From: an archaeon
Lineage (GTDB): Archaea > Thermoproteota > Nitrososphaeria > Conexivisphaerales > DTJL01
Length of the DNA: 42,682 bases
Assembly (NCBI GenBank): GCA_021811935.1
Contig: JAKAPW010000004.1
Span: 1-42,682 of the forward strand
Direction: 5' to 3'
The notes below the pieces were generated by a model. The model saw only the letters and a list, made by a program, of their open reading frames with translations, had not been told where the DNA came from and did not search any database. The number at the start of each line of letters is the position of its first letter. Position 1 is the stretch's first letter. Below, in pieces: positions 1 to 42,682 of the stretch. The translations under genes and the position numbers were made by a program.

Positions 1-33
1 GACGGTAAAAGGATTGCTGACGTCCGGGGCGCG

Positions 34-1524
34 TCAGATGAACCTGGCGTCCCTCTTCTTCCCGGTGTAGTCCATGTAGACCACGACCTCTTCGGTGAAG
101 AACTCGATGGCGCGCCTCCCCTGCTCCCTGATCCCCAGCCCCGACTGCTTGAGCCCGCCGAAGGGGACGTGCGCCTCTCCTCCCAGCGTCGGGCTGTTTA
201 TGTGCAGCATCCCCGCCTCCGCCTCCTCCGCGTACTTCATCGCCTTCGCCAGGTCGGAGGTGTAGATGGAGCCCGAAAGCCCGAATAGGGAGTCGTTGGC
301 CAGCTTCATCGCTTCGTCCATGTCCTCCGCCTCCAGCACCGCGAGGACGGGGCCGAATATCTCCTGCTGCGCTATGCTCATGCCCGGCTCGACGCCGTCG
401 AATATGGTCGGCTCCACGTAGAAGCCGCCGTCGAAGTGGCCGCCGGCCATCCTCCTGCCGCCCGCGACGAGGCGCGCCCCCTCCTTCCGGGCCAGAGCGA
501 TGTGGCCCATCACCTTGTCCAGCTGCTCGCGGCTGGAGAGCGGTCCGACGTCCGTCCGGGCGTCCAGCCCCGGCCCGACCTTCAGGGAGGTCGTCCTCGC
601 GGCCAGCTTCTCCATGAACGGCCCCTTCGCCCCCTTCAGCACGACCACCCTGCTCGTGGCGGTGCACCTCTGCCCCGAGCTCCCGAAGGCCCCCTGGACC
701 ACCCCTTCCACAGCGAGGTCGAGGTCGGCGTCCTCGGCCACGACCACCGCGTTCTTTCCGCCCATCTCGCACTGCACCTTCTTCAGCGTCCCAGAGGCGG
801 CCCCGTATATCCACCTCCCCGTCTCCGTGGAGCCGGTGAACGAAATGGCCCTGACGGACGGGTTCGTGGCGAGCTCCTTCCCCACCGTCGCGCCTGGGCC
901 GGTCACCATGTTCAGCACCCCGGCGGGGAGCCCGGCGTCGACGAACACCTTCACCAGGGCTATCGCGGTGAGCGGCGTCGACGAAGCCGGCTTGAACACG
1001 ACGGTGTTCCCGCTCACCAGGGCGGGGGCCACCTTCCAGACAGGGATGGCGAGCGGGAAGTTCCACGGGGTGATCACGGCCGTCACCCCGAGTGGCCTCC
1101 TCTGGGTGTAGATCAGGGTCTTCGGCAGCTCCGAGGGTATGGTGTCGCCCAGCAGCCGCCTGCCCTCCCCGGCCGTGAATTCGAGCACGTTCAGGGCCCT
1201 CTTGACCTCCCCGCGCGCGTCCGCGATGGGCTTCCCCTCCTCCTTCGTTATGGTGCGGGCGAACTCCTCCACCCTTTCCTTCATCAGACTCCAGGCCCTG
1301 AACAGGGCCTGCCCCCTCTGCGGCGCCGGGGTGGACCTCCACGCCGCGAACGCCTCCTGCGCCGCCGCTATCGCCGCGCGGGCGTCCTCCACGCCGGAAC
1401 CCTGGAAGCGGCCTATGGCCTCCGACGCGTCGGCAGGGTCGTGCAACTCATAGGTCTCGCCCGCCGCCGACGGCACCCATCTGCCGCCGACGAAGTTGTG
1501 GAACGTCTCCACGTGGCTCTGCAT
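34..1524 (-). CDS. NAD(P)-dependent aldehyde dehydrogenase (succinate-/2,5-dioxovalerate-semialdehyde DH-like)
   Basis: 496-aa ORF with ALDH motifs VTPWNFPLAIPVWKVAPALVSGNTVVFKPAS, FTGSTETGR, CEMGGKNAVVV, GQRCTATSR; TATA-like gtttaata about 28 nt upstream of ATG. Confidence 0.93.
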   Translation of the reverse strand: MQSHVETFHNFVGGRWVPSAAGETYELHDPADASEAIGRFQGSGVEDARAAIAAAQEAFAAWRSTPAPQRGQALFRAWSLMKERVEEFARTITKEEGKPIADARGEVKRALNVLEFTAGEGRRLLGDTIPSELPKTLIYTQRRPLGVTAVITPWNFPLAIPVWKVAPALVSGNTVVFKPASSTPLTAIALVKVFVDAGLPAGVLNMVTGPGATVGKELATNPSVRAISFTGSTETGRWIYGAASGTLKKVQCEMGGKNAVVVAEDADLDLAVEGVVQGAFGSSGQRCTATSRVVVLKGAKGPFMEKLAARTTSLKVGPGLDARTDVGPLSSREQLDKVMGHIALARKEGARLVAGGRRMAGGHFDGGFYVEPTIFDGVEPGMSIAQQEIFGPVLAVLEAEDMDEAMKLANDSLFGLSGSIYTSDLAKAMKYAEEAEAGMLHINSPTLGGEAHVPFGGLKQSGLGIREQGRRAIEFFTEEVVVYMDYTGKKRDARFI

Positions 1525-1567
1525 GGCTTTTGTGATGGGCCGGGGCCGGTATTAAACCCCCCGCAGG

Positions 1568-2620
1568 TCAGAACCTGATCACCGTCTTGATGTCTTCCTC
1601 GGACGGCGAATAGGCCTTCTGGTACTGCCCCTGCTCTATCACGGAGGTGAGCATGGAGTTCAGGACGCCCGGATACGCCTTCTTGACCCGCGCGAAGTCC
1701 TGGACGCCCATCTCGAAGTATTTCCTGTTGGCGTTGACGGAGCCGAAGAGGACCCTGTTCCCCAGCACCAGGTCGGTGTACGCCCTTCCGGCGTCGAAGG
1801 TTTCCTGCCTGCTGCCGTATATCCCGAGCAGGCACATGACGCCGTTCGGGTTGAGCAGCCGCTGCGCCTGGACGGCCACCTCGGGGACGCCCGTGTCCTC
1901 CATTATGACGTCGAAGCTGCCGAGCTCTTCCAGCTTCGTCTCCCTGGCGTTCACGTAGGTCGCCCCCGCCCTCTGGGCGAGCTTCGCCTTCAGGCTCTCC
2001 TGGCTCCTGGTGGCCACCACGTCCACCTCCAGCCCCCTCACCCTCAGGAGGAAGCATGTGAGGAGGCCGAGCGGGCCTGCGCCGAGCACCAGCGCCCTTC
2101 TTGGCTGCCACACCAGCCTCTCCTGTATCTTCATGGTCTGGAAGACGCCCTTCTCGGCTATGCTCATGGGCTCCAGCAGCACGGCGATGTCCTTCAGCTC
2201 CTCCGGGATGCGGACCAGGAAGCCGGCGTCGGAGACGGCGAGCTCGGAGGCGAAGCCGTGCAGCCCCTTGATGCCGTGCTCCATGTAGCCCCCCTGGGTG
2301 CACATGTCCGACTCGCCCCGCGCGCAGTTGGCGCAGCCGTCCGGCCGGCGGACGGTGGGCACCACCAGGTCGCCCCTTCCCACCTCCGTGCCGTCGTCCG
2401 GGGCCTCCTCGACGCGGGACAGGCATTCGTGGGCGGCCACGAGGTAGTCGGACCCGTGGGGCGCTTCGCCGTATATCCCGTCGTTTATGTCGAGGTCTGT
2501 GCGGTCGAACCCGACCATCAGCGGCTTGAGCAGCGCCTGGCGGCCCTCCCGCTCCGGGGGAGGCACGTCCTCCATCCTGACGCTCCCCTTCTTCTCCGGG
2601 GTGACGAGTATGGCCTTCAT
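1568..2620 (-). CDS. gdh: Glucose 1-dehydrogenase, zinc-dependent medium-chain (archaeal type)
   Basis: 350 aa; MKAILVTPEKKGSVRMEDVPPPE, DRTDLDINDGIYGEAPHGSDYLVAAHE, GCANCARGESDMCTQGGYMEHGIKGLHGFA, LVLGAGPLGLLT; resembles Sulfolobus-type glucose dehydrogenase. Confidence 0.88.
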   Translation of the reverse strand: MKAILVTPEKKGSVRMEDVPPPEREGRQALLKPLMVGFDRTDLDINDGIYGEAPHGSDYLVAAHECLSRVEEAPDDGTEVGRGDLVVPTVRRPDGCANCARGESDMCTQGGYMEHGIKGLHGFASELAVSDAGFLVRIPEELKDIAVLLEPMSIAEKGVFQTMKIQERLVWQPRRALVLGAGPLGLLTCFLLRVRGLEVDVVATRSQESLKAKLAQRAGATYVNARETKLEELGSFDVIMEDTGVPEVAVQAQRLLNPNGVMCLLGIYGSRQETFDAGRAYTDLVLGNRVLFGSVNANRKYFEMGVQDFARVKKAYPGVLNSMLTSVIEQGQYQKAYSPSEEDIKTVIRF

Positions 2621-2658
2621 ATGACTCCATGCGGGCGGCGGGCGTGCCCTAATTACTT

Positions 2659-4089
2659 TTGGAAGCTTTTAACCGGGGGACGCGCGACCGTCGACGGTTG
2701 GCGCCCGACGACCTTCCCGTCAAGGTGCGCGTCGAGGGGGCTATCAGGCGGAGCCCTCTGGCGAAAGACGCAGTGCTCTCCCTGGGGAGCTTCCTGCGTG
2801 CCGCGGACCCGGCCGCGATGCTGCGCCGCAGGGTGAAGGTGAAGGGAGGCCGCCTCTTCGTCGGCAGGGAGAGCTTCGGGATGCCCGGAAGGGTCCTCGT
2901 CGTAGGGGGAGGAAAGGCAGGGGCGCGCATGGCGCTGGGGCTTGAGGGGCTGCTCGGGGACAGGATAACGGCCGGGATAGTCAACGTGCCGGACGGCCCC
3001 TGGCGCGAGGGGAGGCGCGTCAGGCTGAACCCGGCGAGGCACCCCGTGCCCGACGGGAGGGGGGTGGAAGGCGTGAAGTCGATGCTGCGGCTCGTGGGCA
3101 GGCCCGACCCCGACGACCTTGTGATATGCCTGATCTCGGGCGGGGGGTCTTCGCTCATGCCGATGCCCGCCGCGGGAGTCGGCCTGTCGGACAAGCGCGA
3201 GGTGACGGAGCTGCTGCTGAAGAGCGGCGCCGACATACAGGAGACAAACGCGGTCAGGAAGCACATATCCGGGATAAAGGGAGGGAGGCTGGCCCAGCGC
3301 CTGTACCCCGCCACGGTGGTCTCCCTCATCATCTCGGACGTCGTGGGGGACAGGCTGGACACGGTCGCATCGGGCCCGACCGTGCCGGACGGAAGCACGC
3401 TCTCCGACGTGGCCGCCGTCTTCGACAGGTACTCGCTCTGGGAGAAGGTGCCCGCCTCCGTCAGGAAGCTGGTCCTCGGCGGGTCGGGGGGCGAGACACC
3501 CAAGCCTGGGGCGGAGTTCTTCGGCCGCGTCCACAACTTCCTGCTGGGGGGCAACGCGGAAGCCTGCTCCGCGGCCGCGAAGACGCTGAAGAGGCGAGGG
3601 TACGACGCGCTCGTCCTTTCCACGCAGATGAAAGGGGAAGCCAGGCTGGTGGGGTCGGCGCTGGGCCGTTCCCTGAAGTCCAGGACGGGCAGGCCCGCGG
3701 CGCTGGTGGCCGGCGGCGAAACGACTGTGAAGGTCAGAGGCAGGGGGACCGGGGGCAGGAACCAGGAGCTGGCCCTGGCCGCCGCCATCGCACTGCAGGG
3801 GACGGACGGGGCGGTCCTGGCCTCGATGGGCTCCGACGGGATAGACGGACCCACCGACGCGGCCGGGGCGCTGGTCGACGGCGGGACGGTGGCCAGGGGG
3901 CGGCGGCGGGGGATGGACGCCGTGGCGTCGCTCGACGACAACGACTCGCATGCCTTCTTCAAGAGGGTGGGGGGGCTGATACTCACCGGCCCGACGGGGA
4001 CGAACGTGAACGACGTGGTCGTGGCACTGACCCGGCCCCCTTCAGCTCGACTGCGAAGAGGAGCTCCCCCGACTGTCCGGAGAGCCTGA
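2659..4089 (+). CDS. gck: Glycerate 2-kinase (MOFRL/DUF4147 family)
   Basis: VLVVGGGKAGARMALGLE, LISGGGSSLMPMPA, VVGDRLDTVASGPTVPD, MGSDGIDGPTDAAGALVD, TGPTGTNVNDVVVAL. The start may be TTG at 2698, about 28 nt from TATA-like gcttttaacc. Confidence 0.9.
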   Translation: MEAFNRGTRDRRRLAPDDLPVKVRVEGAIRRSPLAKDAVLSLGSFLRAADPAAMLRRRVKVKGGRLFVGRESFGMPGRVLVVGGGKAGARMALGLEGLLGDRITAGIVNVPDGPWREGRRVRLNPARHPVPDGRGVEGVKSMLRLVGRPDPDDLVICLISGGGSSLMPMPAAGVGLSDKREVTELLLKSGADIQETNAVRKHISGIKGGRLAQRLYPATVVSLIISDVVGDRLDTVASGPTVPDGSTLSDVAAVFDRYSLWEKVPASVRKLVLGGSGGETPKPGAEFFGRVHNFLLGGNAEACSAAAKTLKRRGYDALVLSTQMKGEARLVGSALGRSLKSRTGRPAALVAGGETTVKVRGRGTGGRNQELALAAAIALQGTDGAVLASMGSDGIDGPTDAAGALVDGGTVARGRRRGMDAVASLDDNDSHAFFKRVGGLILTGPTGTNVNDVVVALTRPPSARLRRGAPPTVRRA

Positions 4090-5458
4090 CGTCGTCGCAG
4101 ACCATCACGAGCTTCTCCCCCTTCCCGACCGGCCACTGGCTCCTGAGATTCCTTATGCATCTGGCCATGAGCTCCGTTATCCCGTCGCCCCCGTCCACCA
4201 CGGTCGGGTAGACCCCCCACACCACATTCAGCTTCCTGGATTGCCTTTCATCCTGCGTGAAGGCGATTATCGGAATGCGGGGCCTGAACTTTGACAGTCT
4301 GGTGGCCATGGTCAGCGAGTTCGTGAGGGAGAGCAGGAATCCGGCGCCTACGCTCCTGGAAAGCATGTACGCCGCCTCGCTGAGCGAATCCTTGACGTCC
4401 TCGGATGCGGCGGGCGCCGGTTGCCTTCCCACCATCCTTTCTTCCGTCGTCACGGAGACCCTGTGGAGCACCTCCACGCATTCGACTGGGAACGCCCCCA
4501 CGGCCGTCTCTTCCGAAAGCATCAGTGCGTCGGTGCCGTCGAGTATGGCGTTCGCTATGTCAGTGACTTCGGCCCTCGTCGGTGTCGGATTCTTCACCAT
4601 CGATTCGAGTATCTGCGTGGCGGTGATCACAGGCACGCCCTCCGCGTTGCAGTCCGAGATTATCGCCTTCTGCATCATGGGTATCTTCTCGACGGGATTT
4701 TCGACCCCCAGGTCTCCGCGGGCGACCATCACCATGTCGGAGACCCGAACTATCGACTTCAGGTCGTCCACTGCCTCCTTCTTTTCGATCTTGGCCACGA
4801 TGACCGGGTCGCGTCCCTTCTTCCGGGTGAAGTCCCTGACCTGCATCACGTCCAGGTGGGAACGGACGAACGACACGGCCACCAGGTCCACGCCGTTCTC
4901 CATGCCGAACTCCAGGAAGCGTTCGTCCTGCTCGGTGAAGGCCCTGAACCCCTGCTTCAGCCTGGGCACGTTCACCCCTTTTCCGGAGAGGAGGTGCCCT
5001 CCGGTGACGCACCGGCAGGATATCCCTTCCTCCCCCGCCTTCAACACCTTCAGCCTGATCGTCCCGTCCGCCAGGTAGATGCTGCTGCCGGGGGAGACGT
5101 ACCTGCCCAGCCCCCTGTAGCCGATGGGGATGACGTCCCCTTCCCCCTCGCCTTCGCCCACGAGCGTCACGACAGAGCCCTCGCGCAGGTCGAGTTCCTT
5201 CTTCAGCCTGCCGACGCGTATCTTGGGGCCCGGCAGGTCCTGCATTATCGCCGTCTGCCTTTCCAGGCGGGCCGACGCCTTCCTGACGGCGGAGATGACC
5301 TTTGCGTGCCGGTCCAGGTCTCCGTGCGAGAAGTTCAGGCGGGCGCAGTCCATTCCTGCCCTGATCAGCCTCTCCACCATTTCGTCGGATTCCGAAGCCG
5401 GCCCTATGGTGCAGACTATCTTGGTCCTCCTGAGCCGTCCCTGCTCGGGCCTTCTCAT
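3983..5458 (-). CDS. pyk: Pyruvate kinase
   Basis: RRTKIVCTIGPASESDEMVERLIRAGMDCARLNFSHG, MVARGDLGVENPVEKIPMMQK, ATQILESMVKNPTPTRAEVTDIANAILDGTDALMLSEETAVGAFPVE; TATA-like gatataac at 5481-5488 suits leaderless ATG at 5458 (ATG 5467 also possible). Confidence 0.95.
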   Translation of the reverse strand: MRRPEQGRLRRTKIVCTIGPASESDEMVERLIRAGMDCARLNFSHGDLDRHAKVISAVRKASARLERQTAIMQDLPGPKIRVGRLKKELDLREGSVVTLVGEGEGEGDVIPIGYRGLGRYVSPGSSIYLADGTIRLKVLKAGEEGISCRCVTGGHLLSGKGVNVPRLKQGFRAFTEQDERFLEFGMENGVDLVAVSFVRSHLDVMQVRDFTRKKGRDPVIVAKIEKKEAVDDLKSIVRVSDMVMVARGDLGVENPVEKIPMMQKAIISDCNAEGVPVITATQILESMVKNPTPTRAEVTDIANAILDGTDALMLSEETAVGAFPVECVEVLHRVSVTTEERMVGRQPAPAASEDVKDSLSEAAYMLSRSVGAGFLLSLTNSLTMATRLSKFRPRIPIIAFTQDERQSRKLNVVWGVYPTVVDGGDGITELMARCIRNLRSQWPVGKGEKLVMVCDDVRLSGQSGELLFAVELKGAGSVPRPRRSRSSPSGR

Positions 5459-5945
5459 ACTGGCCATGCATCTAACCGGAGATATAACGTCTTTCCCGCG
5501 TCTCGGTGGGGCATGGTTGTCCTTCCCAGTTCGTGGGCGGCCTTTGAAATGGTTATACCTGCGCCGGCCGCTGCCGTGGCTTGTCTTTGGTCCCATCGTG
5601 CTCTGGCCGTTGTCGATAGCACACATATCGTTTACTCCAGCCCACTGACCAAGACACGCCATGAGAGCCTTGGCCCCTTCGCACGTAGACCATCGAGCCG
5701 CCATTCATGGTCAACTGCGTCTTCATGGTGTGTTTTTTTCTTCTTGCCAGAGCAGTGAGTCTTCCTCTTCCTGCCGTCCTTTGGCCCTGGAATTTCCTAT
5801 TTTATGGAACCTGCTAACGCCTCAAGGCCCGATAAGCACTGTTCGGCGCTTTCCCCGGATACGGGAAGGAGAAAGGCCACGCTCTCAGCACTTTTTTCTC
5901 CTAGACTACCCTGCGAAATGATTTCTGGATAAGAGAAGTGGGATG

Positions 5946-5998
5946 TGGAGAACCAAGGGATGGAGAAGGGGGGGTGACACATGTTACTTGGTTCTCCA
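5946..5998. repeat. 12-bp perfect inverted repeat TGGAGAACCAAG/CTTGGTTCTCCA within a TGGAGAA-rich cluster upstream of an MFS gene
   Basis: tggagaaccaag 5946-5957 and cttggttctcca 5987-5998; further TGGAGAA copies at 5961 and 6000; gagaagtgggatg directly repeated around 5933 and 6002. Confidence 0.7.
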
Positions 5999-6062
5999 GT
6001 GGAGAAGTGGGATGCTAATCAGTAAGCCTTATAGGCTACTTCGCCGTTAATATGCGCTTGTC

Positions 6063-7472
6063 TTGGAAGTCAAGACCATAAGCACGAATCTGTTCGGCCG
6101 TCTTGACAGGCTCCCGTTCTCCTCCTTCCACAGGAAGGTGATCCTCATACTGAGCGCGGCATACTTCTTGGACGGATTGGAGAGTACGCTGTATGGAGGG
6201 GTTCTGGGAACCGTTTCCTCAGCCTTCAAGATAACCGCTCTTGAATCCACACTGGGTCTCGTCCTGTTCCTGGTCGGCGCGGGCGCCGGCGCCATCATAT
6301 TCGGGAACCTGGCCGACGTGCTGGGCAGAAGAAGGCTGTTCATGACCACCGTCGTGCTCTACGGCATCTTCACCGCCCTGTCCGCCACGGCCTTCAACTT
6401 CGCCAGCCTTGCCTTGTGGAGGACTCTGACGGGGATAGGCATAGGCGGAGAATACGGAGCCGTCAACAGCGCGCTGCAGGAATACCTTCCCGCCAAGCAG
6501 AGGGGGAAGTGGCTGGGCGTGATGATAGGGGCGGGCTGGGACACAGGAACCGTCGTAGCCTCCTTGGTCGGCTTCCTCGCGCTGTCCTCCCTTCCGCCCG
6601 CCCTGGGCTGGAGAATAGCGTTCCTAGTCGGCGCGGTCCTGGCGATCTTCATACTCCTGATCAGAAGGACTATCCCGGAGTCTCCGAGGTGGCTCCTCCT
6701 GCACGGCAGGCAGGAAGAAGCGGAACGCATAGTTTCTACCATAGAGCAGCGGGTCATGCGGGAGAAAGGGCTCTCGAAGCTGCCTGACATCCCCGTTTCG
6801 GAGGTGACGGAGAGCAGGCTCGGCTGGAAGACCACCTTCTCCAAGGCGTTCACGCTGTATCCTCGCCGGACGATCGCGTCGATAATCCTCAACTTCTGTG
6901 AGACATGGCCCTACTACACCGCGTTCACCCTGATCCCCACGCTGTTCATCCTGCTGAAGGTGACAGGTTCCTCCATACCTCTCTTCCTGATCCCTATCAC
7001 GGCAGTGGGTGCCACGGGGGCGCTCGTCATACCGTGGATTTCGGACAGCATAGGAAGGAGACCCAGCGCGGTTCTGTCCTATGGCCTTGGCGGGATCATG
7101 GGTTTCGTGATCGCCTACATGGGATATGCCGGCGCCCTAACGCTTCCCGTCCTGGTCGCGTTGCTGGCGGTCACCTACTTCTTCGTCTTCGCCGCGGCCG
7201 ACATATTGTACGTGATGATACCCGAGAGCTTCCCGACCCAGGTCCGTGCTTCATCGGTGGGGACGGCCGTCTCTATCGGCAGGCTCGGCGGGATAATAGG
7301 TGCCTTCGTCAACCCCCTCGTCCTGTTGACCTTCAAACCGCTGTCTTATGGGATCCTGGTGTCGTTCTCCCTGATGGCGGTCGTCATGATAATCGGCGCC
7401 GTGGGGGGCGTCCTGCTCGGGGTCGAAGGCAAGGGGAAGCGGCTGGAAGAGCTGTCGGAGTACAGGGAATGA
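6063..7472 (+). CDS. MFS transporter (sugar/organic-acid type, 12 TM)
   Basis: GNLADVLGRRRLF, RTLTGIGIGGEYGAVNSALQEYLPAKQRGKWLG, PESPRWLLLHGR, ESFPTQVRASSVGTAVSIGRLGGIIGAF; TATA-like ccttatagg about 31 nt upstream of TTG. Confidence 0.9.
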   Translation: MEVKTISTNLFGRLDRLPFSSFHRKVILILSAAYFLDGLESTLYGGVLGTVSSAFKITALESTLGLVLFLVGAGAGAIIFGNLADVLGRRRLFMTTVVLYGIFTALSATAFNFASLALWRTLTGIGIGGEYGAVNSALQEYLPAKQRGKWLGVMIGAGWDTGTVVASLVGFLALSSLPPALGWRIAFLVGAVLAIFILLIRRTIPESPRWLLLHGRQEEAERIVSTIEQRVMREKGLSKLPDIPVSEVTESRLGWKTTFSKAFTLYPRRTIASIILNFCETWPYYTAFTLIPTLFILLKVTGSSIPLFLIPITAVGATGALVIPWISDSIGRRPSAVLSYGLGGIMGFVIAYMGYAGALTLPVLVALLAVTYFFVFAAADILYVMIPESFPTQVRASSVGTAVSIGRLGGIIGAFVNPLVLLTFKPLSYGILVSFSLMAVVMIIGAVGGVLLGVEGKGKRLEELSEYRE

Positions 7473-7534
7473 CAGCGGGCCGGCAGGCCGCCTTCCTGGC
7501 GGGCACGCCAGCCCGGTGAAGCCTGGCCCTGGCC

Positions 7535-8719
7535 TCAGAACTCCTTCCACGTCCCCTTCACGACCCAGACCGGCTCCTCCGGGTCGAAGTATTCCTGCCC
7601 CTCCACCCTGTGTTCCTCCAGCACCCTTTCGTCCACGTCGACTCCCAGACCGGGGCGGTCCGGGGCGGAGGAATGGCCGCCGACCACTGGCGTGCCGTCG
7701 CGTATCAGCTCCCTCTTCCATTGGGGGAAGCAGTCGTAGAAGGACTCCTGGACCAGGAAGTTGGGGATGCAGGCGTCGACCTGCAGCGTGGCCGCGTTCT
7801 GGATGGGGCCGAAGGCGTTGTGGAAGGCCATCTCCACTCCGAACGCCTCGGCGACCGCCGCGACCTTGCGCGCCTGGGTGACGCCGCCTATGTTCGTTAT
7901 GTCAGCCTGGAGGAAGTCTGCGAGGCCGTCCCGCAGGGCCTGCAGCGCCTGCTCCTTCGTGAGCAGCCTCTCGCCCAGCGCCACCCTCAGGCGGGTGGCC
8001 GACCTGTACTTCTTCATCCCTTCGACGTTCTCCGGATGGACCGGCTCCTCCATGAAGAGCGGGTCGAACTCCTCGAGGGCATTCGCCGCCGCGATGGCGG
8101 AGTTCGGGTCGAAGCGCCCATGGTGCTCGATGAGGAGGTCCACCCTGCCGCCGGTGGCGTCCCTGACTGCCTTCACCCTGGCGTGCGCCTGTTCCAGCCC
8201 CGCCCGGTCGATGGAGTCGTAGTGGCTCCCGAACGGGTCGAACTTCAGGGCGGTGTAGCCCATCCCCGCATACTTCTTCGCCCTCCCGCCGAAGTCCTCC
8301 GGGGAGACGCAGCCGTCGTACCATCCGTTCGCATAGAGCCGTATCCTGTCCCGGAAAGTCCCGCCCATGAGCTTGTGTATGGGCGCGCCGTAGTGCTTGC
8401 CCATGATGTCCCAGCAGGCGATGTCGAACGCGCTCACCGCGGTGGTCGACTCGAAGGAGACGGGGAGATAGAAGTCGTGCCTGTGCCACTCGTGCCAGTT
8501 CCTTTCGACGTCCAGCGGGTCCTTCCCCCTGTAGACCCTGGCCACCTCGTGCAGCGACTGGATGACAGGCTGGACGCGGAGGGTGGGGACGGCCTCCCCC
8601 CACCCCACCAGCCCGTCGGATGTGGTGAGCCTGAGCAGGATGGAGTTCCCCGCCCACGTGGCCCCGCCGGCCGACGCGGGCTCTCCGACCTGAAAGACCT
8701 CCGCTTCTATTATCTTCAT
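7535..8719 (-). CDS. Mandelate racemase/muconate lactonizing enzyme family dehydratase (gluconate/galactonate dehydratase-like)
   Basis: 394 aa; AFDIACWDIMGKHYGAPIHKLMGG, ALKFDPFGSHY, LIEHHGRFDPNSAI, FMEEPVHPENVEGM, ALGERLLTKEQAL, QADITNIGGVTQARKVA. Confidence 0.9.
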   Translation of the reverse strand: MKIIEAEVFQVGEPASAGGATWAGNSILLRLTTSDGLVGWGEAVPTLRVQPVIQSLHEVARVYRGKDPLDVERNWHEWHRHDFYLPVSFESTTAVSAFDIACWDIMGKHYGAPIHKLMGGTFRDRIRLYANGWYDGCVSPEDFGGRAKKYAGMGYTALKFDPFGSHYDSIDRAGLEQAHARVKAVRDATGGRVDLLIEHHGRFDPNSAIAAANALEEFDPLFMEEPVHPENVEGMKKYRSATRLRVALGERLLTKEQALQALRDGLADFLQADITNIGGVTQARKVAAVAEAFGVEMAFHNAFGPIQNAATLQVDACIPNFLVQESFYDCFPQWKRELIRDGTPVVGGHSSAPDRPGLGVDVDERVLEEHRVEGQEYFDPEEPVWVVKGTWKEF

Positions 8720-8821
8720 GTCGCAGGTTAGGGCACCTTCACCCTAAAAAGGGCTTGGGCGAAACGTCACCGCGGTTGATGGTTGATATTTATTATACCC
8801 ATCTGATAGACCCGCAGAGGA

Positions 8822-10135
8822 ATGGAGAGCGAGAACATGGTGGTCGGAAGGGGGCAGGGCGAGCCCTCCGGTGGGGACAGGATAAGGAGCGTCAGGGGAA
8901 GGCAGGTGCTCGACTCCAGGGGGAACCCCACGGTCGAGGTGGACGTCGTCCTGGAGTCCGGGGCCTTCGGCAGGGGGGCGGTCCCCTCGGGGGCCTCGAC
9001 CGGCGCGCACGAGGCGCTGGAGCTGAGGGACGGCGACCCCGGGTCCTTCGGGGGGATGGGGGTCACGAAGGCCGTGAGGAACGTCAACCAGAGGCTCGCA
9101 CCCGAGCTGGTCGGCATGAGCTGCCTCAGGCAGCACGAAATCGACAGGCTCATGATAGAGATGGACGGGACGCCCAACAAGCAGAGGCTGGGCGCAAACG
9201 CGATACTGGGCGTCTCGATGGCTGCGGCCAGGGCGGCCGCGGCCCACCTCAGGGTGCCGCTGTACAGGCACCTAAGGGCGGACGCGAGGTACGCCCTCCC
9301 CCTGCCCATGATGAACATAGTGAACGGAGGGAAGCACGCCGGGAACGGCCTGGCGGTGCAGGAGTTCCTTGTCGAGCCTGTCTCCGCGTCCGGCTATTCC
9401 GAGGCGCTGCGGATGGGGGACGAGGTCTACCATTCGCTCAAGGGCGTCCTGAGGGAGAAGTACGGGGCCTCCGCCACCAACGTCGGCGACGAAGGGGGCT
9501 ACGCCCCCCCTCTGTCCAGGACGGAGGAGGCCCTGGACGCGGTGGTCCTGGCCGTGAAGAGGGCCGGCTATCAGGAGTCGGACGTCGCGCTGGGGATCGA
9601 CGCGGCCGCCTCCGGCTTCTTCGACGGGGAGGCGTACTCCATAGACGGGGGGAGGCTCTCCCCCAGGCAGCTGGAGGATTATTACGTGAAGCTGATCGAT
9701 TCGTACCCGATAAAGACGGTGGAGGATCCCTTCCACGAAGACTCGTACGAAGACTTCGCGGCTATGACCAGGCGGGTGGGCTCGAGGGTGAAGATAATAG
9801 GGGACGACATCTACGTGACCAACCACGCCAGGATAAAGAAGGGAGTCGACGAGCGCACCACGAACGCGGTCCTGATCAAGCTGAACCAGGTGGGGACCGT
9901 GACGGAAACGCTGCACGCCGTCAGGACGGCCGTCGAAGGGAGATGGATGGTCGTCGTCTCCCACCGCTCGGGGGAGACGGAGGACACGTTCATATCCCAC
10001 CTCGCCACGGCGGTGGGCAGCACCTTCATCAAGACGGGTGCGCCGGCAAGGGGGGAGAGGGTGGCCAAATACAACGAACTGCTCAGGATGGAGGAGGAGC
10101 TGGGCGCCGCGCTGTCACGCCCCTCCTTCGACTGA
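8822..10135 (+). CDS. eno: Enolase (phosphopyruvate hydratase)
   Basis: RGRQVLDSRGNPTVEVDV, GAVPSGASTGAHEALELRD, LPLPMMNIVNGGKHAGNGLAVQEFL, NVGDEGGYAPPL, TVEDPFHEDSYEDF, LIKLNQVGTVTETL, VSHRSGETEDTFISHLA. Confidence 0.97.
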   Translation: MESENMVVGRGQGEPSGGDRIRSVRGRQVLDSRGNPTVEVDVVLESGAFGRGAVPSGASTGAHEALELRDGDPGSFGGMGVTKAVRNVNQRLAPELVGMSCLRQHEIDRLMIEMDGTPNKQRLGANAILGVSMAAARAAAAHLRVPLYRHLRADARYALPLPMMNIVNGGKHAGNGLAVQEFLVEPVSASGYSEALRMGDEVYHSLKGVLREKYGASATNVGDEGGYAPPLSRTEEALDAVVLAVKRAGYQESDVALGIDAAASGFFDGEAYSIDGGRLSPRQLEDYYVKLIDSYPIKTVEDPFHEDSYEDFAAMTRRVGSRVKIIGDDIYVTNHARIKKGVDERTTNAVLIKLNQVGTVTETLHAVRTAVEGRWMVVVSHRSGETEDTFISHLATAVGSTFIKTGAPARGERVAKYNELLRMEEELGAALSRPSFD

Positions 10136-11026
10136 GCCGCCGGTCAGGCCGGCCTCGTCCATCAGCCGCTTCACCCGGGCCCTCTCTTCGTCCGTCAGGC
10201 GGTACAGCTCGTTCTTGACGTTCCCCACGGGCATGCCGACGAGCCGCATCGCCTCCTTCAGCCCGGCCGGGAAATGGCCGACCCCCTCGGCTTCGATGGC
10301 GGGGAGCAGGCGCACCTGGGCCTTCCTGGCCGCCTCGGCGTCACCCTTCACGAATTCGTCGTAAATGCTGGCCGCCGTCCTGGGCGCGAGGTTCGCCACC
10401 CCGATTATGGCCCCGCTCCCTCCGAACTCGAGGTTGGTCCAGGCCATGGCGTCCGAGCCCGTGAATATCGATATCCTCCCCTTTGCCGCCTCGATGAACT
10501 TCAGGAGGTTGAAGAGGTTGTACTCGGTGTACTTCATCCCGACTATGGCCCCCTCTGCCGAGAGCCTGGCGACCACCTCCGGGGAGACGAAGTCGTGCGT
10601 CCATTCGGGTATGTTGTAGACCATCAGGGGGAGCGCGATCCTGCGATGGAGCTCGGCGTAGTACCTGTAGATGCCTTCCTGGTCGGTCGTGTAATAGTAC
10701 GGGGGTGTGGCGATCACTGCGTCCGCCCCCGCGTCCTCGGCGAGCCCCGCCAGGGCGACCGAGTCCGCCAGGCTCGTGTCGGATATTCCGACCACGACCG
10801 GCACCCTCCCCGCGGCCCCGGCGACCACGGTCTCCATGACTGTCTTCTTCTCTTCCCTCGTAAGGAGCGCGAACTCCCCCGACGTGCCCAGCGGGAGGAG
10901 GCCGTCGATCCCTCCCTCGACCAGGTGGTCGACCAGCGTCCGGAGCCTTCCGACGTCGACCGAGCCGCCCGCGTCGAGCGGGGTGGGCATCGGAGACCAG
11001 ATCCCGCCGAACCTGCCCCGCTTCAC
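10115..11026 (-). CDS. DHDPS/N-acetylneuraminate lyase superfamily aldolase (possible 2-keto-3-deoxygluconate aldolase)
   Basis: GIWSPMPTPLDAGGSVD, LLPLGTSGEFALLTREEK, VVGISDTSLADSVALAGLAEDAGADAVIATPPYYY, VYNIPEWT, GMKYTEYN; GTG start overlaps the upstream cyclase stop (GTGA). Substrate uncertain. Confidence 0.88.
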   Translation of the reverse strand: MKRGRFGGIWSPMPTPLDAGGSVDVGRLRTLVDHLVEGGIDGLLPLGTSGEFALLTREEKKTVMETVVAGAAGRVPVVVGISDTSLADSVALAGLAEDAGADAVIATPPYYYTTDQEGIYRYYAELHRRIALPLMVYNIPEWTHDFVSPEVVARLSAEGAIVGMKYTEYNLFNLLKFIEAAKGRISIFTGSDAMAWTNLEFGGSGAIIGVANLAPRTAASIYDEFVKGDAEAARKAQVRLLPAIEAEGVGHFPAGLKEAMRLVGMPVGNVKNELYRLTDEERARVKRLMDEAGLTGGSVEGGA

Positions 11027-11691
11027 GCCTGCGCCTCCAGGGGGTACGCGAGCGCCCGCGCAGGAGACCCGTCGCAGCCCCCGAGCCTGAGGGGGAGGCA
11101 GACAAGCAGCGCCCTCCTTCCGGCCAGGCCGCGCAGGCCGCTTCCGAGCGACTCGATGATCGGTACGCCGTTGCCCAGGAGTGTCTTGTGCGTCGCGTGG
11201 TCCGACCCGTACCTGTCTATGCTCATGTAGTCTATTCCCACGGCCCTGGCCCCCCGGCGCACGAGCAGCATGGCGGCGTCGTTCCCGAGGCACGTGAAGT
11301 TCGTCCTGGCCCATTCTTCGTCCCAGTGGAGGCTCATCCCGGTGTAGAGCAGCACGATGTCGCCCTTCCTGACCTCCCCCAGGTGGGGCTCGAGGTCCTT
11401 CGGCGATATTTCGGTGCCTGGCTCGAGGGCGGACAGGTCGAGCACGGCGGCCTCCCCGACGAACTGCTCCGGCGGAAGCCGGTCGACAGGCAGGCCGTCC
11501 CGCACGAAGTGGAGGGGGGCGTCGACGTGGGTCCCCGTGTGCACGCCCATCTCGACCTTCGACAGGTTCACGCCGTCCGAAGACAGCTCCTTAACCCTGA
11601 CGACCCTGGGCGCGGGGTCGCCCACGTAGGCGGTCATCCCCTCGCGTATCGTATGAGTAAGGTCCACCGCTCCGCCGAGTTTGATGTCCAA
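11023..11691 (-). CDS. Cyclase family protein (kynurenine formamidase-like metal-dependent hydrolase)
   Basis: VDLTHTIREGMTAYVGDP, HTGTHVDAPLHFVRDG, DIVLLYTGMS, AVGIDYMSIDRYGSDHATHKTLLGNGVPIIESL. Confidence 0.88.
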   Translation of the reverse strand: MDIKLGGAVDLTHTIREGMTAYVGDPAPRVVRVKELSSDGVNLSKVEMGVHTGTHVDAPLHFVRDGLPVDRLPPEQFVGEAAVLDLSALEPGTEISPKDLEPHLGEVRKGDIVLLYTGMSLHWDEEWARTNFTCLGNDAAMLLVRRGARAVGIDYMSIDRYGSDHATHKTLLGNGVPIIESLGSGLRGLAGRRALLVCLPLRLGGCDGSPARALAYPLEAQA

Positions 11692-11707
11692 GACGGACCG
11701 GCAGGCG

Positions 11708-12880
11708 TCAGCCCCTGTTAATCTCCTTTGTGTCCAAACCGTACGTCTTGGCCCACATGGCGGAGGCGAGCCTGCCGCTGCGCGTGAAGCTGTCCAGGCT
11801 GTCCCTGGCCCTCTCCCTCCTCTCCTGGTGCCCCTTCAGGAAGCGGGTGACCTTCTCTATGAGCACCTCCTTCATTTCGCCGCTCAGCAGCTTCCCGGAG
11901 ACGTAGTCGTCGTGGAGCTTCTTCAGCTTCGCGTCATCCCCTTCGAAGAACATCTGCAGCCAGAGGTAGGGGACGTCGACGTCCGGGTCGCCTCCCAGCC
12001 TCCTGTGTTCCTCTATGGTCGCCCTTCCGCCGCTGAAGGCGTTCTTCCATATCTTCTGCCTGACCTGCTCGGGGGTGTCGGAGAGGTAGATGGCCGTCTC
12101 CGGCATGGACGCGCTCATCTTGCCCGCCACGCCGGTCAGGGGCGGGAGGAACTTGCTGTGGAGGGCTGCCGCCTTCCTGTAGCCGAGAGACTCCGCTATG
12201 TCCCTCTGTACCCTCCAGAAGGGGTCCTGGTCTATCGCGCACGGTATGAGGCAGCGGGAGTCCTCGAAGAGGCTGGGGACGACCTGGACCGCCGGGTAGA
12301 AGGCGAAGCCTATGTTCGTTTCTCCTGTGAACCCGAACACCGCCCTGACCACGCTGAAGTTCACCTTCCTCGCCACCTTCACAGCGAGCCTGTAGATGTT
12401 CCCGATGTACTCCGTGTCCTGGAAGATGAAGGTCCTGTCCGGGTCGAAGCCCGCGGCCGCTATGTCTAGTGCGTTCTCCTTCGCCCACCTGTTCGTCTCC
12501 TCCAGGGTCGGGCTCTTCTCCTCCAGGAACTTCTCGTCGTCGGTCAGCTGGACGTAGGTGTTGACCCCGAACCTCTTCTGCAGCCAGCTGGTGAGGTAGA
12601 ACTGTATTATGTGGCCTATGTGCATGGGGCCGCTCGGCCCCCTGCCAGTGTACAGGAAGAACTTCTTTCCCGCCTCGTAGTCCTTCAGCACCAGGTCCAG
12701 GTCGCGGTGGGAATAGTAGACGCCCCTTTCTATCGCCAAGTGCTTCTCTCCCGCCAGGGCCGAGAACTTGCGGCCGAGCTCCTCCGTCAGGGGCTGCGTC
12801 CCGAAGTCCCTGATCAGCCTGGCGTAGTCCACCACGCCGCTGACCTCCCATGGGGTCACGGAGAAGTCTTTGTCGGTCAA
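11708..12880 (-). CDS. trpS: Tryptophan--tRNA ligase
   Basis: TPWEVSGVVDYARLIRDFGTQ, LYTGRGPSGPMHIGHIIQF, QLTDDEKFLEE, KMSASMPETAIYLSD; TTG start with TATA-like cattatattg about 32 nt upstream. Confidence 0.95.
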   Translation of the reverse strand: MTDKDFSVTPWEVSGVVDYARLIRDFGTQPLTEELGRKFSALAGEKHLAIERGVYYSHRDLDLVLKDYEAGKKFFLYTGRGPSGPMHIGHIIQFYLTSWLQKRFGVNTYVQLTDDEKFLEEKSPTLEETNRWAKENALDIAAAGFDPDRTFIFQDTEYIGNIYRLAVKVARKVNFSVVRAVFGFTGETNIGFAFYPAVQVVPSLFEDSRCLIPCAIDQDPFWRVQRDIAESLGYRKAAALHSKFLPPLTGVAGKMSASMPETAIYLSDTPEQVRQKIWKNAFSGGRATIEEHRRLGGDPDVDVPYLWLQMFFEGDDAKLKKLHDDYVSGKLLSGEMKEVLIEKVTRFLKGHQERRERARDSLDSFTRSGRLASAMWAKTYGLDTKEINRG

Positions 12881-12951
12881 TTATGCCGGAGCCCTCTCGG
12901 GAGTGCAATATAATGTATCTTGTTGGCGCCGGCCACGCGCGTCGCGTTCCG

Positions 12952-14322
12952 TCAACGCACAAGCGTGGGAGGGGAGACCTGCTCCGGCTCCCAGTCCTGA
13001 AGCTTGCCCGAAAGGAACGATTCGTAGCCCGACAGGTCAAGAAGCCCGTGCCCCGAGTGGTTGAACGCCAGCACCTTCTTCTCGCCCGTCTTCTTGCACC
13101 TCAGCGCCTCGTCTATGACGAACCTTATCTCGTGCGCGGATTCGGGGGCGGATATTATCCCCTCCGTCCTGGCGAATATGCGCGCGGCTTCGAAGATTTC
13201 GTTCTGGTGATAGGCGACGGACCGCATGAAGCCCTTCGATATCAGGTACGATATGATCGGGGCCATGCCGTGGTATCTGAGGCCGCCCGCGTGTATCGGC
13301 GGGTTCTTGTAGGCCCTGCCCAGCGTCAGCATCTTCAGGAGCGGGGTCATCCCCGCCGTGTCCCCGAAGTCATACGTGTACGCGCCCTTGGTGGTGTGGG
13401 GCACCGCCTTCGACTCGCAGGCGACGAACTCCGTGTCCGCCTTCCCCTTCAGCCTGTCGGCCATGAACGGGAGGGAGAAGCCGCCGTAGTTCGAACCGCC
13501 GCCTATGTTCCCTATTATGACGTCCGGGCGTTCGTCTATCAGCTCGAACTGCTTCTTCGCCTCCTGGCCTATCACCGTCTGGTGCATCAGCACATGGTTG
13601 AGCACGGAGCCGAGGCAGTACTTCGCCCGCTCGTCCCCGAGGACGTCCTCGAGCGCCTCGCTTATCGCGATGCCCAGCGACCCGGGGTCGCCCGCGTCCC
13701 TTTCCAGCAACCCCCTGCCGAACTTCGTCCTGCTGCTGGGCGAGGAGAAGACCTCCGCCCCCCACGTCTCCATCATCGTCTTCCTCCCCGGCTTCTGCCT
13801 GTAGCTAGCCGCGACCATGTACACGGTGCACTTCAGGTCGAACATCGCGGCCGACATCGCCATCGCCGAGCCCCACTGCCCCGCGCCCGTCTCGGTGCAG
13901 ACCCTCTCGGCCCCCTCCTTCATGTTGTAATAGGCCTGGGCGAGCGCCGTGTTCGGCTTGTGGCTTCCGGCCGGGCTCGTCCCCTCCCACTTGTAGTATA
14001 TCCTGGCGGGCGTCTTCAGGTACTCCTCCAGCCTCCTGGCCCTGACGAGCGGCGTGGGCCTGGGCAGCATCCTGTAGGCTTCTAACACTTCGTCGGGTAT
14101 CCTGATGTACCTCTCCTGCGAGACCTCCTGCGCCACCAGCTCCTTCGCGAATATCCTGAAGAGCGGCTCCGGCGAGACGGGCTTCAGCGTCTGCGGGTCA
14201 AGCGGCGGGGGAAGCGGTTCGGGGAGGTCCGCCTGGATGTTGTACCATGAATCGGGTATCTCGTCCTGGGTGAGGAAGACCGCCCTGTTCTTGTCGGCGT
14301 CCAGCTTTGCCATATCGCGCAC
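12952..14322 (-). CDS. trpB2: TrpB-like pyridoxal-phosphate enzyme (TrpB2)
   Basis: RPTPLVRARRLEEYL, YKWEGTSPAGSHKPNTALAQAYYNMKEG, TETGAGQWGSAMAMSAAMF, IGNIGGGSNYGGF; TrpB2-type extended N-terminus; GTG start about 27 nt from TATA-like actattag. Confidence 0.93.
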   Translation of the reverse strand: MRDMAKLDADKNRAVFLTQDEIPDSWYNIQADLPEPLPPPLDPQTLKPVSPEPLFRIFAKELVAQEVSQERYIRIPDEVLEAYRMLPRPTPLVRARRLEEYLKTPARIYYKWEGTSPAGSHKPNTALAQAYYNMKEGAERVCTETGAGQWGSAMAMSAAMFDLKCTVYMVAASYRQKPGRKTMMETWGAEVFSSPSSRTKFGRGLLERDAGDPGSLGIAISEALEDVLGDERAKYCLGSVLNHVLMHQTVIGQEAKKQFELIDERPDVIIGNIGGGSNYGGFSLPFMADRLKGKADTEFVACESKAVPHTTKGAYTYDFGDTAGMTPLLKMLTLGRAYKNPPIHAGGLRYHGMAPIISYLISKGFMRSVAYHQNEIFEAARIFARTEGIISAPESAHEIRFVIDEALRCKKTGEKKVLAFNHSGHGLLDLSGYESFLSGKLQDWEPEQVSPPTLVR

Positions 14323-14344
14323 CCAGTGGCAGGCGAACCGGTTC

Positions 14345-15220
14345 CTAATAGTCGTTGGCCTGTCCGGCAGGGCCGGGCCTTTGCATGCGAACGCGGACCG
14401 CGACGCCAGGGGACCCGCGCGGGCCCCTCCGCCGCCGTGGGCCGGTCCGTTCCGCCACGCGGGAAGCTCGGGGCCGGGGCGGTATCCGCCCGGACGAGCC
14501 GTCGGCGGACGGACCCATCACGTTCGCGCTGCGGACGCGCTGACCGCCCTTGATCCACGCCAGCACCTCCACGAGCTTAACCACGTCCGCATATTTCATG
14601 TCCATGTCGAAGAGGTTCACTTCGTGCGAAATCTGGGACCTGTCGGCCACGCACTCCTCCGGTATTATGACCCTGTAGTTGTACGAAAAGGCGTCGACCA
14701 CGGTGGCCCTGACGCATCCCGCGGTGACCATGCCCGTGACCACCAGCGTGTCCACGGCCAGGAAGTTGAGGACAGACGGGAGCTGGGTTCCGAAGAACGC
14801 GCTCGGCTTGGCTTTTTCTATCACGATGTCGCCATCGGCCGGCGCCAGTTCTTTGTGGATGGAGTTCCCGTCAGGGGAGGCCCAGGCCATCGACGACTTG
14901 TGCACCCATCTGCCCATCTCCGCTTCGCCGCCGGCGCTCGTGGGGCGGAGCCCCCTCGTGAAGATCACGGGTATCTTCGCGCCCCGGCAGGCGTCGGCCA
15001 GCCTTCTTATCGCTCTGGCGCAGGGGACGCCGGTCCTGGCGAAGCCCGTGGGATAGTCGTCGGTGACGAAGGCGTCGGTCATGTCGACCACGAGCAGGGC
15101 GGGCGACTTCCCGAAACCCACGCTGTGGAGGTGGCCGGAATGATATTTCTCCATCAGCGCCTTCCTGTCGCCTTCCGGAATGATGTCCGGGATATAGGGC
15201 GTATGCGGCACGAGACGCAC
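14345..15220 (-). CDS. Isochorismatase-family cysteine hydrolase with Arg/Pro-rich C-terminal tail
   Basis: ALLVVDMTDAFVTDDYPTGFARTG, PVIFTRG, IEKAKPSAFFGTQLPSVL, DTLVVTGMVTAGCVRATVVDAFSYNYRVIIPEECVADRS; the domain appears to end near AWIKGG. GTG at 15211 is an alternative start. Confidence 0.88.
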   Translation of the reverse strand: MRLVPHTPYIPDIIPEGDRKALMEKYHSGHLHSVGFGKSPALLVVDMTDAFVTDDYPTGFARTGVPCARAIRRLADACRGAKIPVIFTRGLRPTSAGGEAEMGRWVHKSSMAWASPDGNSIHKELAPADGDIVIEKAKPSAFFGTQLPSVLNFLAVDTLVVTGMVTAGCVRATVVDAFSYNYRVIIPEECVADRSQISHEVNLFDMDMKYADVVKLVEVLAWIKGGQRVRSANVMGPSADGSSGRIPPRPRASRVAERTGPRRRRGPRGSPGVAVRVRMQRPGPAGQANDY

Positions 15221-15333
15221 AAGAGGGCGTCACCGTATTTAATCTTGACTGCATGGCCCGGGCCGGAGGAGGCGCCCTTCGGTGGGCGGCTTGCCCGTCG
15301 GAGATTTATAGGGAGGCCGGCCTCCGTGGACGC

Positions 15334-17097
15334 ATGAAATCTCCCGCTTCGAACAAGGAGGGAACGAAGGCGCCGGAATACGTCTCCGACCTGGTCGTGG
15401 AGACGATGCGCCGCCTGGGCATCGAATACGTCGCGTTCAACCCCGGCGCCACGTTCAGGGCCCTCCACGACTCCTTCGTGCAGTACGGGGGCATAGGGAT
15501 GGTGCTGTGCTGCCACGAAGAGGTCGCGGTGGCCATAGCCGACGGCTATGCCAGGGCCAAGGGGCGGCCGATGGCGGTGGCGGTCCACGACATAGTGGGG
15601 CTGCAGCACGCCACCAAGGCCATATTCGAATCCTGGCTCGAAAGGGTGCCCATGCTGATACTGGGGGGGACCGGCCCCGTCAGCGTCGAAGACAGGAGGC
15701 CCTGGATAGACTGGATCCACACGGCGAGGATGAACTCGTACCTGGTCAGGGAGTACGTCAAGTGGGACGGCGAGCCGGAGGACGTTACGGGCGCCGTGGA
15801 GTCCCTCCTGCGGGCGCACAGGATAGCCGTCACACCTCCGGAGGGGCCGGTCTACGTCTGTTACGACATCCTCCTGCAGGAGAAGAAGCTCGACGCCCCG
15901 CCGCGGATACCCGACCTCGAGCGTTTCGCTCCGCCCTCCCCTCCGCAGATGGACCGGGACTCCCTCGACAGGGCGGCGAAGCTCCTGGTCGACGCCGCAC
16001 TCCCGGTCGTGGTGGCGGAGCACGCGGGGAGGAGGCCGGAGACGTTCCGCGGCCTGACCGAGCTGGCGGAGCTCCTGTCCGTCCCCGTCCTGGACATGAA
16101 CACGAGCTGCCTGAACTTCCCCAACACGAACGAGCTGGACGTGACTGGGGCCAAGGAAAGGGTCCTGAAGGATTCGGACCTGGTGCTCGCGGTGGACGTG
16201 CGTGACATGGAGCGAGCGCTGTCCGTCCAGCGGTCGAGCCAGTACAGGGGGGCAGTCCGGGCGCTCCGCGATTCGGCCAAGGTGATCCAGATAGGGCTGA
16301 ACGACTACCTGGTAAGGTCCTGGAGCGAAGAGTTCGGCAGGATCTGCCCGGTCGACCTGCCGGTCGCGGCCGATACTTCGGTCGCCCTGCCGGCGCTGGT
16401 CGAAAGGTGCAGGGAGCTGCTGCGGGGCGTCCCGGCCTCCAGGATGGAGGCGCGCAGGGGATACGCGGCAAAGGTGCACAGGGAGCTCAGAAGCCAGTGG
16501 GCGGAGGAGGCCAAGCGCTCGTGGAGCAAGAAGCCGACCTCGACGGCGAGGCTCGCGTCGGAGATCTGGGAGGCGGTCAGGGAGGAGGACTGGGTCCTGG
16601 GGCACGGCTCGCTCAACGGCTGGGTCAGAAGGCTGTGGGCGCTGGACGACCCCCTCAGATACTTCGACCCGACGATAAGCACGGGCTCGGGCCTGGGGGT
16701 ATCCCTGGGGGTGGCGCTGGCGCTGAAGGAGAAGTTCTTCGTCAGCATAGTGGGCGACGGGGACATGCTGTACACGCCAGGCACCCTCTGGACCGCGGCC
16801 AACCTCAGGATACCCATGCTCGTCGTGATGTTCAACAACAGGTCGTACTACCAAGACGAGGGCCACCAGCTGATGATGGCGAGGAGCAGGAACAGGGACG
16901 TCTCCAGGGTGGGGGCCGGCATCAGGATCGACGACCCGGCGCCGGACTTCGCTGCGCTGGCCAGGTCGTTCGGCCTGAACGGGATAGGCCCGGTCGAAGG
17001 CCCGGACGAGGTGGCGCCGGCGCTTCGCAGGGCGGTCGACCTGCTCAAGAAGGAGAAGAAGCTGGTCCTGGTGGACGTCGTGACCCAGCCCAGGTGA
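15334..17097 (+). CDS. Thiamine pyrophosphate-dependent enzyme (acetolactate synthase large subunit-like)
   Basis: HEEVAVAIADGYARAKGRPMAVAVHDIVGLQHATKAI; C-terminal VGDGDMLYTPGTLWTAANLRIPMLVVMFNNRSYYQDEG; TATA-like gatttata at 15302-15309 about 28 nt upstream of ATG. Confidence 0.9.
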   Translation: MKSPASNKEGTKAPEYVSDLVVETMRRLGIEYVAFNPGATFRALHDSFVQYGGIGMVLCCHEEVAVAIADGYARAKGRPMAVAVHDIVGLQHATKAIFESWLERVPMLILGGTGPVSVEDRRPWIDWIHTARMNSYLVREYVKWDGEPEDVTGAVESLLRAHRIAVTPPEGPVYVCYDILLQEKKLDAPPRIPDLERFAPPSPPQMDRDSLDRAAKLLVDAALPVVVAEHAGRRPETFRGLTELAELLSVPVLDMNTSCLNFPNTNELDVTGAKERVLKDSDLVLAVDVRDMERALSVQRSSQYRGAVRALRDSAKVIQIGLNDYLVRSWSEEFGRICPVDLPVAADTSVALPALVERCRELLRGVPASRMEARRGYAAKVHRELRSQWAEEAKRSWSKKPTSTARLASEIWEAVREEDWVLGHGSLNGWVRRLWALDDPLRYFDPTISTGSGLGVSLGVALALKEKFFVSIVGDGDMLYTPGTLWTAANLRIPMLVVMFNNRSYYQDEGHQLMMARSRNRDVSRVGAGIRIDDPAPDFAALARSFGLNGIGPVEGPDEVAPALRRAVDLLKKEKKLVLVDVVTQPR

Positions 17098-17139
17098 CCG
17101 TCGGTCGGTGGACCCGACGCGGTGCGCCGGAGGCGCCCG

Positions 17140-18357
17140 TCAGCGGTGGATTCTGCCCCTTCTGTAGAACGAGTTGCGCGGCCGCGTCGCCCAGTAGCCG
17201 CCGCCGTACGAGCCCGAGTTCCGCCTGGCTTCGAATCCAAACTGCTTGTCGGAGTCCCGCAGCGGCTTTATCGGGGCCTTTGTGTGGTGCAGCACCCTGG
17301 TGAAGTCGTCGTATTCGTCCGTGGTCACCAGGATGTATGATTTGCCCCGCTTTCCCGCCCTTGCGGTCCTGCCTACCCGGTGGAAGTAGATCAGCGGGTC
17401 GGTGGGCACGTCGTAGTTCACGACGCATTCCACCTGCGGTATGTCTATCCCCCTGCTGGCCACGTCCGTGGCCACGAGTATGTCGACGTTCCCCGATCTG
17501 AACGTGTTCATGGAATGGTCCCGCTGATGCTGGCTCAGGTTGCCGTGCAGCGGCACCGCGGGGTAGTTGCGCGCGCGGAGCTCGCCCGCGAGCCTGTGCG
17601 CGCCGTACTTCGTCCTGCAGAATATCATGGCGCTGGCCGGCTTTTCGCGCTCGAGGAGGCCGGCCAGGAAGTGCAGCTTCTCCCGCGGGTCGACCACCGC
17701 GTAGTACTGGTCGAGGGTCTCGACGGAGGGCTCGTCCGAATCTATGAGGATCTTCTGCGGATTCTTCATGAACTTCCTGGACAGCTCGATTATCCTGCTC
17801 GGCATGGTGGCCGAGAAGAGCCCGGTCTGCCTCCTCGCGGGGACCCGACCCAGTATGTATTCTATGTCGTCGATGAAGCCCATGTCCAGCATCGTGTCCG
17901 CCTCGTCCAGTATGACGAACTTCACCGAGTCGAGGTCCAGCGAACCCCTCTTGATGTGGTCTATCAGCCTTCCTGGCGTCCCCACCACCGCGTGGACGCC
18001 GTGGTTCAGCGCCTCGAACTGGACGTTTATCGACTGGCCTCCGTAAATCGTCACCACCTTGATGCCGGTGTAGACGCCCAGCCTCCTGATTTCGTTGGTT
18101 ATCTGGACGGCCAGCTCCCGGGTGGGAGCGAGCACCAGCGCCTGCACCAGGCGGCTCTTCACGTCGACGGCCTGGAGGAGAGGGAGCGCGTACGCCGCCG
18201 TCTTCCCCGTCCCTGTCTTGGCCTGCCCTATGACGTCCTGCCCCTTCAGAAGCGGGCCTATGGCCTGCTCCTGTATGGGAGAAGGCCTCTCGAAGCCCGC
18301 CTTATCGACCCCCTTCAGTATGAGAGAGTCCAGCTTCAGTTCCTCGAAATTGATCAC
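17140..18357 (-). CDS. DEAD/DEAH-box ATP-dependent RNA helicase
   Basis: AKTGTGKTAAYALPLL, PTRELAVQI, GTPGRLIDH, LDEADTMLDMGF, FSATMP, VATDVASRGIDIP, HRVGRTARAGKRG. GTG start proposed at 18357 (preceded by ggtga); ORF open to 18462. Confidence 0.94.
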   Translation of the reverse strand: MINFEELKLDSLILKGVDKAGFERPSPIQEQAIGPLLKGQDVIGQAKTGTGKTAAYALPLLQAVDVKSRLVQALVLAPTRELAVQITNEIRRLGVYTGIKVVTIYGGQSINVQFEALNHGVHAVVGTPGRLIDHIKRGSLDLDSVKFVILDEADTMLDMGFIDDIEYILGRVPARRQTGLFSATMPSRIIELSRKFMKNPQKILIDSDEPSVETLDQYYAVVDPREKLHFLAGLLEREKPASAMIFCRTKYGAHRLAGELRARNYPAVPLHGNLSQHQRDHSMNTFRSGNVDILVATDVASRGIDIPQVECVVNYDVPTDPLIYFHRVGRTARAGKRGKSYILVTTDEYDDFTRVLHHTKAPIKPLRDSDKQFGFEARRNSGSYGGGYWATRPRNSFYRRGRIHR

Positions 18358-18538
18358 GTTTATTTCACCAATGAAGCAGTGTCCTTTTATCAGAATCTTG
18401 CAACGACCTGAATCCCGAACACAGACTTTTAGTAAGGCCTCCGAGGTCTCATATATAAGCATGACGCACGACCATGAGAACGCCGCCCGCCGGACGGCCA
18501 GCTATCGATAAATATGCGCCGCAGGCCCTGGCGGTCTG

Positions 18539-19825
18539 TTGTACGGCCCTTCCCGGTCCGAGGTCGCCAAGCTGGTGCTCGGTACCGTCACGGGGTCCGT
18601 GATAGAATGGTACGCGTTCGACATCACCGCGATAGCGGCCAGCATAGCGTGGCCGTACACGTTCTTCCAGAGGCCGGACGCGTTCACCGGCCTGCTCTTT
18701 TCGCTGAGCGTGTACGGCCTGGCCTTCCTGGCCAGACCGCTGGGCGGCTTCGTCTTCGGCCACTTCGGCGACAGGTACGGCAGGCGGGCCACCCTGACAT
18801 GGACCCTCGTGACGATGGGGGTCTGCACCCTCGGGATAGGGCTCACCCCCTCCCATGCGGGCGAATGGAGCGTGGCCCTCATCGCGCTCTTCACGTTCAT
18901 GCAGGGCTTCGCCATAGGCGGCGAATGGGGGGGCGTCTCGACCTGGATCACGGAGTACGCCGCGAGGAGCAGGAGAAGGGCGTTCTGGACGAGCTGGGTG
19001 AACCAGGGCCTGGCGCTCGGCCTAGTGCTGGCCACCGCGGCCTTCTCCGTGCTGATATCGACCCTGGGTGACGCTGGCTTCGTCGCGGGCGCATGGAGGA
19101 TCCCCTTCTACGTAGGGGCGGCGGCGACGGTGCCCGCCGTGGTCGTCAGGATGAAGATGGTGGAGAGCCCGCTCTTCGACTCTCTCCAGAAGAGGTCGCA
19201 GGTGGAAAGGGCCCCGGCCTTTGCCGTCCTCAGGAAGATGTGGCGCCTGGTGCTTCTGATGGTGGCCGCCTGGTTCTCCGTCCCGGCCGTGTCCTATGTC
19301 GTCACCTCGTTTTCTCCGGCCTACCTGAAGCTGTCCGGGATGCCGGCGGAGACCGGGCCCCTGTCCATATCGATAGCCACGGTCGCGCTCATGGGACTCA
19401 TACTGCTGACCGGCCTGCTGGGGGACAGGGTCGGGCGCAGGAGGGTCCTCCTCCTCAGCCAGGCCCTGGGGTTCGTGCTGGCCGTCCCGTATTTCCTGCT
19501 CCTCAACACGGGCGACCCGCTGCTCGTGATAGCAGGCCAGACTCTCTTCTACGGCGCGACCCAGTTCGGCCTTTCCGTGATCTCGGCGTACCTGGCGGAG
19601 CAGTTCCCCGGAAGGTACAGGTACTCCGGGGCGGGCATGAGCTTCCAGATCGGGGCGCTGCTCGGCGGCGGCCTGGCCCCGGTGGTAGCCTCGTACCTGA
19701 TGGACGCCTTCGGCGGCCCGAAGGGCTCCTGGATCTACATAGCCGGGCTGATGATGGCGTACAGCGCTGTCTCCATGGCCGCCACCCTGGCTTCCCGGGA
19801 GACCGTGAACAGGGAGCTGGACTGA
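18539..19825 (+). CDS. MFS transporter, metabolite:H+ symporter-like
   Basis: GTVTGSVIEWYAFDITAIAASIAWPYTFF, ARPLGGFVFGHFGDRYGRRATLTWTLVTMGV, QGFAIGGEWGGVSTWITEYA. Confidence 0.9.
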   Translation: MYGPSRSEVAKLVLGTVTGSVIEWYAFDITAIAASIAWPYTFFQRPDAFTGLLFSLSVYGLAFLARPLGGFVFGHFGDRYGRRATLTWTLVTMGVCTLGIGLTPSHAGEWSVALIALFTFMQGFAIGGEWGGVSTWITEYAARSRRRAFWTSWVNQGLALGLVLATAAFSVLISTLGDAGFVAGAWRIPFYVGAAATVPAVVVRMKMVESPLFDSLQKRSQVERAPAFAVLRKMWRLVLLMVAAWFSVPAVSYVVTSFSPAYLKLSGMPAETGPLSISIATVALMGLILLTGLLGDRVGRRRVLLLSQALGFVLAVPYFLLLNTGDPLLVIAGQTLFYGATQFGLSVISAYLAEQFPGRYRYSGAGMSFQIGALLGGGLAPVVASYLMDAFGGPKGSWIYIAGLMMAYSAVSMAATLASRETVNRELD

Positions 19826-19830
19826 GCGGG

Positions 19831-20589
19831 TCAGACCATTATGCTGCCGCCGTCCACGTTGATTATCTGCCCCGTGACGAAGTCGCTCTCCTCCGAGGCG
19901 AGGAAGAGGACGGCCCCGACAAGGTCGGCGGGCACCAGGTCCCGCTTCAGGCAACGCCTTTCCCTGCTCCGGAGGAACGTGTCCTTCGGGTAATTGGCGA
20001 CGGTGGCTTCGGTGGCGACCAGGCCGGGCGTCACCGTGTTCACGTTGACGTTGTATTCGCCGACCTCCCTGGCGAGCGCCCTGGTGAAAGATATCACCGC
20101 CCCCTTCGACGTCACGTAGTGGATGAAGCCAGGCGAAGGGCTGCCCAGCGCCGTCCCGGAAGAAATGTTGACTATCTTCCCCCTCCCCCTCTGCTTCATG
20201 TATGGGAAGGCCGCCCTGCAGCAGAGCCACATCCCGACCACGTTGACGTCCAGCGCCTTGCGCCACTCGTCGGCGGGGACCTCGTTCCACGGCCTCCTGG
20301 CTATGGTTGAGAAGTAGGCGGCGTTGTTCACCAGCACGTCGGGTGGGCCGAGGCTGCTGTCGCACGACCGGACCATCTTCTCCACGGAGTCGGGGTCGGA
20401 CACGTCGGTCCTGACGCAGTGGCATCTCCCGCCCAGCTTCCCTATCTCTTCGGAGGTCTGCCTCAGCGCCCCCTCGTCTATGTCCGCCACGCACACGCTC
20501 GCCCCGCGTTCCGCGAAGGCGGCCGAGTACACCCTGCCTATCCCCTTCGCGCCCCCGGTGACTATCACGGTCTTCCCGTCGAATTTCAT
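19831..20589 (-). CDS. Short-chain dehydrogenase/reductase (SDR)
   Basis: KTVIVTGGAKGIGRVYSAAFAERGA, VNNAAYFS, IVNISSGTALGSPSPGFIHYVTSKGAVISFTRALA, VTGQIINVDGGS. Confidence 0.94.
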   Translation of the reverse strand: MKFDGKTVIVTGGAKGIGRVYSAAFAERGASVCVADIDEGALRQTSEEIGKLGGRCHCVRTDVSDPDSVEKMVRSCDSSLGPPDVLVNNAAYFSTIARRPWNEVPADEWRKALDVNVVGMWLCCRAAFPYMKQRGRGKIVNISSGTALGSPSPGFIHYVTSKGAVISFTRALAREVGEYNVNVNTVTPGLVATEATVANYPKDTFLRSRERRCLKRDLVPADLVGAVLFLASEESDFVTGQIINVDGGSIMV

Positions 20590-20690
20590 TGTGGCCGCCT
20601 TTTCCGTCAAGGTAGTTAAGTCTTGCACGGCCCTCGCTCGCAAGATTTATCTGCGGCGGTGCCGTATTTGCGACAGCCGGGGGAAGTGGT

Positions 20691-20870
20691 GTGGCTGCGG
20701 ATCCCGCGGTGGCCATCTCGGCCGATCTGGACATTGAGCCGACGGAGCGTGCGGCCGGGCCCGACCAGTGCGATTCCAGGCACGAGGCCTTCTCCACGGT
20801 GCACAGGTGCTCCCTGCTCAGGGACCACGACCTGCCCCACCGATGCGAGCACGCCTCCTGGGCGAAGTAG
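20691..20870 (+). CDS. Small Cys/His-rich putative zinc-binding protein (59 aa, below the ORF-track cutoff)
   Basis: GTG...TAG encodes MAADPAVAISADLDIEPTERAAGPDQCDSRHEAFSTVHRCSLLRDHDLPHRCEHASWAK; HxC-x5-DH-x3-HxC pattern. TATA-like gatttat at 20644-20650 and purine-rich gggggaa before GTG. Confidence 0.6.
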   Translation: MAADPAVAISADLDIEPTERAAGPDQCDSRHEAFSTVHRCSLLRDHDLPHRCEHASWAK

Positions 20871-20949
20871 GCAGGCCCCCGGCGCCTTGCGGGACGGCCG
20901 CGCAAGACTCTAAAGGGTGCCCCGGGCCCCCGATGGCCTGCGCCGTCTT

Positions 20950-22104
20950 ATGAAACCATATCCGACCGACGTCCTCGCCATCACTGCCGCCACCTTCGTG
21001 GCCTTCATGGGGATAGGGGTGGTGGACCCCCTGCTGCCACTGATCGGGGAGCGGCTCGGAGCGACGCCGCCCCAGATCGAGCTTCTGTTCACAGGCTACA
21101 TCGGGGTGATGGCCTTCGCCATGCTGCTCTCCGGTGCGGCGGGGACGCGCTTCGGAGCGAAGAAGACCCTGATGCTCGGGCTGGGCCTGGTGGTGATATT
21201 CTCTACCCTGTCCGGGCTGTCGCCGACCATATCGGCGCTGGCGCTCTTCCGCAGCGGATGGGGGCTCGGCAACGCCTTCTTCGTCTCCATGGCGCTCTCT
21301 ATCCTGGTCGGGGCGTCCGTCGCGGACACGGCGTCCACCATAGTCCTCTACGAAGCAGCGCTGGGGCTGGGGATAGCCTCCGGGCCGCTGCTGGGCGGGC
21401 TGCTGGGCTCCTACTCGTGGCGCTATCCGTTCTTCGGGACGGCCTCCCTGATGGCCGTGGGTCTCCTGGCGACGGCCGTGTTCGTCCGCGACCCCAAGAA
21501 GGAGGAGGCCCGCACGGTCAGGGACGTCGTGGGCGCCCTCGGCGACCGAGCCGTGCTGACGAACGCGTTGATCGGCCTCGCGTACAGCTACGCGTTCTTC
21601 ACCATACTGGCCTATTCCCCCCTTACGCTGGCCGGCCTCTCCACCATGACACTGGGGGTGACGTACTTCTTCTGGGGGGTGCTCGTCGCGTTCGCGTCCG
21701 TCTACGCAGTCAGGAAGCTCGAAAGGCTGGTACCGCCGATCCGTCTGCTCCAGGCCAGCCTGCTGTCGCTCGCGGCGATAATGGCGGCCGCTGGCATGGA
21801 AGGCGGGAGCGCTCTGCTCTACCTGATAGTGGCCTCCGGCTTCTTCTGCGGCATGTCGAACGCCATATTCACCACCTTCGCAATGACGGCGTCGCCGTTC
21901 TCCCGCTCCGTCTCCTCCGCCGCGTACAACTTCCTGCGGTGGGGGGGCGCGGCGATAGCGCCCGTGGCCTCGGGGATCATCGGACAGGCGGACGGGGTCC
22001 GGGCCCCCTTCTATCTTGCCGGGCTGATGCTCGTCGCGGGATGCGCCGCCCTGGCACTCAGGGGAAGGCTGATAACGGACGCCGAGCGGCTCAGCCCTCG
22101 ATGA
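20950..22104 (+). CDS. MFS transporter (drug/efflux-like)
   Basis: FVAFMGIGVVDPLLPLIGERLGATPPQIELLFTGY, SGAAGTRFGAKKTLMLGLGL, multiple hydrophobic helices. Confidence 0.9.
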   Translation: MKPYPTDVLAITAATFVAFMGIGVVDPLLPLIGERLGATPPQIELLFTGYIGVMAFAMLLSGAAGTRFGAKKTLMLGLGLVVIFSTLSGLSPTISALALFRSGWGLGNAFFVSMALSILVGASVADTASTIVLYEAALGLGIASGPLLGGLLGSYSWRYPFFGTASLMAVGLLATAVFVRDPKKEEARTVRDVVGALGDRAVLTNALIGLAYSYAFFTILAYSPLTLAGLSTMTLGVTYFFWGVLVAFASVYAVRKLERLVPPIRLLQASLLSLAAIMAAAGMEGGSALLYLIVASGFFCGMSNAIFTTFAMTASPFSRSVSSAAYNFLRWGGAAIAPVASGIIGQADGVRAPFYLAGLMLVAGCAALALRGRLITDAERLSPR

Positions 22105-22429
22105 TTGTTTTCAACGCGTTTGCATTGTTGTAGACCGTCTCCCTGGACGAGAACAGCAGCGTGACCGTTCCCCTCCCCGACAGCCTCCTGAGCTCGTCCA
22201 GCTTTCCGTTCCCCTCCAGCTCCTTCCCGTACCTCTCCACGAACCCTCCCCATTTCCCCGGGTCGTGCGAGAACCATCGTCTGAGCCCGTCGCTGGGCGC
22301 CACCTCCTTCAGCCAGCCGTCCATCCTGGCCTCCTCCTTCTTCATCCCGCGCGGCCAGAGCCTGTCCACCAGGAACCTGAGGCCGTCGGACGGGTCGGGC
22401 TCGTCATAGACGCGCTTGACCCTGATCAT
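22091..22429 (-). CDS. DUF488 family protein
   Basis: IRVKRVYDEPDPSDGLRFLVDRLWPRGMKKEEARMDGWLKEVAPSDGLRRWFSHDPGKWGGFVERY, the typical DUF488 signature. Confidence 0.88.
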   Translation of the reverse strand: MIRVKRVYDEPDPSDGLRFLVDRLWPRGMKKEEARMDGWLKEVAPSDGLRRWFSHDPGKWGGFVERYGKELEGNGKLDELRRLSGRGTVTLLFSSRETVYNNANALKTIIEG

Positions 22430-22519
22430 CAGGTCCGGACGGGCACGCGCGGCTTAAAAAAAGTTCGCGACAACGACGAGCATTCGATTAATAAGGAAGC
22501 TTCCCCGCTCGGTCAGCGT

Positions 22520-22969
22520 TTGACGTCCGTCAAAGAGATAATGAGCGGCAAGGTCTTCGTCATGGACGCCAAGAAGACGGTGGTCGAAGCGGCCAGGCTC
22601 ATGAACTCCAACGACGTGCCGTGCATCCTGGTCTCCGTGGACGACGGGATAGCAGGCATAGTGACCGAAAGGGACATAGTGCGAAAGATAGTGGCGGAGA
22701 GCTTCCAGGCGAAGGACGTGCTGCTGGAGAACATCATGACCAGACCCCTGATCACGATCTCGCCCCAGGCCAGCATAGAGGAGGCGTCCAGGGCGATGGT
22801 GACCTACGGCGTGAGACGCCTCCCGGTCATCACCGAGGGGAAGCTGGTGGGTATAGTCACAGCCACGGAGATAGCGGCCACGTGCGCCAGGGAGAAGAAC
22901 TACGAGGACACCAGGCTGAACGCGCTGGCGAAGCTGCCGGACGACAGGCTGCCGCCTTCCTACGGCTGA
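22520..22969 (+). CDS. Tandem CBS-domain protein
   Basis: Two CBS repeats (VKEIMSGKVFVMDAKKTVVEAARLM...GIVTERDIVRKI; LENIMTRPLITISPQASIEEASRAM...LVGIVTATEIA); TTG start about 30 nt from TATA-like gattaata. Confidence 0.9.
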   Translation: MTSVKEIMSGKVFVMDAKKTVVEAARLMNSNDVPCILVSVDDGIAGIVTERDIVRKIVAESFQAKDVLLENIMTRPLITISPQASIEEASRAMVTYGVRRLPVITEGKLVGIVTATEIAATCAREKNYEDTRLNALAKLPDDRLPPSYG

Positions 22970-22976
22970 AACCCGT

Positions 22977-23414
22977 TCACGGCGGGGGCTCCCGCCGGGC
23001 CGCCGACCACAGGGCGATGAGCGTAAGCGCGTAGTTGACCGCGTAGGACGAAGCGCACAGCGGGCAGACCACCCCGATCAGGGCCAGCTGGACATACCAC
23101 AGGTAGACCGTGAAGGCGTTGCCTATCATGAGGAAGTAGAAGAGCGACGCGGGGTCGCGAATCGGTCCCGTCACCCACCGAGTGGAGAGGAGCCCCGCGC
23201 CGAGGACCAGGACGAACCACCCGAGCCCCAGGTACGCGAACGGGACGCCGAATATGGACGTCCGCCCGCTGGCGAAGACCCCCTGGCAGGATATGGTCGC
23301 GCTTATGGTGCAGGAGGTGAAGGAGCCGGTGGCCTGCTCGTAGACTATGTACGAGGCTATGGCCAGGCCGGCCAGGGCGAGCGCCACGAAGAGCTTCGCC
23401 CGGAGGTCGTTCAA
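22977..23414 (-). CDS. Vitamin K epoxide reductase (VKOR) family protein
   Basis: 145-aa four-TM protein; [34 protein letters not shown] and CPLC motif; ATGA overlap with the upstream DUF929 gene. Confidence 0.9.
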
Positions 23415-24301
23415 GGCCGGACCTCGGGAGAGGTGGCGTACAGGTACTCCGTGGAGTACTGCGAAAGGGAGGAAGCGAGCGAAGAGAGGGTGGCGAAGGG
23501 TTGCGAGCAGACGCCGGCCGGCTGCCCGCCCGTGACCTTGCAGACGGCCGCGATCAGCGTGTTGGCGGCCACGTCCACGCTCTTGGCTATGGAGCTGCCG
23601 GGGTCGTTCAGCTGGGAGGCTATCTGGCTCCAGTTGCCGCCCTGCTTTATGACGCCGGGGGAAAGCTGCGCCCCGGCGACCACATACCTGTTGCCTATGT
23701 CGACGAAGGGTATGTTCTGGGGAGGGTCATAGGTGCTCCACAGCGCGGACTGTTCAGCGGTGGGCGTCTGCAGTGTCACGTTTCCGTATCTGTTGGTGAG
23801 CTCCACCGAGACGAAGGAGACGTAGGGGCTGGAGTAGCCGGAGCCGTAGAACGAAAAGGTCGGTATGTTCGTGCCGACCGGGTCGGAGGGCGACGACAGC
23901 ATGTACGACAGGTTCGTGAACGTGCCGAACTTCGAAAGCGCCACTATCAGGCTCCACCTTTCGGCGGCGCAGTACGGGCAGAACTCGGCCCCGATGTACA
24001 GGACCTCGGGCTTCCCGCCCTGGGAAAGAGGGGAACCGGAGACCTGGATCGGCAGGGTGGTGCCGGCGGGGACACCCACCGTGTTAAGGGTGGAATAGCT
24101 CACGCCGGACAGGAGGCCGTACAGGGAGCCGGGGACGGGTGTGGACACCAGCGAGGCGGGGAGGGCGTTCTGGCTGCCCGTCGACTGGGCGACTATCAGG
24201 TACGCCACAAGGCCGACCACCACGACGAGGGCAGCCATCACCGCCATGCGGGGGGAGCGCGAAGGCTTCTGCTTCCCCTTGAGCGCTCGCTGCGAGGGCA
24301 A
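23411..24301 (-). CDS. DUF929 thioredoxin-like membrane-anchored protein
   Basis: N-terminal TM ([20 protein letters not shown]), [36 protein letters not shown] start about 29 nt from TATA-like ttttatta on the minus strand. Confidence 0.88.
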
Positions 24302-24400
24302 TATGTCACCCCGTGGCGCCTCCGGATAATAAAACTTGCCAGCCCGCGCCCCTCTCGAGGGCCTAAAGCTGATATACCGGACGGGGCAAGGGGCGGCAAC

Positions 24401-25531
24401 ATGTTTACCACCAGCGTGGTCGGAAGCTTCTCCAGGCCAAAATTCCTGATAGATGCGTTCGACGACTTCTCCAAGGGGAAGGTAACCAAGGAGCAGCTGG
24501 AGGAGCTGTTGCAGGACGCCACGAAGCTCATAGTCAAGGAAGAGGAGCTGGCCGGGCTGGACGTCATAACCGACGGCGAGCAGAGGAGGACCAGCTTCGT
24601 CTCCTTCGTGGGGCAGAAGATAGCCGGGTTCAAGCCCGTCCACATAAAGGAGCTCAGGCCGGACGCGCTGGAGGTGCTCAGGCGGGAGAAGGTGCAGCTG
24701 ACCTACTGGAGGGCGGTGGCGACCGAGCCGCTCAAGGACTCGGTCATAGCGCTGGACGAGTTGCAGTATTCGAAGACGATAACGGACAGGCAGATCAAGA
24801 TAACGCTCCCCAGCCCCTACCTGGTCATGTGGGAGACGTGGCATTCCGAGCGCTCCAGGGCGGTCTACCCGGAGCCGGAGGACCTGGCGAAGGACTACGC
24901 CAAGATACTCAGGCGGGAGATACTGCGGCTGAAGGACGCGGGTGTCGCGTTCGTGCAGCTGGACGAACCGATGCTCGGCGACCTGGTCGAGGCCTCGGAG
25001 ACGGAGCCTGACAGATATCGCAGGGTGATAGAGCAGATACACGGGCAGAAGTACAGGGGGTTCAGGGAGGAGGCGCGCCTTGCACGGGACCTGGTGAACG
25101 AGGCGGTGCAGGGGGTGCAGGGTGTAAGGATCGGAATGCACATGGACAGGTGGCCCAACGCGGATTCGCCCAACTACGGGGTCGGGTACGAAAAGCTCTT
25201 CCCGGAGGTCCTGGACATCAAGGTCAAGCAGTTCGTGCTGGAATACGCGTCCCCCGGAAGCGGCGACCCGGTCAGGTTCGCGGAGGCCCTGGACGGGCAG
25301 GAGATGGCCCTGGGGGTGGTGCAGGTCATGGACAGGCGCGTGGAGGAACCCCAGGAGATAGTCTCCAGGGCCGAAGGGTTGGCCAAGCTGCTGGGTCCGG
25401 AACGGGTATGGCTCGTCCCGGACTGCGGGTTCGCGCCCGGCATGTACAGGGGATTCCCGAAGAGCGTAGCCTTCGCCAAGCTGAAGTCCATGGTGGCCGC
25501 CGCCGGCATCCTCAGGAAGAAGTTCTCCTGA
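24401..25531 (+). CDS. Cobalamin-independent methionine synthase (MetE C-terminal-domain type)
   Basis: [71 protein letters not shown]-like gatatacc about 28 nt upstream. Confidence 0.92.
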
Positions 25532-25540
25532 GGCGGCGGG

Positions 25541-26278
25541 CTAGGGGCGCGGGCCGCCCAGCAGGCCCAGCACTTCGTCAGGGTAGTCGGACGTGATGTC
25601 GTCCACTCCCATGCGTATGGCGTCCCTGAGGTCTCCCTCTCCGGCGAGCCCCCAGGCGCCCACCTTCAGCCCTTCCCCGTGGACGAGGGCGACGTCCTTC
25701 GGCTCCAGGAGGCCGTAGTTGGCCTGGAGCCAGCGCGCGTCCATCTTCTTCGCGGCGTCGAAGAACCACCTGGCCCGGCCGTGGATTATCATGCCCAGCT
25801 CGACGGACCGGTCCAGCGACCTGACCCTCTCCAGGGCGTCGTAATCGAAGGAGGTGATCCTCACCGAATCTTTGACCCCGGCCCTCTCTATCTCCCGGAG
25901 GAGCTTTTCCTCTATCCCGGGGTAGACGCTCCCTCCATGCTTCAGCTCAATCTTGTACCGCATCCCCGGCACTTCGGCGAAGACCTCGGCCGGCGTGGGG
26001 ATGCGCGCCCCGCGCCACCTTTCCTCCGACTTCGCCCCGGCGTCCAGCTCCTTCAGCCGGGCGAGCGTGAAGTCCCGCACCGGCCCGGAGCCGTTCGTAG
26101 TCCTGTCCACCCTGTCGTCATGGATCACCACCAGCTGGCCGTCCTTCGACAGGTGGACGTCGAACTCCACTCCGTCCACCTTCATGCTCCCGGCCAGCCT
26201 GAACGATTCCAGCGTGTTCTCCGGGGCGTGCCCCCTAGCGCCCCTGTGGCCGAAGACGAGCGGTCTTGACGAAGGCAT
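25541..26278 (-). CDS. ugpQ: Glycerophosphodiester phosphodiesterase
   Basis: VFGHRGARGHAPENTLESFRLAGSMKVDGVEFDVHLSKDGQLVVIHDDRVDRTTNGSG, YKIELKHGG, the GDPD signature. Confidence 0.95.
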   Translation of the reverse strand: MPSSRPLVFGHRGARGHAPENTLESFRLAGSMKVDGVEFDVHLSKDGQLVVIHDDRVDRTTNGSGPVRDFTLARLKELDAGAKSEERWRGARIPTPAEVFAEVPGMRYKIELKHGGSVYPGIEEKLLREIERAGVKDSVRITSFDYDALERVRSLDRSVELGMIIHGRARWFFDAAKKMDARWLQANYGLLEPKDVALVHGEGLKVGAWGLAGEGDLRDAIRMGVDDITSDYPDEVLGLLGGPRP

Positions 26279-26336
26279 GGCAGCCTCGGGGAACCCATCG
26301 TCTATAAGCGTGCCCTCGCGCCGCCGTGCGGACGCG

Positions 26337-27632
26337 TCACCTGAACGTGGCCGTCCCCCACTTCTTCAGCGCCTCTCTCAGTGGCCTGCTCTTCCTGGCG
26401 TATTCCTCCAGGGAGATCTTCTTCATGTACGCGTCTATGGCGTCCCTCATGGCCTCGGCGCCGGCCTTGCCTCCGGAGGGGTGCCCCCATATGCCCCCTC
26501 CTATCTGGACCACTATGTTCGTCCCGAGCATGTCGAGCACAGGAGGGATCAGCCCCACGTGGAGGCCGCCCGAGCTGACGGGGAAGACGGGCCTGGTCCC
26601 CGACCACTCCGCCCCGAGCAGGCCCTCCCCCGCCCGAGAGGAGTCCGCCGTCAGCTTCTCCTCTATGGAAAGGACCTCCGGCTTCGTGGAGACCAGCTTC
26701 CCCACCACCGTGCCGACGTGGAGCTGGTCCACGCCGAGCAGCCTGCAGACCGACGCGACCACCACCATGCTCATGCCGTGGGTCGGCATCCTGGTGAAGG
26801 CGGCGTGGAAGGCCCTGTGGGCGTGGATGGCCAGCCCCAGCTCCTGGCAGGTGTCCCGGAGCGTCTGCAGGGCGGACCAGCCCGCGGTTATGACGTCTAT
26901 CATCACGTATTCGCCGCCGAGCTCCTTGACCACCTTGGCCCGCTTCATCATCTCCCTGGTCTCCGCGGTGATGTTGATCAGGTAGCTCTTGCGCTCCCCC
27001 GTCTCCCTCTCCGCCTTGTCCCTCATCTTGAAGGACTGCTTCGCCCTGTCCGCGAAGGAGTTGAAGTTCTGGCTGGTCAGGTTCTCGTCGTCCTTCAGCA
27101 GGTCGAGCCCGCCGACCCATGCCTCGTACCCGTGCCTGGCGTGCTCCTTGTAGTCGAGGCCCAGCTTCGGCTTGGGGACGGAGGCGGTCAGCGGCCTGCC
27201 CTTGACCTTCATGAAGTCCCTGACGCCGCCTATCCCGAACTGGGGACCCGGGAAGGACTTCACGAGCTCCTTCGGCCAGCCGACGTCGACCAGCCTCAGC
27301 CCCTTGAGCGCTTTCATGCCGAAGATGTTGCCGGCTATGCTGCTCAGTATCTGGGGCATGTTCCCCGGCTCGAACAGCCGGAGGGGATAGGAGACGTGGA
27401 CGTACTGGTCCTCTATCTTGTACGCGTTGGCCATCAGGCTCCTGATGTCCTTGTTCAGGGTGGTCAGCGTCGTCCATGTGCCCACGCTGCTCTCGGACGC
27501 CACCCTTCCGGCGGCCTCCTCCATCGAAAAGTCCTGCGCCGGCTGCACCTTGAACAGGGCGACCAGCTCGTCCGCCGCGGGCCTGCGTTTGGTGTTCACG
27601 AAGTCCGTGTACCACTCGACCTTCTCTGCCAT
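26337..27632 (-). CDS. rbcL: Ribulose-1,5-bisphosphate carboxylase large chain, archaeal form III-like
   Basis: ESSVGTWTTL, SSIAGNIFGMKALKGLRL, PKPKLGL, GGLDLLKDDENLTS, AIHAHRAFHAAFTR, GVDQLHVGTVVGKL, SSGGLHVG, QIGGGIWGHPSGGKAG; catalytic Lys/Asp/Glu/His positions retained. Confidence 0.95.
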   Translation of the reverse strand: MAEKVEWYTDFVNTKRRPAADELVALFKVQPAQDFSMEEAAGRVASESSVGTWTTLTTLNKDIRSLMANAYKIEDQYVHVSYPLRLFEPGNMPQILSSIAGNIFGMKALKGLRLVDVGWPKELVKSFPGPQFGIGGVRDFMKVKGRPLTASVPKPKLGLDYKEHARHGYEAWVGGLDLLKDDENLTSQNFNSFADRAKQSFKMRDKAERETGERKSYLINITAETREMMKRAKVVKELGGEYVMIDVITAGWSALQTLRDTCQELGLAIHAHRAFHAAFTRMPTHGMSMVVVASVCRLLGVDQLHVGTVVGKLVSTKPEVLSIEEKLTADSSRAGEGLLGAEWSGTRPVFPVSSGGLHVGLIPPVLDMLGTNIVVQIGGGIWGHPSGGKAGAEAMRDAIDAYMKKISLEEYARKSRPLREALKKWGTATFR

Positions 27633-27667
27633 GCCTTGAGTCACTCCGAACGCGACGAACGCCGAGA

Positions 27668-27676
27668 AATATATAT
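27668..27676. promoter_or_regulatory. Single TATA element (aatatatat) between divergent rbcL and M24 peptidase genes
   Basis: The only AT-rich box in the 69-bp rbcL/peptidase intergenic gap; about 30 nt from ATG 27702 and about 40 nt from ATG 27632. Confidence 0.6.
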
Positions 27677-27701
27677 GTCTTGACGGCCCACCGGGCGCAG
27701 C

Positions 27702-28778
27702 ATGCGGCCGGGGGTGCTGGACAGGGTGCGGGGCAGGCTGCGGGAAAGGGGGCTGGACGGCTTCGTCCATTTCCAGACCAGCAGGGCCAGGGAGAACGTG
27801 GTGCTGCACTACCTGTCGGGGGTGATGCGGCTCGAAGACTCGGGGATACTCGTGCCCGTCGACTCCGACCCGGTGCTCTTCGTCAAGGACTTCGAGGGGG
27901 AAAGGGCCGCGCGGATGGGCAGGATAGGCGACACCAGGGCGCTGGCCACCGTGCCCCTCGACTCGGCGATGCGCGGCGTGGGAGAGATCCTCCGCGAGAA
28001 GGGGCTCGAGGGAAGGCGGCTGGGCATCGACGACTCCGAGCTGAGCGTGGAGGTGTTCCTGGAGCTGCAGAAGCTGGGGCTCGAGCTCGTGCCGTTCGGT
28101 TCGGAGATACGCGAAATGATGACCATCAAGGCGCCGGAGGAGGTGGCCAGCATAAGGAGGGCGGTCGGGCTGGCCTCAGCGGCCCTGGGCAGGGTACGGG
28201 AGCTGGCGGCTTCGGGCATGAGCGAACACGAACTGGCGGCCGAGGCGTCGCTCGTCATGGAGAGGGGCGGCGGGGAGAAGTCGTTCGTCCACGTCCAGTA
28301 TGACCGTAACGCTTCCTTCCCCCACCACGATTCGGACGGCACCAGGGTCGAGGGGGACGGGTTGCTGGTCGTCGACCTGGGGGCCAGGGTAGACGGATAC
28401 ACCTCCGACCTTACCAGGACCTTCGCCGTCGGAAGCCCGAAGGGCGAGAGGGTCAAGATCATGGAGGCGGCCAGGGACGCGCTGGAGGCGGCCATCGAAG
28501 CCGTGAGGCCGGGCGCCGCGGTCGCCGACGTCGCGAAGGCGGCAAGGGACGTGCTGAGGAGCAGGGGGCTCCCCGGCCCCAAGCACAGGATCGGACATGG
28601 CGTCGGCCTGGGCGTCCACGAAAGGCCGATAGTGGAAGAAGGTTTCCCGGGCAGGCTCGCGGAAGGGATGGTCCTGGCCATAGAGCCTGGCGTCTACATC
28701 CCGGGCGTGACCGGGTGCAGGCTGGAGTCCAACGTCCTGGTGACGGCAGACGGTCACGAAGCGCTGGACGAGCTCTAG
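27702..28778 (+). CDS. M24 family metallopeptidase (Xaa-Pro dipeptidase/aminopeptidase)
   Basis: LVVDLGARVDGYTSDLTRTFAVG, HRIGHGVGLGVHERPIV, EGMVLAIEPGVYIPGVTGCRLESNVLVT. Confidence 0.95.
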   Translation: MRPGVLDRVRGRLRERGLDGFVHFQTSRARENVVLHYLSGVMRLEDSGILVPVDSDPVLFVKDFEGERAARMGRIGDTRALATVPLDSAMRGVGEILREKGLEGRRLGIDDSELSVEVFLELQKLGLELVPFGSEIREMMTIKAPEEVASIRRAVGLASAALGRVRELAASGMSEHELAAEASLVMERGGGEKSFVHVQYDRNASFPHHDSDGTRVEGDGLLVVDLGARVDGYTSDLTRTFAVGSPKGERVKIMEAARDALEAAIEAVRPGAAVADVAKAARDVLRSRGLPGPKHRIGHGVGLGVHERPIVEEGFPGRLAEGMVLAIEPGVYIPGVTGCRLESNVLVTADGHEALDEL

Positions 28779-28846
28779 GCAGCCGGATGCCCTCCGCCGG
28801 CGCTGCATGCAGGAAGTTTTTAGCCCCGTCTTCCGAAGAGGGCGCC

Positions 28847-29563
28847 ATGTCGTTACCTCAGCACATCAAGGTGAAGAAGGAGGACGTCGCCGAACGGGTG
28901 ATCATGTCGGGGGACCCCGCCCGGGTGGTCCAGCTCTCCAAGGCGCTCGACGACGCCAGGCTGATCAACGAGAACAGGGGCTTCGTGATGTACACGGGGC
29001 GGTACAAGGGGACGCCCGTCACGCTGGCCTGCCACGGGATAGGGGCCGCCTCCGCGGCGCTCGTCTTCGAGGAGCTCGTGATGCTGGGCGCGAAGTCCCT
29101 GGTGCGGCTCGGGTCGTCCGGGGCCCTGAAGAAGGGGATGGCTATAGGAGAGGTGGTCGTCCCGACGGGCGCGGCGTACCTCGGGGGGACGCTCGAACAA
29201 TACGTGCCGGATGCCCACCTCACGCCCGTCCCCGACTTCCAGCTGACGCACCAGATCGTCTCTTCGGCTGCCGAAGCGGGGTTGACCCACTACGTCGGGC
29301 CAGTCTTCTCCAGCGACGCCTTCTACGCGGAGGACCCTAACTTCGTGGGCAGGTGGGCGGGGAGGGGGTACATAGCCGTCGAGATGGAGTGCGCGACGAT
29401 CTTCGGGCTGGCCCTGATGCGGGGGGTGAAGGCGGGCTCGCTGCTGCTGATAAGCGACAACCTGGCCGAGATGACCCCGATGGTCGACGCGGAATACCTG
29501 AAGCCGTTCGTGGAGAAGTCGAGCAGGGCCGTCTTCGAGGCGCTGACGAAGGTGCCCGCGTAG
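28847..29563 (+). CDS. Nucleoside phosphorylase, PNP/uridine phosphorylase family
   Basis: IMSGDPARVVQLSKALDDA, ACHGIGAASAALVFEELVMLGAKSLVRLGSSGAL, AVEMECATIFGLALMRGVKAGSLLLISDN; TATA-like gtttttag about 28 nt upstream of ATG. Confidence 0.92.
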   Translation: MSLPQHIKVKKEDVAERVIMSGDPARVVQLSKALDDARLINENRGFVMYTGRYKGTPVTLACHGIGAASAALVFEELVMLGAKSLVRLGSSGALKKGMAIGEVVVPTGAAYLGGTLEQYVPDAHLTPVPDFQLTHQIVSSAAEAGLTHYVGPVFSSDAFYAEDPNFVGRWAGRGYIAVEMECATIFGLALMRGVKAGSLLLISDNLAEMTPMVDAEYLKPFVEKSSRAVFEALTKVPA

Positions 29564-29600
29564 GCATACGTTAAATGGCGGCCGCGCCCACACCGGAGCC

Positions 29601-29639
29601 ATGCGGACTCCGGGCCGCGGGCGGAGAGACCTCGATTGA
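29601..29639 (+). CDS. Putative 12-codon Arg-rich leader peptide (MRTPGRGRRDLD*) upstream of arginine deiminase
   Basis: ATG about 28 nt from TATA-like cgttaaat (29569-29576); stop TGA (29637-29639) overlaps the TTG start (29636) of the downstream gene. Confidence 0.4.
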   Translation: MRTPGRGRRDLD

Positions 29640-30931
29640 AGGTCGGGGCAAGGGCGGAATGGGACAGGCTCAGGACGGTGATGATGCACAGGCCGGGGAT
29701 AGAGATGCACCTCGGCCTCCTGGCCCCGTACGCCTCCCTCTACGAAAGGGCGTTCAACCTGGGCGACGCCCTGCTGGAGCACCATAAACTGGAATACATA
29801 TTGAAGCGGGAGTTCGGGGTGCGGGTGCTTCGCCTCAAGGAGGTGATTGTGGAGGCGGCGGAAAGGGACGACGGGTTCAGGGAGAAGCTGATAGACGCGG
29901 CCCTGGAATGGGTGGGCTACAGGGGGAGCAGGGTGGAGGCGGCCAGGGCGAAGAGGGAGCTGGAGAGGAACTCCGAGATACTGGACCCGGTCCACTTCTT
30001 CAACATAATCCTCCTCAACCCTCTCATAGACCTTGCGAAGGGGAAGGGCGCCAGGGCGATGTACGTGGACATCATCGAGAGGCAGCCGCTGTCCAACATC
30101 TATTTCATGAGGGACCAGCAGGCGGTCACGGACAGGGGGATAGCGCTCTCCAGGATGTCGAAGCCGCAGAGGAGGAGGGAGTCCCTCCTCACCCGCCTGG
30201 CATGGGACGCCCTCGGGCTGAACCCCGTCCATTCGACGCAGGGGCCCGGAACGTTCGAGGGGGGCGACTTCATGCCGATGGGAGACTTCGCCCTGATCGG
30301 CACGGGGGACAGGACCAACCGCGAAGGGGTAGAGCAGATGCTGAAGCACGCCGTCGGCTTCGACCAGGTGGCTGTGGTCCACCAGCCAAGGCACCCGCTG
30401 CTCGGCGGCTCCACGGACAGGATGATCAACATGCACCTTGACACGTATCTCAACGTGGCGTCGAGCGGAGTGGTGGTGGGCAGCGAGCTGCTGCTGAAGG
30501 ACGCGAAGGTGGAGGTATACGACATGGAGGGGGCCGGGGCGTACGCGCGGTCCGGCTCGGGGGACCTGCTGTCCTACCTCAAAAAGAAGGGTTTCCGCGT
30601 CATAGACATAACCACCCTGGAGCAGATGTGCTATGCCACGAACTTCCTGTGCGTCCGGGACGGCCACATACTGGCGGTGGAGACGGACAGGGCGGCGAAG
30701 AACGTCCTCGCCAACCTGCGGGTCAAGGCAGGGGAGAACCCCCACAGGTACGGCGCGCTGCTTTCACAGGCGGAGAAGGACTACTCCAGCCTCAGGCTCT
30801 CCGGCAACTTCTTCCCCCACAAGCGGGACGTATACCAGTTCGACGTCGATGCGGTGCCCATGACGCTGACGAACCTGACCGGCGGGTACGGCGGCGCCCA
30901 CTGCATGACCTGCTCTCTGTACAGGAGTTAG
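29636..30931 (+). CDS. arcA: Arginine deiminase
   Basis: MHRPGIEMHLG, GTFEGGDFMPMGDFALIGTGDRTNREGVEQ, NMHLDTYLN, C-terminal GGYGGAHCMTCSLYR with catalytic Cys; TTG start with upstream ggagaga. Confidence 0.92.
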   Translation: MKVGARAEWDRLRTVMMHRPGIEMHLGLLAPYASLYERAFNLGDALLEHHKLEYILKREFGVRVLRLKEVIVEAAERDDGFREKLIDAALEWVGYRGSRVEAARAKRELERNSEILDPVHFFNIILLNPLIDLAKGKGARAMYVDIIERQPLSNIYFMRDQQAVTDRGIALSRMSKPQRRRESLLTRLAWDALGLNPVHSTQGPGTFEGGDFMPMGDFALIGTGDRTNREGVEQMLKHAVGFDQVAVVHQPRHPLLGGSTDRMINMHLDTYLNVASSGVVVGSELLLKDAKVEVYDMEGAGAYARSGSGDLLSYLKKKGFRVIDITTLEQMCYATNFLCVRDGHILAVETDRAAKNVLANLRVKAGENPHRYGALLSQAEKDYSSLRLSGNFFPHKRDVYQFDVDAVPMTLTNLTGGYGGAHCMTCSLYRS

Positions 30932-30973
30932 GACCGCCTTCCTTAAGAGGCTCGCGGGGGGAGAACGGAGGCC

Positions 30974-31804
30974 GTGGAGTACAGGGAGTTCGGGAAGACG
31001 GGCTTCAGGGCGTCCGTGGTGGGTATGGGGACGTACTACGACCCGCTCTGGATACTGCTGGCGGCCGTGGGCGCGAGGCGCCGCGTCGGACGTTGCATCG
31101 GAGCCATCGAAAGGGGGCTGGAGTCCGGCATGAACGTGATAGACACGGCGGAGCTTTACAAGACGGAGCCGCTGGTCGCGCGTGCCGTGGCGGGGAAAAA
31201 GAGGGACGAGATACTGATAGCCACGAAGGTGTCGCTGCCGTACCACTTTTCGCACGACGGCGTGCTGAAGGCGTGCGCGAAGAGCCTGGACCGGCTGCAG
31301 ACAGGCTACATCGACCTCTACCAGATACACTTCCCGTACAGGATGGGGAAGATAAGGGAGGTGATGGCCGCGATGGAGAAGCTGGTGGACGAAGGCAAGG
31401 TCAGGCACATAGGGGTGAGCAACTTTTCGCTGGAGCAGACCGTCCAGGCGCAGGAGGCGATGAACAGGTACGAGCTCGCCTCGACTCAGATGCACTACAA
31501 CGTGGCGCACAGGGACATTGAGCTCGACCTGCTTGCCCACTGCCAGAAGGAGAAGATCGCGGTCCTGGCGTACTATCCGCTCGGGCACGGCAGGCTGGCG
31601 AGGGCGAGGGCGGGCCCGATCGACGAACTGAAGAAGAAGTACGACAAGACTCCCGCGCAGCTGGCCCTGAACTGGCTCGTTTCGAAGTCTGCCTTCCCCA
31701 TACCGAGGGCGTCCGACCCTTCGCACGTGGCGGAGAACTCTCAGGCTGGAGGCTGGAGGCTGGAGCCGTCGGACATGGAGCGGCTGCAGTCTGCCTTCGC
31801 ATAG
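30974..31804 (+). CDS. Aldo/keto reductase
   Basis: MEYREFGKTGFRASVVGMGTYYD, GLESGMNVIDTAELYKTE, CAKSLDRLQTGYIDLYQIHFP, HIGVSNFSLEQ, ALNWLVSKSAFPIPRA; GTG about 30 nt from TATA-like ccttaaga. Confidence 0.93.
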   Translation: MEYREFGKTGFRASVVGMGTYYDPLWILLAAVGARRRVGRCIGAIERGLESGMNVIDTAELYKTEPLVARAVAGKKRDEILIATKVSLPYHFSHDGVLKACAKSLDRLQTGYIDLYQIHFPYRMGKIREVMAAMEKLVDEGKVRHIGVSNFSLEQTVQAQEAMNRYELASTQMHYNVAHRDIELDLLAHCQKEKIAVLAYYPLGHGRLARARAGPIDELKKKYDKTPAQLALNWLVSKSAFPIPRASDPSHVAENSQAGGWRLEPSDMERLQSAFA

Positions 31805-31912
31805 AAGACAAAAGGATAAGAACCGCATGGGCGAAGCCGAGGGCGCCCGACAGGGCAAGAACAAGGATATGCTCGACAATCAGACAGGGATAGCGGTGGC
31901 TTCCGGGGGCTG

Positions 31913-33322
31913 GTGTCCTGCTTCTTGGAAAAGAGCGACGTGGGGCTGATGGGGCTCGGCGTCATGGGGGCCAACCTTGCGCTCAACCTCGAGAGCAAGG
32001 GGCACCGCGTGGCAGTCTACAACAGGACGAAGTCCGTCACCGAGGAGTTCGTCCGGCAGAACGAAGGCACGAAGCTGACGGCTGCCGGTTCGGTCGAGCA
32101 GTTCGTCCTGTCCCTGGAGAAACCCAGGGTGATATTCGTTATGGTGACGGCCGGCGCCCCCGTGGACGCCGTGGTCGCCGAGCTGGTCCCCCTCCTCGAC
32201 CAGGGGGACGCCGTGGTCGACGCGGGAAACTCGTTCTTCAAGGACACGATGCGGAGGGAAAGGCTCCTCGCGGGCAAGGGCATGTCGTTCGTCGGCCTTG
32301 GCGTATCCGGCGGGGCCGAAGGGGCGCTCAAGGGGCCCAGCATCATGGGCGGGGCCTCGCCGGAGGCCTGGTCCAGGGTCGGCCCCCTCCTCGAAGGGAT
32401 AGCGGCCAGGGCCTTCGACGCCACCCCGTGCTCGGCCAGGGTGGGGCCGGACGGGGCGGGGCATTACGTGAAGATGGTGCACAACGCGATAGAATACGTC
32501 GACATGCAGCTCATAGGGGAGGCCTACCACGCCTTCCTGGCGGCGGGGATGACGAACGAGCAGATCGCCTCCGCGTTCTCCAGGTGGAACAGGGGTGACC
32601 TGGGGTCGTACCTCGTCGAAATAACCGCCCGCGTGCTGAGGAAGAAGGACAGGCTGACGGGGAGGAACCTGGTCGACATGGTGCTGGACACGGCCGAACA
32701 GAAGGGGACGGGCCGCTGGGCCACGGAGAGCGCGATGGAACTGGGGGTCCCCGCCTACAGCATGGCAGCCGCGGTGATGACCAGGTACATGTCCTCCCTG
32801 AAGGGAGAAAGGTCGGCCGCGGAATCGCTGGGGGGCAGGCAGAGGGCGAAAGCCGCCGTGGACATGGACCAGCTGCACGACGCGCTCTACGCATCGAAGG
32901 TCTGCGCCTACGCGCAGGGATTCCAGCTCATCTCCGCTGCCTCGAAGGAGTACGGGTGGGGGATCGAGCCGGCCACGGTGGCGCACGTGTGGCAGGGGGG
33001 GTGCATCATCAGGGCGAAGCTCCTTGCCGACGTGGAAGAGGCGTTCCTGAAGGGGGACCGGCCGAAGAACCTCCTGCTGGACCCCAAGCTCATGGCCGCC
33101 GTCAAGAGGTGCGAAGAGGGATGGCGTGGCGCGGTCTCGAAGGCCGTGAAGGCGAACCTGCCCGTCCCGGCCCTCTCCTCGTCTCTGGCCTACTATGACT
33201 CGTATTTCTGCGCCAGGCTCCCGGCGAACCTGCTGCAGGCGCAGAGGGACTACTTCGGGGCGCACACGTACAGGCGGACCGACGTGGACGGGACGTTCCA
33301 CACCGAATGGGAGAAGGATTGA
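31913..33322 (+). CDS. gnd: 6-phosphogluconate dehydrogenase, full-length (decarboxylating)
   Basis: VGLMGLGVMGANLALNLESKGHRVAVYNRT, VDAGNSFFKDT, GLGVSGGAEGALKGPSIMGG, GPDGAGHYVKMVHNAIEYVDMQLIGEAY, YDSYFCARLPANLLQAQRDYFGAHTYRRTDVDGTFHTEW. Confidence 0.96.
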   Translation: MSCFLEKSDVGLMGLGVMGANLALNLESKGHRVAVYNRTKSVTEEFVRQNEGTKLTAAGSVEQFVLSLEKPRVIFVMVTAGAPVDAVVAELVPLLDQGDAVVDAGNSFFKDTMRRERLLAGKGMSFVGLGVSGGAEGALKGPSIMGGASPEAWSRVGPLLEGIAARAFDATPCSARVGPDGAGHYVKMVHNAIEYVDMQLIGEAYHAFLAAGMTNEQIASAFSRWNRGDLGSYLVEITARVLRKKDRLTGRNLVDMVLDTAEQKGTGRWATESAMELGVPAYSMAAAVMTRYMSSLKGERSAAESLGGRQRAKAAVDMDQLHDALYASKVCAYAQGFQLISAASKEYGWGIEPATVAHVWQGGCIIRAKLLADVEEAFLKGDRPKNLLLDPKLMAAVKRCEEGWRGAVSKAVKANLPVPALSSSLAYYDSYFCARLPANLLQAQRDYFGAHTYRRTDVDGTFHTEWEKD

Positions 33323-33324
33323 AG

Positions 33325-34431
33325 ATGACATATGTTATGGGCGCGTCCGGGCTCGGGCACTGGGTCCGAAGGCTGCAGATGACGCTCTCGGAACGGGAGA
33401 ACCAGCTGGCACTCCGGAAGGCGGTGGGCACCAAGAGCTACGCCGTCAGGAGGGATGAGCTGCAAAGGTACGGCATAGAGGAGCGGAACTACTTCAGCAT
33501 AGACCCCGGGGAGCCCCTCCCCGACGCGTTCTTCGACGGCCTCGACGTGGTCTACGTGGCCAGCCCGAACGAGTTCCACAAGGCGCAGACGCTGCAGGCG
33601 CTGGAGAAGGGGAAGGTCACCGTCACGGAGAAGGCGTTCGCCACCACCAGGGCCGAGTTCGAGGAGGTGGTCCGCGAGGCGAGGGCCAGGGGCAGGGACA
33701 GGGTCACCTTGGGCCTCCATTACGTGACCAAGACGCTGACGATGGAGCTCGGGAAGATGCTCCCTTCGCTCGTGAAGCGGTACGGAAAGGTGCAGTCCGT
33801 CGTCTCCACGTTCTTCGAGGAGGTGAGGGACGAGGATGCCCGCAGGGCATGGCTCTTCAAGCCGGAGAACGGGGGGGTGGCGATGGACTGGATACACCCG
33901 CTCTCCATAATATCCTATGTCATGAAGGCGGAAAGGTTCTCCCTGCAGGACTGCACGCCGTACGTCATACAGGAGTTCTATGACTCGGTGAACCCGACGG
34001 GGTACCACGGAAGGTTCGGCGTGAAGGGGAGGCATTTCTCCCAAGACGCGGTCGCGGTCGTGCGCGTGGGGAAGGGCGTGCGGGAGGCCCACAAGGTCTT
34101 CAAGGTCAGGCTCGAGGACGCCCAGGTGGAGCTCCTCTACATCAGCACCGACGACGAGTTCCTTACGGGCAGCAGGGGGAAGATGGTGATAACGGAGAAG
34201 GGGGGCAAGTCCACCACGGTGAGCCCGTCCGGCCCCCTTTCGTACGAGTTCATGATAGACGACATGCTCAGGATGCTGAAAGGCGGCGCCCCCATGCTCT
34301 CGCTGGAGGACATAACCAAGATATACGAACCCGAATGGCAGATACAGCGGGGGCTGGCGTCGGCGAAGCCCGTCCGCAAGAGGGACGAGATAGACGAGTT
34401 CGTCTCCGCCGGCCTGGCGGGCAGGCTATGA
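33325..34431 (+). CDS. Gfo/Idh/MocA-type oxidoreductase
   Basis: VMGASGLGHWVRRLQ, LDVVYVASPNEFHKAQTLQALEKGKVTVTEKAFATTRAEFEEVVREA (Rossmann NAD-binding pattern with EK motif); ATG 3 nt after the gnd stop, preceded by ggagaagg. Confidence 0.8.
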   Translation: MTYVMGASGLGHWVRRLQMTLSERENQLALRKAVGTKSYAVRRDELQRYGIEERNYFSIDPGEPLPDAFFDGLDVVYVASPNEFHKAQTLQALEKGKVTVTEKAFATTRAEFEEVVREARARGRDRVTLGLHYVTKTLTMELGKMLPSLVKRYGKVQSVVSTFFEEVRDEDARRAWLFKPENGGVAMDWIHPLSIISYVMKAERFSLQDCTPYVIQEFYDSVNPTGYHGRFGVKGRHFSQDAVAVVRVGKGVREAHKVFKVRLEDAQVELLYISTDDEFLTGSRGKMVITEKGGKSTTVSPSGPLSYEFMIDDMLRMLKGGAPMLSLEDITKIYEPEWQIQRGLASAKPVRKRDEIDEFVSAGLAGRL

Positions 34432-36768
34432 CGGGGGGGCCCGGTTCAGCAGCTGCCACACGTACTCCGGCGTCAGGGGGAGCCTTTCTATCACGGCGCC
34501 GTGCTGGGACAGTGCGTCCTCCACCGCGTTGACTATCGCCGGAGTGGAGGCTATCGAAGCCGCCTCGCCGATCCCCTTGACGCCGAGAGGGTTGGCGTCG
34601 GTCGGCGTCTCGGTGGTGTGCCACGACATCCCCGGCACGGACATCGCTGTGGGGATGCCGTAGTCCGCCAGGGTGGCCGTGAGCAGCTGTCCGCCTTCGT
34701 CGTAGGAGAGCTCCTCCATCAGGGCCTGGCCCAGCCCCTGCGCCATCCCGCCCATCACCTGCCCCTCCGCCAGCAGGGGGTTCAGTATACGTCCGCAGTC
34801 GTCCACGGCCACGTACTTCAGGACGTCGACCCGACCCGTCTCCCTGTCCACCTCCACCAGGCAGATGTGCGACCCGAACGGGAAGGTGTTGCTCTTCGGC
34901 ACGAACGCGGAGTACTCGAAGAGCGTGGGCTCCATCCCACGAGGGAGCCGGCCGGGGTCGTAGGCGGCCGAGGCGACCTCGGCGAAGGCCACGCTCTTTG
35001 ACCCCCTCGAGTGTACCCTTCCGTCCCTGAACTCGACGTCGGCGTCCGTGTCCATCATCCTGGCGGCTATCGCGGCCATCTTGTCCCTTATCCTCCTGGC
35101 GCAGACGAGCACCGCGCTGCCCCCCACCGCGGCCGAACGGCTTCCGGCCGTCACGGTGCCGTACGGGAGCGACGCCGTGTCGCCATACCTGACGTAGACG
35201 TCCGAGGCTTCGATGCCGAGCTCGTCCGCCGCGATCTGCGCGAAGGGGGTGGCGTGCCCCTGCCCGTGCGGGTTCCCTCCCGAGTTGACCACGACCTTCC
35301 CTTCCTCGGTCACGGCCACGGACGCCGTCTGGGGGAATGTCGGCCCGAAGCCGCACACCTCCACGTACGTCGCCACTCCGACGCCGAACAGCCTCCCCTG
35401 CTCCCGTCCCCTGCGCTGCAGGCCCCGGAGCCCTTCGTAGTCGGCGACCTCGACCGCCTTGCTCAGGTTCTTCTCGTAGTCGCCGCTGTCGTAGGTGAAC
35501 CTCTTGGTCACTATCTGGAACGGGAAGCGGTCGGCTGGGATGAAGTTGACCTGTCTCACCTTGACAGGGTCCAGCTTCAGCTTGCCGGCTATGACGTTCA
35601 TCGTCCTCTCTATCAGGTACGATGCCTCGGGGCGGCCCGCCCCCCTGTAGGCGTCGTGCGGCACCTTGTTGGTGAAGGCGCACTTCAGCTCCGCCTTTAT
35701 GGCCCCGAAGTCGTAGTTGCCGGAGCATATCTGCGGCGTGACCCTGGGACCGAAGACGGCCTCGCTCGTGGAGTAGGCCCCGGAGTCGGCCACGATGCTC
35801 ACCTTGAGCGCCAGGAGCCTGCCGTCCTTCCTGACCGCGGCTTCGACGCGCTGCACCTGCCCCCTTCCCTGGGTGGTTGTCAGGATGTTCTCCCTCCTGC
35901 TCTCGGTCCACTTGACCGGCCTGCGTAGCAAGATCGCGGCGAAGGAGACGACCACCTCCTCCGGATATGTGGAGATCTTCGAACCGAACGCACCGCCCAC
36001 GTCCGGGGAGACCACGCGCACGCTGGGCTTGGGGAGGCGGAGCATCCTGGCCAGCGTATCCCTGGCGGAAAAGGGGTCCTGGCAGCCCAGGTGGACGGTC
36101 AGGGCCCCCGTCCCGGGGTCGTAATGCGACAGGACGCCCCTCGGCTCCAGCGGCACCGGCGCTATCCGCTGGTTCAGGAAGCTGGCGGAGACGACCCGGT
36201 CGGCCTTGCCGAATATCTCGTCGAAGCCCGGGGTCTCTATGCTGTACTCGTACGCGAGGTTGTCACCCAGGTCGCCGTGCACCCTGGGGGAGCCCCTTTC
36301 CAGCGCCCTGACTGGGTCGGTCACCGCGGGGAGAGGGTCGTAGACCACCTCCACCAGTTCGGACGCGTCTTCGGCGGCCTGCCTGTCCGACGCCACCACG
36401 ACGGCCACGGCCTCCCCCTCGTAGTTGGCTTCCCCCTGCGCCAGGACGGGCCGCCTGGTGTACTTCACCTTCTGGTCGTCCTTTTCGGTGGGCATGTCCT
36501 CGACCTTCCCGGAGAGGTCCTCCTGCGTCATCGCCAGCAGGACGCCCGGGTGGGCCCTGGCCCCTGACGCGTCTATGGAGACTATCCTGGCGTGGGGGTG
36601 GGGGGACCTGACGAACGACGCCCACGCGGTCCCTTCCATCGTTACGTCGTCGAGGTATCTTCCGGCCCCCCTCAGGAACTTCGGGTCTTCGGCCCTCTTC
36701 ATCGGCCTGCCGACCAGTTCCCGCCTGCGGCTGACGGCCACCTGCGAAGTAGCGCTCACGATTATCAT
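34426..36768 (-). CDS. Xanthine dehydrogenase/aldehyde oxidoreductase family molybdopterin-binding large subunit
   Basis: GRPMKRAEDPKFLRGAGRYLDDV, SPDVGGAFGSKI, VPHDAYRGAGRPEASYLIERTMN, NPHGQGHATPFAQIAADELGI, DDCGRILNPLLAEGQVMGGMAQGLGQALMEE, NPLGVKGIGEAASIASTPAIVNAVEDAL. GTG at 36759 is an alternative leaderless start. Confidence 0.93.
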   Translation of the reverse strand: MIIVSATSQVAVSRRRELVGRPMKRAEDPKFLRGAGRYLDDVTMEGTAWASFVRSPHPHARIVSIDASGARAHPGVLLAMTQEDLSGKVEDMPTEKDDQKVKYTRRPVLAQGEANYEGEAVAVVVASDRQAAEDASELVEVVYDPLPAVTDPVRALERGSPRVHGDLGDNLAYEYSIETPGFDEIFGKADRVVSASFLNQRIAPVPLEPRGVLSHYDPGTGALTVHLGCQDPFSARDTLARMLRLPKPSVRVVSPDVGGAFGSKISTYPEEVVVSFAAILLRRPVKWTESRRENILTTTQGRGQVQRVEAAVRKDGRLLALKVSIVADSGAYSTSEAVFGPRVTPQICSGNYDFGAIKAELKCAFTNKVPHDAYRGAGRPEASYLIERTMNVIAGKLKLDPVKVRQVNFIPADRFPFQIVTKRFTYDSGDYEKNLSKAVEVADYEGLRGLQRRGREQGRLFGVGVATYVEVCGFGPTFPQTASVAVTEEGKVVVNSGGNPHGQGHATPFAQIAADELGIEASDVYVRYGDTASLPYGTVTAGSRSAAVGGSAVLVCARRIRDKMAAIAARMMDTDADVEFRDGRVHSRGSKSVAFAEVASAAYDPGRLPRGMEPTLFEYSAFVPKSNTFPFGSHICLVEVDRETGRVDVLKYVAVDDCGRILNPLLAEGQVMGGMAQGLGQALMEELSYDEGGQLLTATLADYGIPTAMSVPGMSWHTTETPTDANPLGVKGIGEAASIASTPAIVNAVEDALSQHGAVIERLPLTPEYVWQLLNRAPPS

Positions 36769-37100
36769 GACCGGGCTTCGGCGATTATAAAAGATTAGTG
36801 TGGATCGCCTGCCGGCAGTATGATCCGCTTCCAGGTCGCCCCCAAGCTCCCCGGGCATCAGGACTCGCGCCCGTCCGCCAGCGCCTTCGCCCGTGTGGCC
36901 ACGCCCGGCCATCGGCTGACAGGGCTGCCCGTTGAGGCATATCCCCCTCTTCTCTTCTCTTCTCTTCTTGCCCTCGCCGCTGTCGTCGTTCCTTGCCCCC
37001 TTCAGCCCCTCGAAGGCGAAGGACGCGCCAGGGTCCCTTCCGTTGCTTTCATCGGGGGATCGCGCGGCGCATACCTGACACCCCTCCGCTGCCTCCTTGA

Positions 37101-37147
37101 GCGACTCCGCGCCCCAAGGGGTCGCCTCAGGGCCGAGCGGGCCCTGA
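37101..37147. other. Tandem stem-loops in a noncoding interval
   Basis: gcgac(37101-37105)/gtcgc(37121-37125) and tcagggcc(37127-37134)/ggccctga(37140-37147) with a 5-nt loop, inside the ~485-bp gap 36769-37254. Confidence 0.35.
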
Positions 37148-37254
37148 CCGCCGGACGCGCGTTTGGTGGTCACGCACAGATACACGGGGATACGTATATC
37201 TGCACGGATGAGCTTTAATGCGCCGACGCACAGAAAAGGACACGTGACAAAAGC

Positions 37255-38007
37255 GTGACGGTTTCCGACGGCGGGCAGGAAGTGACAGGGACAAGGCGGC
37301 CGAAGCACCGATTCACCGCGGGTGACCTCCTTCCGTGCGAGCTTGTCGAGCCGAACTGGAGGCTGTGGAGCTTCGTAATCGTCTTGGCCGTCGGCTTCTG
37401 GGCGCTCTTCTCCTTTCCCGTACCTGAGGTCGGCGGCTACGTAGACCCCTTCTACAGCCCGACAATACTGATCCTGCCATTGCCCGGCCTCTACAGGCTG
37501 ACCTGCTACGCCTACAGGAAGGACTACAACAGGCATCTGTTCCACCACCCCCTCGGCTGCGGCAACGCGGAGAGACGGGAGAAGCACCGCTTCGCGTACA
37601 CGGGGGAAGGCAGCGCCTTCTTCAAACTTGAGAACCTGCACCGCTACTTCCTCTATGCCGGGATAGCCATACTCCCGTTCTTCTATTATGACTTCTATCA
37701 CTCTCTCATCTACACCGGCGTCTTCACCCTCAGGCTGGGCAGCCTGGTCCTCCTGGCCAACGCGCTGTTACTCACCGCATGGACCTTCTCGTGCCATGCG
37801 CTCAGGCATCTTACGGGAGGGAACATCGACTGCGATTCATGCGTGAGGGCGGGCGCCCTTCGAAGGTCCGTCTTCAATGCCCAGAGCAGATGGAACGAGC
37901 ACCATGAGGCGCTGGCGTGGATAAGCCTGCTGGCGATCTTCTTCACGGACATGTATCTGCGTGCGCTCCAGGCAGGCCTGCCGCTGGACTTCGTGTTCTT
38001 CAGGTGA
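37255..38007 (+). CDS. Putative succinate dehydrogenase membrane anchor/cytochrome b subunit (Sdh1-type)
   Basis: Multi-TM; PGLYRLTCYAYRKDYNRHLF, LENLHRYFLYAGIAIL, LTAWTFSCHALRHLTGGNIDC, WNEHHEALAWISLLAIFFTDMYLRAL; resembles the large anchor accompanying actinobacterial Sdh1; next to sdhAB. Confidence 0.72.
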   Translation: MTVSDGGQEVTGTRRPKHRFTAGDLLPCELVEPNWRLWSFVIVLAVGFWALFSFPVPEVGGYVDPFYSPTILILPLPGLYRLTCYAYRKDYNRHLFHHPLGCGNAERREKHRFAYTGEGSAFFKLENLHRYFLYAGIAILPFFYYDFYHSLIYTGVFTLRLGSLVLLANALLLTAWTFSCHALRHLTGGNIDCDSCVRAGALRRSVFNAQSRWNEHHEALAWISLLAIFFTDMYLRALQAGLPLDFVFFR

Positions 38008-38012
38008 ATGAC

Positions 38013-38183
38013 ATGAAGTGGCAGTTGCCGAAAGCCGCCCGTTACCCCCTGTTCCTGGGGGGGTTCGTGTCGATGATAGCCGGCGGGCTCGGGGCAAGGC
38101 TGGCTGGCGGGGGGGCTGAAATGGCCGCAGGCTTCGGAGGCGTGGGAATCGTTCTCCTGGCCCTGTCCGTCGCGCTGAAGTAG
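38013..38183 (+). CDS. Small membrane protein (56 aa), possible SDH accessory or anchor
   Basis: MKWQLPKAARYPLFLGGFVSMIAGGLGARLAGGGAEMAAGFGGVGIVLLALSVALK: two hydrophobic helices; starts 6 nt after the anchor gene. Confidence 0.6.
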   Translation: MKWQLPKAARYPLFLGGFVSMIAGGLGARLAGGGAEMAAGFGGVGIVLLALSVALK

Positions 38184-38190
38184 CCCCGGA

Positions 38191-38931
38191 CTACCTTCTC
38201 TTTTTCAGTTTCCTGTAGATCCAGACGAGGGGGTCATAGTGTTCGTCGACGACCCTCTCCTTTTCCGGTATGATCGCGTCGTCTGTGATGGCTATGTGCT
38301 CGGGGCAGACCTCCTGGCAACATTTCGTGACGTTGCAATACTCGAGCCCCCCCTCTTCCCTCAGGAATTTCGAGCGGTTCGACCCGTCCATCGGGTGCAT
38401 GTCAAACGACGCCGCCTTCGCCACCCACCTGGGGCCGATGTAGTCTGCGGCGTGCTCCCTTATTGCATGGCAGGCGTCCTGACATAGAAAGCATTCTATG
38501 CACTTCCGCAGTTCTCTTGAGCGCTCGACGTCCCCCTGATAGAACAGCCAAGGTCTCTTGGAGACACTACGAGGGGTGAACGGGGGGATGGCCCCCGCAG
38601 TGTCCCGGCTTGCCGTCGTGTCTGTCACCAGGTCCCTGATGAGAGGGAATGCCTTCATGGGCTCGACCGTCACCTCTCCGTCATACATGCCCAGGGACGT
38701 CTTGCACATGAGGTGTGGCGTTCCGTTTATTTCAACCGCGCAGGAACCACACCTTCCCGCCTTGCAGTTCCACCGCGCGGTAAGAGAGGAATCGAGGCGG
38801 CTCTGCACGTAATGGATAGCGTTCAGGACGACCATCCCCTCCTCGGCCGGCACGTCGAATGTGTCGTACCTGAAGGTGGTTGGGTCGTTCCCCGTCCCGC
38901 GGAATACGCGGAGCCTGACCGCTTTCGACAT
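38191..38931 (-). CDS. sdhB: Succinate dehydrogenase/fumarate reductase iron-sulfur subunit
   Basis: WNCKAGRCGSCAVEINGTPHLMC ([2Fe-2S]); CIECFLCQDACH; YCNVTKCCQEVCPEHIAITDDAIIPEKERVVDEHYDPLVW (Sdh1-type C-terminus). Confidence 0.95.
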   Translation of the reverse strand: MSKAVRLRVFRGTGNDPTTFRYDTFDVPAEEGMVVLNAIHYVQSRLDSSLTARWNCKAGRCGSCAVEINGTPHLMCKTSLGMYDGEVTVEPMKAFPLIRDLVTDTTASRDTAGAIPPFTPRSVSKRPWLFYQGDVERSRELRKCIECFLCQDACHAIREHAADYIGPRWVAKAASFDMHPMDGSNRSKFLREEGGLEYCNVTKCCQEVCPEHIAITDDAIIPEKERVVDEHYDPLVWIYRKLKKRR

Positions 38932-38933
38932 CT

Positions 38934-40703
38934 TCACCCACCCCTGAACAGTGACTCCAGCTCGGGCGGAGGCTTCTGCACAGGCATGAATTCGCACCCC
39001 ATGCCTCTCCCCTTCCTCCTGACTATGACATTCACCGTCCAGTGCGCGTCATCCCTGTCGGGGTAATCGGAACGGGTGTGGGCGCCCCTGCTCTCCTTTC
39101 TTTCTATCGCCGACCTGATTATCGCTTCGCAGACCAGGAGCATGTTCCAGGCCTGGATGGAGTCCACCCAGGACTGGTTGTAGGTCCTCCCTCCCTTCGC
39201 TTCCAGGTTCTTCGATTCCGCCGCAATGGCGAGCATCTCCTCGAGCCCCTTCGCGAGGCCTTCCCCGCTCCTGACTATCCCGACATATTTCCACATCACG
39301 GAAGCGATCTTCTCCTTGAGGGCAAACGGGTTCTGCCCACCCTTCACCTTGAACGGCGCCAGGAGACGGGCCATCTCGTCCCCGGCGTCGTACTCGGCCA
39401 CCCTGCCGGGCTGCGCGGTCCTGGCATATTCTGCGGCGGCGAGTCCGGCCCTGCGCCCGAAGACAAGGATATCGGCCAGCGAATTTCCCCCCAGCCTGTT
39501 TGCTCCGTGAAGGCCAGAAGCGGCCTCGCCGGCGGCGAACAGCCCGGGGACGGTCGACCTGCAGCTGTCCGGTTCCACCCTGATGCCGCCCATCTGGTAA
39601 TGCACGGTGGGTGCCACTTCCATCCTGTCTTTCGTTATGTCTATCCCGGCGAACTCGAGAAACTGGGAATACATGCTCGGCAGTTTCTTCTTGATGTAGT
39701 CTGCCCCCCTGCCCCTGATATCCAGGTAGACACCGCCGTTGCTGCTCCCCCTCCCTTCCACCATCTCGGTGTAGATCGATCTGGCAACCACGTCCCTTGC
39801 GGACAGCTCCATCCTCTTCGGGTCGTACTTCTCCATGAAACGCTCCCCGCTGGCGTTGGTCAGCATGCCGCCCTCTCCCCTGACCGCTTCGGTCACCAGC
39901 ATGCCCCTGACGCCTGCCGGCGAAATCATCCCCGTGGGGTGGAACTGGATCATTTCCATGTCCATGAGGTCGGCGCCGGCCCTGTATGCCAGCGCCGCAC
40001 CGTCTCCCGTGCTTTCGTAGGAGTTGGACGTGACCTCGTACACCCTGCCGCATCCCCCCGTGGCAATGATCACCGCCTTGCACCTGAACAGCAGGAACCC
40101 TCCCGTTCTGATGTTGATGCCGAACGCGCCCGAAACCCTTCCCGTCGCCGGGTCCTTGAAGACGCTGGTCACTTCCACATCGTCCATCACCGGTATCTTC
40201 CTCTTGAAGACCTGGTCCTGGAGCGTCCTGATCAACTCGAGCCCCGTCCTGTCCCCGATGTAACACAGCCTGCGGTACGTATGGGCTCCGAAGGGGCGCT
40301 GCATTATCTTGCCATACGCTGTTCTGTCGAAGAGCGCTCCGTATTCTTCGAGTTCATAGACCCTGTCGATGGCTTCCTTCGCAAGTATCTCTGCCATCCT
40401 CCAATTGCCCAAACGCTGACCTTCGACTATCGTGTCCCTGAGGTGCACCTGCCAGCTGTCGCCCGGGTCGACGTTGCCCAACGCCGCCGCTATGCCCCCT
40501 TCGGCCATCACGGTGTGCGCCTTCCCCAGGAGCGTCTTGCAGACAACAAGGGTACTGGCCCCAGCGTCGGAGGACTCGATCGCCGCCCTGAGGCCCGCGC
40601 CTCCGGAGCCCACTATCAGGACGTCGGCAGTCATTGTCTCGTATGACGCGTCGTCGGTGGCTACACCCTTGCCGGGGTGGCCCTTCGACCGAAACCCGGA
40701 CAA
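38934..40703 (-). CDS. sdhA: Succinate dehydrogenase/fumarate reductase flavoprotein subunit
   Basis: TADVLIVGSGGAGLRAAIESSDAGAS, LLGKAHTVMAEGGIAAALGN, FGAHTYRRLCYIGDRTGLELIRTLQDQ, QFHPTGMISPAGVRGMLVTEAVRGEGG, GLHGANRLGGNSLADILVFGRRAG. The start may be ATG 40634. Confidence 0.95.
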   Translation of the reverse strand: MSGFRSKGHPGKGVATDDASYETMTADVLIVGSGGAGLRAAIESSDAGASTLVVCKTLLGKAHTVMAEGGIAAALGNVDPGDSWQVHLRDTIVEGQRLGNWRMAEILAKEAIDRVYELEEYGALFDRTAYGKIMQRPFGAHTYRRLCYIGDRTGLELIRTLQDQVFKRKIPVMDDVEVTSVFKDPATGRVSGAFGINIRTGGFLLFRCKAVIIATGGCGRVYEVTSNSYESTGDGAALAYRAGADLMDMEMIQFHPTGMISPAGVRGMLVTEAVRGEGGMLTNASGERFMEKYDPKRMELSARDVVARSIYTEMVEGRGSSNGGVYLDIRGRGADYIKKKLPSMYSQFLEFAGIDITKDRMEVAPTVHYQMGGIRVEPDSCRSTVPGLFAAGEAASGLHGANRLGGNSLADILVFGRRAGLAAAEYARTAQPGRVAEYDAGDEMARLLAPFKVKGGQNPFALKEKIASVMWKYVGIVRSGEGLAKGLEEMLAIAAESKNLEAKGGRTYNQSWVDSIQAWNMLLVCEAIIRSAIERKESRGAHTRSDYPDRDDAHWTVNVIVRRKGRGMGCEFMPVQKPPPELESLFRGG

Positions 40704-40716
40704 ATTTCCTTCCCCC

Positions 40717-40965
40717 CTACGGGTCGACCATCATCGCCCTGAATATCTCCTCGACGAGCCCCTCCGGGGCGGCCAGAACATCCTGACCCTCCTTTTCCAC
40801 CCGATGGACGGCGACATATACATCCAGTATAACACGGATTATGTCCTTAAGACTGTGCCGTTTGCAGAAATAGGTGTTGAACGGGCCGCCCATCCATCCG
40901 TGGTCGTCGCATATCGGCCTGCCGCAGAAGGAGCACGAGCCACCGACGTCCCTTTCGCACCGCAC
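40717..40965 (-). CDS. Small zinc-finger-like protein upstream of sdhAB
   Basis: CERDVGGSCSFCGRPICDDHGWMGGPFNTYFCKRHSLKDIIRVILDVYVAVHRV: Cys/His spacing of a treble-clef/B-box-like finger; ends 13 nt before the sdhA ORF. GTG start inferred. Confidence 0.65.
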   Translation of the reverse strand: MRCERDVGGSCSFCGRPICDDHGWMGGPFNTYFCKRHSLKDIIRVILDVYVAVHRVEKEGQDVLAAPEGLVEEIFRAMMVDP

Positions 40966-41185
40966 ATAGGAGGAAGGGGCCAAAAGGGAATCTCCTGCAC
41001 ACCTCGCGCTGGGCCGACTATTGACCAAGCTCCGCCCACCACCTCGTCGTTCCGGAAGACACGCGACACCGCCCGATCATGATGGTGTGCTGGCAGGCAT
41101 AAAAGACAGAGCATGCAAAGAGGTGTATTTCCTGCGATTCGCACGCAGGTGCTGGCATCGCCGGCGTCGGCCTGGTTCCAGACGA

Positions 41186-41767
41186 TCAGCGGAAGGAGGT
41201 CCTCCTGGTCGCCCACATCCTCACGGTGCCCAGGCCTATTTCCCTCTTTGTTTCTGTGTACCCGTATCCGTTGAGCAGTGCTGTGATGAATTCCGCCGTG
41301 CATTCGGCGGACACGAACGTCCCCCCGGCGCCCACCATGTCGATTTCTATGGAGTCCGGGTCGGCCTCCGTAAGCTTGAGCTTCTTCAAAGGAAGTATGA
41401 GCATGAAGTCCTTGGCTATCTCGTTCAGGCTTCGCACGTCGTCGGCGGTGATCCTGAGCAGGCCGACCAGCCCCGAACCCATCTTCGCAAACATCTGAAG
41501 GAGGGACGCCCTGTCCATCTCGTACAGCTTCCCGAGCAGCTCGTCGACGAAGTCCGAAGGGAGCGTTATGACGTCTATCTGCTTGAGCACGGACGCCAGC
41601 CGCCAGAGGCGGTATATGTCAGGGGCGGTCCCCCCTTCGGCATAGATCTTGGAGACCGCAAGAAGCGATTCGTTTGCCGAAGCAAACAGCGACTTGTTCT
41701 GCCGCTTGACCTGAGAGGAGAATTCCTGGAATACGCTTCTGTCCACTGTTATGTTTGTCCTGCTCAT
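41186..41767 (-). CDS. Conserved-looking hypothetical protein with possible N-terminal ribbon-helix-helix
   Basis: MSRTNITVDRSVFQEFSSQVKRQNKSLFASANESLLAVSKIYAEGG followed by ~150 aa of unrecognised sequence; TATA-like cttataaaag about 32 nt upstream. Confidence 0.7.
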   Translation of the reverse strand: MSRTNITVDRSVFQEFSSQVKRQNKSLFASANESLLAVSKIYAEGGTAPDIYRLWRLASVLKQIDVITLPSDFVDELLGKLYEMDRASLLQMFAKMGSGLVGLLRITADDVRSLNEIAKDFMLILPLKKLKLTEADPDSIEIDMVGAGGTFVSAECTAEFITALLNGYGYTETKREIGLGTVRMWATRRTSFR

Positions 41768-42023
41768 TCTGATGATATGAGACGTCGTTGGCTTTTATAA
41801 GGTCGTCGGCCCGGGAAGGCACGACCTCTGGACTGTCTGCGGAGGAGGGGCGGCGTGGCTCACTGTCGCGGGTCTGTGAACAAAGCACCACCACTCCGTG
41901 GCGTCTTGGCGAAGAGCCGTTCACGAACTTCGTCCGGGACAGCCAGCCGCACCGACTGGCTTTTGCACGTATGTGCACCGATGTGAACGGACAACGTTTT
42001 AACCACAACCTGCCTCTCTTGTA

Positions 42024-42257
42024 ATGGTGAGATGGATGACCGCAGACCCGACCACCATAATAGCGGCCGCTGCGGTGATGTCCAGCGGCCTCCTCGGCAC
42101 GGCGATAGCGCAGCAGGCAATGGGAGCGGCGGGCATGGGGATAATAGCGGAGAAGCCGGAGAAGTTCGGGCAGGTCCTGTTCTTCTTTGTCATACCTGAA
42201 ACCCTGTGGATAGTGGGCTTCGTGCTGGCCGTGGTTCTCCTTCTGCAGATATTCTAG
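42024..42257 (+). CDS. atpK: A-type (V/A-type) ATP synthase proteolipid subunit K/c
   Basis: 77 aa, two TM helices; AMGAAGMGIIAEKPEKFGQVLFFFVIPETLWIVGFVLAVVLLLQIF with membrane Glu in PET; TATA-like cgttttaac about 25 nt upstream. Confidence 0.9.
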   Translation: MVRWMTADPTTIIAAAAVMSSGLLGTAIAQQAMGAAGMGIIAEKPEKFGQVLFFFVIPETLWIVGFVLAVVLLLQIF

Positions 42258-42321
42258 CGGGGGGAAGTTCGCTCGTGCAGCGGCGTGCCAGAACGGAGTG
42301 GAGGGGGTGTAGGCATCCCGG

Positions 42322-42682
42322 ATGACAAGGGCTTCGACGCAGGTCGCCTTTGAATCGCTGGCCGTGCTGTACCAGCGCCTTCTGACGAATCGCGACTTCG
42401 AGGAGATGACAAGGATAGGCGGTGCTTCGGAGATCGCGGAATGGCTTACGCACACATGGTACAGGGACGACATGCGGGCGGCCTCCGCCTTCTACGCACC
42501 GCCGGAGTCGATAGAGGTAGCCACAGGGATGCACCTGCTTCGCACCAACGAATCCGTTCTCAAGATGGTGCCCAGGCACGGCAGGAATCTGCTCCTGGCC
42601 TACCTCGCCAAGTGGGACATAGAGAACATAGAGCTGATATTGGCTGCCAAGGGCCTCGGCCGGGCGCTCGAATGGGTCGACC
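42322..42682 (+). CDS. atpC: A-type ATP synthase subunit C (V0D/AC39 family), truncated by window end
   Basis: Translation MTRASTQVAFESLAVLYQRLLTNRDFEEMTRIGGASEIAEWLTHTWYRD...LLLAYLAKWDIENIELILAAKGLGRALEWVD; the YLxKWDIxNI motif is typical of AC39. Confidence 0.85.
   Translation, partial: MTRASTQVAFESLAVLYQRLLTNRDFEEMTRIGGASEIAEWLTHTWYRDDMRAASAFYAPPESIEVATGMHLLRTNESVLKMVPRHGRNLLLAYLAKWDIENIELILAAKGLGRALEWVD

Follow-up and report, generated by a model that had tools for sequence, protein, structure and literature searches.

The window, the whole stretch of 42,682 nucleotides that was analysed, holds a four-gene locus (37255 to 40703) that would encode a succinate:quinone oxidoreductase of an archaeal subtype of class F, with a Rieske-type membrane anchor and a small membrane protein as an obligatory fourth partner. 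We give this reading a probability of about 0.72. To our knowledge, class F succinate dehydrogenases are rare and their structure is known only from mycobacteria.

The catalytic subunits match class F complex II

The sdhA gene for the flavoprotein subunit lies on the minus strand at 38934..40703 and encodes 589 amino acids when counted from the TTG at 40703, the internal ATG at 40634 being the likelier start. The gene for the iron-sulfur subunit, sdhB (38191..38931, minus strand), begins with the ATG at 38931, 2 nt past the sdhA stop codon. Upstream of sdhA, a small Cys/His-rich ORF is found at 40717-41028 on the minus strand, with only sub-threshold matches to zinc fingers (AN1, C5HCH).

When the translated proteins were compared with the PDB sequences, SdhA matched best to 7d6v_A (9.5e-172; next entry 6.6e-116) and SdhB to 7d6v_B (2.4e-77; next entry 1e-26). 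The same single entry 7D6V, the Sdh1 of Mycobacterium smegmatis, was also the top match for the anchor. Since these matches are strong and all lead to 7D6V, the three genes are not chance open reading frames. SdhA contains the Pfam domains FAD_binding_2 and Succ_DH_flav_C, and its FAD-binding histidine motif KAHTVMAEGG and the motifs HYQMGGI and HGANRLGG align with 7d6v_A. Its match to the NCBIfam model PRK07803 (3e-220) stayed below the cut-off of the model. SdhB passed PRK12386, the NCBIfam model of the succinate dehydrogenase/fumarate reductase iron-sulfur protein, with 313.7 bits at a cut-off of 256.

A preliminary description of this DNA had likened SdhA and SdhB to mycobacterial Sdh1, and with 7D6V as the top match for both and PRK12386 passed by SdhB, this likeness holds. 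The motifs that it named for SdhA, SdhB and the anchor were all present in the window sequence and the ORF table. It had also pointed out an adjacent Cys-Cys pair in SdhB. The pair does exist, but since all 74 of the aligned class F SdhB proteins have it, it is a hallmark of the class and not an oddity. Judged by sequence, the locus can be firmly assigned to class F complex II of the Sdh1 type.

The membrane anchor and its conserved cysteines and histidines

The SdhC-like anchor gene lies on the plus strand at 37255..38007 and runs convergent to sdhAB. The idea that this large multi-spanning protein is a relative of the Sdh1 anchor was confirmed by sequence, with a match to 7d6v_C at 2e-25, and by fold. 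The AlphaFold2 model, which is of middling confidence (pLDDT 75), had 7d6v_C as its sole significant PDB neighbour (Foldseek E 3.8e-9, probability 1.0). The significant PDB matches, by sequence or by Foldseek, included no other complex II anchor and hence none of the SdhC/SdhD cytochrome b type; no family was matched in Pfam and NCBIfam.

Conservation was analysed in 123 anchors, 38 from the archaeal clade and 85 of the bacterial type, together with 7d6v_C. C84, C102, H129 and H217 were invariant in 123/123, C180 was the same wherever it was read, and H181 was nearly invariant; all six residues are conserved across the window anchor, 7d6v_C and the other anchors. The helices of the model span residues 125-152, 161-178 and 217-239, and their ends carry H129, C180/H181 and H217. 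By the alternation of the helices, these ends would share one side of the membrane, which would fit a cluster site near SdhB.

According to a review (PMC10238741), class F complex II carries a Rieske Fe-S cluster, and a site of this kind requires both cysteines and histidines. From their conservation, the six anchor residues are candidates for the four ligands of such a [2Fe-2S] site. The histidines had instead been proposed as haem ligands. Conserved histidines do occur at helix ends (H129, H181, H185 and H217), but the anchor is homologous to a Rieske-bearing one, three conserved cysteines are present in the same protein and the class is assigned a Rieske cluster in that review. The haem proposal is therefore not supported and is very unlikely to be right.

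A further set of residues stands out in the archaeal anchors. All 38 have H98 and a CxxC at 193/196, and nearly all have H94. About half of the bacterial-type anchors have the CxxC; the mycobacteria are without it. H94, H98, C193 and C196 possibly form a second metal site. Covariation of the positions 94/98 with the CxxC, which would hint at a shared metal site, was not observed in the bacterial-type anchors.

A small two-helix gene follows the archaeal anchors

An ORF that was absent from the preliminary description lies at 38013..38183 on the plus strand and encodes a protein of 56 amino acids with two transmembrane helices. It starts 5 bp after the stop codon of the anchor gene and ends 7 bp from that of sdhB, the gap between the convergent stop codons being 38184..38190. 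By sequence, the protein had no match in Pfam, NCBIfam or the PDB. AlphaFold2 predicted a two-helix hairpin (pLDDT 90), and in the fold search this was a plain helix hairpin without relatives. The related small proteins share the motif (R/K)YP(L/F)FxxG(L/V) and a second helix containing GF; their alignment revealed no conserved metal-binding or catalytic residues.

With a profile trained on many of these loci, the small gene was detected as the immediate downstream neighbour of the anchor gene, in the same orientation, in 38/38 archaeal-clade anchor loci, with 8-47 bp between the profile matches, and behind 0/85 bacterial-type anchors. The linkage holds where sdhAB lies elsewhere (L141, L147, L151, L241) and in other arrangements. 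Of the 400 genomes sampled from the window's class, 19 had the small protein, precisely those with an archaeal-type anchor, and it was found in 0/380 anchor-less genomes. The training of the profile accounts for part of the positives, but for neither the 380 negatives nor the strict position. The dN/dS values of six pairs were 0.04-0.21, and the small protein is under purifying selection.

The strict linkage of the two genes in the archaeal clade is well supported by these searches. Because the small gene follows every archaeal-clade anchor, co-occurs exactly with it in the 400 genomes and is under purifying selection, we propose that its product is probably an overlooked fourth subunit of the archaeal class F complex II, or a dedicated assembly partner. 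If it were only the latter, a membrane chaperone or an assembly or cluster-insertion factor for the anchor and not a stoichiometric subunit, one would expect a gene linked to the anchor gene and not to sdhAB, as is observed, and the bacterial class F structure 7D6V indeed does without such a subunit. However, with just two short helices and no conserved residues for metal binding or catalysis, the protein is of a kind that more often serves as a small subunit. This is not decisive, and we consider such a purely assisting role unlikely but worth keeping in mind. Operons can preserve close linkage, so an ordinary membrane protein might also hitchhike with the anchor gene and play no role in complex II. 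Such a passenger is highly improbable here, since the linkage outlasts several rearrangements, spans Nitrososphaeria, Thermoplasmata and Micrarchaeota/Nanoarchaeota-labelled loci and is matched by the exact co-occurrence with the archaeal-type anchor.

Gene orders at the class F loci

The preliminary description had correctly placed the anchor gene on the strand opposite to sdhAB and had regarded this as odd. The same layout, with sdhAB and the anchor-small pair converging, is common to 11 further Nitrososphaeria loci (L005, L006/L145, L140, L142, L143, L144, L146, L148, L149, L150 and L152) and is the commonest arrangement of class F loci in the Nitrososphaeria. Since one of them, L152, is in a single-contig genome, a misassembly or chimera as the source of the convergent anchor was ruled out. 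The order anchor-small-A-B was found at L007/L136/L137, L138 and L139, and the order A-B-anchor-small at L135 and at the Thermoplasmata and Micrarchaeota/Nanoarchaeota-labelled loci. At the four loci mentioned above, the anchor-small pair is separated from sdhAB. Bacteria and the bacterial-type Thermoplasmatota have the order anchor-A-B. The small gene and the A-B-C orders were only archaeal among the tabulated loci.

Two further arrangements were noted. In a Nitrososphaerales MAG (L010, 3085-5804), the class F sdhAB genes lie behind molybdopterin oxidoreductase-like and 4Fe-4S ferredoxin-like ORFs, and the anchor and the small gene are on another contig (L241). In two Thermoplasmata MAGs (L016, 4646-7921; L017, 6750-10019), the class F operon is immediately followed by another SDH locus, of the ordinary kind.

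Distribution and phylogeny

When the genome collection was scanned, the first relatives to appear were from archaea (Thaumarchaeota, Micrarchaeota, Nanoarchaeota and Thermoplasmata MAGs), followed by many bacterial phyla. A class F anchor was present in 20/400 genomes of the window's class, in 1/300 genomes of its phylum, which was the window's own, and in 67/194 genomes of the phylum to which a Thermoplasmatales relative belongs. The twentieth anchor genome of the class, G314, has a bacterial-type anchor with the order anchor-A-B and no small gene (L153); this locus was either gained separately or stems from an error in binning. Class F complex II was absent from the genomes sampled in the window's genus, family and order, and the sampled relatives in the order had only ordinary SdhB of about 26-36% identity. 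No ordinary SdhB was found in the window genome, the assembly of which is 85% complete.

Trees of SdhA plus SdhB were calculated with IQ-TREE in quick mode, with SH-aLRT as the only branch support. A branch with an SH-aLRT of 100 had 26 of the 26 archaeal-clade rows on the same side. Under the root given by the outgroup, which is attached by a very long branch (about 4 changes per column each side), this group is not resolved as one clade. The window grouped with the Nitrososphaeria, Thermoplasmata and Micrarchaeota/Nanoarchaeota-labelled loci, apart from bacterial class F. M. smegmatis Sdh1 was deep among the bacteria, where the Actinomycetota were also found, and with the archaeal clade split off, the window does not belong to the actinobacterial Sdh1 lineage. 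An archaeal subtype of class F is well supported by this tree. Those Thermoplasmatota loci that lack the small gene (in L210-L224 and L242-L244) were nested on the bacterial side, which suggests that these bacterial-type loci were acquired from bacteria.

The preliminary description had considered lateral transfer or an ancient shared type of SDH. That Sdh1 is known from mycobacteria, and that its presence here is patchy, with none in the sampled relatives up to the level of the order, would be in line with a recent gain from an actinobacterium. However, the archaeal/bacterial split and the position of Sdh1 among the bacteria do not support such a transfer into the window lineage. The window locus shares 71% identity with another Nitrososphaeria locus, and the restriction of the small gene and the A-B-C orders to archaea also argues against it. 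A recent actinobacterial origin is therefore extremely improbable, and the ancient shared type fits better. An exchange of class F complex II among archaea is plausible, because the SdhA proteins of Micrarchaeota and Parvarchaeota were reported to cluster with those of Thermoplasmatales or Caldisphaera (PMC5864196).

Proposed function of the complex

In the proposed four-partner enzyme, succinate would be oxidised at the FAD of SdhA and three Fe-S clusters in SdhB would relay the electrons. A putative Rieske-type [2Fe-2S] cluster on the conserved cysteines and histidines of the anchor would take them onward to a membrane quinone as the acceptor, which presumably feeds a terminal oxidase. The small protein is probably translated together with the anchor gene and would most likely bind to the complex as a small structural component that packs on the anchor; alternatively, it may help in the insertion of the anchor or in the loading of the cluster. 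Since a gene for a haem-copper oxidase is present in the window genome and no cytochrome bd was detected there, we expect that the enzyme works in the direction of aerobic succinate oxidation in this organism.

Elsewhere in the window, at 37-2620, 7538-10135 and 34429-36768, lie genes for an aldehyde dehydrogenase, an archaeal glucose dehydrogenase, an MR_MLE dehydratase-like protein, an enolase and a glyceraldehyde-dehydrogenase-like molybdenum subunit. These sugar genes suggest an archaeal Entner-Doudoroff pathway.

Interest in class F complex II comes from the Rieske cluster in its membrane part and from its value as a drug target in tuberculosis. In the open-licence papers found, it is described only for mycobacteria and their relatives, and titles on a membrane-embedded Rieske cluster were mainly on mycobacteria, with no archaeal one among the 12. 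An archaeal branch that is deep and probably has a fourth subunit would offer an independent comparison for the function of the Rieske and quinone sites, and a family of unannotated archaeal proteins of 55 amino acids would gain a likely role. Tentatively, at somewhat less than even odds, archaeal class F may be a distinct four-subunit family that combines a two-helix subunit, undescribed so far, with the invariant extra CxxC/His set of the anchor as a possible second metal site; it would perhaps also be the older branch that gave the three-subunit bacterial form.

Comparison with known systems

The ordinary SdhAB of other Nitrososphaeria have homologous catalytic subunits and the same expected enzyme function, but their SdhB is only about 26-36% identical to that of the window. 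A small extra membrane subunit is also known from class A complex II, where M. smegmatis Sdh2 (6LUM) has the single-pass SdhF (PMC10238741). However, the Sdh2 anchors bear haem and the SdhB belongs to another branch, and the small protein of the window had no sequence match among all PDB chains.

With M. smegmatis Sdh1 (7D6V/7D6X), the locus shares the best match for all three subunits, the anchor fold, the conserved cysteine and histidine set and the CC motif of SdhB. In contrast to Sdh1, it belongs to its own archaeal clade, has a convergent anchor gene and shorter loops in SdhA and the anchor, and adds the gene for the 56-residue two-helix protein, which has no counterpart in 7D6V. The window anchor also retains the CxxC (193/196), unlike the mycobacteria.

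A counterpart in a cultured isolate is the complex II of Cuniculiplasma divulgatum S5 (L212), which belongs to the same archaeal class F clade and has SdhA, SdhB, the anchor and the small gene, but in the order A-B-C-small on one strand. Four genes, CSP5_0486-0489, were assigned to this complex (PMC5155288), and a proteome study found its SDH subunits CSP5_0487 and 0486 among the expressed proteins (PMC7285479). In the available text of these two papers, there is no mention of class F or of any new small subunit for it. Since this isolate carries the same four genes, the proposal of a fourth subunit can be tested there.
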